NCBI RefSeq assembly: GCF_030996345.1
Contig: NZ_CP118747.1
Coordinates: 1,734,001 to 1,798,000 of the forward strand
Length of the DNA: 64,000 nt
Reading direction: 5' to 3'
From: Acidithiobacillus sp. AMEEHan
Lineage (GTDB): Bacteria > Pseudomonadota > Gammaproteobacteria > Acidithiobacillales > Acidithiobacillaceae
Shown: positions 1-64,000 of the stretch, piece after piece
Layout: every line of letters starts with the position of its first letter
Position numbering within the stretch: the first letter of the stretch is position 1
Program-made: the position numbers and the translations under genes
Notes under the pieces: generated by a model
Told to the model about the DNA's origin: nothing
What the model saw: the letters and a program-made list of their open reading frames with translations, nothing else
Databases searched by the model: none

Positions 1-1046
1 GAATACACCAGTTCCGGTACCCAGAGCGGACTACGCTCGCGGCGGTTTTCCGTTAGGATGTTGTCGATCACCAGGGTGGCGTCGGCCAGGGCTTGATTGG
101 CATTCATATATGGACCGACCACATCACCAATAGCGTAAATGCCGCTCTCTGCCGTTTCCAGGTGCGCGTCCGTCCGCACAAAACCTCGCTCGTCGGTGGC
201 AACCTGCGTGTTTTCCAAGCCAAGTTCCGCAGTATGGGCGGAACGTCCGGTGGCAAAGAGTACCCAGTCTGCCGCTTCGCGCTCGCCTGTGGCATTGGCA
301 ACCCAAGCCTGGCCATCATCGACGCCAGAGTCAGTCACCGCAAAGCCGAGACGCGGTACGATCTGGAGTTCCTTGAGGGCGTCCATGAGCGCATCTTTGG
401 CCTGCGGCGAGTAACGCAGATGATGGAGTGGCGCCGAGTTGACCAGCCAGCGTACTTCCTTGCCCAGTTGGGTGAAAATATAGGCGAACTCCGTGCCAAT
501 CACGCCGCCGCCGACAATGATGACCCGTTTGCCTTCTGGCACCCCGTCGTCGAAGAGCATATCGCTGTGCAGGATTTTGCCGGCCTGCATATGGGCATCT
601 TGGGGCAGGTGCGGTATCGAGCCGGTGGCGATCACACTGCTTTGCGCATGGACCAATTCTTCGCCAGCATCGCTAAGGATGGCGATTTCACGTGCACTGC
701 GATAACTGCCCAGGCCTTGATAGAGCTGCACGCCTAAACGCTTGAGGTAATCCACGTAGCTCTCGCGCACGGTCTCGACGACCTTGCGCTGGTGTTGCCA
801 GGCTTGCGCCATATCGCCTCGCAGGGGATCACCGACGATTCCGCGCCCGGCAAAATAACGGCTGTTTTCGATCCACTTGGCAGTTTCGTGCCAGTCTTTC
901 TTGGGCACACAGCCGCGATTGAGACAGGTGCCGCCCCAGGTGCCTTTTTCAATGATGGCGACCTTCTTGCCCCGTAATGCGCCCAGCACGGCGGCACGAT
1001 AGCCGCCCGGACCGCTACCAATGACGACGATGTCGAATTTTTTCAT
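1..1046 (-). CDS. FAD-dependent pyridine nucleotide-disulfide oxidoreductase (dihydrolipoamide dehydrogenase-like), 3' end outside the window
   Basis: The first 348 residues are present and the frame runs open off the window edge. The N-terminus has the FAD-binding fold (VVIGSGPGGYRAA), followed by the redox disulfide site GGTCLNRGCVPKK with CX4C spacing, a second Rossmann motif (VIIVGGGVIGTEFAY, roughly residues 175-190) for NAD(P)H, and the FAD motif SGIYAIGDV near residue 310. The dimerisation domain with the catalytic His is beyond the edge. The CVPKK form of the site is more like glutathione reductase than the CIPSK of typical lipoamide dehydrogenases, so the true disulfide substrate is uncertain. 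The ATG at 1046 is divergent from the usp gene. No pyruvate or 2-oxoglutarate dehydrogenase genes are visible beside it. Confidence 0.85.
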   Translation of the reverse strand, partial: MKKFDIVVIGSGPGGYRAAVLGALRGKKVAIIEKGTWGGTCLNRGCVPKKDWHETAKWIENSRYFAGRGIVGDPLRGDMAQAWQHQRKVVETVRESYVDYLKRLGVQLYQGLGSYRSAREIAILSDAGEELVHAQSSVIATGSIPHLPQDAHMQAGKILHSDMLFDDGVPEGKRVIIVGGGVIGTEFAYIFTQLGKEVRWLVNSAPLHHLRYSPQAKDALMDALKELQIVPRLGFAVTDSGVDDGQAWVANATGEREAADWVLFATGRSAHTAELGLENTQVATDERGFVRTDAHLETAESGIYAIGDVVGPYMNANQALADATLVIDNILTENRRERSPLWVPELVY

Positions 1047-1223
1047 AGGCCCCTCGAGTGTTTCGCCTAGTGTATCCGTTTTCGCTGAAAAACTCAGCCG
1101 TTGCGCCGGGTTCTGGGAGGGCTAGACCAAAGTCGCGACCTGTGTCGGGGTATCCTTGATGTCTTGGCGCTGTGTTCGCTGCTGGCAAAAGGCGCAGAGG
1201 CAAGGGCAGAAAGAGGCTCGAGG

Positions 1224-1253
1224 TCGACAGTTGCTTGGTGGTTTCGGTATGAT
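1224..1253 (+). promoter_or_regulatory. Sigma-70-type promoter for the usp gene
   Basis: TCGACA (1224-1229) and TATGAT (1248-1253) are separated by 18 bases, each matching 5 of 6 consensus bases. The site lies 28 bases before the chosen start of the universal stress protein gene and could drive the usp-permease-PF09608 run. Confidence 0.5.
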
Positions 1254-1280
1254 TCTGCGGAAATTTTGGTGGGGGCACAG

Positions 1281-1820
1281 ATGGCAGAACATTTGATACT
1301 GGCGGCCATAGATGGCTCGCAGAATGCCTTGGTGGCAGCCGGTGTGGCGGCGCGCTTCGCGAGCCTGCTCGCTGGACATCTGGGGTTGGTGACAGTCCTG
1401 CAGGTGCCACGGGCGCCAATGGGTTTTGGCAGTGGCGTGTTTTCGGCGGGGCTTCGGGATCGCTTACTGGAAGAGGCACGCGCCGAGGCCGAAAAAAATC
1501 TCCAGGGAGTTGCCGAACGGATTCATGAGGCTTGCGATCTGGGGATGCCAGAGTATTTCATCGCGGTCGGTGCTCCGGAAGTCGAGATCCCCAAGATTGT
1601 CGCAGCCAACGAGGGCGTGATCATGGTGGTTGTCGGTCACCAGGGCTTCGGCACCGAGGGCAAGCCGCGTGGGCTCCCGCATGCTCTGGGAAATCTTGGC
1701 GCCAAGCTCAGTCTGAGTTTGAAGGTGCCGGTACTCACGGTGCCCGCCGACGCTTTGGAGGGACAGATCTGCCCAGGCATAGATAAACTGCGATCCGAAG
1801 TGCGCGACGAGGAGGCCTGA
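1281..1820 (+). CDS. Universal stress protein, UspA family
   Basis: A 179-residue protein that opens with the Usp pattern HLILAAIDGSQNALVAA and ends with the C-terminal strand VPVLTVPA. The nucleotide-loop region VVVGHQGFGTEGKPRG is a variant of the usual G-2X-G-9X-G(S/T) ATP motif, so ATP binding is not certain. The frame extends upstream to 1101, but the ATG at 1281 puts the conserved first strand at the N-terminus and lies just downstream of a good promoter. The gene is followed after 2 bases by a TauE/SafE permease whose ribosome site (GGAGG, 1811-1815) is inside the usp end, so the two are probably co-transcribed. Family members help in stress survival; the specific role here is unknown. 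Confidence 0.85.
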   Translation: MAEHLILAAIDGSQNALVAAGVAARFASLLAGHLGLVTVLQVPRAPMGFGSGVFSAGLRDRLLEEARAEAEKNLQGVAERIHEACDLGMPEYFIAVGAPEVEIPKIVAANEGVIMVVVGHQGFGTEGKPRGLPHALGNLGAKLSLSLKVPVLTVPADALEGQICPGIDKLRSEVRDEEA

Positions 1821-1822
1821 AC

Positions 1823-2730
1823 GTGGATCTCTATCTGCCCATTGCCCACATGGATATCAACATCGCCATGATCGTGGGTTTTGGCCTGATCGTTGGCTTC
1901 CTCTCCGGACTCACCGGCGTGGGCGGCGGATTTCTCATAACCCCATTGCTGATTTTTGTTGGCGTGCCGCCATTGATTGCGGTGGGCACCGGCGCGGCAC
2001 AAATCGTTGGCGCCTCAGCGGTAGGCAGCTATGCCCACTGGCGCTTGGGAAATGTCGATATGCGTATGGCCATTGTCCTGCTGATAGGTAGCTGGACGGG
2101 GGGCTGTTGGGGGTGCATGTCGCAAAAATTCTCGAACGCAGCGGACATTTCGGACTGGTTGTTTCCTTCCTCTACGTGGGACTCCTGGGCTTCATCGGTA
2201 TTTCCATGTTGATCGAGGCGCTGATGGCCGTGCGCGGCACGAAAAAGAGCAAGCCGGTGCAGGAGAAAAAGGCAGCCTGGGTGGATCGCCTGCCATGGCA
2301 GATGGATTTCCCAGTCTCCGGTTTGCGAACGACGGTTCTGCTGCCCTTGGGCCTGGGTATTGCCGTGGGTGTGCTCACGGCGCTGATGGGCGTCGGCGGG
2401 GGCTTCGTCATGGTTCCGATCATGTTGTATGTGCTCAAAATGCCGACCAAGGTGGTGGTGGGTACGTCCTTGTTCCAGTTGCTCTTCACCACCGCAGAAG
2501 TCGGGATCTTGCAAGCCGGCATGAATCATGCGGTCGACCCCTACCTTGCGTTGGCGTTGGTCATCGGCTCGATTTTCGGTACCCAGTTTGGCGCCCGGCT
2601 GGGTGCACGTATGCCCGGTGAGCAGCTCCGCCTCGTCCTTGCCTTGGTAGTGGTGGCCGTGGCGGTAAAGATGGGGCTGGGTCTGGTCATTCCTCCAGAG
2701 CATATCTTCCAGGTAACCCAGGTGCTCTGA
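1823..2730 (+). pseudogene. TauE/SafE (TSUP) family permease, frameshifted at a G6 run
   Basis: Membrane permease of the family linked to export of sulfite, sulfoacetate and other sulfur anions. The first half (GTG at 1823, GGAGG 7 bases upstream) has the family repeat motif GLTGVGGGFLITPLL; the second half, in another frame from about 2104, has the matching repeat LTALMGVGGGFVMVPIML. The junction is at six Gs, 2098-2103. Adding one G gives an unbroken 302-residue reading through SWTGGLLGVHVAKI. The total span is 908 bases, one short of a multiple of three. This could be a sequencing error in the homopolymer or a real one-base loss. It shares its stop with the start of the next gene (TGATG), which is typical of an intact coupled pair. 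Confidence 0.85.
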
Positions 2731-3500
2731 TGCAGAAAAAACTCTTACTGGTTTGTTCTCTCGCTGGCGCTTTGCTGTTTCCGGCCATGGCGCCAGTAGC
2801 CGCCCAGGCATCCCTGCATACACCCAATGTGGTCTTGGGTACGGGCACGGACAAAGTGGATGTCACCAGTCGCTTCCGTGGTCGGGACATCCTCGTATTT
2901 GGTGCGCTTTCTCATCCAGGCGCGGTGATTGCGGTGCTCCGCTCGCCGGACAGTGCAGTCGCAGTTACCCGTAAGACACAAATGGGACCCATCTGGGTGA
3001 CCGGGAAGAAGGTGACCGTGAGCCAGTTTCCTGGAGTCTTGCTCATCGACTCTTCGGCGCCGTTGGACAAAATTCTTCCTGCCGCCGAGCGGAAAGCATT
3101 GGGACTCGATCCGTATGGGATTCTGGAAAAGGCAAAGTACGAACCAGAGCCTCAAGACAGGGACGCCTGGATGGCCGCAGTTATCGCTGCCAAAGAACGG
3201 CAGGGGACATATCAGATACGTTCCGGAAGCGTGGCGATTCAGGATGGTCGGCTGTTTTCGACCCATTTGCACCTGCCCGCGTCGCTCCCCTTGGGGAGCT
3301 ACGAACTGGATGTCTACCTGGTCAATCACGGAAAGATCCTGGCGCAAAGCCAGCAAAAAATCGATGTGCAGCAGGTGGGCCTGGAAGAATGGATTGCTGA
3401 TTACGCCGAGCATCAGCCCTGGCTCTATGGCGTCGCCCTGACTCTCATTCTGGCATTCCTGGGTCTGGGCCTGGGCATTGTCATGCAGCGCAAAAGCTGA
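2730..3500 (+). CDS. TIGR02186/PF09608 (Alph_Pro_TM)-like membrane-anchored protein
   Basis: A 256-residue exported protein: cleavable signal (MQKKLLLVCSLAGALLFPAM, ending near AQA at 25-27), a large periplasmic part, and one C-terminal membrane span (about 232-251) with a short basic tail (MQRKS). The periplasmic part contains RGRDILVFGAL and QMGPIWVTGKKV, patterns I associate with the TIGR02186 family, which is known to sit beside TauE/SafE permeases. The start overlaps the permease stop, supporting a joint function, possibly an accessory subunit or periplasmic receptor. No enzyme function is known. The assignment rests on recalled pattern and context. Confidence 0.7.
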   Translation: MQKKLLLVCSLAGALLFPAMAPVAAQASLHTPNVVLGTGTDKVDVTSRFRGRDILVFGALSHPGAVIAVLRSPDSAVAVTRKTQMGPIWVTGKKVTVSQFPGVLLIDSSAPLDKILPAAERKALGLDPYGILEKAKYEPEPQDRDAWMAAVIAAKERQGTYQIRSGSVAIQDGRLFSTHLHLPASLPLGSYELDVYLVNHGKILAQSQQKIDVQQVGLEEWIADYAEHQPWLYGVALTLILAFLGLGLGIVMQRKS

Positions 3501-3558
3501 GGAATTGGGGACAGAGCAAATAGGAGCAGGCGTTTGGCTGGCTCAGGAAGATGCCGAC

Positions 3559-4035
3559 TTACCCCTCGCCGCTGGGGATAGGTCCCAGGCTTGGGCGCAG
3601 CTGCAGGCTGCGCAGCTTCCAGGGGGAATGTCTGGCCCTTAACTGCGCCTCAAGCTGGGTGCCAATCTGCTTGGCGAGTTGCTCCTGCGCCGCCGAATCC
3701 TCCGGCAGTGCCGCTAGCTCAGGAAAGCGCAGAAAAGTATTGCCGATGACCTCCTGCTCTGCCGGACCGTTGAGAGAGGGCGGCGATTCTCCAGGTGGTC
3801 CCTCCAGCTCTACCAGGGGATGGATCTCTAACGCCAGTTCCTGATCGTTGCGGCGCACGGCGGAGCCATAGCTGCCGAGGGCGACGGTCTGGATATGGAG
3901 ATGCGTTGCTTTGGTGGCACTGGTGCGCGGCGTTGTTTTCTCGCTTTGTTGCGGTTGCGCCGTCAGGTAGAAAAACGCCCCGGCGACCAGAGCCGCAGCG
4001 ACAATGCCAATACCCCAGCCGCCCGGTTTTGCCAT
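3559..4035 (-). CDS. Membrane-anchored hypothetical protein
   Basis: A 158-residue protein with a single N-terminal membrane helix (about 9-25, GIGIVAAALVAGAFFYLTA) and no lipobox Cys, so probably an inner-membrane anchor with a periplasmic domain. The rest has a Ser/Thr/Gln-rich linker and a hydrophilic C-terminal half (QLAKQIGTQLEAQLRARH). Size and plan loosely recall FliL-like proteins, but no flagellar genes are nearby, so I give no function. It starts 4 bases after the ClC-CBS gene stop on the same strand and may be its operon partner. It ends 58 bases from the convergent PF09608-like gene. Confidence 0.6.
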   Translation of the reverse strand: MAKPGGWGIGIVAAALVAGAFFYLTAQPQQSEKTTPRTSATKATHLHIQTVALGSYGSAVRRNDQELALEIHPLVELEGPPGESPPSLNGPAEQEVIGNTFLRFPELAALPEDSAAQEQLAKQIGTQLEAQLRARHSPWKLRSLQLRPSLGPIPSGEG

Positions 4036-4039
4036 GTCC

Positions 4040-5908
4040 TTACGGCTTCATTTCGGGGTGTAGGAGCAACACGGGAAGGCTGGTGTCGGAGAGGATGTCT
4101 TCACTGGTAACCATGGCCGAGACACTGGAATGGTGTTGTGGGGGTTCCCCATCCTCACTGAGCAACGCAATCTCTGCCCCGCTGCTACGAAACGCAGCGA
4201 CCAGTTCGTAGAGTTGCACGTCACGGCGTAGCAAGATCCAGTCGGTACTCGCCAGCTCCAACAAGGGGGTGTCCTCGGGCAGGTTACGCCGCCCGAGGAT
4301 TTCACGCACTCGATGCGAGGCGATGGCAGCCACCGGTTTCCCATCTCGAACCAACAAAATGTGCGGCAGGCGCGGATAGCGCCGCAGCAGACGACGAAGA
4401 TCGCTGAGCAAGCGATGATCGTGCAGACGTAACAGTGGAGTTTCGACCAGGCTGCTCGCCGAACGCATCAGGTAGAGGTTGCTGTGCCGTGCCTCCGGGA
4501 TGTAGTGCCCACGTCGCAGGAGTTTGAGGGTATAGATGCTCTCCCGGGTAACCATGCGGCGAATGCCGTAGGCAATGGACGCCACCAGAATCAGGGGGAC
4601 AATGATGTGATAGTCATTGGTCATTTCAAAGATCATGACCGCCCCGGTCACCGCCGCACCAGTAGAGGACGCGACCATTCCCGCCATTCCCAGCGCCGCG
4701 CCCGTGGCAATATGCGCGCCCAGACCGGGGAAGAGAGAGTTGCACAACAAAATGCAGGCGGCACCCACTAACGCGCCGACAAAGAGAGAGGGAGAAAATA
4801 CGCCGCCAGAGCCGCCGGCAGCGAGGGTGGTGCTGAAACTCAGAATTTTCAGCAAGACCAGCAGGAGCAAGAATCCAGGATTGAGTAGGACGCCATCGAG
4901 AACATCCTGAATCGTGGCGTAGCCAACGCCTTCCACATAGTATTTGCCACTGAAGAGAAAGAGAACCCAGATGGTTATGCCAACCGCCCCCATCCCGACC
5001 ACGGCACGCAGATAGGCGTTGGGTAGCATGTGCTCAAAGAAGTCCTCCGTCCAGTAGAGCATACGGGTAAAGAATAGGCCGATCCCACCCACAATGATCC
5101 CTAGCAGCACAAAGACCAGATAATTGCGGATATCCATGTGCGCGGTTTCGGCAATGATATCCGGTGGGATGATGAAGGATGGGAAGTTACCCAGCAGCAG
5201 ACGCGAGACCAGGGTCGCGGTGCCCGTGGCGATCATGACCGGAACCAGGGTACGGGCGCTGATTTCCACGAGCATCAGCTCAACGGCAAAGAGGACGCCA
5301 CCCACCGGAGTATTGAAGGTAGCAGCGATGCCAGCCCCTGCGCCTGCGGCGATCAGGCCTAGGCGCTGCCACTCTGGTAGGTGCAGCCAAGCTGAGAGAC
5401 TCGAGCCAAAGGCGGCGCCGATCTGGATGATGGGTCCCTCGCGCCCCACTGATCCGCCGCTACCGATGGTGATGGCGGATGCCAGGGCCTTGACGATCAC
5501 CACCACCGGCCGGATGACGCCCGCCCTGTAATAGATGGCATCCATCACTTCGGGGACACCGTGCCCCTTGGCCTCCGGCGCGAAGCTGCGCACCAGCCAG
5601 ACGACGATCAGACCGCCAACGATCGGTGCGAGAATGATCCCGGCACCCCAGGTACTGGCCTTGGCGTGTTGCAATGCACTGAATACCAGGCTCGCATGGC
5701 CGTAAAAAAAGAGGTTATGCATGAGGGCAATGAGGCGACGAAAGACCACCGCGCCGAGGCCAGCGATGACGCCGACAAAAATTGCCAACAGGAAATGGAA
5801 AAAGGGATTGCGGCGCAGTTTGCGCCAGCGACTGCGGAGGGCTGCCGTGTCGCTGCTACTTCCTTCCACCATGGGAGCAACGGTGGATTCCACAGCAAGC
5901 TCGCTCAC
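4040..5908 (-). CDS. ClC-family chloride channel or Cl-/H+ antiporter with C-terminal CBS-like domain
   Basis: About 622 residues. Selectivity-filter motifs appear in order: GHGVPEV, GSGGSVGREGP (with the gating Glu of GREGP), and GGSGGVFSPSLFVG. The C-terminal 170 residues resemble a CBS pair, which usually binds nucleotides and controls transport. The GTG at 5908 overlaps the yajR stop as GTGA, so the genes are translationally coupled; longer readings begin well inside yajR. In acidophiles such transporters can trade chloride for protons. Whether this copy is a channel or an antiporter cannot be decided here because the internal proton Glu is not clear by eye. Confidence 0.88.
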   Translation of the reverse strand: MSELAVESTVAPMVEGSSSDTAALRSRWRKLRRNPFFHFLLAIFVGVIAGLGAVVFRRLIALMHNLFFYGHASLVFSALQHAKASTWGAGIILAPIVGGLIVVWLVRSFAPEAKGHGVPEVMDAIYYRAGVIRPVVVIVKALASAITIGSGGSVGREGPIIQIGAAFGSSLSAWLHLPEWQRLGLIAAGAGAGIAATFNTPVGGVLFAVELMLVEISARTLVPVMIATGTATLVSRLLLGNFPSFIIPPDIIAETAHMDIRNYLVFVLLGIIVGGIGLFFTRMLYWTEDFFEHMLPNAYLRAVVGMGAVGITIWVLFLFSGKYYVEGVGYATIQDVLDGVLLNPGFLLLLVLLKILSFSTTLAAGGSGGVFSPSLFVGALVGAACILLCNSLFPGLGAHIATGAALGMAGMVASSTGAAVTGAVMIFEMTNDYHIIVPLILVASIAYGIRRMVTRESIYTLKLLRRGHYIPEARHSNLYLMRSASSLVETPLLRLHDHRLLSDLRRLLRRYPRLPHILLVRDGKPVAAIASHRVREILGRRNLPEDTPLLELASTDWILLRRDVQLYELVAAFRSSGAEIALLSEDGEPPQHHSSVSAMVTSEDILSDTSLPVLLLHPEMKP

Positions 5909-7290
5909 GCGGATTGCCCCCCAAGGAAGGAGAGAGCCTGATCCTCGGCAAAAGTTTTGCTGTCGACCTTGCAATAAATGGCGCCCTCGTCAGGGAAGAC
6001 GGCCACCTCCGCAACGCCGGGTAGGGTGAGAAGCCTTTGCTCCAATCCCCCGTCGGGATTTACCGGCAGGGTAAAAATGCGGGTCGCGAGATAGCGTGGA
6101 CGCTGCATGCCTAGGGCGATTAGCAACCACAGGACAAAAATGCCGGTTACCACCCAAAAGATGACGCTGTAATTGCGAGCTTCCGGTACGTAGAGCAGGC
6201 CCCCAAGGAGGCCGCCACAAAATGCACCGAGAAACTCGGAAGAGGTATAGACGCCGGTTGCCGTTCCTTTCGCGCCAGCGTGGCTGAACTTGGCGATCAG
6301 GGAAGGTAGGCTGGCCTCCAGGACATTGAAGCCGACAAAGAAGAGGAAGAGGGCGATGGCGATCATGATCAGGCTATGGTGCGAAACGGCCATCAGGATT
6401 CCTGCAACGATCAGCAACCCGATGGCGAAGAGGAAGACCTCCCGCAACTGGCGCTTGGCCTCGCCGACGGCAATTAGCGGCACCATAAACAAGAAAGAGA
6501 ACAGCATGACCGGCAAGTACAGGGTCCACTGATCCGAGAGCGACAGCAAGGGGTGGCGCGGATCGACCAGTACCAGAGGCAAGACGACAAAGATCGCGGT
6601 CAAGCCGGTATGCAACGCAAAAATACCAAAGTCGAGGCGCAGCAGATTCCGGTCTCGCAGCACTGTCCGCAGCATGGCCGGATTCAGTTCGGCATCTCGA
6701 TGGAATCTTGCGGGACTACTGGGAATGACGAGATACAAGACTGCGATGGCTCCGAGCGCCAGGACTGCAGTTAGCCAAAAAATCCCGGAAACCCCGATGT
6801 AATGTGCTAGAGGCGCTGACAGGACCAGGGAGATGCTAAAACTGATCCCGATGGTGATGCCAATGACTGCCATTGCCTTGGTCCAGCGCTCCTCGCGTAC
6901 GAGATCCGCGGTAAGGGCAATGATTGCCGCCGCCACGGCGCCCGCTCCCTGGATGATGCGGCCAATGAGCAGGCCGTCGATGCTGCTGGCCAAGGCCGCA
7001 ACCACACTGCCGATAGCAAAAATCAAAAGACCAATGGCGATGACGGGTTTGCGGCCGATGTGATCCGAGAGTTTGCCAAAAGGAATTTGCAGGATCGCTT
7101 GGGTGAGGCCATAGGCGCCCAGCGCGATGCCAATCAGCGCCGGATGCTTTGCCGCACCGCGCAGACCATGTGCGTACACCGAAAATACGGGTAACACCAG
7201 AAACAAGCCCAGCAATCGAAGTCCAAAAATGCCAGCCAGGGAGAAGACAGCGCGCTTTTCGCGGCGGTCGAGAGCGGATTTTACGGACAT
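5905..7290 (-). CDS. yajR: YajR-type major facilitator superfamily transporter
   Basis: A 461-residue MFS protein with about 12 membrane spans. The loop 2-3 signature is clear (GKLSDHIGRKPVI). After the last span there is a soluble tail of about 65 residues containing LLTLPGVAEVAVFPDEG and AIYCKVDSKTF, which matches the C-terminal ferredoxin-fold YAM domain of E. coli YajR in position and pattern; overall length also agrees (454 in E. coli). The substrate of YajR proteins is not established. A TAGGAG ribosome site precedes the ATG. It lies between two ClC genes and is coupled to the downstream one by GTGA. Confidence 0.75.
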   Translation of the reverse strand: MSVKSALDRREKRAVFSLAGIFGLRLLGLFLVLPVFSVYAHGLRGAAKHPALIGIALGAYGLTQAILQIPFGKLSDHIGRKPVIAIGLLIFAIGSVVAALASSIDGLLIGRIIQGAGAVAAAIIALTADLVREERWTKAMAVIGITIGISFSISLVLSAPLAHYIGVSGIFWLTAVLALGAIAVLYLVIPSSPARFHRDAELNPAMLRTVLRDRNLLRLDFGIFALHTGLTAIFVVLPLVLVDPRHPLLSLSDQWTLYLPVMLFSFLFMVPLIAVGEAKRQLREVFLFAIGLLIVAGILMAVSHHSLIMIAIALFLFFVGFNVLEASLPSLIAKFSHAGAKGTATGVYTSSEFLGAFCGGLLGGLLYVPEARNYSVIFWVVTGIFVLWLLIALGMQRPRYLATRIFTLPVNPDGGLEQRLLTLPGVAEVAVFPDEGAIYCKVDSKTFAEDQALSFLGGQSA

Positions 7291-7361
7291 TGCGACTCCT
7301 ACGGAATGTGGGGTATACGCGTGCCGGAAATATACCGCACCTCACTCGGGGGCCGCAAAAA

Positions 7362-8771
7362 TCAGCCCTGTTCCTGCTTTCCCGGTCCCTCGACGACATA
7401 GTGGTTCTCTGGCACATCCAGGCCGTGCCGGCGCAAGGGCAGGGTATAGATGCTAGCGCCGAGGAGCATGCGGCGAATGGCAAAAGCGGTGACCGAGGTC
7501 AACATGGCTGGCAGCAGGGCTTCATAACTGCCGGTCAGTTCGACGACCATGACCGGCGCGCTCAACAACGCGCCGGTACTGGCGGCCACCATGCCGGCCA
7601 TTCCGCAGAGGGCGAGCAGACCGATGAGCTCGGCGGGCAAGATCTGCCAATGCAGAAGGAGTAGGCCGTACAGGGCACCCGTGCCTGCACCGATGAAGAG
7701 CGAAGGCGAAAAGATGCCACCAGAGCCCCCCGAACCAATGGTCAGGCTGGTCGCCAGCAGCTTGAGCAGTAGCAGGAGCAACAGGATGCCCCAGGCACTG
7801 ATCTCCCCGCGCAGAATATCCCCGATGCCCGCGTAGCTGCCACCAATCAGGTAGTAGTGGCCGGTCATGGCAAAACAGAGCAACAGCAGGAGGCCAACCA
7901 GGAACATTCCCAAGGCATGGCGAAGGTAGGGGTTGCGCAGGAATATCTCGCTGTATTGCGTGATTGCCGTCAGGCTGGCGATGAAGAGAATCGCTGCAAG
8001 CGCGTTGATGGCGCCGAGGAGAACAAAGAGGGGAAGATCGGCAGCTTTATTGACGAGAGTCGTGGTGACAGCCGGGAGAAGATGGAAGTTCCCGAAGACC
8101 AGTTCGGTGATTTGGCTGGCACCAATGGTTGCGACCAGCGTCGAGAGAATCGTCCATGGGCGCCAGTCTGGGACGATGATTTCCATGGCCAGAAACCAGC
8201 CGCCTAGGGGGGCATTGAAGACTGCGGCGATACCCGCCCCCACTCCGCAACCGAGAAGATGAATGCGGCGGTGCGCAGGCATGGTGAAGATGGCGTCCAG
8301 CCACGCCGTAATGGCGGCGCCGAACTGCATGGCAGGTCCTTCGCGCCCTGCCGAGCCGCCGGTGCCGATCGTAATGGCCGTAGCCAGAGGGCGCAATAAC
8401 GCGATGCTGCGCGCCATTCGCCCGTCGCGTGTATAGGCTGCCTCGATCACCTGGCTGACACCAGCGCCCTGAACTGCCGATCCGTATTTGCGGGCCAGGA
8501 AAATCACCAGCAGGCCGCCGAGGGTGGGAACCACGGGCAAGGCCCAGCCCCAGGGTGATTGCGGGGTATGTGCGGGTGCACGGTCGTGGAAATCGAAAAG
8601 ATGCAGGATGGCGACATTGTGAATGAAGGCAACGAGGTAATGGAAAACGATGCCACCAACCCCGGTCAATACGCCGATGATGGCACCCAGGAGAGCGAGC
8701 AGGGGGCCTTCACCAAAAGCGCCGTATTCACGATGCCAGAAATGCCATTCGCTCCTCTTCTCCTCGTCCAT
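7362..8771 (-). CDS. ClC-family chloride transporter without CBS domains
   Basis: A 469-residue polytopic protein with the ClC motifs GAGVSQV, GTGGSAGREGP (gating Glu present) and GSGGSGGIFSPSLFIG. It ends soon after the last membrane segment (RRHGLDVPENHY) and lacks the CBS tail of its neighbour at 4040. The two ClC proteins are clearly divergent in sequence, so this is not a recent duplication. The gene is 71 bases upstream of yajR on the same strand. Chloride-proton exchange is the likely biochemical role; direction in vivo is unknown. Confidence 0.88.
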   Translation of the reverse strand: MDEEKRSEWHFWHREYGAFGEGPLLALLGAIIGVLTGVGGIVFHYLVAFIHNVAILHLFDFHDRAPAHTPQSPWGWALPVVPTLGGLLVIFLARKYGSAVQGAGVSQVIEAAYTRDGRMARSIALLRPLATAITIGTGGSAGREGPAMQFGAAITAWLDAIFTMPAHRRIHLLGCGVGAGIAAVFNAPLGGWFLAMEIIVPDWRPWTILSTLVATIGASQITELVFGNFHLLPAVTTTLVNKAADLPLFVLLGAINALAAILFIASLTAITQYSEIFLRNPYLRHALGMFLVGLLLLLCFAMTGHYYLIGGSYAGIGDILRGEISAWGILLLLLLLKLLATSLTIGSGGSGGIFSPSLFIGAGTGALYGLLLLHWQILPAELIGLLALCGMAGMVAASTGALLSAPVMVVELTGSYEALLPAMLTSVTAFAIRRMLLGASIYTLPLRRHGLDVPENHYVVEGPGKQEQG

Positions 8772-8792
8772 GGCGATGTCAGCTCACCACCC

Positions 8793-9548
8793 TCATGGCA
8801 ATTGAGGCTCTTCCAGCCACTCCCAACGCACGCCGCGCCGCTCGAGCTCAGTTGCCAGCATCTGCCAAGCCGCGCGCAAGCTCGGCGCCTCGCCGCGTAG
8901 GCCGAGTTCGATCTGCGTACCCCCCGCCGAGAAGCTGGGCAGACTGGAAAATTCCACCTGCGCGTGTTCTGCGCAGAGGCGTTCCATGAAGTCGACCCAG
9001 TCACTTTCCTTTTGCTCTCGCAGGAGGATCCGCAACTGCAAGGCCGGGGCACACAGCGGGAAGTCACGCTCCAGAATCCACTGACTCATCGGTTCCGCCA
9101 TCTGTGGGAAGCCAGGGAAAAAGTAGCCCTGAAGCAGCTGGAAGCCGGGGATCTGATTGACAGGATTGGGGATGATGCTGGCCCCTTTGGGCAAGTCTGC
9201 CATGCGGATGCGGATGGGCTCAGCCCCGTCGCCAAACCTCTCGCGAATCAAACGTGCCGCTTCGGGGTGCCGCTCCAAAGACAAATCCAGCGCCGCTGCG
9301 GCGGCCGCCCGGGTCAGGTCGTCAGGGGTAGCGCCCAGGCCACCGAAGGAGAAAAAGGGGCATTCCTGTGCAAAGGCCCAGCGATACTGGTTGATCAGAT
9401 CCTCCCAGCGGTCTGCCAGCAACAGGCTCCATGCCAGTTCGTAGCCGCGACCCAGCGCCTGCGCACGGCTACGGGCAAAGTGGCGATCCTCCCGTTTGCC
9501 GAGCAGGATCTCCGAGCCGACGATGATGATACCCAGGCGTGCGGTCAT
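8793..9548 (-). CDS. CinA N-terminal/molybdopterin-binding (MoCF_biosynth) domain protein
   Basis: A 251-residue protein beginning LGIIIVGSEILLGKREDRH and containing FFSFGGLGATPDDLTR, the two hallmark stretches of the CinA/MoaB-type fold. It lacks the C-terminal nicotinamide-nucleotide amidase domain of full-length CinA. Family members have been linked to ADP-ribose or molybdopterin chemistry, so the exact activity here is open. The ATG overlaps the purN stop as ATGA, placing it last in a purM-purN-cinA-like run. Confidence 0.75.
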   Translation of the reverse strand: MTARLGIIIVGSEILLGKREDRHFARSRAQALGRGYELAWSLLLADRWEDLINQYRWAFAQECPFFSFGGLGATPDDLTRAAAAAALDLSLERHPEAARLIRERFGDGAEPIRIRMADLPKGASIIPNPVNQIPGFQLLQGYFFPGFPQMAEPMSQWILERDFPLCAPALQLRILLREQKESDWVDFMERLCAEHAQVEFSSLPSFSAGGTQIELGLRGEAPSLRAAWQMLATELERRGVRWEWLEEPQLP

Positions 9549-10204
9549 GCTTGCCCCTGTGGATTGATGCGGGCAGAATTCGGGCTCTGATAGCCGTGGC
9601 GCCAGAGCGTCTGCCCTAGCTGCAGGACGCAGTCACCACGCAGCAGATGCCCCAGGGCCTGCGGGTAGAGCTGGTGCTCCAGCGCCAGCACGCGTGCGGA
9701 CAGACTTTCTGGGGTGTCTGCGCTTAGCACGGGCAAGACACCCTGGGCGATGATTGGTCCGGCGTCGAGTTCTGGCGTGACGAAGTGCACCGTTGCTCCA
9801 TGCCAGCGAACCCCGGCATGCAAGGCTTGCTGATGGGTGTGCAAGCCGGGAAAGGCGGGTAGCAGGGAGGGATGGATATTGATCAGGCGGCCCAGATAGC
9901 GGTGCACGAAACTATCGGTCAGCTGACGCATGAAGCCCGCCAGGATGACCCAGTCCGGGTTGTGGGTGTCGATTGCCGCGGCAAGGGAGTGGTCGAAATC
10001 CGCGCGAGTAGCAAAATTCTGGTGTGCAATGACATCCGCAGCGAGGCCGGCATCGCGACACCATGCCAGCCCTGCAGCATCCGCCCGATTGCTGATGACG
10101 GCACTGATCCGGGCCGGGAGCTGGCCGCTAGCACAGGCTTGCTGAATGGCACGCAGGTTGCTGCCGCGCCCGGAAATCAGCACCACCAAGCGTTGTTCAG
10201 TCAA
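9545..10204 (-). CDS. purN: Phosphoribosylglycinamide formyltransferase
   Basis: Transfers a formyl group from 10-formyl-THF to GAR, the third step of purine synthesis. The phosphate-binding start [15 protein letters not shown], the catalytic-loop [20 protein letters not shown] and the Asp-containing [13 protein letters not shown] are all present. The chosen TTG at 10204 overlaps the purM end by 8 bases and gives 219 residues, the normal family length; a frame-compatible ATG at 10348 lies deep inside purM and would add 48 unrelated residues. Immediately follows purM, the standard bacterial pairing. Confidence 0.92.
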
Positions 10205-11231
10205 GATAGACGACTCCGCCGGACGTGCGGGCTTCCAGCCGACCAATGCAGTAGGCGGCGTGCCCGTTGGCGGCGAGGTTCTCGATGGCCGCATCGCGCT
10301 GTTCCCAAGGGACGCTGGCGACCATGCCGATGCCGAGATTGAAGACACGACGCATTTCCATCGTGTCCACTTCGCCTTGTTCCTGCAGCCAAGAAAAGAT
10401 GACGGGTTGCGGCCAGCTTCTCGGATCGATGACCGCAGCCAGTTCTTTGGGCAAGGAACGCGGCAGATTTTCGGTCAAGCCGCCGCCGGTAATGTGTGCC
10501 AGGGCGTGAATCTCCACCACGCTGCGCAAGGACTGAATGGCTCGCACATAGATTTGTGTTGGCCGCAGGAGCTGGTCGATGAGTGGTTCACCGTCTAGCT
10601 GCAGATGCTGGTGGGCACCTGCCCGCACGAGAATTTTGCGGATGAGGGAGTAGCCGTTGCTGTGTGGCCCCGAGGAGGCAATGCCAATCAATGCATCGCC
10701 CGCGCGGCAGCGGCTGCCATCCAGGATGGCATCGCGTTCGACGATGCCCACGGCAAAGCCTGCCAGATCGTAATGATCGTTGGGATACATGCCCGGCATC
10801 TCTGCCGTCTCGCCCCCAAGCAATGCGCAGCCGGCCTGTCGACAGCCCTCGGCAATGCCGGCAATGACCTGCTCGGCGACTTCGACATCGAGTTTGCTAC
10901 AAGCGTAGTAGTCCAGAAACCACAGCGGTTCGGCACCCGATACGAGAATGTCGTTGACACACATGGCCACCAGATCTACGCCGATGCTGCCGTGCTGCTT
11001 CGCCTCCAAGGCCAAGAGCAATTTGGTACCAACGCCGTCGGTGCCGGAAACGAGAACCGGTTGGCGATAGCCAGCGGGTAGCGCGAAAAGACCGCCAAAG
11101 CCGCCCAGACCGCCCAAAACCTCGGGACGTTGGGTCGCGCTGGCGAGGGGTTGGATGCGGTCGACCAAACGGTTGCCGGCATCGATATCCACGCCGGCTT
11201 GCTGATAGGTCAAAGGATCTTTGGGTTTCAC
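10197..11231 (-). CDS. purM: Phosphoribosylformylglycinamidine cyclo-ligase
   Basis: Fifth step of purine synthesis (FGAM to AIR, ATP-dependent). The N-terminus [14 protein letters not shown] is the family signature; [21 protein letters not shown] and [13 protein letters not shown] are also present. The GTG at 11231 has an AGGAG site 6 bases upstream and gives 344 residues, as expected; the frame extends to 11273 without conserved sequence. The ATG overlapping this GTG is out of frame and meets a stop at once. Confidence 0.95.
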
Positions 11232-11290
11232 ATCAGGCTCCTGGAGGGTAATGGTAGGATGGTACGAAGCCACTGCGTTCGCGGCAAGCC

Positions 11291-11319
11291 AAAAAAAACC
11301 CGCAGCGGGCTGCGGGTTT
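11291..11319 (-). terminator. Rho-independent terminator of sodB
   Basis: Ten-base perfect stem (11296-11305 with 11310-11319), a four-base loop, and on the minus strand a run of eight U starting inside the stem base (11291-11298). It begins 22 bases after the sodB stop and separates sodB from purM. Confidence 0.9.
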
Positions 11320-11341
11320 CGTGCCGGATGGCAACTGGCGC

Positions 11342-11959
11342 TCAGAAGCGCTTGAATACCTGTCCGCTTTTGGCCGCCTGGAAGCGGGCTTCCACCACCG
11401 ACCAGTTCATGTTTTTGTGCAAGGCGGCGAGGTAATCGCCGCGGCCCAGAGCCTTCCAGTCCACCATGTAGGCATGTTCGAAGACGTCGACCACGACCAG
11501 CGGGCTGAAACCGCCGATGTTGCCGTCCTCATGCAGTTGCACAAAGTGGTTATTGATTTGCCCGGTCGTAGCGTCGTAGTAGCAGATCGCCCAGCCGATG
11601 CCCCGGCTCTTTGCCGCCGCCATCAGGTCGTCGTGCCAAGCTTCGGCGCTGCCGAATTGCTCCGTCACCGCCGCTTTGAAGCCTGGGGCCTGATCGATGT
11701 TGCTGCCGGGCTTGAGCTGGGCAAAGTAGTACTCGTGCAGGACCATGCCATTGTATTCAAAGCCAAAGCGCCGGCGCCGGTCCGCATAGCCCAGGGAAGC
11801 GCCCTTGCCTGCCGCCCGCATCTCGTCGAGCTCCTTGCGCAACGCGTTGCTCTGCGCCACATAACCTTTGTAAAGCCCCCAGTGGTCGTTGATCTGCTCA
11901 TCACTGATACCATCCAGGCCGCTGGGCTTGAGTTCTTCCCGTACTGTATATTCAGACAT
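11342..11959 (-). CDS. sodB: Superoxide dismutase, Fe/Mn family
   Basis: Converts superoxide to oxygen and hydrogen peroxide. All four metal ligands can be placed: His26 ([10 protein letters not shown]), His75 (MVLHEYYF), Asp168 and His172 ([13 protein letters not shown]). Length is 205 residues. The ATG at 11959 follows AGGAGAACAGGA; an upstream extension to 11992 is not needed. The protein is somewhat diverged from enterobacterial SodB, so Fe versus Mn cannot be assigned with certainty. It is monocistronic, with its own terminator, and transcribed away from hda. No signal peptide, so cytoplasmic. Confidence 0.9.
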
Positions 11960-12002
11960 TCCTGTTCTCCTGTAGCTGGGTGGGAACTGCATCTATCCCC
12001 GA

Positions 12003-12038
12003 ATTGTAGTCGGCGAGCCCTGTCGTCTGCAAACGACA
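12003..12038 (-). promoter_or_regulatory. Possible sodB promoter with an inverted repeat over the -35 region
   Basis: On the minus strand TTGCAG (12032-12027) and TACAAT (12008-12003) are 18 bases apart, 44 bases upstream of the sodB ATG. The -35 is weak (3 of 6) and the -10 good (5 of 6). A perfect dyad TGTCGT-N6-ACGACA (12021-12038) covers the -35, which could be an operator. Confidence 0.35.
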
Positions 12039-12127
12039 ATCGGGTCCGTTGCCAGGCTCCTTGATTTCGGACCCCGGCGAACACTGTTACACTGGCGACC
12101 AGTCAGCTGAGCGAATGCCTTGTAACG

Positions 12128-12817
12128 ATGGCGTTGTCTTCCGTACCAGGTCAGCAACTTCTGCCGTTGCAGCCGCGGCAACTTGCGGGAATGACCAACC
12201 TTCCAGGTCTGCATGAAGAAGCCTTGGCGGCAGTCCGTCAGCTGCGTGCGGCGTCTACTGCGCTCTGTCTCTACGGGGAAACGGGGGCGGGCAAGACCCA
12301 TCTGCTGCTGTGGGCTGCCTTTGCCGATGGCTTGTGGGCTCCCTATATCGATTGCCGGGCGGTTCCTGGCTCTGGGGACGGCGTTCTCGACCTCTGTGCG
12401 GCGCCGTTCCTTTGCCTGGATAACATTGATGCCTGGGCAGGTAGCCTGGCGCGTGAAGAAGAACTTTTTCGTCTCTTTAATTACCGCCTGGATAGAGGCT
12501 TACCCTGGCTGGTCAGTTGCATCGCTCCGCGGCCGCGTTGGCTGCTTGCCGACTGGGAAAGTCGTTTGACGGCCCTTACCAGTTATTACCTGAAACGGCC
12601 GCAGGACCAGCAACTCGACGCATTGTTGCTGCAGATCTCCGCACGTTTCGGCCCACCGTTTACCGAGCCTTTGCGGCGCCATTTGTTGCGCTGCGAAACG
12701 CGCAACCTCAGCACGCTGACGAGTTTGGCCGAGGCCTTCCAAGCCTGGCTTTGGCAACGTCAAGCCACGCCCAGCGTCGCACAATGGCGGATATTTCGAG
12801 AGCGGGCGGATGGCTGA
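12128..12817 (+). CDS. hda: Hda-like DnaA-family AAA+ protein
   Basis: A 229-residue AAA+ protein with the DnaA-type Walker A GETGAGKTHLL (residues 50-60) and Walker B FLCLDNIDAW (about 95-104). It contains only the ATPase core and lacks the DNA-binding domain IV of DnaA. This matches Hda, which together with the loaded beta clamp triggers ATP hydrolysis by DnaA after initiation. The N-terminal QQLLPLQP resembles the clamp-binding stretch of Hda. Position next to purM/purN and sodB is common for hda in gammaproteobacteria. It overlaps the next gene by 8 bases. Confidence 0.8.
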   Translation: MALSSVPGQQLLPLQPRQLAGMTNLPGLHEEALAAVRQLRAASTALCLYGETGAGKTHLLLWAAFADGLWAPYIDCRAVPGSGDGVLDLCAAPFLCLDNIDAWAGSLAREEELFRLFNYRLDRGLPWLVSCIAPRPRWLLADWESRLTALTSYYLKRPQDQQLDALLLQISARFGPPFTEPLRRHLLRCETRNLSTLTSLAEAFQAWLWQRQATPSVAQWRIFRERADG

Positions 12818-13727
12818 CTTGTTGGACAATCCACCGAAAGAACGGTCGGGGCGCGGCCGTTGGTATCCGCACCCGCTCACGCCTTGGTGGCGACGCATTC
12901 TGTTGCGCTTCATTCGCGCGGGAGTGGACTTCTGGCGGGACGACTGTGTGGATCGGGCTTCTTTGCTTGCCTACACCACTCTACTTGCTATCGTGCCTTT
13001 GCTAGCAGTAATTTTCAGCTTGTGGAATCTCATTGGATTCAATGAAGATAAACGGCAACTGATCGATCGCTATGTATTTCAGAGTTTTGTTCCCCAAGTA
13101 GGGGAAGCGGTCATTCATTGGCTTAACGTTCTGGCGGCCCGGGGCGCGGGGCTGGGGTGGTACGGAGTGATTGGCTTGTTGATTACGGCGCTGCTGCTTC
13201 TTCACGAAATTGAGCGCCATTTTAACGCGATTTGGAATGAAAAGATCACTACGCACTGGCTGCGACCTTTGCGTTACATTCTGCTCATTGTTCTCGGTCC
13301 CATTGCCAGCGCCGCGTTGATTCTTTCCTTGGAACCTGTGCAACACTGGCTGCTCCACTTCGGTACCATGCCAGCGCTACCTACGCAATTTAGCTATGTC
13401 ATTGCATTTGTCGTCGAGGTAGTGATCTTTTTGGCGTTATATAGAATTTTGCCGGCCGCGCGAGTTACCTTTATCGATGCATTTCTTGGTGCGCTGACTG
13501 CGGCTATTCTGCTCAATGTCGCCAAATACTTGCTGGCGCAATACATCCGTTACTCGATCACCGAGACGCTCTATGGGGCGTTGGGCTTGCTGCCGGTGTT
13601 TTTGTTGTGGCTCTACATGACCTGGTTGGCGGTGTTGTTTGGGGCTGAATTGGCGGCGGCGGCGCAGCGTCGGGATCCTATCGGCGAAGGTTCTACGGGC
13701 AAGGCGCAGAAAAACCCTACGAATTAG
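12810..13727 (+). CDS. YihY/BrkB (UPF0761) family membrane protein
   Basis: A 305-residue inner-membrane protein with about six spans. The family features are the N-terminal RASLLAYTTLLAIVPLLAVIF segment split over the first span, the central LLLHEIERHFNAIWN and the final GLLPVFLLWLYMTWLAVLFGAEL. Formerly misnamed RNase BN; true function is unknown. It begins inside the end of hda (8-base overlap), so translation is probably coupled. Confidence 0.85.
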   Translation: MADLLDNPPKERSGRGRWYPHPLTPWWRRILLRFIRAGVDFWRDDCVDRASLLAYTTLLAIVPLLAVIFSLWNLIGFNEDKRQLIDRYVFQSFVPQVGEAVIHWLNVLAARGAGLGWYGVIGLLITALLLLHEIERHFNAIWNEKITTHWLRPLRYILLIVLGPIASAALILSLEPVQHWLLHFGTMPALPTQFSYVIAFVVEVVIFLALYRILPAARVTFIDAFLGALTAAILLNVAKYLLAQYIRYSITETLYGALGLLPVFLLWLYMTWLAVLFGAELAAAAQRRDPIGEGSTGKAQKNPTN

Positions 13728-13769
13728 CTTTATATCTATGGATTTGAATCGGCAAGAAAGGACATCGTC

Positions 13770-14426
13770 ATGAAATTATTCCCCTATCTGGGACTCGTTG
13801 GTATGGCAGTAAGCTTGGCAGGGTGTGGCTCGGCGACCAACAACGGCTTGCTACCTTCCGGACCGGTAATGCCACCGTTGCCCCAGCCCGTATCGCAGCC
13901 GACACCTGCGCCCGCTGCGCCGATCGTGCCGAAGGAGAAATTACCGCAACTCCCCAGGACTTCTTCCACCTCGATCCGCGAGGAGAGTTTGCCGACGCAA
14001 GCGCTGCCGTCCCCAGCCAGCCCTCCGGCAACCGTGATTCCTGAAGCGAAAGTGACTCCAATGGTGAAGGAAGCTACGGGGATCACCAGTGGCAGTTTTG
14101 CGCAGACCTGGACCCAGGATCTTGCCAGTGCCCGTCAGCAAAGTACCTCGTGCATTGGCGAAAGTGGCGCGCAGCGGGTTTCCTGCTGGCAGGGCGTCTC
14201 CAGCTGGGCGCAGGCGCGCGCGACAAGCTATGGATCGGCAGCGAAGATTTTGCCCGGCGCGCAGGCGGAACAGGCAGGCGCAGCGCAGAAGTTTTTTCAG
14301 ACGACCAGCCAGTGGGCCAGCGCCTGTAGTAGCCTTTCGGCAGCGGACTGCGCCAAATCTCCGCTCATCGCCAAGATGCAGCAATGGAAGTCGTCGGTCG
14401 GCATTTCAGCAGGGGGTGGGAAATAA
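13770..14426 (+). CDS. Predicted lipoprotein of unknown function
   Basis: A 218-residue protein with a type II signal peptide and lipobox LAGC (Cys19). After the Cys comes a Pro/Ala/Thr-rich, probably extended segment (about 30-95), then a helical Ala/Gln/Ser-rich domain with four Cys (TSCIGE, VSCWQG, WASACSSL, AADCAKS) that could form two disulfides. I do not recognise the family. A GAAAGGA site precedes the ATG by about 9 bases. It converges on ccsA with a 42-base gap. Confidence 0.65.
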   Translation: MKLFPYLGLVGMAVSLAGCGSATNNGLLPSGPVMPPLPQPVSQPTPAPAAPIVPKEKLPQLPRTSSTSIREESLPTQALPSPASPPATVIPEAKVTPMVKEATGITSGSFAQTWTQDLASARQQSTSCIGESGAQRVSCWQGVSSWAQARATSYGSAAKILPGAQAEQAGAAQKFFQTTSQWASACSSLSAADCAKSPLIAKMQQWKSSVGISAGGGK

Positions 14427-14468
14427 AGCTGGTGGGCGACGCCTCGTGTTGAAGGCGCCTGTCCGCTT

Positions 14469-15647
14469 TCAAAGCTTGGCGTAGGAGTGCAATCCCCCCA
14501 GGAACAGATCCACACCGATGAAGCAGAAGGTGACGGTCAGCAGACTGATGACCGACCACCAGGCCAAGGTTTTCCCCGATGGCCGATGCTGTGGACTGCG
14601 GCCCCGTAAATGCAGATACGCGGCGTAGTTGAGCCAGACGATCAGGGCCCAGGTTTCCTTGGGGTCCCAGGACCAAAAGCCCCCCCAGGCCTTTGCCGCC
14701 CATACCGCACCGAGAATGGTGCCAGCGGTAAAAAACAGGAAACCAAAGGTCACCATGGCCGCCATGATGCGTTCCAGTTGATTGAGATCGGGCAGGCGCT
14801 CCACCAAACGACTGCCCAGGCGTTCCGCCCGCTGGCGCAGCAGATAGGCAAGGCCGACCATTGCCGCCAGATAGAAATTGGCATAAGCGATGAACTCGCA
14901 GGGGACATGCAACTTGATCCAGAAGCTGTTCAGAGCTGGCACGATGGGCTGGATCTGATTTTGGTGGTAGGCGATTCCGACCCAAATCAGGAAGATATCG
15001 GCCGCCAGGATCATCGGCATGGCGAAGGCACCCAGGCCGCGACGCTTGCCCTGCGCTTCGTAGTACAGGTAGAAGAGAGCGGTAATGGTGCAGAGCAGCA
15101 CCATGGCATCATACATATTGGTGACCGGAATGTGGCCCCAGGATGGGTGCCCCACATAGGTCTCTTTCCAGCGGATCGCCAGGCCGGCAAAGCCGAGCAC
15201 GGTTGCCAGCCAGGCAAAGCGGTGACCGCGATCACCGGCACTCTGTGAACCGGCGTAGAGATACCAGTAATAGCTGGCCGCGCTTACCAGGATGGCAGCG
15301 CTCATCCAATAGAACATCGCGGTGCTCTGGAAGAGGTAGCGCAGCAGAAGACTGTCGGCGGCGGTGCAGCCAGCCATGTAGAGACCCACGCCTGGCGCTG
15401 CAACTACGAGAATGGCGAAAAACAGGCGGCGGAAGGCTGGCCAATGCCAGCCAAACCAAAGCAGTCCCGCATACCAGATCCCGAGGGTGATATATTGCCA
15501 CATCCAGAAGTCGGCGCGAAAAATCGCCCAGACGGCAAAGGCACCAGCGGTCAACGCCACCGCCCAAAGGCGTTGCCAGAGGCGTTGTTCCCGCGCTCCT
15601 TGAGGGAAGGCGAACCACTGACGAAGCTCACTGACATCAACAGCCAT
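14469..15647 (-). CDS. ccsA: System II cytochrome c maturation protein CcsA/ResC
   Basis: Polytopic inner-membrane haem handling protein that works with ResB to move haem to apocytochromes in the periplasm. It carries the WWD-type motif WGGFWSWDPKETWAL (about residue 320) and conserved His residues in HPSWGHIP, YHQNQ and KLHVPCEF. The ATG at 15647 has AGGAGG 8 bases upstream; a TTG two codons earlier is less likely. Last gene of the soxB-to-ccsA run, directly after soxA, so the maturation machinery is made together with its SoxA/SoxX clients. Confidence 0.9.
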   Translation of the reverse strand: MAVDVSELRQWFAFPQGAREQRLWQRLWAVALTAGAFAVWAIFRADFWMWQYITLGIWYAGLLWFGWHWPAFRRLFFAILVVAAPGVGLYMAGCTAADSLLLRYLFQSTAMFYWMSAAILVSAASYYWYLYAGSQSAGDRGHRFAWLATVLGFAGLAIRWKETYVGHPSWGHIPVTNMYDAMVLLCTITALFYLYYEAQGKRRGLGAFAMPMILAADIFLIWVGIAYHQNQIQPIVPALNSFWIKLHVPCEFIAYANFYLAAMVGLAYLLRQRAERLGSRLVERLPDLNQLERIMAAMVTFGFLFFTAGTILGAVWAAKAWGGFWSWDPKETWALIVWLNYAAYLHLRGRSPQHRPSGKTLAWWSVISLLTVTFCFIGVDLFLGGLHSYAKL

Positions 15648-15659
15648 GGTCAATCCTCC

Positions 15660-16532
15660 TCAGGGTCGATAGCCCGGGACATTCATCTTGATCCCGTTGC
15701 TGAGGTAACTCATGAAATACGCCAGATCACGATATTCTGGGCTATCCAGCTTTTGCGGGGCAGCGCCCACCTTTTTGTCGCAGCCCTGAAAACGCTTTTC
15801 AAAGGTATTGACGGCGCTCCAGGAGGCGCGATAAGTCGGGAAGTGCGCGCTTTGCCCGAGCACCGGCGAGATGATCTGTCCGCGCAGATATTTTCCGGCA
15901 TAGGCCACGTGACAACTGGCGCAGCTGAAATTGAGTTGTCCACGATGCATGAAGTAATAGGCCTTTCCTTCTTCAAAGGCGCGTACGGCTCCGGGACCCT
16001 CTACCTTGACATCGGTAGGCATTCCATTGGATAGCGAGCCAAAGTAGGTTTCCAGAGCAATCAGATCGCTGCTGCCGAGCTGCAAAGGCGCCAGATGATT
16101 GTCTACCCGGCAGGCATTGATGCGCATCGCGGCAGTGACCACCTGATGCGTCTTGTCGCTGTAATAGGGATAGCCGGCAGCAACACCCTTGCCGCCATCA
16201 GGGAAGCAGGACGCATAGGTTTTTCCATCCGGAAATTTGCTATCCCAAAGTTTTTTTCCTTGGCTCAGGGTAAGATCGCCGGGATTGAATTGTAGCGCCT
16301 GTTGGTACTGTTCATAGTCCTGTTTATTGAAGGCATAACTCCCCAGCGCGTACTGTTCGAGACTCATTTTAGGGAATTGTTCCTTGAAGTATTGGTGAAA
16401 TTCCTGCAGCGTCTTCTGTGGACCAACCTTGGTATTCCCCAGTTGCCACCAATCGATGGCGTTGGCCGAGAGGGCGGCACTACCAAGTGCCAAGCCCAAG
16501 CTCAAGGAGAGGATTCGTTTTGCGTATTTCAT
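15660..16532 (-). CDS. soxA: SoxA, thiosulfate-oxidising cytochrome c subunit (single haem)
   Basis: Catalytic subunit of SoxAX, which joins thiosulfate to the SoxY carrier in the periplasm. Signal peptide of about 25 residues (ends ANA). One haem site, SCASCH (Cys204, Cys207, His208), and the active-site Cys251 in RFQGCDKKVGAAP, the residue that carries the persulfide haem ligand. The N-terminal haem of diheme SoxA proteins is missing: Cys109 (YASCFPDG) and Cys141 (INACRVD) probably form a disulfide, as in other single-haem SoxA. Length 290. It lies between soxX (24-base gap) and ccsA (12-base gap). Confidence 0.93.
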   Translation of the reverse strand: MKYAKRILSLSLGLALGSAALSANAIDWWQLGNTKVGPQKTLQEFHQYFKEQFPKMSLEQYALGSYAFNKQDYEQYQQALQFNPGDLTLSQGKKLWDSKFPDGKTYASCFPDGGKGVAAGYPYYSDKTHQVVTAAMRINACRVDNHLAPLQLGSSDLIALETYFGSLSNGMPTDVKVEGPGAVRAFEEGKAYYFMHRGQLNFSCASCHVAYAGKYLRGQIISPVLGQSAHFPTYRASWSAVNTFEKRFQGCDKKVGAAPQKLDSPEYRDLAYFMSYLSNGIKMNVPGYRP

Positions 16533-16556
16533 GGCGTTTCTCCCAGTGTGAAATGA

Positions 16557-16922
16557 TTACTTTTGCAGGGACCAAAGATAATCCGCAACCAGTTCGAGTT
16601 GATGATGTGTCAATACCTTGTTTTTGCCGAATTGCGGCATATTGATGTGGGGTATGGTTTTTTCCGGATCGTAAAGAAAATCTACCAGTTTTTGCCGATT
16701 ATGAAAGACGATCTTGAAGGGAAAATGGGTCAGATCTGGTCCTACATCGCCGGCCATCGTCCCTCCCGGCAATACGTGGCAGGCAAGACAGTTACCTTCG
16801 GCACGATTGAAGGCAATGGACTTTCCTGCGGCGATGTCGGCGGCGCTGGGCGCGGCGATCGCGGCGGCGGGCAGGGCAACGGCACTCAGCAAGAGCAGGA
16901 TGCGAGAGCTTTGATGAAACAT
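16557..16922 (-). CDS. soxX: SoxX, monohaem cytochrome c subunit
   Basis: Small haem partner of SoxA. 121 residues with a signal peptide (to about AIAA, 24), haem site NCLACH (Cys45, Cys48, His49) and distal Met95 in HINMPQFG, with ADYLWSL at the end as in class I cytochromes. The ATG at 16922 follows AGGAG by 6 bases; an open frame to 17126 overlaps resB and is not real. Gene order soxX-soxA is direct, with no room for soxY or soxZ between them. Confidence 0.92.
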   Translation of the reverse strand: MFHQSSRILLLLSAVALPAAAIAAPSAADIAAGKSIAFNRAEGNCLACHVLPGGTMAGDVGPDLTHFPFKIVFHNRQKLVDFLYDPEKTIPHINMPQFGKNKVLTHHQLELVADYLWSLQK

Positions 16923-16944
16923 GATGTTCTCCTTTTGCTGTGAT

Positions 16945-18759
16945 CTAGGATCGGAGCTCCTCGGTGATTTCGAGGAATTCCTGGTGAAAATCCTCCGAAT
17001 TGCGTGAACTATCGCCGCTGAGCCGCAATTGATGGGCAGCCGTCTGGCGAATCCACAGGCGTTTACGCGGCACGTAGAAGAGAATGAAGATTCCGCCCAC
17101 CAGCAGAAAACACGCGCCATAGACAATCTGCATTCCGGGGTATTTGGTCATTTCGAGTCCTGCCGACCAACGCAGGTCAAGATGATGCAGGGTTACCAGA
17201 AAGGGAAGGGGATAGTCATGCAGGCTGTGCAGTGCAATCAGGCTCGCCCGCAGAAAATTGGATCGTTCCTGCGCCGTGAGTTGAATGTCATGCGCTGCAG
17301 CGACCTGCTTTAGGGTTTGCCGGAAAACTGTTGCACTCGCATTGGCGCCCTGCGCGGCGGCATTCTCCAACGCGCCTAGGTAGTCCAGGAAAAGGCCTGC
17401 ACCGCCCTTGGGACCCTCGGGAATGGCCAGATATTGTTCTGCGCCACTTCTCTGAGGATGGTAGGCAAGCAGCAAAAAGCTCTCTCCATGACGCTTCAGA
17501 GGCCACAAATAACTCTTGTAGATCCAGTTTTCGCCAGTTTTGCGATCGGTAACCCGGTAGCGGACGATGGGACCGACATTGATCATACTGTGTCCTGGAC
17601 GCTCTGCCAGTCCCAGATCCTTGCGCGGAATGGTGTTGTTGACTTTCAGTTTCTCGATGGTCAGCTCGTAGTTACCGGAGCCGGCACGCAGCTTTTGGCC
17701 AACGCGTACGGCGAAGCTATTGGCTGGCAATTCAGGATCGAGCAGGGAATGACTCTGGAATTGGAGTAACGAGCGACCGTCGTTATACGAAGTTTGATAG
17801 ATACTGACACCGTCGTAGGTCAGTGGATGATTGGGATAGGCGATGCCGGAATGGAGCAATTTTCCGTGCGCGTTGTATAGGGTGATACGGGAGATGAAGC
17901 TTTTGGCGATGCCATTGCGGTAGTGGGTGATGGTGAAATGATCGAGATGGACGGTGAAAGGAAGGCGTTGCACCAGAAAACCATCACCAATCAGCTCGAA
18001 CATTGCGTTCACGCTTTGTCCTACGGGAATGCTGATGATGCCACGGAAGGCGCTGTTGTTGGCAGGAAGCCAATCTTTTTGGGGAATTTTGGATAGGGGT
18101 AACGCAAAATTGGTTAGCGGCGTAATGGAGCCCAGCCACTCCCGGATCTTCAGTGGTAAATTTGCGTTGTATAGTGCTCCGGCGCAGAACAGAATGATGG
18201 CGAAATGGGTAAAAATATAACCGAGACGATAGAATCTGCCTTTCTGTGCCAGGATGATTTTCTTTCCATCCGGTCCTGCAAGTGCATGGGTGCGATATCC
18301 TCTCTCCCGCAAGATGGCCAGCTCTTGATCCAGGGAACCACTGCTCGATGCTGCACGGATTTCTGCCTGTTCTGGACGACTGGCGAGAAATTTGTGGCTG
18401 GAGAGTCGCTTGGGCAGCGCCATGTCGCGCAGCATGGTGGGCGTATTGCGGGTAATGCAGGATGCCGTCGACAGCACCAGAAAAGCCACCAGGCCGATAT
18501 ACCAACCACAACGATAGACATCATACAGATCGAGGTCAGCGAATACGCGGTACCAGAATGGGCCAAACTGTGCGACGTACTGGTGGTAGCTCACCTGCTG
18601 GGCAAGAATGGTACCGATGATTGACGCGATAGCGACGAAGAGCAGCAGGTGAACCGCCAGACGCATGGAAACCAGCGCCTGCCAGACAAGGCGGGCGCTG
18701 GCGCTCCAATGGCGTCGTGCGAGCGGCTCAGGAAGCGAGGGGCTGTGCTCGATCGCCAT
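16945..18759 (-). CDS. resB: System II cytochrome c maturation protein ResB/Ccs1
   Basis: A 604-residue membrane protein. Three spans near the N-terminus (MRLAVHLLLFVAIASIIGTI, residues 32-51, is the first), a large periplasmic domain with DGVSIYQTSYNDG, and a last span (about 545-565, IVYGACFLLVGGIFILFYVP) before a cytoplasmic tail. With CcsA it forms the System II haem ligation complex. It overlaps the upstream membrane cytochrome gene by 32 bases and is followed 22 bases later by soxX, so all are likely one transcript. Confidence 0.9.
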   Translation of the reverse strand: MAIEHSPSLPEPLARRHWSASARLVWQALVSMRLAVHLLLFVAIASIIGTILAQQVSYHQYVAQFGPFWYRVFADLDLYDVYRCGWYIGLVAFLVLSTASCITRNTPTMLRDMALPKRLSSHKFLASRPEQAEIRAASSSGSLDQELAILRERGYRTHALAGPDGKKIILAQKGRFYRLGYIFTHFAIILFCAGALYNANLPLKIREWLGSITPLTNFALPLSKIPQKDWLPANNSAFRGIISIPVGQSVNAMFELIGDGFLVQRLPFTVHLDHFTITHYRNGIAKSFISRITLYNAHGKLLHSGIAYPNHPLTYDGVSIYQTSYNDGRSLLQFQSHSLLDPELPANSFAVRVGQKLRAGSGNYELTIEKLKVNNTIPRKDLGLAERPGHSMINVGPIVRYRVTDRKTGENWIYKSYLWPLKRHGESFLLLAYHPQRSGAEQYLAIPEGPKGGAGLFLDYLGALENAAAQGANASATVFRQTLKQVAAAHDIQLTAQERSNFLRASLIALHSLHDYPLPFLVTLHHLDLRWSAGLEMTKYPGMQIVYGACFLLVGGIFILFYVPRKRLWIRQTAAHQLRLSGDSSRNSEDFHQEFLEITEELRS

Positions 18760-19474
18760 GGTCGGAACTCTTCAATATCCAGATCTGATAGAGGCTAATG
18801 GCCATTCCAATCAGTACCACAGGGCAAGAGAAAATGCCGCCGATCAAAACCAGCCAGACAAAATCCGGACTTTGTTTGGTCAGGAACCAGCCGGCGAAAT
18901 CGATAAAAAATGCCAGGAAGGGAATGGCAATGAAAAAGACTTTCACTCCCTTGGAGCTGCGCGTGCGCGCAAAGATCCAGCCAGCAATCCAGAAGATCAC
19001 GCCTAGGGTGGTCAAATGAATCATGCCATTCATCAGCATAGCGGAGTAGGGCATCCCCATATCGACCTTGGCCTGCTTTTTCAACAAATCGAAACTGCCA
19101 ATGTTAGGCATACCAATGCTGTGACATTTCAGACACGAGGCGTTGATCAACGGGCGTACGTTTTTCTCGTAATCCGTGCGACTTTCACCATTGGCGATCC
19201 AGTGATTGACCGCTGACAGCATTTTTGGTTTTTCTGCAGCGGGGACTTGGGCCATGGACATCATCGCTGGCAACATGGTCTGCAGTTTGCTGGAACTGCG
19301 GTTGCCATAGTAGTGGACGACCAGGTCCTGCAGCGAAATCCCGGGCTTGCCATCGGCGCCGTGGATCACGAAGTAGGTATAGGCCTCTGCGGACAGGAGG
19401 CCCAGGCCGACCAGAAAGATGAAACCCGTATATAGCAGTTTTTCGATGAAGGGCAGATCGGGCAGGAGTTTCAT
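18728..19474 (-). CDS. Membrane-bound c-type cytochrome of unknown function
   Basis: A 248-residue protein with one N-terminal span (about 13-33), a periplasmic segment with one haem site CLKCH (Cys114, Cys117, His118), and about three C-terminal spans (about 149-167, 175-193, 206-228). Met122 and several other Met follow the haem site (SIGMPNIG, VDMGMPYSAM), giving possible axial ligands. I do not recognise a named family. It starts 12 bases after soxB ends and overlaps resB by 32 bases. The haem and position suggest it passes electrons from Sox enzymes into the membrane, but that is inference. Confidence 0.75.
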   Translation of the reverse strand: MKLLPDLPFIEKLLYTGFIFLVGLGLLSAEAYTYFVIHGADGKPGISLQDLVVHYYGNRSSSKLQTMLPAMMSMAQVPAAEKPKMLSAVNHWIANGESRTDYEKNVRPLINASCLKCHSIGMPNIGSFDLLKKQAKVDMGMPYSAMLMNGMIHLTTLGVIFWIAGWIFARTRSSKGVKVFFIAIPFLAFFIDFAGWFLTKQSPDFVWLVLIGGIFSCPVVLIGMAISLYQIWILKSSDHGDRAQPLAS

Positions 19475-19486
19475 GGATCGACACCC

Positions 19487-21223
19487 TCAGAGATCATATT
19501 CCTTGGGGAAGGCGATACCAGGATTGCCACGCATATTTTTGGTCAGCACGGGCAGGTCGCGATGGTCGACACGGACGGTTTTCTGGTCCTTCAGCCATTT
19601 CGCGAAAATATCCCAGACCGGTGTCCCCTCAACCTTTTGCATGGCCGCCCAGCCAGCAACCTTGTATTTTTTGCTCGCGTGCACCAGCTTGCCGCCGACC
19701 CGCAGGTCGCTGATGCGTTTGTTGATGGTTTCCGAGGGATCGAAAGTATACTGGATGTTTCCTACCCGAATCATATCGCCACCCTGAATGTAATAGGGAT
19801 CGGGATTGAAAAGATTATCCGCCACCTGTTCCATGACGTTCTTCAGCTCGGCTCCGGTGTATTCGGTCACTGTCACCTGTGGATAGGTGATGGCGGTTTG
19901 CCCCATGACATCTTCCATGGTGATGGTTTCCCCTGGCAGTTTGGTGTAGCCCCAGCGGAAGCCCGGAGAGAAAGCTGCTTCGCAATCCATTTCTTCGCGC
20001 AGCGCATTACAGATCAACTGATCGAAGGTGCCGTTGAAATTGTCGCGACGGTAGAGCAGGCTCTCGGTGACGGCCATGGGTTCCGCCAGTTTCTCTGCAT
20101 AGGGTGCCCGGACCTTCGCGATGTAGTCGTCCATTTCTTTGTCTGCTGGAATCATGTTCGAAAGAATGGGTAAATAATGGAAACGCCAGCCTTTCAGCTT
20201 TCCCTTGCCCACATCGAGATCGAAACGCGCCAGGAATTTGCCATTGGTGCTGGTATTGATGATGATCGTCTTGTTGACCATTACCGGCTTCGGCCCCATG
20301 ATTTCATGCGTATGGCCGCCAAGAATGATATCGATGCCATTCACCTGGGAAGCCATCTTTTTATCGACATCTGCACCATTGTGCGAAAGTACGACCACCA
20401 CGTCCGCGTGATGTTTTTCTCGACATTCATCGACCATTTTTTGCATGTGCCCAGGATGAATGCCAAAAGACCATTTCGGAATGAAGTACGCAGGGTTGGC
20501 GATCGGCGTGAAGGGGAATGATTGTCCGATCACCGCCACTTTCACGCCATTGACCTCACGAATATCATAGGGATCGAACACCGGCTCATCCCAGGGGATG
20601 GTGAAGACGTTTTGCGAAAGAAATTTCGCCTTGAGTTTGTGTTTCAGTAAATACTCGACGCGGTCGGCACCGTAGGTAAATTCCCAGTGTCCGACGAAAT
20701 AGTCTTCCTTCAGTAGATTTTGCGCGCCGACCATGTCCTCGCCGCGCGTCCACAGACTGGTTGCTGAGCCCTGCCAAGCATCGCCGCCATCAAAGAGCAG
20801 GGTACGATCGGCGCCGACCTGCTCGCGGTAGCGCTTCACCAGGGTGGCGATGTGCGAATAACCGCCGATTTTCCCATATTTGTGGGCCAAGGTATCGAAG
20901 TCCAGACAGGACAGGGCATACCCTTCTGGAGTCCCCGCCTTGATGCCGTAATAGTCAAGTTTGTAATTGCCCACCAGATGTGGCGTCACCCCCCATTCAT
21001 GCTGCTTGCGGGTGCCGATATTGGTGCCCGGTTCGCGCCACCAAACCGGAAGCAGCTGGGCATGGGTATCGGTGATGTGAAGCAGGGTGACATTGCCGTA
21101 CTTGGGGATGTCGTAGGGATCACTTCCGCTTCCCCAACTCGAAGCCAGCGCCGAAGGCGCGAGAAAACCACTGGCACCGGCAATACCCATGATGGCCATA
21201 AAATCTCTGCGGCTGATATTCAT
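19487..21223 (-). CDS. soxB: SoxB, thiosulfohydrolase
   Basis: Dimanganese enzyme that removes the terminal sulfone as sulfate from SoxY-bound intermediates. 578 residues, of the 5'-nucleotidase superfamily. It has a twin-arginine signal (SRRDFMAIMGIAGASGF), then metal motifs HITDTHAQ (Asp52, His54), FDGGDAWQGS (Asp148), LSHNGADVDK and GGHTHE. Length and motifs agree with characterised SoxB. A GAGGAG site is about 10 bases upstream of the ATG. First of the run soxB, membrane cytochrome, resB, soxX, soxA, ccsA. Its substrate carrier SoxYZ is not encoded here. Confidence 0.95.
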   Translation of the reverse strand: MNISRRDFMAIMGIAGASGFLAPSALASSWGSGSDPYDIPKYGNVTLLHITDTHAQLLPVWWREPGTNIGTRKQHEWGVTPHLVGNYKLDYYGIKAGTPEGYALSCLDFDTLAHKYGKIGGYSHIATLVKRYREQVGADRTLLFDGGDAWQGSATSLWTRGEDMVGAQNLLKEDYFVGHWEFTYGADRVEYLLKHKLKAKFLSQNVFTIPWDEPVFDPYDIREVNGVKVAVIGQSFPFTPIANPAYFIPKWSFGIHPGHMQKMVDECREKHHADVVVVLSHNGADVDKKMASQVNGIDIILGGHTHEIMGPKPVMVNKTIIINTSTNGKFLARFDLDVGKGKLKGWRFHYLPILSNMIPADKEMDDYIAKVRAPYAEKLAEPMAVTESLLYRRDNFNGTFDQLICNALREEMDCEAAFSPGFRWGYTKLPGETITMEDVMGQTAITYPQVTVTEYTGAELKNVMEQVADNLFNPDPYYIQGGDMIRVGNIQYTFDPSETINKRISDLRVGGKLVHASKKYKVAGWAAMQKVEGTPVWDIFAKWLKDQKTVRVDHRDLPVLTKNMRGNPGIAFPKEYDL

Positions 21224-21296
21224 CTCGAAAAAACTCCTCTTCTGTTTTGGGCAAAACCGCTGGCTTGAGCCAACGAACGCGATTTCTCAGGCCGCA

Positions 21297-21815
21297 TCAT
21301 GCGGCGGGTGCAACCCAGTCCGGGATTTTGTGCAACTCCCGAGACATGGGGATCTGCTGTAGGGCCTTGATGACACCACTGTCGACCGCTTTGGTGACCT
21401 TTTTGTTGGCGCTGGAGGTACCGGCGTAGGCGATGCGCTCGCCATAGACGATGTAACTGTCTTGCCCGCGCCCAAACACCGTCAGGTTAAGCGGGCAGGC
21501 AGCGGCACTCGGCCAGTAGGTATTGAGCAACTTGCTGAAATCGTAGGGGTTGCAAAAAACGATGGCGCGTGCGTCGGTAAAATGTACGGCATCAAAGTCA
21601 GGGATCTTGAGGGTTTTCTGCTGCCCTTCGATGAGCTTGAGAATGTTGAGCTTGAGGACGATCTTGTAGCCGGCAGCATGAAGACTGTTAGTGATTTCCG
21701 ACATCGTGCTGGCAATGGGGAGATCGACCTTCTCCACATACAGTGGAGCAGCGCAGGCCTGCGTCACGGTGAAAACCGTGAAAAAACCGAGTACGGCGGC
21801 GGTGATTCGCTTCAT
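21297..21815 (-). CDS. Exported DUF302 family protein
   Basis: A 172-residue protein with a signal peptide (MKRITAAVLGFFTVFTVTQA) followed by a DUF302-like domain (SEITNSLHAAGYKIV, then DFDAVHFTDARAIVFCNP and CPLNLTVFGRGQDSYI). The ATG at 21815 has GGAG 7 bases upstream; a TTG four codons earlier is less likely. It lies 73 bases upstream of soxB on the same strand, with a small GCCGCA/TGCGGC hairpin at its stop. Function of the family is unknown; two Cys in the mature protein could form a disulfide or bind a ligand. Confidence 0.7.
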   Translation of the reverse strand: MKRITAAVLGFFTVFTVTQACAAPLYVEKVDLPIASTMSEITNSLHAAGYKIVLKLNILKLIEGQQKTLKIPDFDAVHFTDARAIVFCNPYDFSKLLNTYWPSAAACPLNLTVFGRGQDSYIVYGERIAYAGTSSANKKVTKAVDSGVIKALQQIPMSRELHKIPDWVAPAA

Positions 21816-22032
21816 TAGAGACTCCAAATGTCATTGCATAAACATTGTAGCAATATGTATGCCGTAAAGATTGGCAGTCCAGGTGGAACCGGGCCGAATA
21901 CAGAAAGTCTCTGAAAATCAGAAGGGTGTTGGTAATCTGCGGGGCTTGGGAAGAGGGATGGCGCGGATGACGCCGTTGCAGCCGGCTATGGGATGGACCG
22001 AATGGAACAGTAGGGCGCTGTCGGGGAACAAT

Positions 22033-22052
22033 GGGGCCGACGAGGCGGCCCC
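22033..22052 (-). terminator. Possible terminator after the HiPIP gene
   Basis: A GC stem of seven bases (GGGGCCG with CGGCCCC) and a six-base loop, 8 bases beyond the HiPIP stop. There is no strong U tract, so the call is weak. Confidence 0.35.
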
Positions 22053-22059
22053 GACTTGC

Positions 22060-22350
22060 TCAAGCCTTGGGGACGTAGATGTCGCACCAGCCCTTGGGAT
22101 CGATTTTGCCAGCCACGGCCTTGCATTCGCCCATGGCCGTGGGCGTGGGACCAGGAATGAACAGCTTGCAGTTGCTGCACATTTCCGAACCTTTGGGTTT
22201 GTCGCGATAGTTGACTGCCGTCTTGGCCATTTTGTCGGCGGCCTCGGCGGGGCTGGTGAATACCAGGGGAGCGATCGTGGCGACGCCAACAAACAAGGCA
22301 CTTTTGCGCAACCAATCGCGGCGGTTCATTTTGGGGGTTTCTGCACTCAT
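22060..22350 (-). CDS. High-potential iron-sulfur protein (Iro/HiPIP)
   Basis: Small periplasmic electron carrier with one [4Fe-4S] cluster. 96 residues: a twin-arginine signal (NRRDWLRKSALFVG) and four cluster Cys, Cys58 and Cys61 (MCSNCKLF), Cys76 (GECKAV) and Cys89 (GWCDIY), in the HiPIP spacing. The mature part is only about 58 residues, like Iro of Acidithiobacillus. In this context it may accept electrons from sulfur compound oxidation. It is about 245 bases upstream of the DUF302 gene and probably a separate unit. An AAGGAG site precedes the ATG. Confidence 0.9.
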   Translation of the reverse strand: MSAETPKMNRRDWLRKSALFVGVATIAPLVFTSPAEAADKMAKTAVNYRDKPKGSEMCSNCKLFIPGPTPTAMGECKAVAGKIDPKGWCDIYVPKA

Positions 22351-22417
22351 GGCTACTCCTTTTGTGAGGGATGCTCTCCAACTATAGCCAAGTCGACAGC
22401 AATTTGTATACCGGTGG

Positions 22418-23245
22418 CTAAAGATAGCGTAACGATAGATCCAGGCTTTGCACGTTGCGCGTGATACTTCCTACGGACAGGTAGTCGACGCCCGTGGCGG
22501 CGACGGCGGTTACAGTCTCCAGCGAAATATTGCCCGAGGCTTCGAGGGGAATCCGTCTGGCGACCCGCGCCACGGCTTCGCGTAGGGCCGGCAGCGAGAA
22601 ATTGTCGAGGAGCACCATGTCGGCGCCCGCAGCGACGGCCTCGTCCAGTTGCTCGAGGGTCTCGACCTCGACCTCGACGCGGGTGAGCACCGGTGCCAGG
22701 GCGCGAGCACGGGCAACCGCCGGGGCGATCCCGCCAATGGCCGCCAGGTGATTTTCCTTGATGAGGATGCCGTCGAAGAGTCCGAGGCGGTGGTTATGAC
22801 CGCCACCAACGCGCACGGCATATTTTTGCGCCAAACGCAGACCGGGCAACGTTTTCCGGGTATCCAGCAGGCGCGTCGAGCTACCCTGCAGACGCTCGAC
22901 AAAGGCGCGGGTCTGGGTCGCGGTGGCGGACAGGAGTTGCAGAAAATTCAGTGCGCTGCGCTCCCCAGTGAGGAGCGCCCTGGCGGGGCCATGCAGGGTA
23001 CAAAGGACTTGCTCTGGAGCGATTTCTGCGCCTTCGGTAACCTGCCAATCTACCTGCAAATCAGCGCTGAGCTGGGCGAAGACCGCTTCGACATAGGGTT
23101 GACCGCAGAGCACCCCTGCTTCCCGACTGATGATCCGCGCCTGTAATTCTTGCCGTGGTGCGATGAGTGCCGCGCTCAAGTCGCCGCTGCCTAGATCTTC
23201 CGCCAAGGCGTGTCGTACCGATTCCGTGATGTCAGCCGGAAGCAT
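22418..23245 (-). CDS. nadC: Nicotinate-nucleotide pyrophosphorylase (carboxylating)
   Basis: Makes nicotinate mononucleotide from quinolinate and PRPP in NAD synthesis. The 275-residue protein has GERSALNFLQLLSATAT, LLDTRKTLPGLR, KYAVRVGGGHNHR, LFDGILIKENH and VDYLSVGSIT, all standard NadC motifs. AGGAGG stands 4-5 bases before the ATG and lies inside the end of nhaA (14-base overlap). Confidence 0.95.
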   Translation of the reverse strand: MLPADITESVRHALAEDLGSGDLSAALIAPRQELQARIISREAGVLCGQPYVEAVFAQLSADLQVDWQVTEGAEIAPEQVLCTLHGPARALLTGERSALNFLQLLSATATQTRAFVERLQGSSTRLLDTRKTLPGLRLAQKYAVRVGGGHNHRLGLFDGILIKENHLAAIGGIAPAVARARALAPVLTRVEVEVETLEQLDEAVAAGADMVLLDNFSLPALREAVARVARRIPLEASGNISLETVTAVAATGVDYLSVGSITRNVQSLDLSLRYL

Positions 23246-24610
23246 TTTCCCTCCTGGTGCTCGCTACCCATAGCCAGAGAAGACCGATGATTCCCGCCAG
23301 CAACGAGGCAGTCAAAATTCCGACCTTGGCCTCTTCCCGCATTTCCGGTTGCGTAAAAGCCAATTGGCTGATGAACAGTGACATAGTAAAGCCGATGCCG
23401 CCGAGCCAAGCTGCCCCCAACAGGTGTCGCCAGGCAACACCTTGCGGCAGCTTGGCGATGTGCAGACACACCGCTAGCCAACTGGCAAGAGAGATGCCGA
23501 CGAATTTGCCCACCACCAAACCGAGCACGATGCCCAAGGTCACGGTGCTCCACAGCATTCCCCCGTTCACCTGAGAAAAATCGATCCCGGCATTGGCAAG
23601 GGCAAAGACGGGTAGCACCCCAAAGCTTACCCAGGGACCGAGGCCATGCTCCAGGCGTTGCTGCGGGGAAATCATCTCCCGGCTCTGCTGGTGCAATTGC
23701 TCCGCGAGCCGGCTGAGCTTGGGGTTGATCAATGGGTCGAAGGTCTCTTCCTCGCGGAGCAGCCGGCCCAGATTTTCTTCCTGCTCGTGCAGGGTAGCGC
23801 GTAATTGCGTTGGGCTCACCCGCCCGCGTGCCGGCAGCGTCATCGCCAGCAGGATGCCGGCGACCGCAGCGTGTACGCCAGATACCAGCAAAAAATACCA
23901 GAGCAATATTCCCAACAGGAGATAGGGGAGGGGACGGCGAATACCCCCTGGTTGAGCAGCAGGAGAACGAGGAAAATCCCCCCAGCCACGGCCAGCGCCC
24001 ATGCGTCGATGTGGGAGGTATAGAATATGGCGATGACGAGCACCGCGCCCAGATCATCGACAATGGCCAGGGCCGTCAGGAAGATGATGAGATTACGCGG
24101 CACGCGCCAGGCCAGCAGCACCAGAATGCCGACGGCAAAGGCGATGTCCGTCGCCATGGGGATACCCCAACCGGCATAGGCCGGGCCAGTCCCATTCAGG
24201 ACGGAGTAGAGCAGGGCGGGAACCAGCATGCCCCCCGCAGCAGCCACGATGGGCAAAATGGCATCACTGATTTTGGCCAGTTCCCCCACCAACAATTCGC
24301 GCTTGAGCTCCAGGCCGACCACGAAGAAAAAAATCGCCATCAGCGCATCATTGACCCATTCCTGCAGGTCATGATCGAGGCTCCAGTCGGCTAAGTGCAG
24401 ACTGAAATGCTGATGCCAGAAATGGTGATAGGCATCATGCAGGGTGGAATTGCTGAGGATCAAGGTTAGTACCGTGACACCGATGAGAACCATGCCGCCG
24501 GCGGTCGCGCGGCGCAGGAATTGCTCAAACGGCGTCAGTACCTTGCCGAAGAGGAGCTCCAGCGGGTAAGGACGTTCCTGTGGAAAGCTCGTGGGGCGCT
24601 CAGACTGCAT
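23232..24610 (-). pseudogene. nhaA: Na+/H+ antiporter NhaA, frameshifted at a C5 (G5 on the coding strand) run
   Basis: The first frame gives the N-terminal two thirds, with VNDALMAIFFFVVGLELKRE and PMATDIAFAVGIL (the DD motif follows in ALAIVDDLGAVLVIA). The second frame gives the rest, GGIRRPLPYLLLGI through GGIGFTMSLFISQLAF. The break is at 23944-23948; adding one G restores LLLNQGGIRRPLPY and a protein of about 459 residues. The span is 1,379 bases, one short of a multiple of three. Otherwise no stops or decay, so a sequencing error is at least as likely as real inactivation. It would exchange Na+ for H+ in the inner membrane. Confidence 0.88.
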
Positions 24611-24631
24611 GGCCGAAATGCGGACGCCTTT

Positions 24632-27451
24632 CTAGCGCAAGGCGTCCAGACGCTGGCGTTGCTCCGTCAGCTCCTGTAGCGCAGCGGTGAGTTCCAGAAC
24701 CCTTGCCTCTTCCTTGGCGACTACCTCAGCGGGTGCGCGCTCGCGAAAACTGGCTTGCGCCAAGCGATCTTGCACCTTTCCCTTTTCTACCTGGAGCCGA
24801 TCTTCCTCTTTGCATAGGCGCTGATATTCCGCAGCGACATCGATGAGGCCCGCCAACGGCACATAAATCCGCAAATCCCCCAGCAGTTGTAGGGCTGCCG
24901 GCGGTACCTCAGTCGCTTCCTCCAGCCACTGTGGTTCGGTACAGCGCGCCAGTTGCCGCAACCACGGCAGCAGCTCCCGCAGGCGGCTGCGATCCTGGTC
25001 ACCGCCGCCTTGCAGGAGCACCGGCAGCTCGCGGCTGGGAGCAATGTCCACTTCGCCGCGAATCGAGCGTAGGCTGCCCACAAAACCCATCAGCCAGTCG
25101 AGATCCCGATCGGCCTGCGCATCTACCCGCTGCAGGTCCGCCTGGGGATACGGTGCCATGGCGATGGTGCGTCCTTCCTTGCCCAGACGTTTGGCTACCC
25201 TCTGCCAAAGGGTTTCCGTGAGGAAGGGCAGGAAGGGGTGGGCGAGGCGCAGTGCGGCCTCCAGGACCGCCAGCAGAGTACGGCGGCTGCCGCGGATCTG
25301 CGCGGCAGAGAAACCGGATTCCGGGCGCAGAACGGTCTTGCTGAGCTCGATGTACCAGTCACAGTAGTCATTCCAGAAAAACTGGTAGAGGGCATGCGCC
25401 GCATCGGCAAAGCGATACTGGTCGGTGGCATCGTTGACGCCGGCCTCGACTTCCTGCAGGCGACCGATGATCCAGCGCTCCGGCGCGAGCAACTCGCATT
25501 CGCCCTGCAGATCGGCATCCTCGGGAACCTGCAGCAAGGCAAACCGGGTGGCGTTCCAGATCTTGTTACAAAAGTTGCGATTGCCTTCCACGCGCTTGAG
25601 ATCAAAGCGCAGATCACGCCCTTGGGTGGCGATACTGGCAAAGCTGAAGCGCAGTGCATCGGTGCCAAAGGCAGGGATGCCATTGGGGAAGTCCTTGCGC
25701 GTCGCCTTGGCAATCTTGTCGGCCATCTGCGGTTGCATCAGCCCTTGCGTGCGTTTGGCGACCAGGGCTTCAGCATCGATGCCATCGATGAGGTCGATGG
25801 GGTCGAGGACATTGCCTTTGGACTTGCTCATCTTCTGCCCTTCGCCATCGAGAATCAGGCCATGGACGTAGACCTCGCGGAAGGGTACCTGTCCGGTAAA
25901 ATGCTGGCCCATCATGATCATCCGGGCGACCCAGAAGAAGATGATGTCAAAGCCCGTCACCAGCACCGAGGTGGGGTAAAATTCCTGGAGATCCGCCGTT
26001 GGCTCTGGCCAGCCGAGGGTGGTGAAGGGCCACAGGGCAGAGCTGAACCAGGTATCGAGCACGTCGGGGTCGCGCTCCAGCGGCACCGGCATACCGTAGT
26101 GTTCGGCGGCACTGCGCCGGGCCCCCTCTTCGCTGCGCGCGACGAAGATTTGGCCATCCGGGCCATACCAGGCAGGAATCTGATGCCCCCACCACAGTTG
26201 TCGGGAAATGCACCAGTCTTCAATTCGCTGCATCCAGTCGAAATAGGTGCGGGTCCAATTCTCGGGCACAAAGCGGATGCGGCCGTCGCGTACGACCTCC
26301 GTCGCCGCCTCGGCCAGGGGCCCGACGCGCACGTACCACTGATCCGTCAGATAGGGCTCAATGACCGCCTGAGAGCGGTCACCGCGCGGGATCATGAGGC
26401 GGTGCTCCTCGGTCTGCACCAAGCTGCCGTCTGCCTCCAGCAGGGCGAGGATCCGTTTGCGGGCGGCGTAACGGTCGAGACCACGCAGCTCGGCGGGGAT
26501 TGCCTGATTGTCGATGTTGCCAGTGACGACTTCGATCTCTTCCCGGATGCGGGCGTCCGGCGTGAAGATGTTGAGCAGCGGCAGATGATGCCGCTGGCCA
26601 ACCTGGTAGTCATTGAAGTCGTGGGCCGGGGTGATTTTGACACAACCGGAACCGAACTCTGCCTCGACGTAGTCATCGGCGATGACGGGGATCTCCCGAC
26701 CGGTGATGGGCAGGAGCAGAGTCTTGCCGATCAACTCCCGATAGCGCTCGTCTTCCGGGTGCACGGCCACCGCTACGTCGCCGAGCAGGGTCTCCGGACG
26801 CGTGGTGGCAACCACCAAAGCGCCGGAGCCGTCGCTGAGCGAGTAACGGATGTGCCACAGTTTGCCAGCCTCTTCGCTGCTGACCACCTCGAGATCGGAG
26901 ACCGCGGTTTGCAATACCGGATCCCAATTGACCAAGCGCTTGCCGCGGTAGATCAGCCCCTCTTCGTGCAGGCGCACGAAGACATCGGTCACTGCCCGGG
27001 AGAGGCCCTCGTCCAGGGTGAAGCGCTCCCGCGACCAGTCACAGGAAGCGCCGAGGCGGCGCATCTGGCGGATGATCTGGCCACCAGATTCCTCTTTCCA
27101 CTGCCAGACCTTTTCCAGAAAGGCGCTGCGTCCGAGTTGATGTCGTTTTTCCCCTTGCGCCTCCAGACGGCGTTCCACCAGCATCTGGGTAGCGATGCCG
27201 GCGTGGTCGGTGCCCGGCTGCCAGAGCGTGCGCTTTCCCTGCATGCGTGCTCGGCGGATGAGGATATCCATCAGGGTATCTTGAAAGGCATGACCCATGT
27301 GCAAGGTGCCGGTAACATTGGGCGGCGGTAGCATGATGCAGTACGGCGCACCCGCGCCGTGCGGTTGGAACACCTGTTGTTCTTCCCAGAGCTGGTAACA
27401 GGCACTTTCGATGTCGGCCGGCGCAAACGGGCGGTCGAGGGAATCGCTCAT
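24632..27451 (-). CDS. valS: Valyl-tRNA synthetase
   Basis: Class I aminoacyl-tRNA synthetase, 939 residues. The HIGH-type motif is HMGH (residues 51-54, in [13 protein letters not shown]), the KMSKS motif is intact near residue 540, and the editing domain and C-terminal coiled-coil ([20 protein letters not shown]) are present. It follows holC and one unknown gene, the usual pepA-holC-valS order of proteobacteria with one insertion. Confidence 0.97.
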
Positions 27452-27460
27452 GAAACTTCC

Positions 27461-28402
27461 TCAGGAGTCTGTGGATGGGTGGACGTCTTCGCCCAAGCTT
27501 GGGGTGAGGGCCTCATCCAGCCCTTCATGCAGAACGCGTTGCAAGATTTCGGGCAGCACGCCGCGAATTTCCTGCGCCACCGTCTCGCGCAGACGAATGC
27601 CTTCGAGGGCAAGGCTGCGCATGATCGCTAGACTCACCTGCTCTTTCCAGGCCTTCTGCAGATGCTGGGTGATCTTTTCTTCCAGCTCCGCCACTATCCG
27701 GCGCTCCACCTCCTGAAACAGGAGCGTCTCGAACTGGCGCAGGAAGTCGCCATCAAAGAGCGACGGGCTCGGTGTTGCAGCGGCACTTTTTGCCGCGCCA
27801 TTGTCGCTGTTGTCGGAGGGGGCTGTGGCGGTTTGGCCGATTGCCTCGAGAGCCTCGGTGTGGGAAGCGCTCCCAACGATATCCGGTGGAACAGCACTCA
27901 GATCGTGATTCTCCATGGCAGTACCAGCGTCCGAAGGAGCGGCAAACGATCCGCTGTCCTCGGCGGAAGGAAGGGTCTCTGCAGCGGGGGGAACCGTCCT
28001 CTCCAGCGAAGGCTCGGCAACCTGGCCCGAGAACGCAGCCACTGGTTCTGGCGCCGGACTTTCTGGACCGGCTTGCGCAGGATAGCGGAAGGACATATGA
28101 CGAATTTTCTCCAGTGCTTTCGCCAGTTCTGTCTCTTCCATGCTCTCCGCGGACTCCGTCTGCTGATGCGCGGTACCGAGCTCGGCGTACGGCGGGGCCG
28201 ACGGATCTGCAGCTATCGACGGCTTTCCCACAGCCGGCGCCGGCCCTTCCTCCCGCGGCATCTTTTCTGGGGAGTGCGTTGTGCGCCGCCATAGAGGCGG
28301 CGGCAGACCTTCGCGCACGAGATCCTGCAACAACAATGGCTCAGTCCCCTCCGGGAGCTCTTCCTCATCCAGAACAGGCTCGCGACGATCATGTATGGTC
28401 AT
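27461..28402 (-). CDS. Disordered acidic/proline-rich protein with a helical C-terminal domain
   Basis: A 313-residue protein without a signal peptide or membrane span. The N-terminal segment (EPVLDEEELPEGTEPLLLQ) is followed by about 180 residues rich in Pro, Ala, Glu and Ser, probably disordered, and then a helical end (about 225-295, FLRQFETLLFQEVERRIVAELEE onward). I do not recognise a family. It sits between holC and valS, 9 bases from valS and 12 from holC, in an otherwise conserved order. It may be a scaffold or binding protein, but nothing in the sequence shows the partner. Confidence 0.6.
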   Translation of the reverse strand: MTIHDRREPVLDEEELPEGTEPLLLQDLVREGLPPPLWRRTTHSPEKMPREEGPAPAVGKPSIAADPSAPPYAELGTAHQQTESAESMEETELAKALEKIRHMSFRYPAQAGPESPAPEPVAAFSGQVAEPSLERTVPPAAETLPSAEDSGSFAAPSDAGTAMENHDLSAVPPDIVGSASHTEALEAIGQTATAPSDNSDNGAAKSAAATPSPSLFDGDFLRQFETLLFQEVERRIVAELEEKITQHLQKAWKEQVSLAIMRSLALEGIRLRETVAQEIRGVLPEILQRVLHEGLDEALTPSLGEDVHPSTDS

Positions 28403-28414
28403 GGACTTTCTCCC

Positions 28415-28846
28415 TCAAACTTCCAGTGGGAACAACTGGATACTGAATCCGGCTCGTTTGCATTGCAGATATCGCGCGCGCGCCGCAGCGCGTTCTTCTT
28501 CGGCACCGGGAATAAAGTCGATGAGACGCTTCATTCTGTCAAGCACCGGCAGCTCTTGTGGCCACTCGAGGAGGACCAAGGCGCGGGCATCGGCACGCCC
28601 TTGCTGGGGATCGGCGAAGAGGTAGACCGGCTCCTGGGCGGCCTGCCCATGCGGCAGAAAGACGCCCGCATGGAAGGTCCAGAGCAGGTCGTCATAGGCG
28701 GCGACGAGCTCCGCGTCTGCCGCCAACACATCTACCTTTCCCAATACCTGCCAAGCCTTGGTAATGACTCGACAGATCGCACGCCGGCTCTCTAGCGGGG
28801 GCAGCGGAACAGCAGGAAGCTGGTAGAAGTTGGCGGTGCCACTCAT
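28415..28846 (-). CDS. holC: DNA polymerase III chi subunit
   Basis: A 143-residue HolC-type protein. It begins ANFYQLPAVPLPPLESRRAICRVITKAW and contains DDLLWTFHAGVFLPHG and FDFIPG-like RLIDFIPGAEEER, patterns of chi, which links the clamp loader to SSB. Located between pepA and the gene before valS, the usual place. Confidence 0.85.
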   Translation of the reverse strand: MSGTANFYQLPAVPLPPLESRRAICRVITKAWQVLGKVDVLAADAELVAAYDDLLWTFHAGVFLPHGQAAQEPVYLFADPQQGRADARALVLLEWPQELPVLDRMKRLIDFIPGAEEERAAARARYLQCKRAGFSIQLFPLEV

Positions 28847-28852
28847 CGCCGA

Positions 28853-30357
28853 TCAAGCTGTCGCCTTGGCGCGCTGCTGCAGGAAATGCACCAGCAATGG
28901 CACCGGACGCCCGGTTGCGCCTTTGTGCTCGCCGCTTTGCCAGGCTACCCCAGCAATATCCAGGTGTGCCCAACGATAGTCTTCGGTGAAGCGCGAAAGA
29001 AAACAGGCGGCGGTGATGGTGCCGGCTGGACGTCCTCCCACGTTGCTGAGGTCGGCGAAGGGACTTTTGAGCTGCTCCTGATATTCGTCGAAGAGTGGCA
29101 ACTCCCAGGCGCGGTCCTGGCTGCTGCGGCCTGCATGGAGCAATTCCGCGACCAGACCCTCGTGGTTGCCGAGCACGGCAGCCGTCTGATGCCCGAGAGC
29201 GATGACACAGGCCCCCGTCAGGGTGGCCATGTCGATGACGACATCGGGATTGAAGCGTTTGGCGTAAGTGAGGGCATCCGCCAGGATCAGGCGCCCCTCG
29301 GCATCGGTGTTGATGATTTCGACGGTGAGACCGGCCATGCTGCGATGGATATCACCGGGCTTGGTGGCCTGACCGTCCGGGAGGTTTTCCGATGCGGGCA
29401 CGATAGCCGTGATATTGAGCGGCAATTTGAGATCTGCAGCGGCCTGAATGGCGGCGAGGGCGGCCGCCCCACCGCACATGTCATATTTCATCTCATCCAT
29501 CTTGTCGGCAGGCTTGAGAGAAATGCCGCCGGCATCAAAAGTGAGCCCTTTGCCCACCAGGACAATGGGGGCAGCATCCTTCGCCCCGCCGCGATAGTGC
29601 AGGACGATCAGCCGCGGTTCCTGCCGCGAGCCGTGCGCCACCCCGAGCAGGAGATGCATACCGAGCTCCTCCATCTCTGCCGGCCCCAGGATCTCGGTTG
29701 CAATACCCCGGCTGTCCGCCATCGCCGTTGCCTGCTCTGCCAACCAGGTTGGGGTACAGACGTTGCCAGGCTGGTTGGCCAGATCGCGCGCCCAATCACT
29801 GGCACGGGAAATGGCATGGGCAACAGCCAGCGCCTGCTGCATTTCCGTCTCGGCTTCGGCGTCCAATGTCCCGCGACCAGAACGCGAATGTTTTCCAGGC
29901 TGCGACGAGGATGCTTGGCTGGTTCCTTGTGCTGATCAAAGCGGTATTGGGCATCGAGAATACCGCGCAGCCAGAGTTCCATGGCCGCGGCAGGGGTGCG
30001 ACGCACGACGGCGACATCCCCCAGGGCGAGACACAAGTCCGTCAGTTGCGCCCGGGCGACCACTTGCCCAAGGCTACGGGCAGCCTTCTGTAATTTGCCC
30101 TCGGCCAGTTTTTCGCCGCTACCGACGCCCACCAGCAGGATGCGCTCGGCGCCGACGTTGGGTACGCCATAGAGCAGCTGACATTGTCCCGGCTCCGCCG
30201 TAAAATCCCCGCTGGCGAGAAAGCGGCTGAGGAAGCCGTCGCTCTGTGCATCGATTTTTTGGGCGTTTGACCCGAGCTGGCCGTTCTCGTGACAGGCAAG
30301 CACCAAGCAAGCGCAAGGCTCCGAAAAGGTGACGTTCTGCTGCAAAGAAATTTCCAC
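28853..30357 (-). pseudogene. pepA: Leucyl aminopeptidase PepA, apparent one-base deletion
   Basis: Dizinc/manganese M17 aminopeptidase. The catalytic domain is intact ([41 protein letters not shown]), in the frame 28853-29866. The N-terminal domain is in a second frame, from a GTG at 30357 (GGAGG 7 bases upstream) to about 29870. The shift is at or near the three Cs at 29870-29872; adding one G on the coding strand joins ENIRVLVAG to [10 protein letters not shown] and gives about 501 residues, the normal family length. The span, 1,505 bases, is one short of a multiple of three. Like the two other frameshifts in this window it could be a base-calling error. Confidence 0.88.
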
Positions 30358-30443
30358 GGGTTGCCTCCGGCAGGTACACGATTGATCACTTTCTATAGGG
30401 TACACCAGGGTAACATCCACAAGCCAACGGCACGGCGGCGATC

Positions 30444-31586
30444 ATGACCACATTCAAGTCGTTCCTCTGGCCGCGCGAGCGGATCGCTGCCCGCATCCTG
30501 AGTTCGGTGCTGAGTTATTTTCTGATTGCCTGTGCCGTTGTGTTGGCGTTGCTGGCCATTGGGCAACTGACGCAGATCCTGCAACAAGTGGCCTCTGGTC
30601 AGCTGCCACTACAGGTGGTCCTGCAGTTGCTGGGTCTGAGTATCCCTACCCTCTTGGTAACGGTTCTTCCTTTAGCGCTGTTCTTTGCCGTCTATCTCGT
30701 CTTTGCCAACCTGTATCGTTACAACGAGATGATGGCAATCCATGGTGCCGGCATCGGCTTGCGGAAACTGTTTTGGGGCTTGCTGCCAAGTCTCTTTCTC
30801 CTCGTACTACTGGAAGCGGGCCTTGCCTTATGGTGGGCACCAGCTGCGCAGCAGCGTTTACAGGACGAGAGCGCCCGCCTGGCAGCGGCGGCCGCGCAGG
30901 CGTTGATTCATCCCGGTAGTTTTGCGCATCTCCCGGACGGTCGAGTGATCTACGTCGGCCAGAGAGCTGGGGCCAAGGATCGCTATCAGGAAATCTTTAT
31001 CGATCTGTCGCAAGAGGGCGTGCCAGATCATGCGACTGCCGCCTATGGTGAAATTCAGATCAACCATCAGGGAGGTGTCTCGTTGCTGCTGATCGATGGC
31101 CGGCGATATCTCGGGCAACCCGGCCAGGCGGGCTACAAGATCTGGAGCTTTGCCCGCTACCGCGTAGATTTGGCGGCGCCCCGGTCGGGGGGTAACGCGA
31201 CTTCCTGGGCGGCGTTGTCCTTGCCGGAGCTGTTAACGCGACTAGGGCGCCCGGACCAACACGCCCACGCCCTGGCAGAACTCGAGTGGCGCGCCTTCTG
31301 GCCATTGCTCCTGCCCATCGTCGCACTGTTGGCCATTCCCCTTGCCTATGCCGAGCCGCGCCGACCTGGCCGGGCCGGGGGGGTGTTGCTGGGGATTCTG
31401 CTCCTGCTTGGTTCGAACAATCTCCTGGTGGCCCTGAAGGAAAACTTGATCCAAGGAAAGATTTCCCCCTTCCCGGGCCTGTTCTGGACCTGGATCTTGC
31501 TGGCGGCACTGGCTTTTTACCTGTTCTACCGGCGGCAGGCCGACTTACCATTACTGCCAGCCTGGAGGCGTGGGGTTGCATCATGA
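30444..31586 (+). CDS. lptF: LPS export ABC transporter permease LptF
   Basis: One of the two inner-membrane permeases of the Lpt lipopolysaccharide export complex. 380 residues, with six spans in a 3+3 arrangement around a periplasmic beta domain (about 155-270, PDGRVIYVGQ). The conserved coupling-helix region NEMMAIHGAGIGLRKLFWG follows the second span. It is divergent from pepA and overlaps lptG as ATGA. Confidence 0.92.
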   Translation: MTTFKSFLWPRERIAARILSSVLSYFLIACAVVLALLAIGQLTQILQQVASGQLPLQVVLQLLGLSIPTLLVTVLPLALFFAVYLVFANLYRYNEMMAIHGAGIGLRKLFWGLLPSLFLLVLLEAGLALWWAPAAQQRLQDESARLAAAAAQALIHPGSFAHLPDGRVIYVGQRAGAKDRYQEIFIDLSQEGVPDHATAAYGEIQINHQGGVSLLLIDGRRYLGQPGQAGYKIWSFARYRVDLAAPRSGGNATSWAALSLPELLTRLGRPDQHAHALAELEWRAFWPLLLPIVALLAIPLAYAEPRRPGRAGGVLLGILLLLGSNNLLVALKENLIQGKISPFPGLFWTWILLAALAFYLFYRRQADLPLLPAWRRGVAS

Positions 31587-32653
31587 AGCGCGCCGATCGT
31601 CTGTTGTTTCGCGGCATGTTGTTCTACAGCGGCCTGGTGCTGATCATACTGCTCGCCATGGTTTTTGTTGCGCAATTGATCGCCAAGGCCTCCGGGCCAG
31701 GGCATGGACATTGGAGTACCGGCCTGTTGTTCCGCTACGTGGCCCTGCAGTTACCGGAAACGGCGTACACGATCATTCCTCTGGCGCTGCTTATCGGCGC
31801 CCTGATCTGGATCAGTATGTTGAACAGCCATTCCGAGATCACCGCCTTGCGTATGGCCGGCTGGTCTCTTGCACGTTTGCAGCGGCCACTACTGGTTGTT
31901 GCACTGCTGGGAGCGGTGTTGATGTTTGTTCTAGGTGAATGGATCGTGCCTTACAGTTCCCTGGCTTCGGAATTGCTTTGGGCCAATGCCGGAACACATG
32001 ACTTTCAGGAGCTTGGCGATGATGGCCTTTGGCTACGCCAGGGGCGGATGCTCATCCGCATCCAGATGGTAGGGGCCAACGGGACGCAACTGCGGCAGAT
32101 TCGCATCTATTATCCACAAAGTGGAATGGTGGGTATCGACAAGCAAGTGGATGCCCAGACTGCCAGCTATCAGCATGGACATTGGATTTTGCAGGGCGTT
32201 CGGGAATACCGCTTGGAAGAACGATCCGTGCGGGTTCTCAGTGCGGCAGATCGGGATTGGTCCGTACAATTGCAGCCGGAAACCCTGCGCAGTTTTGCCC
32301 ATCGCACTCGCACCATGACGCTGCAGACGCTGTGGCGCAACGACCGCGATTTGCAAGGTGGCGTGCTGGCCATGAACCGCTTTGCCCTGGCCTTCTGGCA
32401 ACGGATTACCTATCCCTGGGTGGGGCTGATCATGATTCTGCTGGTGGTACCCATGGTGGTGCGCAATCCGCGGGCGGGCGGGGCATATTATTGGATTGCC
32501 GCCGGCTTGGCACTGGGGATCTCGTTTCACTTCTTGACGCAAATGTCCGGCTTCATCAGCGTTGCTGGTGGTATTCCGCCGTCGCTCGCCACGCTCACGC
32601 CGATGGCGCTGTATGCAGCGCTCGCCTGGTATCTATCCAAGCGTCACGGCTGA
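31583..32653 (+). CDS. lptG: LPS export ABC transporter permease LptG
   Basis: Second Lpt permease, 356 residues. It has the coupling region SEITALRMAGWSLARLQRP, a periplasmic domain and three final spans (WVGLIMILLVVPMVVRNP and YWIAAGLALGISFHFLTQ are two). The ATG at 31583 overlaps the LptF stop; the frame stays open upstream to 31286 but that part lies inside lptF. LptF and LptG pair with LptB to lift LPS from the inner membrane. Confidence 0.92.
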   Translation: MKRADRLLFRGMLFYSGLVLIILLAMVFVAQLIAKASGPGHGHWSTGLLFRYVALQLPETAYTIIPLALLIGALIWISMLNSHSEITALRMAGWSLARLQRPLLVVALLGAVLMFVLGEWIVPYSSLASELLWANAGTHDFQELGDDGLWLRQGRMLIRIQMVGANGTQLRQIRIYYPQSGMVGIDKQVDAQTASYQHGHWILQGVREYRLEERSVRVLSAADRDWSVQLQPETLRSFAHRTRTMTLQTLWRNDRDLQGGVLAMNRFALAFWQRITYPWVGLIMILLVVPMVVRNPRAGGAYYWIAAGLALGISFHFLTQMSGFISVAGGIPPSLATLTPMALYAALAWYLSKRHG

Positions 32654-33972
32654 AGAACGGCGTCGGGAATGCGGTGCTTGCTCTGGTCGTTACTGTTGCA
32701 GCAAACTACCCCACAGTATTCTTGATCCGGGAGCAGTACCGTGAATGAGTCAACGCTCGTCAGTGCTTTGCAGGATTTTGCTGGTTGGCGCAGCGAGTTG
32801 GCGGCATTGGTCGAGCAGGTATCCGCTTTCTCGTATCGTCTGGATTTGCTCCCTAGCGGAACTATGCTTCGCTTGGAAATGCTGGCGCGGGAAATTCGCG
32901 AAGAACGGATTGTTCTGTCGTTTTACGGGGAATTTGCGCGGGGAAAATCCGAGCTGATCAACGCCCTTTTTTTTTACGACCAGCAATACCGCTTTCTCCC
33001 CTCTGGGGTAGGGCAAACCACTATGTGCCCAGTGGAAATCTGTGCGGCAAGCAACGCCAGCATCGATTTTCTGCCGATGCAGGCGAGCAGCATGCATCAC
33101 AATATTCAAGATCTCAAGAAAATACCGGAGCAATGGCGCCAGATCCCTCTGAATCTTGCCGATAGGGAGAAAACGCAAGCGGCGCTGCACCAAATCCAGG
33201 AAACGCAGTGCGTGCCCCTCGGAGAGGCGCGGCGCTTCGGACTTTGTCCGCCCCTGGATAGTGCGCGCCCACAGCTTACCCATTGCCCCTCTTGCGGCGA
33301 AGGCAGAGTGAAAATTTCCCGCTGGCGCTATGCGCTGTTACGCGTACCGCATCCTGTATTGTCGGCCGGCTTGATCGTCATTGATACGCCTGGATTGAAT
33401 TCGCTGGGTAGCGAGGCGGATATGGGCCTGGATGCAACGCGCGGCGCGGATGCATCGATTTTTGTTTTGGGGGCAGATACTGGAGTTACGCAGAGCGATC
33501 TACAAATTTGGGAACAGTCGCTCGCCATTCACAGTCGCCGGCGGCAGCTGGTGGTGATCAATAAGTGTGACCTCCTCGTCGATGAGATAGAGCCCGTCAC
33601 GTCGTTTGCAGAAAAGGTGCGGGAGCAGCTTGATAGTGCTGCGCAGCGCCTGCAGGTACAGGTTGATCAGGTGGTGTCCATTTCTGCTCGTGAGGCATTA
33701 CTCGGCCGCTTGCGGCAGCAGGAGGATCGGGTTCGTGCCAGCGGCATCGAAGATTTGGAGAATGCCATCGGCAATATCCTGATTCCGGAGAAGCGCAAAG
33801 AGATCGCCAATTCTACGAAAACGATTCTGCAGCGCGTGATCATCGATCAACGCTACGTTTTGGAGGAACAGCTGCAAGCCGTTGCGGCGGACATGGAGAG
33901 TATGCGACGGCTGGAAGCGCAAGCGGGAGACCAGGTACTTGCCTTGATCGACAGGCAAAAGAAGATCATTGA

Positions 33973-33980
33973 CAATCTGG
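33973..33980 (+). repeat. Target site duplication, left copy
   Basis: CAATCTGG, identical to the copy at 35285-35292, immediately outside the left end of the ISL3 element. Eight bases is the usual duplication length for ISL3. Confidence 0.93.
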
Positions 33981-34005
33981 GGCTCCTCGACACATTGAGT
34001 GGGTA
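33981..34005 (+). repeat. Left terminal inverted repeat of the ISL3 element
   Basis: Begins GGCTCCTCGACAC and matches the reverse complement of the right end at 16 of 25 positions, with perfect agreement at the inner end (GTGGGTA). Confidence 0.85.
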
Positions 34006-34052
34006 AGGCGGTATGATTGCTTTATGGGAAGGGCAGCGAGCTGAGGATAAGG

Positions 34053-35270
34053 ATGGACCAAGGTAATCAACTGTTCACTCTGGCGTTGGGGTTGGTTCCG
34101 CCGTGGATGGTGGACGATGTGCGGTTCACGGTGGAGGAAAAGCGCCTGGACCTGCATGTGAACTTCCCAAGGGGTAGTCAGTTTCCCTGTCCGGTCTGCG
34201 GCCAGGACTGCCCGGTCTATGACACCCAGGAGAAGGTCTGGCGTCACCTCGACTTCTTCCAGCATGCGGCTTATCTCCATGCCCGCGTACCACGGGTCCA
34301 TTGCCCGGAACACGGCGTGCATTTGGTATCCGTCCCTTGGGCGCGGGAAGGCTCGGGATTCACGCTGCTCTTTGAGGCTCTAGTCATGGCCATGGTCCGG
34401 GAGATGCCCGTGTTGACGGTCTCCCGCCTAGTGCGGGAGACGGACCAGCGACTCTGGCGGGTGCTCGATCATTACGTCGCCAAGGCCCGCGAGGCCGCGG
34501 ACATGTCAGAGGTCCATTCCGTCGGTATCGATGAGACGAGCAGCCGGCGCGGCCATGATTACATCACCCTGTTTGTGGACCTCGTGGCGAAGCGCCTGCT
34601 GTTTGCCACACCCGGCAAGGATGCCGAGACTTTTGCGCAGTTCGCCGAAGATCTGCAGGCCCATGGCGGCAGCGCCGAGGCCATTACGGAGGTCAGCATG
34701 GACCTCTCGCCAGCCTTCCAAAAAGGGGCCGCAGAACACCTGCCCAACGCCCAGGTCACCTTCGATCGCTTTCACCTCATGAAGCTCGTCAATGAGGCCG
34801 TAGATGCCGTACGCAAGGGGGAAGCCCTCTCCCAACCAGACCTGAAAAAGAGCCGCTGGCTTTGGCTCAAGAACCCGGGAAAGCTCTCCGCCAAGCAAAG
34901 CGCCAGGCTCCGGGAGATCCTCAAGAACCAGAACCTCAAGACAGCACAGGCTTATCAGCTTCGCCTGACCTTCCAAGAAATCTTCACCGTCCAGAATCGC
35001 CACCAGGGCGCCACCCTGCTCAAGGCCTGGGTGGAAAACGTCAAGGACAGCGGATTACCGCCAATGGTCAAGGTCGCCTACACCGTCATGAATCACTGGG
35101 ATGGTGTGCTCCGCTGGTTCGAGAGCCAGATCACCAACGGGATTCTGGAAGGCTTCAATAGCCTCCTCCAGTCCGCCAAGGCAAAAGCCCGTGGCTACCG
35201 TACCCACAAGAACTTTATCAACATGGCCTACCTGATCCTCGGTAAACTGGATCTCAGGCTACCCACATGA
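34053..35270 (+). CDS. ISL3-family transposase
   Basis: A 405-residue transposase, the family's usual length. N-terminal zinc-binding region CPVCGQDCPVYD with a second pair in VHCPEHG, then helix-turn-helix-like segment (VLTVSRLVRETDQRLWRVL), and a DDE core: Asp in SVGIDETSSRRGHDY, Asp in ITEVSMDLSPAFQKG and Glu in NGILEGFNSLLQSAKAKARGY. The ATG at 34053 follows GAGGATAAGG; an upstream start at 34017 has no such site. The stop lies inside the right terminal repeat. Confidence 0.95.
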   Translation: MDQGNQLFTLALGLVPPWMVDDVRFTVEEKRLDLHVNFPRGSQFPCPVCGQDCPVYDTQEKVWRHLDFFQHAAYLHARVPRVHCPEHGVHLVSVPWAREGSGFTLLFEALVMAMVREMPVLTVSRLVRETDQRLWRVLDHYVAKAREAADMSEVHSVGIDETSSRRGHDYITLFVDLVAKRLLFATPGKDAETFAQFAEDLQAHGGSAEAITEVSMDLSPAFQKGAAEHLPNAQVTFDRFHLMKLVNEAVDAVRKGEALSQPDLKKSRWLWLKNPGKLSAKQSARLREILKNQNLKTAQAYQLRLTFQEIFTVQNRHQGATLLKAWVENVKDSGLPPMVKVAYTVMNHWDGVLRWFESQITNGILEGFNSLLQSAKAKARGYRTHKNFINMAYLILGKLDLRLPT

Positions 35271-35284
35271 AACATCGAAGAACC
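35260..35284 (-). repeat. Right terminal inverted repeat of the ISL3 element
   Basis: Ends ...CGAAGAACC; on the minus strand it begins GGTTCTTCGATG. It overlaps the transposase stop codon. Confidence 0.85.
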
Positions 35285-35292
35285 CAATCTGG
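35285..35292 (+). repeat. Target site duplication, right copy
   Basis: CAATCTGG, a perfect copy of 33973-33980, directly outside the right end of the element. Confidence 0.93.
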
Positions 35293-36008
35293 CGGTTGAC
35301 CGCGACCAATTTCTGCGTATGCAGCGCGATGTGAATACCCAGGAAAGGGAAAAACTGCTGGAACCACTATCCCTGGATGGGCTGGAAGAGATCGTCGAGC
35401 GTGCCAAACACGATATGCTTGCGGTTTGGACAACCTATGGTATCTACGAAAGTTTTGGTAAGTTCTTTGCGGATACGATTGCCGGATTCGATGAGGCCTT
35501 GGCCCGGGCAAATCGACTATCGGAAAAAATGACGAACGCATACCGCTCGTTGGAGCAGATTTATGCGCTGCCAAAATTGGATACCTTGCCTTATATCCTG
35601 TTGCCGAGAAGGGCAGAACTACTCGCCCTATCGGATTACTATGAACGCTTTGGCAAGCGTTTGGAAATCGCTGCCTATCCTCAGGGTATGGTGGTACGCA
35701 AGGCTTTTTTCAATCTCGCGAAGCAGGTTCGTACCTTTGTTCTGGAAACGCGCAGTGATCTTCTGGAGTGGGTGGAAGAAACCTTTGATCTGATGAACTC
35801 GCATCTGCAGCGTTGTAGCTCGCAGGCGCAGGAAAAACTGGCGGCGCTTACCGCAATCGCCGAATCATCGGCGAGTATTCAGCAGAGAATCGAAGATCTG
35901 CGTCTACGCGAGGCCCGGATTCACTACGAGATAGATGAACTGACCTCGCTACAAAGCGAGCTGGATCGGTATTTTCAAGCCATCCCGGACCTATCGGGAG
36001 CGGCATGA
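35293..36008 (+). pseudogene. Dynamin-like GTPase, 3' part (helical domain)
   Basis: Second part of the interrupted gene. It continues in frame from the left part across the target copy (IIDNL joins AVDRDQFLRMQRDV) to the stop at 36008. It is almost wholly helical and charged (EREKLLEPLSLDGLEEIVERAK, then QEKLAALTAIAESSASIQQR), consistent with the stalk region of bacterial dynamin-like proteins, and has no strong membrane span. It could start at the ATG 35319 as a separate fragment, but no good ribosome site precedes that codon. The gene converges on the small gene at 36022 with 13 bases between. Confidence 0.8.
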
Positions 36009-36021
36009 CCGGGGGTGCGGC

Positions 36022-36360
36022 TCATGCACCTCTCTTCTGGCGAAGAGTTTCTTCGTCGAAAGCGCGATCCAAGGTTTGCGACAATTGCAATACCTGACGA
36101 AACAGCTGCGCATCCGCATCGTCGGCCTGACTCCGGAGACGCAAGGCGGCAAGGCCGGAAAAGCTGTCTGCGCGGGTTACTGCACTGTCCGGAGCATTGC
36201 AGGCGTTGGCCTGATAGATCCCCGTCAGGATCTCGGTTGCCAGCGCGTCTGGCAAGCTGCCGGATTTCGCGGCCTGCAAGGCGCTGCCCACATCTTGGCC
36301 ATGCAGGAGAGGAAAGCTCACATGGCGGTCAAGGAATTCCATCAGTTCGGCATAGGTCAT
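36022..36360 (-). CDS. Small protein of unknown function
   Basis: 112 residues, soluble, mostly helical (MTYAELMEFLDRHVSFPLLHG at the start). The ATG at 36360 has AGGAG 8 bases upstream; the frame extends to 36423 without a good site. It contains one Cys (QANACNAPDS) and a basic tail (EETLRQKRGA). No family recognised. Last gene of the minus-strand run from the DsrE-like gene. Confidence 0.55.
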   Translation of the reverse strand: MTYAELMEFLDRHVSFPLLHGQDVGSALQAAKSGSLPDALATEILTGIYQANACNAPDSAVTRADSFSGLAALRLRSQADDADAQLFRQVLQLSQTLDRAFDEETLRQKRGA

Positions 36361-36373
36361 CGGTACACTCCTG

Positions 36374-37048
36374 TCAGGTTGGGCGCATGCCACTGTCGAG
36401 AGAGACTCGACAGCTTTCCGCAACGCGCTGAAAATAATATAGTAAATCGAAAGGTAAGGTGACGCCGTCGAGCAGGCGGAGTAACTGGAAATCAGCGCAA
36501 AGAACTAGGTCGATCAGCGATAAACGGCCCAGATAAAAACGCTGTTTGGCAAGTAGCCTAGCCAATGCCGTAAGGCGTCCCCGCTGGGCGAGTTGCTGGT
36601 AGCCTCCATAGCGGTCATTCGCCAGGGCTTCCAGGCTTTGCGCAAAAAGACGTTCGCTTTCCTGCCGAAAATACGCCAAATCTTCGGGGTCATCGGAGAT
36701 CTCGGGAAAAGCCGGTTGTACCGGGACCACCAGGCGCTGGAGCAGCGCATCGAGATCTTGCCGCCACTGACAGAAGGCCTGCCACTCGGCCGCTTCGACA
36801 ATACCGCTGTAGAGGGACTCGCCCCCGAGAGCGGCATCCAGATCGGGAAGTTCGCTGAGCTCCCCGGTCCAACGCTGCTCGCCCATTTGCAGGACGGGTA
36901 ATCGTGAATACCCGAGATCGAAGGCGCTCGCCAGATCCTGCAAGGGGCGGGCTTCTGCCCGGTAGCTGCAGCCCTTGGCGCCGAGGAGTAGGCGCAGGCG
37001 CAGGGCCTGTGGGTCGGACCAGTGAAAATACAACACCGGCTCAGACAA
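36374..37048 (-). CDS. Glutathione S-transferase-like protein
   Basis: About 224 residues. The N-terminal half fits a thioredoxin-fold GST domain: VLYFHWSDPQALRLRLLLGAKG (strand-helix), then YSRLPVLQMGEQRWTGELSEL with the conserved cis-Pro of the LPVL motif. The C-terminal half is helical. The TTG at 37048 overlaps the EVE gene stop by 8 bases; a GTG four codons later is also possible. The usual Ser/Cys near the domain start is not obvious (YFHWSDPQA), so it may lack GSH transferase activity. Substrate unknown. Confidence 0.65.
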   Translation of the reverse strand: MSEPVLYFHWSDPQALRLRLLLGAKGCSYRAEARPLQDLASAFDLGYSRLPVLQMGEQRWTGELSELPDLDAALGGESLYSGIVEAAEWQAFCQWRQDLDALLQRLVVPVQPAFPEISDDPEDLAYFRQESERLFAQSLEALANDRYGGYQQLAQRGRLTALARLLAKQRFYLGRLSLIDLVLCADFQLLRLLDGVTLPFDLLYYFQRVAESCRVSLDSGMRPT

Positions 37049-37499
37049 GTTCGGCGTGCTCCAGAACGGCAGCCCACTGCGCCTCGCTGACGGGCAGAAT
37101 GGACAGGCGGTTGCCCTTTCGTACCAAGGGGTTGTCGCCAAACGCCGGCCACTGGCGCAGCTCTTCCAGGGAGATCACCGTGGCGAAGCGCGCGCGGAAG
37201 CCAACATCGACCAGATCCCATCGTGGATGGTCAGGAGAGGATTTCGGGTCGAAATATTTGCAATGCGGATCAAACTGCGTCGGATCCGGGTGGGCAGGGC
37301 TGCGCACCTCGGCCAGACCGACGATCCCCGGTACCGCAACGCGGGAGTGATAGATCAAAATGCCATCGCCAACCTGCATGGCACGCAAAAAGTTGCGAGC
37401 CTGATAATTGCGAATGCCATCCCACGGCTCCTCGCCGCGCTTGGCCAGATCGTCCAGAGAAAAGGCTTCCGGCTCAGTCTTCATCAACCAGTAGGCCAT
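37041..37499 (-). CDS. EVE domain protein
   Basis: 152 residues forming one EVE (PUA-like) domain. It starts MAYWLMKTEPEAFSLDDL and contains WDGIRNYQARNFLRAMQVGDGILIYHS and PGIVGLAEVRSPAHPDPTQFDP, the family hallmarks. EVE proteins bind modified bases such as 5-methylcytosine or modified RNA. It stands 3 bases after cyaY. Nothing here shows which modification it reads. Confidence 0.88.
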   Translation of the reverse strand: MAYWLMKTEPEAFSLDDLAKRGEEPWDGIRNYQARNFLRAMQVGDGILIYHSRVAVPGIVGLAEVRSPAHPDPTQFDPHCKYFDPKSSPDHPRWDLVDVGFRARFATVISLEELRQWPAFGDNPLVRKGNRLSILPVSEAQWAAVLEHAELV

Positions 37500-37502
37500 C
37501 GG

Positions 37503-37820
37503 CTATGATTCCAGCGCCACGGGCTGGCCCAGCCGTTGCTGGAGTATCCTGCCCAGATAGGCGGGGAGGGTCTGCCCCGAGCGGGAATCCACCCAGCTGC
37601 CGACGGCGCTCCGCTCGAAGCGTGCCGGGCCGTCACTGCAGGCCAGCCAGATCTGTTCGACGGCCTCTTGTCGATTGAGGATGATTTCGCTGCCATCGGG
37701 TAGCCGCAGGGAGAGCACACTATCGATGAGATCGGCCTCGACTTCCGGGGCCTGCGCCTCGATTTGCTCGAGAAGTCTTTGTAGGCATTCCTCTACGGCT
37801 GCAGCAAAACTTTGGGTCAT
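37503..37820 (-). CDS. cyaY: Frataxin homologue CyaY
   Basis: 105 residues. The frataxin core is present: acidic helix ([20 protein letters not shown]), then [18 protein letters not shown] and [16 protein letters not shown]. It binds iron and tunes Fe-S cluster assembly. The ATG at 37820 follows AAGGAG; an extension to 37868 is inside recQ. It overlaps the recQ stop by 4 bases. Confidence 0.88.
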
Positions 37821-39412
37821 CGCGATCTCCTTTCGCCCCATGATCGCCTGCCCGGCTCCGGGGAGCAAGTGCTTGCCGCCCCCGAACGCAGCCAGATACG
37901 CTGTTCCTTGCGCAGGATGGGGCGACTGCTCGCATGCAGAATGAGTCCGCGGCCGTCCGGGTGCGGCTGCAGGTGGCCACGTGCTAGCAGATGACGGAAG
38001 ACTTGTTGCCAGTCACGGGGTGGCAAACGTCGCCCTATGCCAAAGACTTGCAGGCGGTGATGCTGGGCCTGACGGACCCGCGGCGTGTCGCGGCCAAGGA
38101 GAATATCGATGAGGTGTTGTACGCCGCAGCGCTGGCCACTGCGGTACGCCGCTGAGAGGGCCATCTGCGCTGCCTCGCTGGCATCCCACAGGGGCGGCGC
38201 CTGCAGGCAGTTGTCACAGTTGCCACAGGGTTTCTCCAGGATTTCACCAAAATAGCCCAGCAGTTTCCGGCGCCGGCAACCGACCTCCTCGGTCAGATCC
38301 AGCATGGCCTGCAGTCGCTCTTCTTCGGCCCGCCGTTGCGCGCTGCTCGCCCCTGATTGCTGAATCATCTGCCGCAGCAGCAGCAAATCCTGCAGGCTAT
38401 AGTGCAGCCACGCTTCTGCCGGCTGGCCATCGCGGCCCGCACGTCCGGTTTCCTGATAGTAGGCCTCGATGCTCTTTGGCAGGTTGAGATGAGCAACGAA
38501 GCGCACGTCGGCCTTGTCGATACCCATGCCAAAGGCAATGGTAGCGACCATGATCTGGATCTTGCCGCTGAGGAATGCCTGTTGATGGGCGCTACGCTGC
38601 GCGGCAGGCAGGCCGGCGTGATAGGGCTGCGCCCGGTAGCCCGCCCTCTGTAGCCATGTGGCCGTTTCCTCGACCTTGCGCCGGGATAGGCAATACACGA
38701 TGCCGGCGCCGTGCTGCCGGCGCAAAAACTCCCCAAGTGCTTCGCGCGCGCCGCTACCCTGCTCGATGCGGTAGCGGATATTGGGACGGTCGAAGGATTG
38801 CACGAAGACCTCGGCGTCCCCCAGCGCAAGGGATTGCTGAATTTCCGCGCGGCTGGCGAGATCGGCGGTAGCGGTCAGGGCAATGCGGGGTACACCCGGA
38901 AACAGGGCGCGCAGGCGGCCCAACTGGCGGTATTCTGGACGAAAATGGTGGCCCCATTGTGCCACGCAATGGGCCTCATCAATGGCGAAGAGGCTGATGG
39001 CGAGTTCGCCTAGCAGCCGTAGCATGCGTTCCTGCAGCAGTCGCTCGGGTGCGCAATAGAGAATGCGCAGCTCCCCAGCACGCAGCCGGTGTTCGATTTC
39101 GTCCGCATCGTTTGCTGCCGAGTGTAAGGCTGCTGCCGCGATGCCCCGCCGTTGCAGGGCCTGGACCTGATCATCCATCAAGGCGATGAGGGGCGAGATG
39201 ACGATGGCGGTACCGGGCCGCGCCAAAGCCGGTATTTGATAGCAGAGAGATTTACCGCCACCGGTGGGCATCAATACCAACGCATCACCGCCGCTGATCA
39301 GCCGTGCAACGATGGCGTCTTGAGGAGGACGAAAGTCTCTGTGGCCAAAGACCTCACGCAGAATTTCCCGCGCCTGCGCCAAGACCGGATCAGGGGACGA
39401 ACCGAGTATCAC
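37817..39412 (-). CDS. recQ: ATP-dependent DNA helicase RecQ
   Basis: 3'-5' superfamily 2 helicase. 531 residues with Walker [17 protein letters not shown] box [13 protein letters not shown], motif [17 protein letters not shown] and the zinc-binding Cys ([12 protein letters not shown] ... CGNCDNC). It ends within the winged-helix region and lacks the HRDC domain of full-length E. coli RecQ (about 610), so it is a shorter form. Starts inside the end of the membrane protein gene (23-base overlap). Confidence 0.93.
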
Positions 39413-40208
39413 TGGAATTGCGAATTAGGTTGGCGGCGGCCAGTAGGGTGCAGCTACTCGCCCAGATGAAGGCCGGGAAGAGAAATAGCAGGAAAATCAG
39501 GGTGAAGACACCCGCAAACCCCGGATTGTGGAGAATGCTCGTCCCGATCAGTAGTCCGGCAATGGCCGAGAAGATCATGGCCAGGAGCAGCGCGGCACCA
39601 GCCAGTACCAATCCCACGAGTAGGGGGAAAAATAGCCAGCCCAGACGATCCCCGAGCAAGCGGGTCGCGCTGCTCAGGGCAATCCGCGTACCCAAGCCGT
39701 AGGCTGCATAAAGCGCGTAGATATACTGGAAAAACGTGCCGACGAGATAGGAAGCGAACAGGGTGAACCAGAACACCGGGCGTTGCAGGATGGCGAGGGC
39801 CATTGCGGGATCGCTGTGTCCCTGCAGCGCTAGATAGCCCGAAGACTGCAATAGCAGTACGTTGATAATGGCCGGTGGCAAGGCGAGAAGCCAGGCATCG
39901 CGTTCGCGCAGGCTCCAAAAGGGTGCGAGTGCCTCGTAGGGACGTCCCGCGCTCGCTAGGGCGATAGCGCGAAAAAAGCCGATCAGCAGCACATTCGTCC
40001 ATAGGCTCTCCAACATTGTCCAGAGGAGGCGCAGGGCACTGGCCTGCTGCGCAGCAAGGCCGAGGAGCGCAAAGCCGAACAGGGCCGCGAGGCCAAGGAG
40101 CAGCAGGTTGAGGGAAAGACCCCAAAAATGGGACCGCAAGATTTTTCCTGCACCAGAAAATACCTGCCCCACTCCCAATCGGGCGGCGCTAAAAAGAGCT
40201 TCAGGCAT
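39390..40208 (-). CDS. Polytopic membrane protein of unknown function
   Basis: 272 residues with about five to six spans ([19 protein letters not shown] and [21 protein letters not shown] are two). The N-terminal pattern [27 protein letters not shown] recalls the BPSS1780-type membrane proteins, but the match is from memory and weak. The ATG at 40208 lies 8 bases inside the apaH end. Confidence 0.65.
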
Positions 40209-41082
40209 GTTGAATGGGCTCCAATGTTTTGCTGGTGGATGGGTTGGCGACCCTCGAAAGATCGCTACACTCGATTTGCACGATTCGGACAGGGGTTGCA
40301 TCGATGCGCGCCGCTGTCAGCTGGCGCCCCCACACGCAGCCGCTGTCGAGGGCCAAGAGTCGCTCCTGGACCAACAATCCCTGGGTGGCCCAGTGGCCGC
40401 AAACGAACTTTCCCTCCGACTGTTGCGCAAAGTAGCGCTCATGCCAAGGGAGATAGCTGCCATCCGGCGCCTCATTGGTCCAGGAGTAAAGGCCATCATC
40501 GCGTACCCAGCGCGCACGGGTGAAGACGGCGACGCGAAAACGTTGCGCGTCCGCCTCGTTGCGACAATCACGCCAGCGCCGCGGCGCCTCGCTTTCCCAA
40601 AGAGTTCTGAGGAAGCGCTTCCAATTCTTGCCGCCTAGGGCGCGCTGGACCTCTTCCGCATGGCCGAGCGCGTCGGCCGGGCTCCATTCGGCATCGACAG
40701 CGGCGTGGACCAGGATCCAAGGCAGGTGACCAGCAAAGTAGAACAGCGGCTGTTGGCGGAGCCAATGAAAATAATCATCCACCTTGTCATCACTGAGAAG
40801 GGCTGCGAGAGTGTCACTTTTCTTGGGCTTGGCGATCCCCGCCCAACGGCCGATGGCATAAAGGTCGTGGTTACCCAGGACCACACGGATCTCGTCCTGC
40901 TGTGCATGGGCCCACGACAGCGTCGCGCGGCTCTGTGGACCGCGATTGAGGAGATCGCCAGCAAGCCACAGGCAGTCATAACTGCCAACCCGCGACAACA
41001 ATCTCTCCAGTGCAGAAAAACAGCCCTGCACATCGCCAATTGCATAGGTCCCAGCCGTAGCGCTGGCGGAATCGCTATTCAA
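40201..41082 (-). CDS. apaH: Symmetrical bis(5'-nucleosyl)-tetraphosphatase ApaH
   Basis: Splits Ap4A into two ADP. Metallophosphatase motifs: AIGDVQGCFSALERLL, LAGDLLNRGPQS, VLGNHDLYAIG, then VCGHWATQGLL and DSGCVWGRQLTAARI of the ApaH class. 293 residues. The only in-frame start near the conserved beginning is TTG at 41082, overlapping the upstream stop by 4 bases. Confidence 0.93.
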   Translation of the reverse strand: MNSDSASATAGTYAIGDVQGCFSALERLLSRVGSYDCLWLAGDLLNRGPQSRATLSWAHAQQDEIRVVLGNHDLYAIGRWAGIAKPKKSDTLAALLSDDKVDDYFHWLRQQPLFYFAGHLPWILVHAAVDAEWSPADALGHAEEVQRALGGKNWKRFLRTLWESEAPRRWRDCRNEADAQRFRVAVFTRARWVRDDGLYSWTNEAPDGSYLPWHERYFAQQSEGKFVCGHWATQGLLVQERLLALDSGCVWGRQLTAARIDATPVRIVQIECSDLSRVANPSTSKTLEPIQHA

Positions 41083-41432
41083 AAACTGATCACCTGATCG
41101 CTGCTTTTCATGCTGCGCACGAGAGTCGCCATATTGCCAATCTTTACGCCTGGCAGGAAGGGGGCGTCAGGATCGGTAGGGAGAGCGATAGCATGGATTT
41201 CGCCGCCGAGCTCACGGATCTCTTCCAGCAGATCGTGATATACCGCGTGCGAAGCAAGGGCCTCGGAACGCAGGACTGCAAGCGCCGCCTCCAGAAAGAA
41301 AACTTTGACTTGAATGTCGTCGGCAAGGGCAGCGATGGCGGTTCGCAGGGCGTGTAGTACCGGGTTACTCGCGCTGCCTTCGGCAGAACGGATCAATACC
41401 GTCCACTGCATAGCTTGTTCGGGTGGTTGCAT
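41079..41432 (-). CDS. DsrE-like protein without cysteine
   Basis: 117 residues. The pattern WTVLIRSAEG, then ALRTAIAALADDIQVKVFFLEAALAVLR and LLEEIRELGGEIHAIALP fits the small DsrE/DsrF fold (sulfur-relay family). There is no Cys at all, so it cannot carry a persulfide like TusD or DsrE. The ATG at 41432 has GGAGG 9 bases upstream. First gene in the run down to 36022. A degenerate or binding-only role is possible; family identity is moderately sure. Confidence 0.6.
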   Translation of the reverse strand: MQPPEQAMQWTVLIRSAEGSASNPVLHALRTAIAALADDIQVKVFFLEAALAVLRSEALASHAVYHDLLEEIRELGGEIHAIALPTDPDAPFLPGVKIGNMATLVRSMKSSDQVISF

Positions 41433-41598
41433 GGCCGCGGTCCTCCGATCGGTCGAGGGCATGGAAGAACCTTCGCATCCCTGCTATTTCCTTGAGTGTA
41501 GCAAACATTTGTTGCCCGCGCGGCAATGACGTGGCGATTTGCCGTCGGAGTGGGTACACTGGCGTCCTCGTTTTCCTGAATCACGAAGGGCAATACCC

Positions 41599-42060
41599 AT
41601 GGCGGCAAATATGGCAGAGCAAGAACCAGTATTCATGATCGAGCGGATTTACGTGAAGGACCTTTCTTTCGAATCGCCCAATGCACCGCAGAGCTTCACC
41701 ATGGCAGAGGCCCCTTCCGTGGACGTTGGCCTGAATACAGAAACCCATGAGGTGCCCGGATCGCCTGATCTGATCGAGGTAGTGTTGACGGTTACCGTGA
41801 ATGCCAAGAGTTCTGAGAGCACCTATTTTGCCGTCGAGGTACAGCAGGGCGGTCTCTTCCGCTTGCAGAACATCCCTGCGGAGCACCAGCCGATCCTTCT
41901 CGCCGTGCATTGCCCGACGATCCTCTTTCCCTATGCCCGCGAGGCAGTGGCGGATCTCGTGGGCCGCGGCGGGTTCCAGCCACTGCATCTGCACCCGGTA
42001 AATTTCGAAGCGCTCTATCAGCAAGCGCAGCTCGAACAAAGTCAGCACACCACGCAGTAA
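41599..42060 (+). CDS. secB: Protein-export chaperone SecB
   Basis: 153 residues. It has the SecB signature: FMIERIYVKDLSFESPNAP, LIEVVLTVTVNAKSSE, CPTILFPYAREAVADLVGRGGFQPLHLHPVNF. Keeps preproteins unfolded for SecA. The ATG at 41599 has only a weak AAGG site; a second ATG at 41611 would also fit the family N-terminus. It is divergent from the DsrE-like gene and 7 bases upstream of gpsA, the common proteobacterial pairing. Confidence 0.93.
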   Translation: MAANMAEQEPVFMIERIYVKDLSFESPNAPQSFTMAEAPSVDVGLNTETHEVPGSPDLIEVVLTVTVNAKSSESTYFAVEVQQGGLFRLQNIPAEHQPILLAVHCPTILFPYAREAVADLVGRGGFQPLHLHPVNFEALYQQAQLEQSQHTTQ

Positions 42061-42067
42061 GCAAAGT

Positions 42068-43051
42068 ATGGTGGTGCGGACGGTGCTCGGGGCTGGCCAT
42101 TGGGGCACGGCCCTCGCCGTTACCCTGGCGCGTCGCGGTGGCCAGGTGCGCCTGTGGGGCCGATCGCTGGGTGCTTCGGCTCTCGGCTCCACGGCTCTGC
42201 CCCATTTTCCGCAGATTCCTCGCCCTGAGAATCTGCTCCTTACCCCTGATTGGCAAAAGGCCGTGCAGGGTAGTCAGGAGCTGGTGATTGCCCTTCCCAG
42301 TCATGCGGTACGCGATGCCTTGCGCAAGCTGCGCCCTGTGCTGCCTGGAGAGGTTTCGCTGACGCTGGCGAGCAAAGGGCTGGAGCGCGATAGCCAGGCC
42401 CGCTTGGATGAGGTCTTCGCCCAGGAAATGCCGGAATGGTCCTGGGGGGTTCTTTCCGGCCCCAGCTTTGCGAGCGATCTCGCCTGTGGCAGGCCGCTTG
42501 CCATGACCCTGGCTAGCTATTCCCCCCGCTATCTGGATACCAGGGTTCCGGCATGGCGTTCCGAGCAGTTGCGCATCTATCCGAGCCAGGATGTTGCCGG
42601 TGTCTGTCTGGCCGGTGCCATCAAAAACGTTCTGGCCATCGCCGCCGGGATTTCCGATGGGCTGGGGAATGGTGACAGTGCCCGCGCGGCGCTGATCACC
42701 CGTGGTCTGGCAGAGCTACTTCGCCTCGGGGTGGCCCTGGGTGGTCAGGCCGATACCTTTTTTGGACTGGCTGGCGCGGGCGATCTGATTCTCACGGCGA
42801 GCAGTGATCTCTCGCGGAACCGGCGGCTGGGCCTGGGTATTGGTGCGGGGAAATCGCCGGAGCTGGCGTTGCAGGAGCTCGGCGAAGAGGTAGAAGGATG
42901 GCGCAGCAGTCATGCCCTGTATCATCTGGCGCTGGCGCGGGGGATCGAGATGCCCATCGTCACCGAAGTATACCGCGTCCTTTATGCTGGACGCTCCGCC
43001 GCAGACGCTTCCCGTGCCCTGATGCAACGCGGGCAGGGTGAGGCCAACTGA
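42068..43051 (+). CDS. gpsA: NAD(P)-dependent glycerol-3-phosphate dehydrogenase
   Basis: Makes sn-glycerol 3-phosphate for phospholipid synthesis. 327 residues with the dinucleotide motif VLGAGHWGTALAVTLAR, then LSGPSFASDLACG and GAIKNVLAIAAGISDGLG (catalytic Lys) and TFFGLAGAGDLILTASS. The start is close to the end of secB and translation may be coupled. Confidence 0.95.
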   Translation: MVVRTVLGAGHWGTALAVTLARRGGQVRLWGRSLGASALGSTALPHFPQIPRPENLLLTPDWQKAVQGSQELVIALPSHAVRDALRKLRPVLPGEVSLTLASKGLERDSQARLDEVFAQEMPEWSWGVLSGPSFASDLACGRPLAMTLASYSPRYLDTRVPAWRSEQLRIYPSQDVAGVCLAGAIKNVLAIAAGISDGLGNGDSARAALITRGLAELLRLGVALGGQADTFFGLAGAGDLILTASSDLSRNRRLGLGIGAGKSPELALQELGEEVEGWRSSHALYHLALARGIEMPIVTEVYRVLYAGRSAADASRALMQRGQGEAN

Positions 43052-43059
43052 AATTGGCC

Positions 43060-44514
43060 ATGTTGCGTTTGCCCGGCGGCCCAGATCAACAGCGACGGAT
43101 CCCTTTTGCCCCTTTCCGCACGATTGGCATTCTGCTGGTCCAATTCGTGGTCTTTGCCCTGTTGCTGCTCGGCGTGCTGCTGGTGCATACCAACCAGGAC
43201 CTGGCAAAACTGAAAACCTACACCGCGAACACGATCCGCATCGCCCAAATCAACCATGACTGCAGCCTGGCATGGAGCCAACACGGCGCCCAAGCAGCGA
43301 TGCAGGTAGCTGCCAACGAACTGCAAGATCTGCCACCTGATTTTGCAGTCGAGGATGGTGGACCGCTACCGGAGCATTTGCGGGCGCTGGCGCTGCGGGG
43401 AGATCCGGCTGACCTGCCGAAGGTTTTTGCCGATCTCAGTACCTGGAATCTTGCTGCGCACAAGCACGGGGGTGGCCTGGTTCTTGCCGCCGGACATGAC
43501 TCGCGCTACACCCTGATCGGCTCGGTGATTGCCCTGATCGCCTTCATGATCTTTGTCATCGTCACGCTGATCTTTTTCCGTACCCGCATCCTCAGTCCAT
43601 TGCGACGTTTACAGGCGGCCATGAGCTCCCTCGAGTTGGGCGGTTTCCAACGGGTGGGAGAGGGGCGCGCCGACCCGGGCATCGTTCCTCTGCTGCACTT
43701 TTACAACCAAATGGTGGGGCGCCTGGAGGAGCTGGAACGGCAACGCCGCCGCTACTTGCAAGATCTGCAACAGGAAGTGCACGAGGCAGCCAGCACCTTG
43801 ATGGCGCAGCAAGCCGCAATGACCCGTTCCGAGCGTATGGCAGCGGTGGGTGAGGCGGCCGCAGCTTTTGCCCATGAATTGCGTAACCCATTGGCTGGGC
43901 TGCAGGTTGGCTGTGCCAACATTCGTCGGGAAATCGACGATCCCGAACTGGATGCCAGACTGGCGTTAATGGAAGAGGAGCTGCGGCGGGTCAGCCGCCT
44001 CCTCGATCAACAGCTGCGCGGTGCCCGGCAGGCAGGCGAGTCTGGGCAATGGGTGCATCCTGGTGAGGTCGTGGAAGCATTACTGAACCTGCTGCATTAT
44101 CAGTTACCGGTGGAGATCCGCTTGCGCCTGGACGTTGCGCCCGATCTGGGGGCATGTCTTCTCCCGGTCGATCAGTTCCGGCAAGCATTGCTCAATCTGG
44201 TGCTCAATGCCCGCCAGGCCTTGGATGCCCAGGCCGGGGAGATCACCGTATCACTCTCGCGTAGCCCAGGCGGTCAGATCCGCCTGGTGGTAGGCGACGA
44301 TGGACCGGGGTTTCCCGCCCACCTCCTGCGTGATGGCATCCGCCCCTTTGCCAGTGCACGCGAGCATGGCACCGGCCTGGGGCTGGCCATGGTACGGCGC
44401 TTCGTGCGCAGCCTGGGAGGAGAGGTGCAGCTTGCCAATCGACCCCAGGGCGGTGCTGAGGTTACTCTGCTCATTCCTTGCCCTGCCCAAGTAAAGGAGG
44501 ATTCCCGTGGCTGA
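43060..44514 (+). CDS. Sensor histidine kinase
   Basis: About 484 residues: two membrane spans (about 22-42 and 148-170) around a roughly 100-residue periplasmic sensor domain, a HAMP-like linker, a HisKA domain with phosphoacceptor His272 (AAAFAHELRNPLAGL), and an ATPase domain with N box NLVLNARQAL, G1 VGDDGPGFP and G2 GTGLGLAMVRRFVRS. NtrB/ZraS-like in the core. A TTG at 43054 is an alternative start. Paired with the following response regulator, whose GTG overlaps its end by 8 bases. The signal is unknown. Confidence 0.88.
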   Translation: MLRLPGGPDQQRRIPFAPFRTIGILLVQFVVFALLLLGVLLVHTNQDLAKLKTYTANTIRIAQINHDCSLAWSQHGAQAAMQVAANELQDLPPDFAVEDGGPLPEHLRALALRGDPADLPKVFADLSTWNLAAHKHGGGLVLAAGHDSRYTLIGSVIALIAFMIFVIVTLIFFRTRILSPLRRLQAAMSSLELGGFQRVGEGRADPGIVPLLHFYNQMVGRLEELERQRRRYLQDLQQEVHEAASTLMAQQAAMTRSERMAAVGEAAAAFAHELRNPLAGLQVGCANIRREIDDPELDARLALMEEELRRVSRLLDQQLRGARQAGESGQWVHPGEVVEALLNLLHYQLPVEIRLRLDVAPDLGACLLPVDQFRQALLNLVLNARQALDAQAGEITVSLSRSPGGQIRLVVGDDGPGFPAHLLRDGIRPFASAREHGTGLGLAMVRRFVRSLGGEVQLANRPQGGAEVTLLIPCPAQVKEDSRG

Positions 44515-45913
44515 TCCCCTGCTGATCATCGAAGACGAGATCTTTCTCGGGCGGGAAATGCGTCGCTACTTCGAAAAAGAGGGTTGGCAGGTATTCTGGG
44601 CGGAGCGCCTGGCAGATGCCGAGCAGTTACTCAATGACGATCTCAATCCCATGGTCACCCTGGCCGACCTCAACCTGCCGGATGGCAATAGCCTGGATTT
44701 GCTCGACCGCTCGCGAGAGAAAGGTCTGCAGGGCGAATGGATCTTCTTGACCGCCTACGGCAGCGTTCCGGATTCCGTGCGTGCCCTTCGGCTCGGGGCT
44801 TACGACTTTCTCGAAAAGCCTTGCGAGATGGAACGTCTGGCCATGGTGGTGCGTTCTGCCGGGCGCGCCGCGCGGGCGCAACGGCGGGTGGCGGACGACA
44901 CCAGTCAGCACAGCCGACGCTACAAAGCCTCGGCCTTTCTGGGGACGAGCACGGCGGCGCAGCGGGTGCGCGAGATTCTGCAGCGACTGGCGCAGGTTCC
45001 CTACAGTGGCCTGATCATTTCGGGGGAGACGGGTACCGGCAAGGGCCTGGCAGCACGCATCCTGCACTATAGCGGGTTGCGGCGCGAGGGCCCGATGGTC
45101 GAGATCAACTGCGCTGCCTTGCCGCGCGAACTTCTCGAGTCCGAACTCTTCGGCTACGAGGCCGGGGCATTCACCGGCGCCACCTCCCGCCATCGCGGCT
45201 TGGTGGAGCAGGCGAATGGCGGTAGCCTGTTTCTCGATGAAATTTCCGAGATGGATCTCGATCTGCAGGCCAAACTGCTCAAGGTGATCGAAGACCGCAG
45301 TTTGCGACGTCTGGGAGCCGATCGCAGCATTCAGGTGGATGTACGCTTTCTCGCCGCCAGCAACCGGGATCTCGATGCGCTGGTGGCGGAGGGACGTTTC
45401 CGTGCCGATCTCTACCATCGTCTCAGTGTCGTGCGTCTCGCTTTGCCTGTCCTGCGCGAGCGCAAGGAAGACCTGCAGGAGCTGGTGCCGCATTTTGTGG
45501 CGGAGTTCAACGCGCATGCCGGTAAGCGGGTACGGCACATCAGCCCGGCGGTCTGGGCGGCCCTGGAGGACTATGACTGGCCGGGCAACGTCCGGGAGCT
45601 GCGCAATGTGGTCGAACGTGGCGTCCTTTTTTCGGAAGGCGAGGATCTACCTCTGGAATGGTTACAATTGCCGGGAATGAGCCCCTTGGGACATTGTCCG
45701 GCACCGGGCAGCTGCCCCTTGGATGATCGTCAGCAAATTGTCTTGCCCATTGATGGCAGTATGGATCTCGACAGCATGGAGCGGGAGATCCTGGCCAGGG
45801 TGCTGCAGTCTACTGATCACAACGTTACCCAGGCGGCACGTATCCTGGGCACTACGCGGGAGACGCTGCGCTACCGTATTCGCAAGTATGGCTTGAGCAA
45901 CGAGGAAAGCTGA
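44507..45913 (+). CDS. Sigma-54-dependent response regulator (NtrC family)
   Basis: 468 residues. Receiver with Glu9/Asp10, phosphoacceptor Asp54 ([11 protein letters not shown]), Thr82 and Lys104 (FLEKPC). AAA+ domain with Walker A GETGTGKG, the sigma-54 contact loop GAFTGAT and Walker [13 protein letters not shown]. Fis-type helix-turn-helix at the end ([24 protein letters not shown]). The GTG has a strong AAAGGAGG site. The target promoters are not shown by the sequence; it lies 80 bases upstream of the squalene synthase gene. Confidence 0.93.
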
Positions 45914-45933
45914 ACCGAGTTGGCTACCGAAAC

Positions 45934-45962
45934 TTGCGCGGGCGGCTCTGGGCGTTTACAGT
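45934..45962 (+). promoter_or_regulatory. Weak sigma-70-like promoter before squalene synthase
   Basis: TTGCGC (45934-45939) and TACAGT (45957-45962) with 17-base spacing, each 4 of 6 to consensus, 31 bases before the ATG. It is the best candidate in the 80-base gap. The gap holds no gene. Confidence 0.25.
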
Positions 45963-45993
45963 CCCGCCTTAATTCCTTCGGCATGGACGTAGA

Positions 45994-47058
45994 ATGACCG
46001 ATAACATTGCACCAGAGCAGGCCCCAGGAATCATCGATCGGGACGCCGCCCTGCGCTATCAGACGGCGAGCTTGCAACGCGTTTCGCGAACCTTCGCCCT
46101 GACCATTCCGCGTTTGCCGGCTGGATTGCAGGAGACGGTAGGCAACGGCTACTTGCTCTGCCGTATCGCGGACACCATCGAGGATGATCCGCTGCTTGAT
46201 TGGGAGGCCAAGGCGCACTGGCAAAAGGTTTTCCTTGCGGTCTTGCGCAAGGAGACGCCGGCAGAGGAGTTTGCCCGCGGCTTTGCCCAGGTAATGGCAG
46301 CAGAGATGCCTGACGGTGAACATGACCTGATTGCTAATAGTCCTGTGGTCGTGTCGTTGACCCACTCCTTCAATTCCGTGCAGCAAAGTGCCCTCATTCG
46401 CTGTGTCGAAATCATGGGTGAGGGGATGGCGGAATTCCAGCGTCGGGCCTCGCGAGCCGGACTGCGGGACCAGGCCGACATGGACCACTATTGCTACGTG
46501 GTTGCGGGCGTCGTCGGCGAGATGCTCACTACCCTGTTCGTGGAAGAGGAGCCGCGTATGCTCGCCGGCGGCGCGGATCTCCCAGCGTTGGCGGTGTCGT
46601 TTGGCCAAGGCCTGCAGATGACCAACATCTTGAAGGACTTATGGACAGATTGGGAACGGGGGGTGCTCTGGTTACCGCAGGACCGTCTCCGCGACCACGC
46701 TCTGGCGCCGGAGGACTTACACCCGGGCATGAATCAGCCCGAATTCACCAAGCTGTTGATGGAAATGATCGCGCTGGCAGCGCAACACCTGCGCAACGCC
46801 CTGACCTTTACCCTGCGGATCCCCGCCGAGCAGACCGGGATGCGGGATTTTTGTCTCTGGGCCATCGCCATGGCAGTGCTGACCCTGCGCCGCATCGCCG
46901 AAAACCCCGGCTTTTGTAGTGCCGACGAGGTCAAGATCAGTCGCGTTAGCGTGCGCAATGTCGTGTTGCTGTCGCGTCTGCTGCACCGCTTCGATCCGTT
47001 GCTGGATCTGACGTTCCGAGTGGCTGTCAAGAGCCTGCCGCAGGGGCAATCATGTTGA
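45994..47058 (+). CDS. Squalene synthase (squalene/phytoene synthase family)
   Basis: Condenses two farnesyl diphosphates to squalene, the hopanoid precursor. 354 residues. The two Asp-rich motifs are CRIADTIEDD (Asp60, Asp64) and QMTNILKDLWTDWERG (about 208-223), and HYCYVVAGVVGEMLTTLF lies between. The pattern is closer to eukaryote-like ERG9 squalene synthase than to the HpnC/HpnD pair; HpnC, HpnD and HpnE are absent nearby. It overlaps shc by 7 bases. Confidence 0.85.
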   Translation: MTDNIAPEQAPGIIDRDAALRYQTASLQRVSRTFALTIPRLPAGLQETVGNGYLLCRIADTIEDDPLLDWEAKAHWQKVFLAVLRKETPAEEFARGFAQVMAAEMPDGEHDLIANSPVVVSLTHSFNSVQQSALIRCVEIMGEGMAEFQRRASRAGLRDQADMDHYCYVVAGVVGEMLTTLFVEEEPRMLAGGADLPALAVSFGQGLQMTNILKDLWTDWERGVLWLPQDRLRDHALAPEDLHPGMNQPEFTKLLMEMIALAAQHLRNALTFTLRIPAEQTGMRDFCLWAIAMAVLTLRRIAENPGFCSADEVKISRVSVRNVVLLSRLLHRFDPLLDLTFRVAVKSLPQGQSC

Positions 47059-48974
47059 TGCCCAGCACCCGCTACGGAGTGGCGCGGCAGCGGCACGCGC
47101 CCCTGGAAAGGACGATTGCAGCGGCGCTCGCAGCATTGCGCACGCGACAGGCGGAGGATGGGCATTGGTGCTTTGAATTTGAAGCGGACTGCACCATTCC
47201 CGCCGAATATATCCTGATGATGCACTACATGGACGAAATCGACGCTCCCTTGCAACGCAAAATCGCGGTATATCTGCGGCGACACCAGGCAGAGCATGGT
47301 GGTTGGCCCCTGTATCATGGTGGGGGTTTCGACATGAGCGCCTCGGTAAAGGCCTACTACGCCCTCAAGCTTGCTGGAGAGGCTCCCGAGGCGCCGCATA
47401 TGCGTCGGGCCCGGGCGGCCATCCTGGCGCATGGCGGGGCGGAGCGCGCCAATGTCTTCACCCGCATCACCCTGGCCTTGTTCCGTCAGGTACCTTGGCG
47501 TGCCGTCCCTTTCATTCCCGTGGAAATCTTGCTCTTTCCTCGCTGGATGCCGATGCACATCTACAAAGTGGCGTCGTGGTCGCGCACGGTCATGGTGCCT
47601 CTCTTCATCCTTTGCAGCCTCAAGGCGCAGGCGAAGAATCCTACGGGTATCGGTATCGCGGAACTCTTTCGCCAGCAGCCATTCGCCATCCGCGACTATT
47701 TCGCCTGTGCGCGCAAGGGCTTCATTGCCCGCGTGTTTCTTGCTGGGGATCGCCTTGGCCGTGCACTCGAGCCATTCATTCCCGGCGTACTGCGTCGGGC
47801 CGCTATCCGTCGTGCCGAGGCCTGGTTTACGGCGCGCCTGAATGGCGTGCATGGGGTGAACGGCATTTTCCCGGCCATGGTCAATGCCCACGAGGCTCTC
47901 GCGCTGCTGGGCTATGCGGAGGACCATCCTTATCGACAACAGACACGGCAGGCCTTACGTAACCTGCTCGTCGAACGCGTCCATGAGGCCTACTGCCAGC
48001 CCTGTGTTTCGCCGGTCTGGGATACCTGCTGGGGGCTGCGCGCCATGCTCGAGATCATGCCCGAGCCGGATGAGAATGCGCGGGCTGCCATGCGCTGGCT
48101 CCTCGACCGGCAGATCACCGATGCTCCGGGAGACTGGCAGTTCAGCCGCCCAGATCTGCCAGGCGGTGGCTGGGCATTCCAGTACGAAAATTCCTATTAT
48201 CCGGACCTGGACGATACGGCGGCGGTGGCCTGGACCTTGCTCCTGGCCGGCCGGCCGGAAGACCGTCCGGCGCTGGAACGGGCCGCAGACTGGCTGGTGG
48301 GTATGCAGTCGCGCAATGGCGGTTTTGGCGCCTACGATGTCGACAATACCCACTACTATCTGAATGAGATTCCTTTTGCCGATCATAAAGCGCTGCTGGA
48401 CCCGCCGACAGCCGATGTCAGCGGGCGGGTGTTGACCTTTCTCGCTGCCCTTGCTCGTCCCCAGGACCGCCCGGCCATCGCACGGCTCGTGCGCTACCTG
48501 TTGGAGCAACAGGAGGCCAATGGCTCCTGGTTCGGCCGCTGGGGAACCAATTACATCTATGGCACCTGGTCGGTGCTCCTGGCGTTTTCCGAGTTGGGGG
48601 ACAGCGCCCTGCAGCCGGCCATGCAACGGGCTGCGGAATGGCTGCGGAGTGTGCAACAGGCGGATGGAGGTTGGGGCGAGAGCAACGACTCCTACCTCGA
48701 CGCTGGCCTTGCCGGTCAGGGGCAGCCGTCGACGGCGGCGCACACCGCTTGGGCCTGTCTGGCCTTGATGGCGGCGGGCGACTCCGACAGCGAGGCCCTG
48801 CGGCGCGGCATCCAGTGGCTGCAGGCGCATCAGAGTGAAGATGGCGAATGGCATGATCCCTGGTTCAACGCCCCGGGTTTCCCGCGGGTTTTCTACATTA
48901 CCTATCACGGATACAAGCTGTATTTCCCCTTATGGGCGCTCAGTCGCTATCAAAACCTGCAGGTCGGCGCCTAG
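47052..48974 (+). CDS. shc: Squalene-hopene cyclase
   Basis: Cyclises squalene to hopene and hopanol in the inner membrane. 640 residues, alpha/alpha-barrel terpene cyclase with QW repeats (such as GSWFGRWGTNYIYGTW, QQADGGWGESNDSY) and the catalytic acid motif DLDDTA (about 385-390). Its end overlaps the hpnG start by 43 bases. Also called HpnF. Confidence 0.96.
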   Translation: MLMPSTRYGVARQRHAPLERTIAAALAALRTRQAEDGHWCFEFEADCTIPAEYILMMHYMDEIDAPLQRKIAVYLRRHQAEHGGWPLYHGGGFDMSASVKAYYALKLAGEAPEAPHMRRARAAILAHGGAERANVFTRITLALFRQVPWRAVPFIPVEILLFPRWMPMHIYKVASWSRTVMVPLFILCSLKAQAKNPTGIGIAELFRQQPFAIRDYFACARKGFIARVFLAGDRLGRALEPFIPGVLRRAAIRRAEAWFTARLNGVHGVNGIFPAMVNAHEALALLGYAEDHPYRQQTRQALRNLLVERVHEAYCQPCVSPVWDTCWGLRAMLEIMPEPDENARAAMRWLLDRQITDAPGDWQFSRPDLPGGGWAFQYENSYYPDLDDTAAVAWTLLLAGRPEDRPALERAADWLVGMQSRNGGFGAYDVDNTHYYLNEIPFADHKALLDPPTADVSGRVLTFLAALARPQDRPAIARLVRYLLEQQEANGSWFGRWGTNYIYGTWSVLLAFSELGDSALQPAMQRAAEWLRSVQQADGGWGESNDSYLDAGLAGQGQPSTAAHTAWACLALMAAGDSDSEALRRGIQWLQAHQSEDGEWHDPWFNAPGFPRVFYITYHGYKLYFPLWALSRYQNLQVGA

Positions 48975-49660
48975 GTCTTGTCGTCGCCCTCGCGGTCGAA
49001 GCCAAGGCATTGGGGCTGCCGGCCTCGCCCATGGGCAAGGTACACCCCTGCGCGGACGGTCATCTCGCCATTCTCTCCGGGATGGGACCCGAGGCCGCGG
49101 CAAACGCGGGTCGAGCCCTCCTGGAAGCGGGAGCCGAGGCCCTGCTGAGTGTAGGTACTGCCGGCGCTTTGCGGAGTGACTTGCAAGCCGGCGATCTTTG
49201 CATTCCCCGACAGATCCTCTGGCAGGAGCGTGCGTACTCTGCGGATGAAGTTCTGGCAAGTCATTTTCTCGCTCAGCACCCGCAGGCACGGCGGGAGAAC
49301 TTGCTGTCGCTTGCCCAGATGCTGGTCGATCGGCAGAGCAAGGCGGCGTACGCGCAGCAGGCGCTCGCCGTGGATATGGAGAGCGGCGCGCTCGCCGCAC
49401 TGGCAGCGGCGGAGGGGCATCCCTTTCTCGCCTTGCGCGTCATCGTCGACAGTGTCGATGCCGTAGTGCCGGACGCCGTACGTCGCGGAGTCGATGCCGT
49501 GGGCAACCCGCGTTTGCCCGGGTTTCTCTGGCAACTGCTGCGCCGCCCGCGGGATGTGCCGCGGCTGATCAGGCTCGGCGGACAGATGCAGCGAGCCGCG
49601 ATCACCCTGCGGCAATTGGGCAGGGCATCGGAGAAGGGAGGATGGGGATGCGGGCACTGA
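48932..49660 (+). CDS. hpnG: HpnG, adenosylhopane nucleosidase/phosphorylase
   Basis: Removes adenine from adenosylhopane in hopanoid side-chain synthesis. 242 residues of the purine nucleoside phosphorylase type: ALAVEAKALGLP, SGMGPEAAANAGRALLEAG, SVGTAGALRSDLQAGDL and the Asp/Glu motif AVDMESGALAALA. The ATG at 48932 is the only in-frame start before the conserved first strand and lies 43 bases inside shc, which is unusually deep. Confidence 0.88.
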   Translation: MGAQSLSKPAGRRLGLVVALAVEAKALGLPASPMGKVHPCADGHLAILSGMGPEAAANAGRALLEAGAEALLSVGTAGALRSDLQAGDLCIPRQILWQERAYSADEVLASHFLAQHPQARRENLLSLAQMLVDRQSKAAYAQQALAVDMESGALAALAAAEGHPFLALRVIVDSVDAVVPDAVRRGVDAVGNPRLPGFLWQLLRRPRDVPRLIRLGGQMQRAAITLRQLGRASEKGGWGCGH

Positions 49661-50640
49661 TTACCGGCGCCTCCGGTTTTGTTGGTGCAGCCGTATTGCG
49701 ACGCTTGACCCTGGAGGGCGTCCCGGTACGCCTGCTGGCTCGCACTGGCGCAGATGACAGCGCGTGGAAAAACTTGCCTGGCGTGGAACGGGTGGTGGGT
49801 GACCTCTGTGATCCGGCCAGCCTACGGCAGGCGGTGGCCGGCTGTCGTTGGCTCTTCCATGTGGCCGCCGATTATCGCCTCTGGGTGCCGGATCCCGAAC
49901 CCATGTACCAAGCCAATGTCGTTGGCACCGAGACATTGATGCGGGCTGCCCTGGATGCTGGCGTGGAGCGTATTGTCTATACCAGTAGCGTCGCGGTACT
50001 GGGCTTGCGCGCCGATGGGCAACCCAGTGATGAAGAAACCCCGTCGACTCTGGCTGACATGATTGGCCACTATAAACGCAGCAAGTATCTCGCCGAAGAA
50101 CGGGTGCGTGCGTTGTGTCGTGACGAGGATGCGCCGATCGTCATTGTCAATCCCTCTACCCCCATCGGACCGGAGGATCGTAAGCCGACGCCGACTGGGC
50201 GCATGGTGCTCGAAGCGGCGGCGGGACGTATGCCCGCCTATATCGATACCGGCCTTAATGTCGTGCATGTGGATGATGTGGCGCTGGGGCACTGGCTTGC
50301 CTTGCAGCAAGGAAAATCTGGCGAACGCTACATTCTCGGTGGTGACAATTTGTCGCTGCAGGCCATCCTCACCCGCATCAGCGGCTTGACCGGGCGATCC
50401 TCGCCGCGCCTACGTCTACCGCGGCGTCTGTTGTACCCGATTGCCTGGGGTTCCGAGGCTTGGGTGCGCTGGCGTGGTCGAGGCTTGCCGCTGGTCAGTA
50501 CGGATGAGCTGCGTATGGCCGCACATCGCATGTATTTCGACTCGCGCAAAGCCGAACAGCAGCTTGGCTATACCCATCGCCCGGCGGAGGAGGCCTTGCG
50601 GGATGCTGTGGCCTGGTTTGCCGAGCATCGCTATTTCTGA
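49648..50640 (+). CDS. hpnA: HpnA, hopanoid-associated sugar epimerase
   Basis: Extended short-chain dehydrogenase, 330 residues. Starts MRALITGASGFVGAAVLRRL (NAD-binding GXXGXXG) and has the catalytic Tyr/Lys in HYKRSKYLAE, with Ser in YTSSVAVLG. The GGAGG at 49637-49641 is 6 bases before the ATG 49648 but directly abuts the earlier ATG 49642, so 49648 is preferred. The substrate in hopanoid synthesis is not known. Overlaps hpnG by 13 bases. Confidence 0.9.
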   Translation: MRALITGASGFVGAAVLRRLTLEGVPVRLLARTGADDSAWKNLPGVERVVGDLCDPASLRQAVAGCRWLFHVAADYRLWVPDPEPMYQANVVGTETLMRAALDAGVERIVYTSSVAVLGLRADGQPSDEETPSTLADMIGHYKRSKYLAEERVRALCRDEDAPIVIVNPSTPIGPEDRKPTPTGRMVLEAAAGRMPAYIDTGLNVVHVDDVALGHWLALQQGKSGERYILGGDNLSLQAILTRISGLTGRSSPRLRLPRRLLYPIAWGSEAWVRWRGRGLPLVSTDELRMAAHRMYFDSRKAEQQLGYTHRPAEEALRDAVAWFAEHRYF

Positions 50641-50644
50641 TCCC

Positions 50645-51778
50645 GTGCTGATCGCTGCGTACTTTTTTGCGCTAATCGCCGGCCTTTCCTGCATCTACTG
50701 GGCCCTCGCCTGGTGGCAGGTGGAGACTTGGCAACCGCAGTTGCCGGAGGACGCAGGTCCGCTCTCTGCGCCCGACGCAGCTGGGATCAGCATCATCAAA
50801 CCGTTGCACGGAATCGAGCCGGAGCTCTCCGCAAATCTGCAGAGTTTTCTGGCGCAGCGCTACCCTCGTTTCGAGATGCTCTGCGGGGTCCAGGATTCTG
50901 CCGATCCTGTCCTGCTGCTTCTCGCGGAATTGTCGGAACGATCGAAGCTGCGAATTATTCGGCATGCGACGACGCTTGGCAGCAACCCCAAGGTCAACAA
51001 CTTGGCGGGCATCATTGCCGAGGCGAGCTATCCCATTCTGGTACTGGCTGACGCGGACATTCGCGTCGGACCGAGCTACCTGGCGCATCTGGTCCGCGAG
51101 CTGAACCTGCCCGAGGTGGGGGTGGTAAGCTGTTTATATCGGGCGCGTCCCCTTTCCGGTTTCTCCTCACAGCTCTTGGCCGTGCAGATTCAAGAGCATT
51201 TTTTGCCGTCGGTGCGCCTTGCCGCAGCACTCGGGCCCAATGTTTATTGCGGTGGCGCAACGATTGCCGTGCGCCGCGAGTCGTTCGACGCGATGGCTGG
51301 CTGTGCCGCCCTCGCCGACGAGCTTGCCGATGACTATGCCTTGGGAGCGCGGATACGCGCTTTGGGATATCAGAGCGTGCTGAGCGACTACGTGGTCGAG
51401 ACGCTGGTGGCCGAAGACGGATTCGCCGCCTTCTACGCCCATGCCCTGCGTTGGGCGCGCACCACCCGCGCCGTGCAACCCTGGGGGCATGCCTTTTCGT
51501 TTTTGACCTATCCGGTTCCTCTGGTACTGATGCTTGCCGTGTTTTGGCAGGGGTGGGCCTGGAGTGTGGTGGCGCTGGTCGCCTGCCTGCGCCTCGTGTA
51601 CCATTGGCGGATTGGACGAAAATTGCGATCGCCATTGTCGGCGACGGCGGTGCTGGTGGCGGACATCCTGGGTCTGTGGATCTGGGGGCACGCGCAAGTC
51701 GCCGGAAAGGTACGCTGGCGTGGTCGCAATTTTTCCATCGATGCCCACGGGCAAATGCATGACGGAGTACAGCGATGA
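50645..51778 (+). CDS. hpnI: HpnI, hopanoid glycosyltransferase
   Basis: Ceramide glucosyltransferase-like GT21/GT2 enzyme that adds N-acetylglucosamine to bacteriohopanetetrol (established in Burkholderia). 377 residues: N-terminal span, GISIIKPLHGIEPEL, LADADIRVGPSY (the DXD site), LADDYALGARI and a C-terminal set of spans. The frame extends upstream inside hpnA; the GTG at 50645 is 5 bases after the hpnA stop and begins the hydrophobic segment. No strong ribosome site. Confidence 0.88.
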   Translation: MLIAAYFFALIAGLSCIYWALAWWQVETWQPQLPEDAGPLSAPDAAGISIIKPLHGIEPELSANLQSFLAQRYPRFEMLCGVQDSADPVLLLLAELSERSKLRIIRHATTLGSNPKVNNLAGIIAEASYPILVLADADIRVGPSYLAHLVRELNLPEVGVVSCLYRARPLSGFSSQLLAVQIQEHFLPSVRLAAALGPNVYCGGATIAVRRESFDAMAGCAALADELADDYALGARIRALGYQSVLSDYVVETLVAEDGFAAFYAHALRWARTTRAVQPWGHAFSFLTYPVPLVLMLAVFWQGWAWSVVALVACLRLVYHWRIGRKLRSPLSATAVLVADILGLWIWGHAQVAGKVRWRGRNFSIDAHGQMHDGVQR

Positions 51779-53202
51779 CCATGAAAACCTTGTTCCTGCA
51801 GGCGCCTTCCTTCGAAGGGTTTGATGGGGGAGCGGGCTCCCGCTACCAGGCCAAGCGCGAGATTCGCTCTTTCTGGTTTCCCACCTGGCTGGCCCAGCCG
51901 GCGGCCATGATTCCCGGCAGTCGTCTACTCGACGCCCCGCCGGCCGATATCACTGTGGAAGAGACCCTGCGCATTGCTGCCAGCTACGAGTTGTGCATCA
52001 TTCACACCAGTACCCCTTCCTTTCCTTCTGACGTCCGCATGGCGGAAATGCTCAAGGCGCGTTATCCCAAGATGATTATCGGTCTGGTTGGCGCCAAAGT
52101 CGCGGTGGAGCCCGAAGAGTCCCTGCAGGCATCGCCCGCCATCGATTTCGTGGCGCGGGAAGAGTTCGATTACACCCTGAAAGAGATCGCCGAGGGGCGG
52201 CCACTGGCGGAAGTGGATGGTATCAACTACCGCGACAGCAATGGGCTGCTGGTGCGCACTCCTGATCGCGCCATGATCGAGGATATGGATGCTTTGCCCT
52301 TCGTCTCAGAAGTCTACAAGCGCGATCTGCACATCGAAGACTACTTCATCGGCTATCTGAAACATCCCTACATTTCTTTCTATACTGGGCGTGGCTGTCG
52401 CTCGCAGTGTACCTTCTGCCTCTGGCCGCAGACGGTCGGTGGTCATCGCTACCGCACCCGTAGCGCCGCCAGTGTCATCGAAGAGGTGAAGTACATCCAG
52501 AAGGCCTTTCCGCAGGTGCAGGAAGTCTTTTTCGATGATGATACCTTCACCGACGATCGTCCGCGTGCGGAGGAGATCGCCCGTGGCCTTGGCAAGCTCG
52601 GCGTCACCTGGTCCTGCAACGCCAAGGCCAACGTCCCCTACGACACCCTCAAGGTTCTGCGTGATAATGGCTTGCGCCTGCTGCTGGTGGGCTACGAATC
52701 GGGCAATCAGCAGATTCTCAACAACATCAAAAAGGGCCTGAAGGTCGAGGCGGCGCGCAAGTTTACTGCCGACTGCCACAAGCTCGGCATCGCCATCCAC
52801 GGCACCTTCATTCTGGGATTGCCCGGCGAAACCAAGGAGACGATTCAGCAAACCATCCAGTTTGCCAAGGAAATCAATCCACATACTATCCAGGTATCCC
52901 TGGCGGCGCCTTACCCTGGCACCTACCTCTATAACCAGGCCAAAGAACAGGGCTGGCTGACCGAAGAGGATGAGGCGCATCTGGTCAACGATCGTGGAGT
53001 GCAGATCAGCCCCATGAGTTATCCCCACCTCAATCACACGGAAATTTTTGATTCGGTTGAGGTGATGTACAAGAAATTCTACTTCCGTGCGGGCAAGATC
53101 GCGGAAATCACCGGAGAGATGCTGCGCAGTTCACAAATGATGAAACGCCGTCTGCGGGAGGGGGTAGAGTTTGTGCGCTTTCTTCGTCAGCGGCATGGCT
53201 GA
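51775..53202 (+). CDS. hpnJ: HpnJ, hopanoid cyclitol ether radical SAM protein
   Basis: 475 residues: an N-terminal B12-binding-like domain, then the radical SAM core with GRGCRSQCTFC (Cys208, Cys212, Cys215). It converts the glucosamine on bacteriohopanetetrol to the cyclitol ether (shown in Burkholderia work). Overlaps hpnI as ATGA with GGAG 7 bases upstream. The order hpnI-hpnJ-hpnK keeps all three cyclitol genes together. Confidence 0.92.
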   Translation: MTMKTLFLQAPSFEGFDGGAGSRYQAKREIRSFWFPTWLAQPAAMIPGSRLLDAPPADITVEETLRIAASYELCIIHTSTPSFPSDVRMAEMLKARYPKMIIGLVGAKVAVEPEESLQASPAIDFVAREEFDYTLKEIAEGRPLAEVDGINYRDSNGLLVRTPDRAMIEDMDALPFVSEVYKRDLHIEDYFIGYLKHPYISFYTGRGCRSQCTFCLWPQTVGGHRYRTRSAASVIEEVKYIQKAFPQVQEVFFDDDTFTDDRPRAEEIARGLGKLGVTWSCNAKANVPYDTLKVLRDNGLRLLLVGYESGNQQILNNIKKGLKVEAARKFTADCHKLGIAIHGTFILGLPGETKETIQQTIQFAKEINPHTIQVSLAAPYPGTYLYNQAKEQGWLTEEDEAHLVNDRGVQISPMSYPHLNHTEIFDSVEVMYKKFYFRAGKIAEITGEMLRSSQMMKRRLREGVEFVRFLRQRHG

Positions 53203-53204
53203 AT

Positions 53205-54074
53205 GTGGCGAGCGAACGAAGAGTCATTTTCAATGCGGATGATTTCGGCCTAGATGCTTCCGTAAATGCTGCAGTTGTGTCGGCGCATCAACACGGGGTA
53301 CTCAATAGTGCGAGTCTGATGGTGTCGGCCGCGGCTGCTGCTGAGGCCCTTGCGCTTGCGCGGAATCTGCCTGATCTTGGAGTTGGTTTGCATTTGACCC
53401 TGGTGGATGGTTATCCGGTATTGCCTGCGGCGCAGGTTCCTGATCTGGTCGATGAGCATGGTCGTTTTGCCGCTGACCTATGGCGTCGCGGCATTCGCTA
53501 TTTTTTTCTGCCGCGGGTGCGGCGCCAGCTCGCCGCCGAGATCGCCGCGCAATACGCGGTCTTCGCCGACAGTGGTTTGCGCCTCGATCACGTGAACGCG
53601 CACAAGCACCTGCACGCCCATCCTACGGTCCTGAATCTGCTCATCGAAATTGGCAGGCGCTTTGCCTTGCGCGCGGTGCGCATTCCGCGGGAACCGTTGG
53701 CACTGGCGCGGCAGCTGGCGCCGGTGACGGGCAGCGCTGCGTTGGGCGCACGGTTATTACTACCCTGGGTTGCGCGCATGCGTCGCGTCATCCGCTCTCA
53801 AGGACTATTCTGCAACGATCTCTTGCTGGGACTGCAGTCCACCGGACAGATGGATGCCGACCGACTGCGACGTGCTCTGGCCATTGTCCCCTCTGGACAG
53901 GTGACGGAGCTGTATTTTCACCCCGCGCAGGAACAGACCGCGCAACTGCGGCAACTGATGCCCGACTATCGGCCCGCGGCGGAGTGGCGGGCGCTCTGTG
54001 CCCCAGAACTCGCGACAACTCTGCGCGCCCAAGGTATTCGTACCGGAACGTATCATGATTTCGCCTGCGGCTGA
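53205..54074 (+). CDS. hpnK: HpnK, hopanoid deacetylase (YdjC-type)
   Basis: 289 residues of the YdjC/ChbG fold. It opens VIFNADDFGLDASVNAAVV (metal Asp) and has GVGLHLTLVDGYPVLP and LDHVNAHKHLHAHP (His ligands). It removes the acetyl group from the GlcNAc-hopanoid before HpnJ acts. Starts with GTG 2 bases after hpnJ; overlaps hpnN by 20 bases. Confidence 0.9.
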   Translation: MASERRVIFNADDFGLDASVNAAVVSAHQHGVLNSASLMVSAAAAAEALALARNLPDLGVGLHLTLVDGYPVLPAAQVPDLVDEHGRFAADLWRRGIRYFFLPRVRRQLAAEIAAQYAVFADSGLRLDHVNAHKHLHAHPTVLNLLIEIGRRFALRAVRIPREPLALARQLAPVTGSAALGARLLLPWVARMRRVIRSQGLFCNDLLLGLQSTGQMDADRLRRALAIVPSGQVTELYFHPAQEQTAQLRQLMPDYRPAAEWRALCAPELATTLRAQGIRTGTYHDFACG

Positions 54075-56751
54075 GCGATTTCTTGCGCGCATTGGCGAGT
54101 GGTACATGCGCCGCATCTGTATGCTCATGGCATTCTCGGTGCGCCATGCCAAAGCGGTGTTTTTCTCTTTTGCCCTCCTGCTCCTGCTGGCGCTTGCCTA
54201 CGTTGTCACCCATTTCGCGATGAATACCGACACCAGCGATGTGTTGTCGCATGATCTGCCGTTTCAACAACGCGAAATTGCTTACAAAAAGGTCTTTCCC
54301 CAGGACCGCGATAGCATCGTCGTTGTCTTGCAGGGAAAGAACACGAGCGCGACAGAGAACGCTGTCGAGCGACTGCAAGGCTGGCTGGAAGCGCATCCCA
54401 AGTATTTCCGCAGTGTTTATGTTCCGGGCGGTGGCAAGTTCTTTGCGCAGAATGGCTTGCTATATCTGTCCGAGCAGCAGGTACATGAGTTTGCGCGGCG
54501 GATCACGGCGGCACAGCCATTGATTGCCAGCCTTTCTGCCAACCCCAGTCTGGCAGGTCTGAGCGATCTGCTCACGGAAGCAGCGCAGCAGAGTCTTCAC
54601 GGCAACGTCGATGTTCAAGGTCTCGTACCCTTATACGATGCCTTTACGCAAAGTATCGATGCGCAGCTGGCCGGACATCCGCGGCAGATCGATTGGGCCA
54701 AGCTGATGGGTGGCAGTTTGGGAGATCTGGGACCCCAGCAGCGTTTTGTGATTATCGAGCCAACCCTGAATTATGACAGTCTGCAGCCAGCCGAGGCCTC
54801 CATCCAATTCTTGCGCAAGGGCCTGGAGACGTTGCACATCAACGCGGCGCATGGGCTGAAGGTGGGGATCACCGGCCAGGCTGTACTGGATGCGGAGCAA
54901 ATGAAAACCGTCAGCGAAGGCGCGTTTTCCTCGCTGGCCATTACTTTCGGGCTGGAGATCCTGCTTCTCATCATTGCGTTGCGTAGTACCCGTCTCGTGG
55001 TAGGGGTGCTCTTCAATCTTGTTGCTGGCATCATTTTCACCACCGCCTGGGCATTGCTGGTGATTGGGCCGTTCAACCTGATCTCTGTGTCTTTTGCCAT
55101 TTTATTCATTGGGTTGGGCGTCGATTTTGGTATTCAGTTCAGCTTGCGCTTTCGCGAGGAGCTTTTCAACGGAGCGAGTCACGAAGAGGCGATGCGGCGT
55201 GTCTCTCGCGGTTTGGGCGCAGCCTTATCGCTTGCAGCCGTCGCTGCCGCCATCAGTTTTTTCGCCTTTGTGCCCACCAGTTATGCAGGCATCGTAGATC
55301 TGGGGTTGATCTCCGGCGCCAGCATGTTGATCGGACTGTTCCTCACCCTTACCCTGTTGCCCGCCTTTCTCACTCTCTGGCGGCTCTCAGCAACGGCGCG
55401 GAAACACGTGAATTTTCCCCGTTTCCATCGGGTGCCCACGCTTGCACGGCATCCCATTCACCGGTACGCTTGGCTGGTTCTCGCGGTGGTTGCCGTGCTT
55501 GCCGTCGCGGCGTTTCCTGCTGCGCTGCAGGTTCGCTTCGATTTCAATCCGCTGCACATGATCGATCAGAACGCGGAAGGGGTAAAGGTTTTTGAGGAAT
55601 TGCTTGCCAATCCTGATACGGCACCCTATCGCATCGAGGTCCTCGCAAAAAATCTGGACGAGGCACAAGCCATCGCAAAACGACTGGAAAAGGTGCCGAC
55701 GGTCGCTCGGGCGTTGACCATTGCCGACTATATCCCGCAAGACCAGGAACCGAAGCTTGCCATTCTCAACAATCTGCAGATCCTCGTACCACCATTTTCT
55801 TTACTGATGCCTGCCAGTTTGACCTCGCCAGCGTCGGATACGGCGCAAAAAATGGAGAAGCTGCAAAAGAAGTTGCAGGAACTGGCCGCCAAGAAGAAGG
55901 GTGAGCAGGCGCGCGCGGCCGGCAACCTGGCGCATGCATTGGCCCGATTCCTGGCGGCGGATGCCCAGGATTCTGCGGCGCTGGCGTCGCTGCAAAACTC
56001 CCTGCTGGGCACCTTGCCGGGCGAATTGCATCAGCTTGGTGAGGCGCTCCTAGCCTCGCGCGTAACCATCGACAATCTACCCAAGGACCTGCGTAGCCGT
56101 TATCTCGCCGCTGATGGGCAGGCGCGGGTGGAAGTCTTTCCCAAAGCGGATCTGACCAATAATCAAAAAATGCTGCATTTCGTTTCTACGGTGCTCCAGG
56201 TCGAGCCGCGAGCGGTTGGCGCCCCGGTTATGCTGGTGCAGGGAGGAGAGGCAGTATTGGGCGCTTTCCAGGAGGCGACCTGTATCGCCATTGGGGGTAT
56301 CGCCCTGCTGCTGCTGCTATCTTTGCGTCGCTATCGCGACATGTTATTGATTGTTCTGCCCTTGCTGCTGGCAGCTCTGTTTACGGTGGCGGCAATGTCG
56401 CTGTTGGGAGTCAGTTTCAATCTGGGCAATATCATTGTGTTGCCGCTTCTCATTGGTCTGGGGGTGGCATTTGGTATCTATATCGTGCTGCGCTGGCGCA
56501 GCGGAGTCGACGCTGCACATCTCTTGCAAACGTCCACGCCGATGGCGGTTTTTTTCAGTGGTCTGACCACCCTCAGTGCCTTCGGCAGTATGGCGTTGTC
56601 CGTCGATCCCGGGATGGCGAGTCTGGGTGACGCGCTGAGTCTTGCATTGGCGGTGGTTCTGCTCTGCATTCTGGTCGTGCTGCCAGCGCTACTGCTCCTT
56701 TTCACTGCCTCACCGCGTGAGGAAGGGATTGCCCAGGATGAGGGCAGCTGA
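54055..56751 (+). CDS. hpnN: HpnN, RND/MMPL-type hopanoid transporter
   Basis: 898 residues with the RND plan: one span near residue 35-60, a large periplasmic domain, five spans (GVLFNLVAGIIFTTAWALLV, SVSFAILFIGLGVDFGIQFS), a second periplasmic domain and final spans (LPLLIGLGVAFGIYIVLRW). It moves hopanoids toward the outer membrane (shown in Rhodopseudomonas). The ATG at 54055 is inside the end of hpnK; an earlier in-frame start at 53998 is unlikely because the RBS (GGAA) precedes 54055. Confidence 0.92.
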   Translation: MISPAAERFLARIGEWYMRRICMLMAFSVRHAKAVFFSFALLLLLALAYVVTHFAMNTDTSDVLSHDLPFQQREIAYKKVFPQDRDSIVVVLQGKNTSATENAVERLQGWLEAHPKYFRSVYVPGGGKFFAQNGLLYLSEQQVHEFARRITAAQPLIASLSANPSLAGLSDLLTEAAQQSLHGNVDVQGLVPLYDAFTQSIDAQLAGHPRQIDWAKLMGGSLGDLGPQQRFVIIEPTLNYDSLQPAEASIQFLRKGLETLHINAAHGLKVGITGQAVLDAEQMKTVSEGAFSSLAITFGLEILLLIIALRSTRLVVGVLFNLVAGIIFTTAWALLVIGPFNLISVSFAILFIGLGVDFGIQFSLRFREELFNGASHEEAMRRVSRGLGAALSLAAVAAAISFFAFVPTSYAGIVDLGLISGASMLIGLFLTLTLLPAFLTLWRLSATARKHVNFPRFHRVPTLARHPIHRYAWLVLAVVAVLAVAAFPAALQVRFDFNPLHMIDQNAEGVKVFEELLANPDTAPYRIEVLAKNLDEAQAIAKRLEKVPTVARALTIADYIPQDQEPKLAILNNLQILVPPFSLLMPASLTSPASDTAQKMEKLQKKLQELAAKKKGEQARAAGNLAHALARFLAADAQDSAALASLQNSLLGTLPGELHQLGEALLASRVTIDNLPKDLRSRYLAADGQARVEVFPKADLTNNQKMLHFVSTVLQVEPRAVGAPVMLVQGGEAVLGAFQEATCIAIGGIALLLLLSLRRYRDMLLIVLPLLLAALFTVAAMSLLGVSFNLGNIIVLPLLIGLGVAFGIYIVLRWRSGVDAAHLLQTSTPMAVFFSGLTTLSAFGSMALSVDPGMASLGDALSLALAVVLLCILVVLPALLLLFTASPREEGIAQDEGS

Positions 56752-57781
56752 TCTCTCATTTTTCCGCTATCGAGGCATAGGCAGCGCAGCGCTGCTTTCC
56801 TTTGGGCTCCTGTTCACTGCCTGGCTGGTGTGGCACGAGGGGGCGCACGGAATCGTTGCCATATTGCGGCAAAGCTCTTGGCTGATCTGGCTGCTTTTGC
56901 CCGCCCATGCCTTGGCGATCGGTCTTGATGCGTTGAGCTGGCGCTGGCTCCTGGCCTCAGTGCCTGGGCGCCCGGCGTTGCCCAGGTTGACTTGGCTGGC
57001 CTTGCTGCGGGAAGCCGTCAATGGTCTGCTACCCGTTGCCCGAGTGGGCGGCGAATTTGTGGGCATCCGGCTCTTGGCACGCATGGGTGTTTCGCTCGTA
57101 CAGGCGGCGGCAAGCGTGGTGGTAGAGGTCAGTCTGACTTTGCTCAGTCAGTTTTTATTTGTCCTCCTCGGTTTCGTCCTCCTGCTGGATTGGGCGGGCG
57201 ACTTGCAGTTGCAGCGGGAGATCCTTTACGCCCTACTCGCAGTCATGCCGGTTTTGGCTTTGTTGTTTTGGTTGCAGGGTCACTTTGGCCTCTTTCATGT
57301 GTTGCATGCATTGTTGCGTCGGGTCAGTGGTGGCCGCGATTTCTCGGTCCTGATCGGCGACCCGCGGCAACTGGACGCAGAGGTTCTGCAGATCTATCGA
57401 CGGCGCTGGCCATTGCTTTGGGCAAATTTCTGGCAATTGGCTGGGCTATTTGCGGGTGCTGGCGAACTCTGGCTGAGTTTCTTGCTCCTGCAGCATCCCA
57501 TTTCTTTGTCTGCCGCCGTACTTCTGGAGAGTTTGGGGCAAGCCCTGAGAAGTGTGGCATTCTTTATGCCAGCAGCATTGGGCGTGCAGGAGGGTGGGTT
57601 CATCTTTTTTGGCGCAGTCGTGGGCGTTGGACCGGAGCTGGCCTTGGCCTATTCGCTCCTGCGCCGTTTCCGCGAATTGGCACTCGGATTACCGTTGCTG
57701 ATGTCCTGGTATGTTTGGGAAGGCCAAGGCTTGCGACGAAAATGGCTTGGAAGACAATGGTCTCAAGAGGAGGGCGTATGA
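56738..57781 (+). CDS. hpnL: HpnL, hopanoid-associated membrane protein
   Basis: 347 residues with about seven spans, of the lysylphosphatidylglycerol synthetase-like (UPF0104) fold. Typical segment [29 protein letters not shown] and [20 protein letters not shown]. Role unproven; proposed in hopanoid or lipid movement. The ATG at 56738 is 14 bases inside hpnN. The stop is coupled to the following diiron gene as ATGA. Confidence 0.87.
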
Positions 57782-58620
57782 GTGCAGTGGTGGGAGGGAT
57801 GACCGCGCAGGGCCATCGGGAGCTGTTTTGTGAGTTTTTTCACGCCACCCATATCGACTTTGATCCCGCCAGAATTGACTGGCCTGATCTGGATCCTGCG
57901 GCGGAGCAGCGCTTGAAATCCCTGCCGTTTTGGGGAGAGGCGGTGGCCACGGAGAGTGTTACCGCGCGCATGGTGCAGCACATGGCCGAGGCCGAAACGG
58001 ACCCGGTGGTGAAGGCGGCAATTGCCCTGGACGGTTTCGAGGAGCGCCGGCATGCGGAGCTGTTGCAGGCGTTGGTGAATCACTATGGCATTTCCATTCC
58101 ACCCACGCCTACCCCGCCGCCGATTCGTGATCCGTACTGGGAATTCCTCTTCACCGGTTATGGGGAATGTCTCGACTCTTATTTCGCCTTTGGTCTCTTT
58201 GCGGCGGCGCGAGATTCGGGCTTTTTCCCCGAAGCCCTGGTCAAGATCTTCGACCCAATCATGCAGGAAGAGGCGCGGCATATCATCTTCTTCATCAATT
58301 GGTTGCATTGGTATCGCCAACAATTGCCGTGGTGGAAGAAGATTCAGCTGGAATATCGACGCCTCCAGGTAATCGCCCTGCAGGCGTGGGCGCGCATCCA
58401 GACGGCGCGAGGAATGACAGATGGTGGGGAAGAAAATTTCACCATGACTGGTCATGAGCAGGTCAGCCAGGACATGAGTCTAACCAAGCTCCTTGCTCTC
58501 TGTCGCAGCGAAAACGAGCGCCGCTTCGCCCCGTATGATGCGCGTCTGCTGCGCCCCAAGCTGGCCCCGCGCATCGCCAATTTTCTGTTTTTCTTTCTAT
58601 CGCGCAGAAAGGCGGCATAG
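57778..58620 (+). CDS. Ferritin-like diiron protein of the hopanoid operon
   Basis: 280 residues with a complete four-helix diiron signature: Glu60 (or Glu54), then Glu89-X2-His92 ([11 protein letters not shown]), Glu130 ([11 protein letters not shown]) and Glu165-X2-His168 ([12 protein letters not shown]). Spacing between the pairs (29 and 35) is as in rubrerythrin and R2-type proteins. The tail ends with a hydrophobic stretch ([11 protein letters not shown]) that may attach it to the membrane. GGAGG lies 5 bases upstream and the ATG overlaps the hpnL stop. Its partner genes suggest it acts on a hopanoid, as an oxygenase, desaturase or hydroxylase, but that is inference. I know no named hpn gene for it. 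Confidence 0.82.
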
Positions 58621-58636
58621 AGAAAAGGTGTTGGGG

Positions 58637-58658
58637 TAACATACGCTACGGTATGTTA
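58637..58658 (+). promoter_or_regulatory. Perfect inverted repeat before hpnH, possible operator
   Basis: TAACATAC-N6-GTATGTTA, eight-base arms, 63 bases before the hpnH ATG. TATACT (58657-58662) at its right edge resembles a -10 hexamer, so a bound protein would block transcription; no clear -35 with normal spacing is visible. The 100-base gap holds nothing else. Confidence 0.5.
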
Positions 58659-58720
58659 TACTCAACAAGTACATTCGATTGCCCGGGCATAGAACCCCCG
58701 AGGAAAGGAGAAGGCTGAAA

Positions 58721-59824
58721 ATGGCAGTGCCACTTATACAGAGTTATCGCGTAGGCCGGTATATCATCGGTCAGAAATTGCGCGGTAACCGCCGTTATCC
58801 CTTGGTGCTCATGTTAGAGCCCTTGTTTCGTTGTAATCTGGCCTGTGCTGGTTGCGGCAAGATCGATTACCCCGATGAGGTGCTGGATAAGCGCCTTTCC
58901 GTGGAAGAATGTATCGGCGCCGCCGAGGAGTGTGGCGCGCCCATTGTCTCCATCGCTGGCGGCGAGCCGCTCATCCACAAGGACATGCCCGAGATCGTTG
59001 CCGGCCTCGTGCAACGCAAGCGATTCGTGTATTTGTGTACCAATGCATTGCTCCTGAAAAAGCGCATGGGCGACTACCAACCGTCGCCGTATTTGACCTT
59101 CTCCGTACACCTGGATGGCAATGAGCATCGCCATGACGATTCTGTCTGCCAGCCGGGAACGTACAAGCGGGCCGCAGCGGCCATTCGTGACGCGGTAGAG
59201 AAAGGTTTCCGGGTCACCGTCAACTGCACCTTGTTTCAGGGTGAGGGCGCGGAGGAAGTCGCGAACTTCCTGGATGACTGTAAAGCTCTAGGGGTGGAAG
59301 GGGTAACGATCTCCCCGGGCTTCAATTATGAGCGGGCGCCGCAACAGGAAGTTTTCATCAAGCGACAGGCGTCACGCCAACTGTTCCGCGACATCTTCCG
59401 CATTGGCAGGGAACGCAAGGCCAAGTGGAAATTTAACCAATCGAGCCTGTTTCTGGATTTCCTGGCGGGTAACCAGACCTATCAATGTACGCCCTGGGGG
59501 AACCCGACGCGTAACATTTTTGGCTGGCAGAAGCCCTGTTATCTGCTTGTCAGTGAAGGCTATGCCCCCAGTTTTCGTGCGCTGATGGAGGAAACTCCTT
59601 GGGAGCGGTACGGGGTAGGAAACAACAGCAAGTGCGACCAGTGTCAGGTACATTCTGGCTTTGAACCAACGGCGGTGAACGATACCTTTGCGCATCCACT
59701 CAAAGCCTTGAAGGTGTCCTTGTTTGGCCCAAGGACCCGGGGACCGATGGCGCCAGACATGCCTTCCAGCCCTTCGCACCCGGGGTCGGAAAGACCTGTG
59801 TTCCCGTTGCGGGTAGAGCGCTGA
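58721..59824 (+). CDS. hpnH: HpnH, adenosylhopane synthase (radical SAM)
   Basis: Joins 5'-deoxyadenosyl to diploptene, the first step of C35 hopanoid synthesis. 367 residues. The cluster site is FRCNLACAGC (Cys38, Cys42, Cys45) followed by IVSIAGGEPLIH; a C-terminal SPASM-like Cys set is in NNSKCDQCQVHSGFEP. The ATG at 58721 follows AGGAGAAGG; an upstream start at 58679 lies in the leader. It begins a second part of the cluster after a 100-base gap with an operator-like dyad. Confidence 0.95.
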   Translation: MAVPLIQSYRVGRYIIGQKLRGNRRYPLVLMLEPLFRCNLACAGCGKIDYPDEVLDKRLSVEECIGAAEECGAPIVSIAGGEPLIHKDMPEIVAGLVQRKRFVYLCTNALLLKKRMGDYQPSPYLTFSVHLDGNEHRHDDSVCQPGTYKRAAAAIRDAVEKGFRVTVNCTLFQGEGAEEVANFLDDCKALGVEGVTISPGFNYERAPQQEVFIKRQASRQLFRDIFRIGRERKAKWKFNQSSLFLDFLAGNQTYQCTPWGNPTRNIFGWQKPCYLLVSEGYAPSFRALMEETPWERYGVGNNSKCDQCQVHSGFEPTAVNDTFAHPLKALKVSLFGPRTRGPMAPDMPSSPSHPGSERPVFPLRVER

Positions 59825-59854
59825 TTCGCGGATATGGATCTATAGGAGATTTTT

Positions 59855-60508
59855 ATGTTTCGAGGTGCCCGATTGATCCTGCCAGTCTTGGCTCTGGGCC
59901 TGATTCCCGCGGGTGGCTCTGTTGCCTGGGCGAATACCTCGGCGACTGCTCAGATAGCGGCAGCGAGCAGTCCCAAGGCAACGATCGAAAAGCTGGACCA
60001 AGCTCTTCTTTCCACTATGAAGGCCGGCAAAGCTGCTGGGTATCAGGGGCGGTACAAGATTATTGCTCCTGTCGTGGATAAGACTTTTGATTTTCAGCGG
60101 ATCGGCGAGCTGGCATTAGGATCGGATTGGGGAAAATTGAGCGCGGAACAGCAAAAGCAGTTTGTGGAAGTGCTCGGCGAGTATACTGCGGCGACCTATG
60201 CTGGCCGTTTTGATGGTTACGATGGCGAGCACTTTGCGATTGTCGAGGCGCAGCAGTTGCGCCCGGGTACCATGGGAGTCTTCTCGACTTTCACGATGAA
60301 AAATGGCCGGGTGCATCGTTTTGATTATCTGCTCGAGCAGGCCGATGGAAAAGATTGGAAAATCATCAATGTGGTCGCCGATGGTGTCAGCGATTTATCG
60401 TTGAAGCGTTCGGAATATACAGAAATGATCAACAGCAAGGGCTTCCCGGCACTGCTTGCGCATCTGCGGAAGGAAATCCAGGCCTACGCATCCGGTAGTA
60501 AATCGTGA
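59855..60508 (+). CDS. hpnM: HpnM, MlaC/Ttg2D-like periplasmic lipid carrier
   Basis: 217 residues with a signal peptide (to about AWA, 26) and an MlaC-type domain: DKTFDFQRIGELALGSDWGKL and FVEVLGEYTAATYAGRF. MlaC shuttles phospholipid between membranes; HpnM is its hopanoid-cluster relative. TAGGAG is 7 bases upstream. Ends in GTGA overlap with mlaA. Confidence 0.9.
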   Translation: MFRGARLILPVLALGLIPAGGSVAWANTSATAQIAAASSPKATIEKLDQALLSTMKAGKAAGYQGRYKIIAPVVDKTFDFQRIGELALGSDWGKLSAEQQKQFVEVLGEYTAATYAGRFDGYDGEHFAIVEAQQLRPGTMGVFSTFTMKNGRVHRFDYLLEQADGKDWKIINVVADGVSDLSLKRSEYTEMINSKGFPALLAHLRKEIQAYASGSKS

Positions 60509-61281
60509 TTATCCGCCGTCTGGCTCTTCTGTTCGGTCTCGTTGGATGCCTTGGCTTGAGCGGCTGCGCAACCGTGCATGGCCCTTCCGCTGGCGCTTCT
60601 GGGACGAATGATCCCCTCGAGCCCATCAATAAGCCCATTTTCAACGCCAATTTATGGTTGTTCCGCAATGTTCTTAGCCCGGTGAACCAAGGCTACGAGG
60701 CTGTTACTCCCAAATTCTTCCGCACCGGTGTCAGCAATGTCTTCGCCAATGCCGACATGCCCTATATCTTCCTCAACGACTTCCTGCAGGGACGGGTGCA
60801 GCCGGGAATGGAGGGCTTGAGTCGTTTTCTGGTCAATACCATTTTCGGCTTGGGGGGCATTTTTGACGTCGCCGACAAGCTCGATCTACCCAAGCAGGAT
60901 AATGGATTTGGCGTGACCCTGGGAGTATGGGGAGTGCCACAGGGACCGTATCTGGTCTTGCCGTTCTATGGTCCCAGTTCGCTGCGCAATCTGCCCGGTA
61001 TGGCCCTGGCGATTTTTGTTTCTCCTCCGTATTATTTCCCGAGCAGCAATGCGCAATGGGCGTGGACGGGGATGGGTGTGATCAACACCGGTCATGTGGA
61101 TGCGCCGCAGGTGAAAATGGTGGAGGATGCCGTGAATCCGTACATTTTTGCCCGCAATGCTTGGGAACAGCATGAGCAGTTCTTGATTGACGGTGGCAAG
61201 GTGAACAAGAATCAGCTGCTGGAGGGTTTGGATTTGCCCCCGCCGACGGCAAGCACGTCCTCGGCTGCCAGTATGCCCTGA
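60505..61281 (+). CDS. mlaA: MlaA/VacJ-family outer-membrane lipoprotein
   Basis: 258 residues, lipobox LSGC (Cys21), then DPLEPINKPIFNANLWLFRNVL, GRVQPGMEGLSRFLVNTIFGLGGIFDVA and GVWGVPQGPYLVLPFYGPS, the MlaA hallmarks. MlaA forms the outer-membrane lipid pore of the Mla system. GTG start in overlap with hpnM, so they are made together. No MlaFEDB genes are in the window. Confidence 0.92.
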   Translation: MIIRRLALLFGLVGCLGLSGCATVHGPSAGASGTNDPLEPINKPIFNANLWLFRNVLSPVNQGYEAVTPKFFRTGVSNVFANADMPYIFLNDFLQGRVQPGMEGLSRFLVNTIFGLGGIFDVADKLDLPKQDNGFGVTLGVWGVPQGPYLVLPFYGPSSLRNLPGMALAIFVSPPYYFPSSNAQWAWTGMGVINTGHVDAPQVKMVEDAVNPYIFARNAWEQHEQFLIDGGKVNKNQLLEGLDLPPPTASTSSAASMP

Positions 61282-61292
61282 AGGGAGAGAAT

Positions 61293-61577
61293 TTGGATAC
61301 GGAAATTGTCAAGCGCATCGCGCAGTTGAGTCGTATTGCACTGCCGGACAACGAGTTGCCGCAGATGGCTAGTCAACTGGAGCGGATTTTCGCTTTGGTG
61401 GCGGAGATGCAGGCAGTACCCACGGAGGGGGTAGAGGCGATGGCACACCCCCTCGACTTGCGGCAGCCGCTGCGACCCGATGAACTGCGGCAGGAATGCT
61501 TGTCCCGAGAAGAGTTGATGGCTTCGGCGCCGCGCGCGCAGGACGGCCTATTTTTGGTTCCCAGGGTTATCGAATAA
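61293..61577 (+). CDS. gatC: Asp/Glu-tRNA amidotransferase subunit C
   Basis: 94 residues with the family pattern VKRIAQLSRIALPDNEL and final VPRVIE. It stabilises GatA within GatCAB, which amidates Asp-tRNA(Asn) or Glu-tRNA(Gln). The TTG at 61293 follows GGGAGAG; mlaA ends only 11 bases earlier, so read-through from the hopanoid cluster is possible. Confidence 0.9.
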   Translation: MDTEIVKRIAQLSRIALPDNELPQMASQLERIFALVAEMQAVPTEGVEAMAHPLDLRQPLRPDELRQECLSREELMASAPRAQDGLFLVPRVIE

Positions 61578-61586
61578 GGGTTGGTC

Positions 61587-63053
61587 ATGGAACTCCACCA
61601 GATGGGCGTTGCGGAGCTCGCAGCAGGGCTACGCAAAAAGGAATTTTCGGCGGTGGAGCTCAGTTCCACTCTTCTGCAACGCATCCGCAAGGGGCAGGAC
61701 CGACTCAACGCATTCATTACGGTCAGTGAACGGCAGGCACTGGACCAGGCGCGTGCCGCAGATCAGCGGCGCGCAACAGGCGATGTTAGCCCACTGGACG
61801 GAATCCCGCTGGCACACAAGGACATTTTCTGTACCCGCGGCCAGCGCACTACCTGTGCATCGAAGATGCTGGCGGAGTTTGTCTCTCCGTACGATGCCAC
61901 GGTGGTCCAGCGTTTTCAGCGAGCAGGTATGGTGAGTTTGGGTAAGCTCAACATGGACGAGTTTGCCATGGGCTCCTCGAACGAAACCAGTTTCTTTGGT
62001 GCGGTACGCAATCCTTGGGACCGCACCCGTGTTCCGGGTGGCTCCTCGGGCGGTTCGGCGGCGGCCTTGGCCGCGCGCCTGCTGCCTGCCGCCACCGGCA
62101 CGGATACCGGCGGCTCCATCCGCCAGCCTGCAGCCTTCTGTGGTGTGACTGGCCTGAAGCCTACCTACGGGCGCGTGTCCCGCTACGGCATGATCGCCTT
62201 CGCCTCCAGCCTCGATCAAGGCGGTCCGATGGCACGTTCGGCGGCCGACTGTGCCTTGCTCATGGACACCATGGCGGGTCACGATGCTCTCGATTCGACT
62301 AGCCATCCGCAGGCTGCCGGGCGCTTTGCGGCCGCCTTGGGGCGCAGCCTGAAGGGTCTGCGGATTGGGGTCCCCGAGGAGTTTTTTGGCGACGGCCTCG
62401 ATCCTGAAGTGGCGCAGGCCGTGCAAGAAGCCATTCAGTGGTACGTTCGACAGGGGGCGGAGATTCGGCCGGTGCATCTGCCCAACAATGCCCATGCTGT
62501 CAGCACCTATTATGTCTTGGCACCGGCTGAGGCTTCGAGCAATCTGTCCCGCTTCGACGGAATACGCTACAGCCATCGCAGTGGCGCGGCTGCAGACTTG
62601 CAGGAGCTCTACCTGCAGTCTCGCTATGAGGGATTTGGTCCCGAAGTCCGTCGCCGTATCCTGGTTGGCAGTTACGTGCTCTCCGCCGGCTATTACGATG
62701 CCTACTATCGCAAGGCACAGCAGGTTCGTGCCCTGATCCGGGAGGATTTTCGCCGTGCCTTTGCCGAGGTGGATGTGATCATGGGCCCGACCACGCCCAC
62801 GCCTGCCTTTGCCCTGGGGGCCAAGAGCGCCGATCCGGTAGCCATGTATCTGGCCGATATCTACACCATCGCGGTGAATCTGGCAGGTATTCCCGCCCTG
62901 AGTCTCCCTTGTGGCTTCAGTAAGGCTGGTTTACCCATCGGCCTGCAGATCATGGGAAATTATTTTGCAGACGAGCTGATCCTGGCGGTGGGCGACGCCT
63001 ACCAGCGTGATAGCGACTGGCATCGACGAGAGCCGAGCTGGGAGGAGCAATGA
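61587..63053 (+). CDS. gatA: Asp/Glu-tRNA amidotransferase subunit A
   Basis: 488 residues, amidase-signature enzyme giving ammonia. The Ser-cisSer-Lys triad is visible in [22 protein letters not shown] and [13 protein letters not shown]. The ATG at 61587 starts [15 protein letters not shown], the family N-terminus; a TTG two codons earlier is less likely. Overlaps gatB as ATGA. Confidence 0.96.
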
Positions 63054-64000
63054 GCATGGCCTGGGAAGTAGTGATTGGTCTTGAGGTGCATGTGCAGCTC
63101 AACACCCGCAGCAAGATCTTTTGTGCCTGCTCCACCGCCTTTGGGGCTGAGCCCAATGCCCACACTTGTCCGGTCTGTCTGGCCATGCCCGGAGCACTAC
63201 CGGTATTGAACGAGGCCGCAGTCGACAAGGCCATTGCCTTTGGACTGGCTATTGGTGCCGAGCTCAATCGACGTAGCATTTTCGCGCGCAAGAACTATTT
63301 CTACCCGGATCTGCCGAAAGGCTACCAGATCAGTCAGTATGAAATCCCTATTGTCGGGCGCGGGCATCTCGATATTCTGCTGCCGGACGGAGCAGAAAAA
63401 CGTATCGGCATCACCCGTGCGCATTTGGAAGAGGATGCTGGAAAATCTCTGCACGAAGCGTACTCCGGCGAGTCGGGCATTGACCTCAACCGCGCTGGAA
63501 CGCCGTTATTGGAGATCGTTTCGGAGCCGGACATGCGCTCCGCAGTAGAAGCCGTTGCCTATCTGAAAAAGCTGCATGCCTTGGTGCGCTATCTCGATAT
63601 TTCCGACGGCAACATGCAGGAAGGATCGTTTCGCTGTGACGCCAACGTATCCCTGCGCCGTCCGGGCGAGCCCTTTGGGACTCGGGCAGAGATCAAGAAT
63701 CTCAATTCCTTCCGCTTTCTGGAAAAGGCAATTGGCTACGAAATTCTGCGTCAGCAGGACATCCTCGAGTCCGGCGGTAAGGTCGTGCAGGAAACCCGCC
63801 TCTTCGATGCCAACCAGGGCGAAACGCGCTCTATGCGCAGCAAGGAAGAGGCAAACGATTACCGTTATTTCCCGGATCCCGATCTTCTCCCTTTGCAGCT
63901 GGACGAAGAGCGTATCGAACGGGTTCGTGCGCAGCTGCCGGAGTTGCCGGACGCCCGTAAAGCGCGCTTCATCGAACAGTATGGCTTGCCAGCCTATGAT
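63050..64000 (+). CDS. gatB: Asp/Glu-tRNA amidotransferase subunit B, 3' end outside the window
   Basis: The first 317 residues are present and open at the edge. It has [14 protein letters not shown], the zinc-site Cys in KIFCACST and [30 protein letters not shown] and IEIVSEPDM-like [12 protein letters not shown]. The first ATG (63050) follows GGAGG by 4 bases; ATG 63056 is an alternative. Confidence 0.95.

Follow-up and report, generated by a model that had tools for sequence, protein, structure and literature searches.

The sox cluster of the window, that is, of the whole 64-kb stretch of DNA analysed, carries between soxB and resB a gene for a four-span monohaem c-type cytochrome, here given the working name CYTM, which by its sequence is a member of an unnamed gammaproteobacterial family. 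There seems to be about an even chance that CYTM functions as a membrane-anchored cytochrome that relays electrons from SoxAX into the membrane chain, the most probable acceptor being the quinone pool from which CuA-less (quinol-type) oxidases are supplied. Genomes like this one are without the textbook route formed by bc1 and a CuA oxidase, and CYTM provides a single candidate gene for the path of SoxAX electrons. The available part of one report states that the electron outlet of Sox in Acidithiobacillus remains to be verified (PMC6335251). The features of the locus are collected in Table 1.

The CYTM ORF starts with ATG and encodes 248 amino acids with a single CLKCH motif. The AlphaFold2 model, built from an 80-row alignment, has a mean pLDDT of 90.5 and contains four long helices (spans 1 to 4 in Table 1), with a helical domain (residues 38-142) that falls between spans 1 and 2, and hydropathy also yields four span groups. 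Thus, ORF, hydropathy, and model confirm the one CLKCH site and about four spans that the initial annotation had read from the sequence. Since near relatives carry it at 95-96% identity and 66 other loci of the class match it over its length at about 27-37%, CYTM is not a chance ORF. The nearest named relative belongs to Acidithiobacillus sp. YTS05 (96%), and a paralogue with 59% identity is encoded in the same genome near hemL, dnaA, dnaN, and recF, names that were read from translations. CYTM has no Pfam or NCBIfam match above cut-off, and a scan of 80 family members gave weak and scattered matches only; PF00034 did not match at 0.01 (whole protein) or at 1 (domain). Solved structures compared by sequence returned weak matches confined to the haem-motif stretches, Foldseek found nothing convincing with the full model and with the domain, a c-type cytochrome being absent from the matches listed, and a plasmid and phage search gave no match.

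Table 1. Features of the CYTM gene and of the surrounding sox cluster (positions in the window).
Feature	Position	Strand	Basis
CYTM, four-span monohaem c-type cytochrome	18728..19474	(-)	ORF, alignment, AlphaFold2
CYTM span 1, residues 9-37	19364..19450	(-)	AlphaFold2 and hydropathy
CYTM residues 50-97, proposed class-I cytochrome c C-terminal half, placed first	19184..19327	(-)	profile comparison
CYTM Met72, proposed distal haem ligand	19259..19261	(-)	conservation: 80/80 haem members
CYTM residues 98-142, class-I cytochrome c N-terminal half with CXXCH	19049..19183	(-)	profile comparison; weak Pfam PccH match
CYTM CLKCH haem attachment site, residues 114-118	19121..19135	(-)	sequence
CYTM span 2, residues 143-168; invariant His153, Met replacing His151	18971..19048	(-)	AlphaFold2 and alignment
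CYTM span 3, residues 175-201; invariant Asp192, Trp196, Thr199	18872..18952	(-)	AlphaFold2 and alignment
CYTM span 4, residues 203-232	18779..18868	(-)	AlphaFold2
High-potential iron-sulfur protein (HiPIP), cluster head	22060..22350	(-)	PF01355 31.9 bits, cut-off 22
Exported-looking protein upstream of soxB	21297..21827	(-)	without Pfam family at 0.001
soxB	19487..21223	(-)	TIGR04486 821.7 bits
32-base CYTM/resB overlap	18728..18759	(-)	
resB	16945..18759	(-)	PF05140 336 bits
soxX, monohaem cytochrome	16557..16922	(-)	PF00034 25.7 bits; named by place and 63% identity to sox-II copy
soxA	15660..16532	(-)	TIGR04484 219 bits
resC / ccsB	14469..15653	(-)	TIGR03144 224 bits

The cluster runs in the order HiPIP, an exported-looking protein without family, soxB, CYTM, resB, soxX, soxA, and resC. 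The matches of SoxB, SoxA, and ResC/CcsB exceed the cut-offs of curated families and that of ResB exceeds the Pfam cut-off; for SoxX, only the match to the general Cytochrom_C family is above cut-off. CYTM starts 12 bases after the end of soxB and the ATG of resB lies 32 bases inside CYTM; co-transcription of CYTM with the sox cluster is plausible. The 32-base overlap reported by the initial annotation holds at this locus and is kept in the two near relatives checked (L022 and L023), but it is no family rule, since at L025-L029 a resB start is possible about 10 bases downstream of CYTM. No match to soxYZ, which precedes soxB in Acidithiobacillus loci, was obtained within the window. Elsewhere in the window, nhaA is divided between two ORFs that overlap in different frames (23232-24610, minus strand), and in L022 a single ORF of 460 aa spans the two.

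For Acidithiobacillus caldus and A. thiooxidans, the accessible parts of the published record place a 'hyp' gene, annotated as a hypothetical protein, in the sox-I cluster, in the order soxB-hyp-resB (PMC3440390, PMC4109375, PMC6335251). By gene order this 'hyp' is the same gene as CYTM, that of A. caldus being likened by position and not by sequence. In the portion of that study available, two comparisons out of four show the A. caldus 'hyp' induced along with soxB, by 31- and 25-fold (PMC3440390). No function for the sox-I 'hyp' or for CYTM was found in the accessible portions of the literature searched, which lay mostly outside the subscription journals. The possibility that both published 'hyp' genes correspond to CYTM was rejected, the 'hyp' of the sox-II cluster being in this genome a DUF302 protein (L196, 9071-9673, minus strand).

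The haem domain of CYTM is likely, though not proved, to be a class-I cytochrome c in circularly permuted form, a reading that profile comparison supports, whereas structure search does not. The class-I hallmark, a distal Met and a C-terminal helix after CXXCH, is absent in CYTM, and the sole invariant Met of the family, Met72, lies 42 residues ahead of CXXCH. Thirteen small cytochromes or cytochrome domains encoded at the loci of the family follow the standard order of N-helix, CXXCH, Tyr-containing segment, Met-Pro, and C-helix, the last terminating in Trp-Ile-x-x-Gly-Ala; in CYTM the order is reversed, with Met72 and a Trp-x-x-x-Gly segment first and the CXXCH half second. The upstream half aligned with C-terminal positions 77-95 of the 13-row standard profile with an hhalign score of 26.2, against a maximum of 19.9 and a mean of 10.4 in 200 column shuffles; with a 5-row profile of other small cytochromes, the score was 12.2, not above shuffles (mean 9.2, sd 2.2, max 18.6). 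The whole permuted profile aligned over 82 columns with a score of 72.5 and the unpermuted one over 39 columns with 62.0, the shuffle maximum being 72.3. When single sequences were scored against the 13-sequence profile, permutation at the best breakpoint moved the median from 13.5 to 16.3 bits, and the N-half alone gave 16.1. Pfam Cytochrom_C matched 10/27 permuted domains versus 3/27 with the C-half shuffled, and 17 of the 80 unpermuted domains of the whole set were matched as well. In a Pfam test with four members, permutation was required for three of them to match Cytochrom_C over almost its whole length, all below cut-off, and the window's own CYTM domain had no Cytochrom_C match in the same test, permuted or not. 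The Foldseek comparison, which listed no c-type cytochrome among the matches for the domain, is taken to be dependent on sequence order.

The Planctomycete-type small cytochromes c (PF07635), which are encoded near other family members, resemble CYTM half by half in profile comparison, their N-terminal half matching the profile of CYTM residues 98-142 and their C-terminal half that of residues 50-97. In CYTM, however, the order of the halves is reversed, and membrane spans flank them. The literature searched, composed mostly of sources other than subscription journals, yielded no comparable permuted cytochrome c. If true, the permutation would mean that a very familiar fold has been rearranged in nature in an unusual way. 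A broader and more tentative idea, which we regard as rather doubtful, is that a natural permuted class-I cytochrome c, which arose when two tandem copies lost opposite halves, forms part of a four-span cytochrome c:quinone reductase, and that this enzyme enables Sox to operate in acidophilic sulfur oxidisers that have neither bc1 nor a CuA cytochrome c oxidase.

The 80 haem members share invariant Tyr55, Gly57, Met72, Trp92, the Cys and His residues of CXXCH, Gly140, His153, Pro185, Asp192, Trp196, Thr199, and Gly213. Five haem-less relatives have Met72 and Trp92 gapped and keep His151, His153, and Asp192 (5/5 each), and a sixth divergent row has CXXCH and retains Met72 and Trp92. Since Met72 and Trp92 are lost together with the haem site, Met72 is likely to be the distal haem ligand of CYTM. 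Moreover, His151 is present in 66/66 rows outside the Acidithiobacillaceae, and all 14 rows inside have Met instead; with this loss of the first His of the HxH motif, the function of CYTM may have shifted in the Acidithiobacillaceae. The membrane part could be useful without haem, as the haem-less relatives retain its HxH and Asp, and one of them adjoins cobalt-uptake genes. CYTM might, then, be a redox or gas sensor or have some other membrane function, with a haem that does not serve to relay electrons. Such a role seems quite improbable, as the CXXCH site, Met72, and Trp92 are kept in 80/80 haem-member rows and electron-transfer proteins are encoded next to the family beyond chance (25/127 first neighbours versus 6/386 further ones). 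In the haem-less relatives at L138, L139, L140, L141, L142, and L047, a Met/His-rich stretch replaces the haem segment; that of L138 lies near CbiM (cobalt uptake) and an ABC ATPase, and that of L140 adjoins a DUF4198 protein.

Within the Acidithiobacillaceae, all 13 sox-type CYTM copies adjoin soxB, and homologues are thus not restricted to places away from sox genes. Among 29 genomes, 16 have CYTM without bc1, 12 have bc1 cytochrome b without CYTM, none has both, and one, the 71% complete G012, has neither; this exclusion has a Fisher's exact p of 2.5e-7 with kinship disregarded. On a SoxB tree of 25 genomes, each trait switches about three times, so few that a kinship-aware test is out of reach. 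The bc1 genomes that keep soxB contain soxY, soxZ, and soxB in 10/10 loci, full-length soxX in 0/10, and full-length soxA in 1/10 (G025). In the CYTM genomes, soxA is full-length in 14 of 15 loci and soxX in 13 of 15, and the misses (G001, G009) lie at contig ends. CYTM is missing where soxXA has decayed, though soxYZB remains. Two genomes speak against a link with Sox, namely G016, with CYTM and no soxB, and G025, with an intact soxA and no CYTM. In the accessible part of a published study, iron oxidisers are marked by having lost soxXA and by possessing COX and bc1 (PMC8528912), and for this reason the effects of soxXA, bc1, cytochrome oxidase, and CYTM cannot be told apart. CYTM goes with SoxXA and with the absence of bc1, two associations that are confounded mutually and with iron oxidation. 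As to the decayed genes, soxA remnants with stop codons are present in L200 and L206 (bc1 genomes with soxYZB intact), L200 also having a soxX remnant with a stop. Furthermore, G024 (L197) possesses a second sox-I-type soxYZ-soxB with no adjoining CYTM, resB, soxXA, or resC.

The bc1 cytochrome b (PF00033) had 0 matches in this 99.98%-complete genome, against matches in 8 of 14 control rings. PF00115 (COX1) and PF00116 (COX2) gave three matches each, and the CuA cysteine pair C-x3-C is absent from all three COX2 ORFs. Thus, no route from cytochrome c to bc1 or to a CuA oxidase was found in this genome, the CuA status of oxidases having been assessed here and in the operon of L032. In L032, a CuA-less oxidase operon is located directly upstream of soxYZB-CYTM-resB-soxXA-resC, and its COX2 shows an aromatic-rich motif without the CuA pair; oxidase-like genes were also read by eye upstream in L025, L026, L029, and L051. 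The contiguity of both operons in L032, together with the one cysteine that CyoA there retains at the CuA place, would fit CYTM being a donor or docking cytochrome of a neighbouring CuA-less haem-copper oxidase, handing SoxAX electrons directly to it and substituting for CuA without involving quinone. Such oxidases might oxidise soluble cytochromes c besides ubiquinol, according to the part of the source available (PMC8528912). Nevertheless, donation to an oxidase seems unlikely, for the sox-CYTM operon of this genome adjoins none of its three oxidases, and the listed neighbours of the three family members in hydrogenase operons include no oxidase gene.

The preferred reading, transfer from SoxAX towards quinone, is supported by the adjacency to soxB in 13/13 copies, the retention of CYTM with soxXA, the absence of bc1, and the CuA-less oxidases. 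The suggestion made in the initial annotation that CYTM could be the missing link for SoxAX electrons therefore gains support inside the Acidithiobacillaceae as regards gene association, and the electron transfer itself is what we infer from it. SoxAX, perhaps via the HiPIP encoded at the cluster head, would reduce the haem predicted to be bound at CLKCH, in a domain that would sit on the periplasmic face atop spans 2 and 3. The electron would then pass to a quinone near two invariant, presumably buried residues, His153 in span 2 and Asp192 in span 3, which would form the putative quinone site, and the resulting quinol would feed a quinol-type (CuA-less) oxidase. Haem attachment, electron direction, and quinone as the acceptor are all predicted here, and a quinone site in CYTM was recognised by none of the tools used. 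Quinone reduction with protons taken from an acid periplasm becomes about 59 mV easier per pH unit, which would favour a c-type donor. The NapC/NrfH quinol dehydrogenases, with four or more c-haems, are likewise membrane-anchored next to the quinone pool, whereas CYTM has one CXXCH and four spans.

A profile search (E 1e-5) detected CYTM in 63/369 genomes of the class, 54 of which lie outside the Acidithiobacillaceae with a full-length copy and provided 66 full-length loci. In the CYTM tree, the 14 Acidithiobacillaceae rows fall on one side of a branch (SH-aLRT 100), as do the 8 sox-type rows (SH-aLRT 89). Relatives of SoxA, SoxB, SoxX, ResB, and ResC occur in 0/66 of the loci outside the Acidithiobacillaceae (906 kb). 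CYTM as a sox-specific gammaproteobacterial gene was rejected, with soxB in 23/54 of these genomes, none near CYTM, versus 150/369 overall. The search for the family and its neighbours thus recovered a family tied to sox inside the Acidithiobacillaceae and not outside. The description of CYTM as an integral part of the sox operon is correct here but does not extend to the family, given these 66 loci and the 59% identical paralogue near dnaA and hemL. The same data bear on the haem delivery also considered in the initial annotation, in which CYTM would act with ResB and ResC as a maturation factor for SoxA and SoxX. Although CYTM has soxB and resB as its direct neighbours in one row of genes and is lost along with soxXA, this role is not favoured and appears improbable, with ResB, ResC, or Sox relatives lacking in all 66 loci, the paralogue at dnaA/hemL, and three members in NiFe-hydrogenase operons with a b-type cytochrome. 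A NiFe hydrogenase with a b-type cytochrome needs no c-haem attachment. From these neighbours and the 0/66 count, the family resembles electron transfer more than a function in sox alone or in haem delivery.

CYTM as a general bc1 substitute was also rejected outside the Acidithiobacillaceae. There, bc1 is present in 46/54 CYTM genomes and in 24 of 26 genomes without CYTM, hand-picked from several hundred, and with no exclusion CYTM is no general replacement for bc1.

Exported-looking CXXCH genes account for 25/127 first neighbours, 7/122 second, 4/114 third, and 6/386 further ones, counts that rest on simple gene calls and a simple signal test, and another exported c-type cytochrome lies within two genes of CYTM in 22/66 loci. 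In the three hydrogenase operons, CYTM is located between the genes for the b-type cytochrome and the hydrogenase protease (Pfam check in L091). The HupC-type cytochrome b of uptake hydrogenases (PF01292) is, like CYTM, a membrane cytochrome in a lithotrophic operon and constitutes the link to quinone, the same role as proposed for CYTM; it is nevertheless a different family, and in L091 the two genes are direct neighbours. If the proposed role holds, a family found beside hydrogenase and soluble cytochromes would suggest a general membrane relay in Gammaproteobacteria. The hydrogenase-operon copies lie at L038 6310-7071, L091 7701-8462, and L105 7689-8450, and in eight further loci (L109, L112, L114, L116, L117, L119, L123, and L125) a gene for a six-CXXCH cytochrome closely follows or overlaps CYTM.

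Follow-up and report, generated by a model that had tools for sequence, protein, structure and literature searches.

A diiron-type protein family of bacterial hopanoid gene clusters with a possible role in side-chain hydroxylation

Among the diiron proteins already described, MiaE is a ferritin-like hydroxylase whose target is an isoprenoid side chain, the ligand bound by R2lox is a fatty acid, and AurF is defined by an extra His ligand one turn ahead of its last ExxH motif. Methylococcus-type methanotrophs are known for aminotetrol and aminopentol; penta- and hexafunctional hopanoids, aminopentol foremost, are sediment markers of methane-oxidising and other bacteria. The sections of a 2025 survey that we draw on (PMC12583986) record as unknown both the genes for unsaturated BHPs and those for BHpentol and BHhexol; the surroundings of hpn clusters were inspected for the latter and, according to those sections, a candidate was not found. 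In the legend to Fig. 6C of another paper (PMC8886135), the Acidithiobacillaceae cluster is drawn as sqs-hpnFGAIJKNL-ferritin-hpnHM.

The stretch of DNA that we analysed (64,000 nucleotides; ‘the window’) contains a complete hopanoid cluster at 45994-61281, comprising sqs, shc (hpnF), hpnG, hpnA, hpnI, hpnJ, hpnK, hpnN, hpnL, a gene that we call X, hpnH, hpnM (mlaC) and mlaA (Table 1). The product of gene X is 280 aa long. The DNA is from an Acidithiobacillaceae genome, whose closest named relatives are Acidithiobacillus sp. YTS05 (97% in X) and Candidatus Igneacidithiobacillus taiwanensis (90%). X evidently occupies the same gene position as the ‘ferritin’ of the 2022 paper (PMC8886135), where, in the sections cited, it appears in the drawing only: function, family and distribution were not found there. 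An earlier note on this DNA had described X as coupled by ATGA to hpnL and as lying just before hpnH. Both statements hold: the ATG of X overlaps the TGA of hpnL at 57778-57781, and hpnH starts at 58721, 100 nt downstream of X. The hpnL/X junction is preserved in nearly all Acidithiobacillaceae relatives.

Table 1. Features of the hopanoid cluster in the window, in order of position.
Feature	Position	Strand	Basis
sqs-type single-step squalene synthase gene, first in cluster	45994..47058	+	Best match TIGR01559 squalene synthase, 104.6 bits, below cut-off
hpnF(shc)-hpnG-hpnA-hpnI-hpnJ-hpnK	47052..54074	+	Profile scores above cut-offs except hpnG, 161.7 bits, below 187.1
hpnN-like MMPL/RND lipid exporter	54106..56751, start approximate	+	PF03176
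hpnL, putative flippase-like membrane protein; ATGA overlap with gene X	56738..57781	+	TIGR03476 289.9 bits, cut-off 195.65; PF03706
Gene X, subfamily A, ferritin-like/R2-like diiron family; proposed hopanoid side-chain hydroxylase	57778..58620	+	ORF, invariant ligands, predicted fold
Palindrome TAACATAC-N6-GTATGTTA overlapping TATACT -10-like box, between X and hpnH	58637..58662	+	Kept in Acidithiobacillaceae relatives
hpnH, adenosylhopane synthase (radical SAM)	58721..59824	+	TIGR03470 533.2 bits
mlaC-like hpnM + mlaA	59855..61281	+	PF05494, PF04333

We also observed that, in Acidithiobacillaceae (the window, loci L002-L010 and L158), a CATAC-N6-GTATG palindrome leads into TATACT shortly before hpnH. 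The palindrome and the -10-like element are retained in L158 (genome G671), where X is absent and hpnH comes straight after hpnL. Because the element persists there without X, hpnH probably has a promoter of its own; the palindrome and -10-like box probably belong to that gene and look like a regulated promoter. A simple promoter scan made no call at this element (58637-58662). Gene X is tied translationally to hpnL, and co-transcription with hpnH need not hold. The same locus (L158 19558-19710; G671 is Acidithiobacillus-type) has an intact hpn cluster with no X between hpnL and hpnH, and so amounts to a natural deletion.

The protein carries the ligand set of a carboxylate-bridged diiron site much as the earlier note had read it: the ExxH pairs E89/H92 and E165/H168 are correct, as is E130 as one partner glutamate; the first partner is E59 and not E60, residue 60 being a variable Ser. 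In an alignment of the fetched loci, with identity down to ~32-36%, all 99 distinct sequences have E59, E89, H92, E130, E165 and H168, that is, the four Glu/Asp and two His ligands of the diiron superfamily. Also invariant in these 99 homologues are E88, R91, E164, R167, N174, Y103, E245, R248 and R249, and this degree of conservation is far beyond chance. In the AlphaFold model, a confident one (pLDDT 86.6, pTM 0.85), the ligands sit on a four-helix bundle in the canonical order: helices 52-72 (E59), 76-103 (E89/H92), 119-147 (E130) and 152-181 (E165/H168). Model and conservation together back the proposed diiron-type fold, as a predicted R2/R2lox-like four-helix bundle. The first-ranked structure matches listed (Foldseek, VIA-align) are R2 and R2lox proteins, with TM ~0.5-0.58 and Z 14-15, a Z that barely exceeds chance level for helical bundles; the ligand pattern agrees with R2/R2lox. 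A C-terminal helix (262-279) is predicted that is moderately hydrophobic only (best 15-residue hydropathy 1.1); going by the model, membrane attachment through it is possible.

No Pfam or NCBIfam model exceeded its cut-off for the X protein, and none was strong with a 22-member alignment, which weakly matched AurF, Rubrerythrin, Ferritin_2 and R2lox and, in the same profile comparison, matched no rubredoxin domain. Strict membership of R2lox (NF006200) was rejected, X scoring 14.6 bits against a cut-off of 194, as was that of AurF (PF11583; 20.2 bits against a gathering score of 29.6); at position 161 (E165 minus 4), where AurF has its seventh-ligand His, the two subfamilies described below have mostly Val (A) or always Leu (B). 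The gene X family is a new branch of the known diiron enzyme superfamily. Our search of the open-licence literature found no report of the family, of its restriction to hopanoid makers or of the A/B duplication, and no paper joining hopanoid, ferritin-like and hpnH.

The distribution of X follows that of hopanoid genes. It is present in 14 of 398 Pseudomonadota genomes sampled across the phylum, and all 14 carry squalene-hopene cyclase (shc), for which the background is 47 genomes over the cut-off, or 57 at E <= 0.001; the hypergeometric value for this overlap (~1e-14 to 8e-14) is inflated by relatedness, with 8 family labels among the carriers. A Sphingomonadaceae-like sample (n=150) has X in three genomes, all within the 15 that are shc+, and there X always lies in the hpn cluster beside hpnK. 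Full-length X was found in 70/130 Acetobacteraceae, with shc present in every carrier rechecked, and 22/31 genomes of the window's own order contain it. Four Acidithiobacillaceae that lack X were rechecked and have kept shc; two outgroup genomes are without both. A search of 217 genomes of a Bradyrhizobium-like family that is rich in hopanoid makers found no X, two marginal partial matches (E 1.6e-5 and 8.9e-4) having been left out of the count. Like an hpn protein, X is confined to shc+ genomes among those tested (14/14 and 3/3 carriers, plus every carrier rechecked).

Residence within hpn clusters was seen in Acidithiobacillaceae, G156, Massilia forsythiae, Cupriavidus metallidurans CH34, sphingomonads, Roseomonas gilardii and Reyranella-like genomes, and the position varies: after hpnK, after hpnL, beside hpnA, or near hpnH or hpnN. 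The earlier note had asked whether homologues track with hopanoid genes; they do, in that no carrier without shc is among those checked and many lineages have X within their hpn clusters, and the hopanoid link that it drew for X is supported on both counts. Bearing in mind that X keeps to shc+ genomes and hpn clusters and is absent from some hopanoid makers, it is therefore a dedicated, non-essential hopanoid gene.

Several genomes were named by matching plasmid contigs to PLSDB: at 100% for Commensalibacter melissae, Formicincola oecophyllae, Massilia forsythiae, Kozakia baliensis, Acetobacter ascendens and Roseomonas gilardii, less exactly for a Komagataeibacter (near europaeus), and with no clear name for G483 and G824. 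From plasmid matches and an 89-genus family sample we infer that G483 belongs to Sphingomonadaceae. Rhodopila globiformis was rejected as the identity of G902, in which no recovered cytochrome c resembled the known R. globiformis cytochrome c2. In Commensalibacter-type genomes (L059, L062, L065), X is directly downstream of a gene for a ClpP-like protease, away from the hpn cluster.

A tree of the family splits subfamily A (the window protein and most members) from subfamily B, with support of 100/100. B directly follows A in ~16 Acetobacteraceae, and in G604 (L052 8005-9900, minus strand) the two are fused in one open frame through a basic linker of ~40 residues. We noted apparently similar A-B fused open frames in G826 and G915. 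Several members of family f224 have A and B separated by 11-14 kb, and in G400, G1187 and G1157 the hpn cluster lies between them; this family, sampled as 75 genomes of which 69 fall in a single genus, probably corresponds to Reyranellaceae. Another genome, G136, has B without A, together with methenyl-H4MPT cyclohydrolase (Mch), Fae, oxidosqualene cyclase and shc; because of this gene set it appears to resemble a Methylococcus-type methanotroph. Directly upstream of its B gene (L013:705-1466) is a second, distinct ferritin-like protein of 253 aa with a weak AurF match, which could be a partner hydroxylase in place of A. A and B can be told apart at, among others, positions 55, 96, 126 and 161. 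All four lie about one helical turn (four residues) away from a metal ligand, a pattern that would be expected if the two worked on one type of substrate but at different sites.

We propose, at a little short of even confidence, that X is a non-heme diiron hopanoid oxygenase, most likely a C-31 side-chain hydroxylase that yields BHpentol, with its paralogue B acting at C-30. Two electrons and O2 would give rise to a peroxo or high-valent diiron species in X, which would take a hydrogen from an unactivated hopanoid CH2, after which the OH would rebind. The likeliest site for A would be C-31, adjoining the polyol, so that a C35 hopanoid (at the adenosyl-, ribosylhopane or BHT stage) would be converted to the BHpentol series; B would hydroxylate the neighbouring C-30, giving BHhexol and, in methanotrophs, aminopentol. 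The broader proposal, that A (C-31: BHpentol, aminotetrol) and B (C-30: BHhexol, aminopentol) are the missing side-chain hydroxylases, as paralogous soluble diiron oxygenases that are sometimes fused, we put forward tentatively and regard as somewhat doubtful in its entirety. The earlier note had suggested an unrecognised hopanoid change: hopanoid modification survives, and the ‘unrecognised’ part probably does not, the step most likely being the known formation of BHpentol/BHhexol, for which the gene is missing.

Published profiles bear on this proposal; in the sections of PMC12583986 used here, pentol and hexol were taken per strain as combined sums. These are present in acetic acid bacteria and essentially nil in Hyphomicrobiales; Enhydrobacter (Reyranellaceae) has 77% pentol+hexol with 1% unsaturated, Kozakia baliensis DSM 14400 has 29% and 56%, respectively, and pentol occurs in six of eight BHP-producing sphingomonads, with 0-1% unsaturated (PMC12583986). 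Our genome G834, which has A + B, contains a plasmid that matches the one in a palm-brown-sugar isolate of K. baliensis at 100% identity over 20 kb; palm brown sugar is the stated source of the profiled strain (PMC12583986). The occurrence of X agrees with these partial pentol/hexol data for Hyphomicrobiales, Reyranellaceae and Kozakia; among sphingomonads, X is in 3/15 shc+ genomes versus pentol in 6/8 strains, and X is on that account not the sole pentol enzyme. Further weak points of the hydroxylation reading are that Roseomonas gilardii carries A whereas Muricoccus pecuniae, the sole Roseomonas-related strain tested in the survey sections cited, has neither pentol+hexol nor unsaturated BHPs (PMC12583986); that the cited part of the Acidithiobacillus hopanoid profile does not name pentol (PMC8886135); and that G136 has B without A.

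The best-surviving alternative, one that we judge unlikely, is that X accounts for the missing desaturation of hopanoid rings, A serving delta-6 and B delta-11: the diiron chemistry would be the same with two hydrogens removed, as in acyl-ACP desaturases. The genes for unsaturated BHPs are among those recorded as unknown (PMC12583986), and the two subfamilies could correspond to two ring positions. High unsaturation is reported in the same survey sections for acetic acid bacteria, Skermanella and Afipia; Acetobacter, Komagataeibacter and Kozakia, all of which carry A, are genera with 54-82% unsaturated BHPs (PMC12583986), and Burkholderia cenocepacia, which also carries A, makes both pentol cyclitol ether and delta-6 products including delta-6 BHT cyclitol ether (PMC8560942). 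Since B. cenocepacia and most of the X+ acetic acid bacteria also produce unsaturated hopanoids, they cannot separate hydroxylation from desaturation. However, sphingomonads and Enhydrobacter have next to no unsaturated BHPs in those sections, yet Sphingomonadaceae- and Reyranellaceae-like hpn clusters hold A, or A + B; and Afipia broomeae is listed with 43% unsaturated BHPs (PMC12583986), yet a search of 217 genomes from what is probably its family found no X, on which ground Afipia was rejected as an X+ delta-6 producer. Furthermore, membrane sterol-desaturase-like proteins have already been proposed for the unsaturation step in the cited parts of PMC6460317 and PMC12583986. On balance, side-chain hydroxylation fits the published profiles, as far as these sections give them, better than ring desaturation.

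Next in rank, and in our estimate improbable, X would be another hopanoid-tailoring diiron oxidase (for C-32 oxidation, or for a cyclitol-ether or amino side-chain step) or an accessory oxidase that affects amounts and not kinds. X often lies directly after hpnK, and the Acidithiobacillus profile, in the part cited, has no reported pentol (PMC8886135). On the other hand, in Reyranella-like clusters the fetched stretch holds A + B but none of hpnI, J and K, and X is therefore not tied to the cyclitol ether; Hyphomicrobiales include cyclitol ether makers, yet no X turned up in the family sampled from that order.

That X shields the radical SAM enzymes HpnH and HpnJ, which are sensitive to oxygen, as the earlier note had also suggested, or stores iron, in the manner of rubrerythrin or ferritin, we consider very improbable: its ferritin-like fold, its place beside hpnH here, the ‘ferritin’ label in the published drawing (PMC8886135) and the weak Rubrerythrin and Ferritin_2 matches are in favour, but protection of the radical SAM steps is unsupported because many hopanoid makers that use those enzymes (the 217 Bradyrhizobium-like genomes, Methylobacterium-like genomes) lack X and because A and B differ around the metal, and iron storage or rubrerythrin-type protection was rejected as the main role on distribution, on fold matches that are R2/R2lox, on the subfamily differences and with no rubredoxin domain matched.

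If hydroxylation by A and B is the correct reading, the making of aminopentol, the marker for methanotrophs, would rest on a searchable gene family. With a named family, the side-chain chemistry, its oxygen need and its taxonomic spread would become directly testable.

The proposal for X can be set beside four described systems. The ‘sterol desaturase family’ candidates (PMC6460317, PMC12583986) and hpnX are, like X, proposed for iron-dependent hopanoid oxidation in the sections cited, where the APB desaturase candidate is placed outside hpn clusters (PMC12583986); they differ from X in being membrane His-box proteins of unrelated fold. MiaE, the tRNA ms2io6A hydroxylase, is the closest PDB sequence type (weak profile match 5ux1, E 0.0075), and differs from X in its tRNA substrate and in the absence of full-length similarity. 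AurF/PF11583 is the most frequent weak Pfam match, found with 15/22 members of the X family (best E 2.6e-5). R2lox and ribonucleotide reductase R2 have in common with X, as modelled, the four-helix diiron-type bundle and the E / ExxH / E / ExxH order of ligands; identity to X is 10-15%, and X has in addition the E245/R248/R249 motif.
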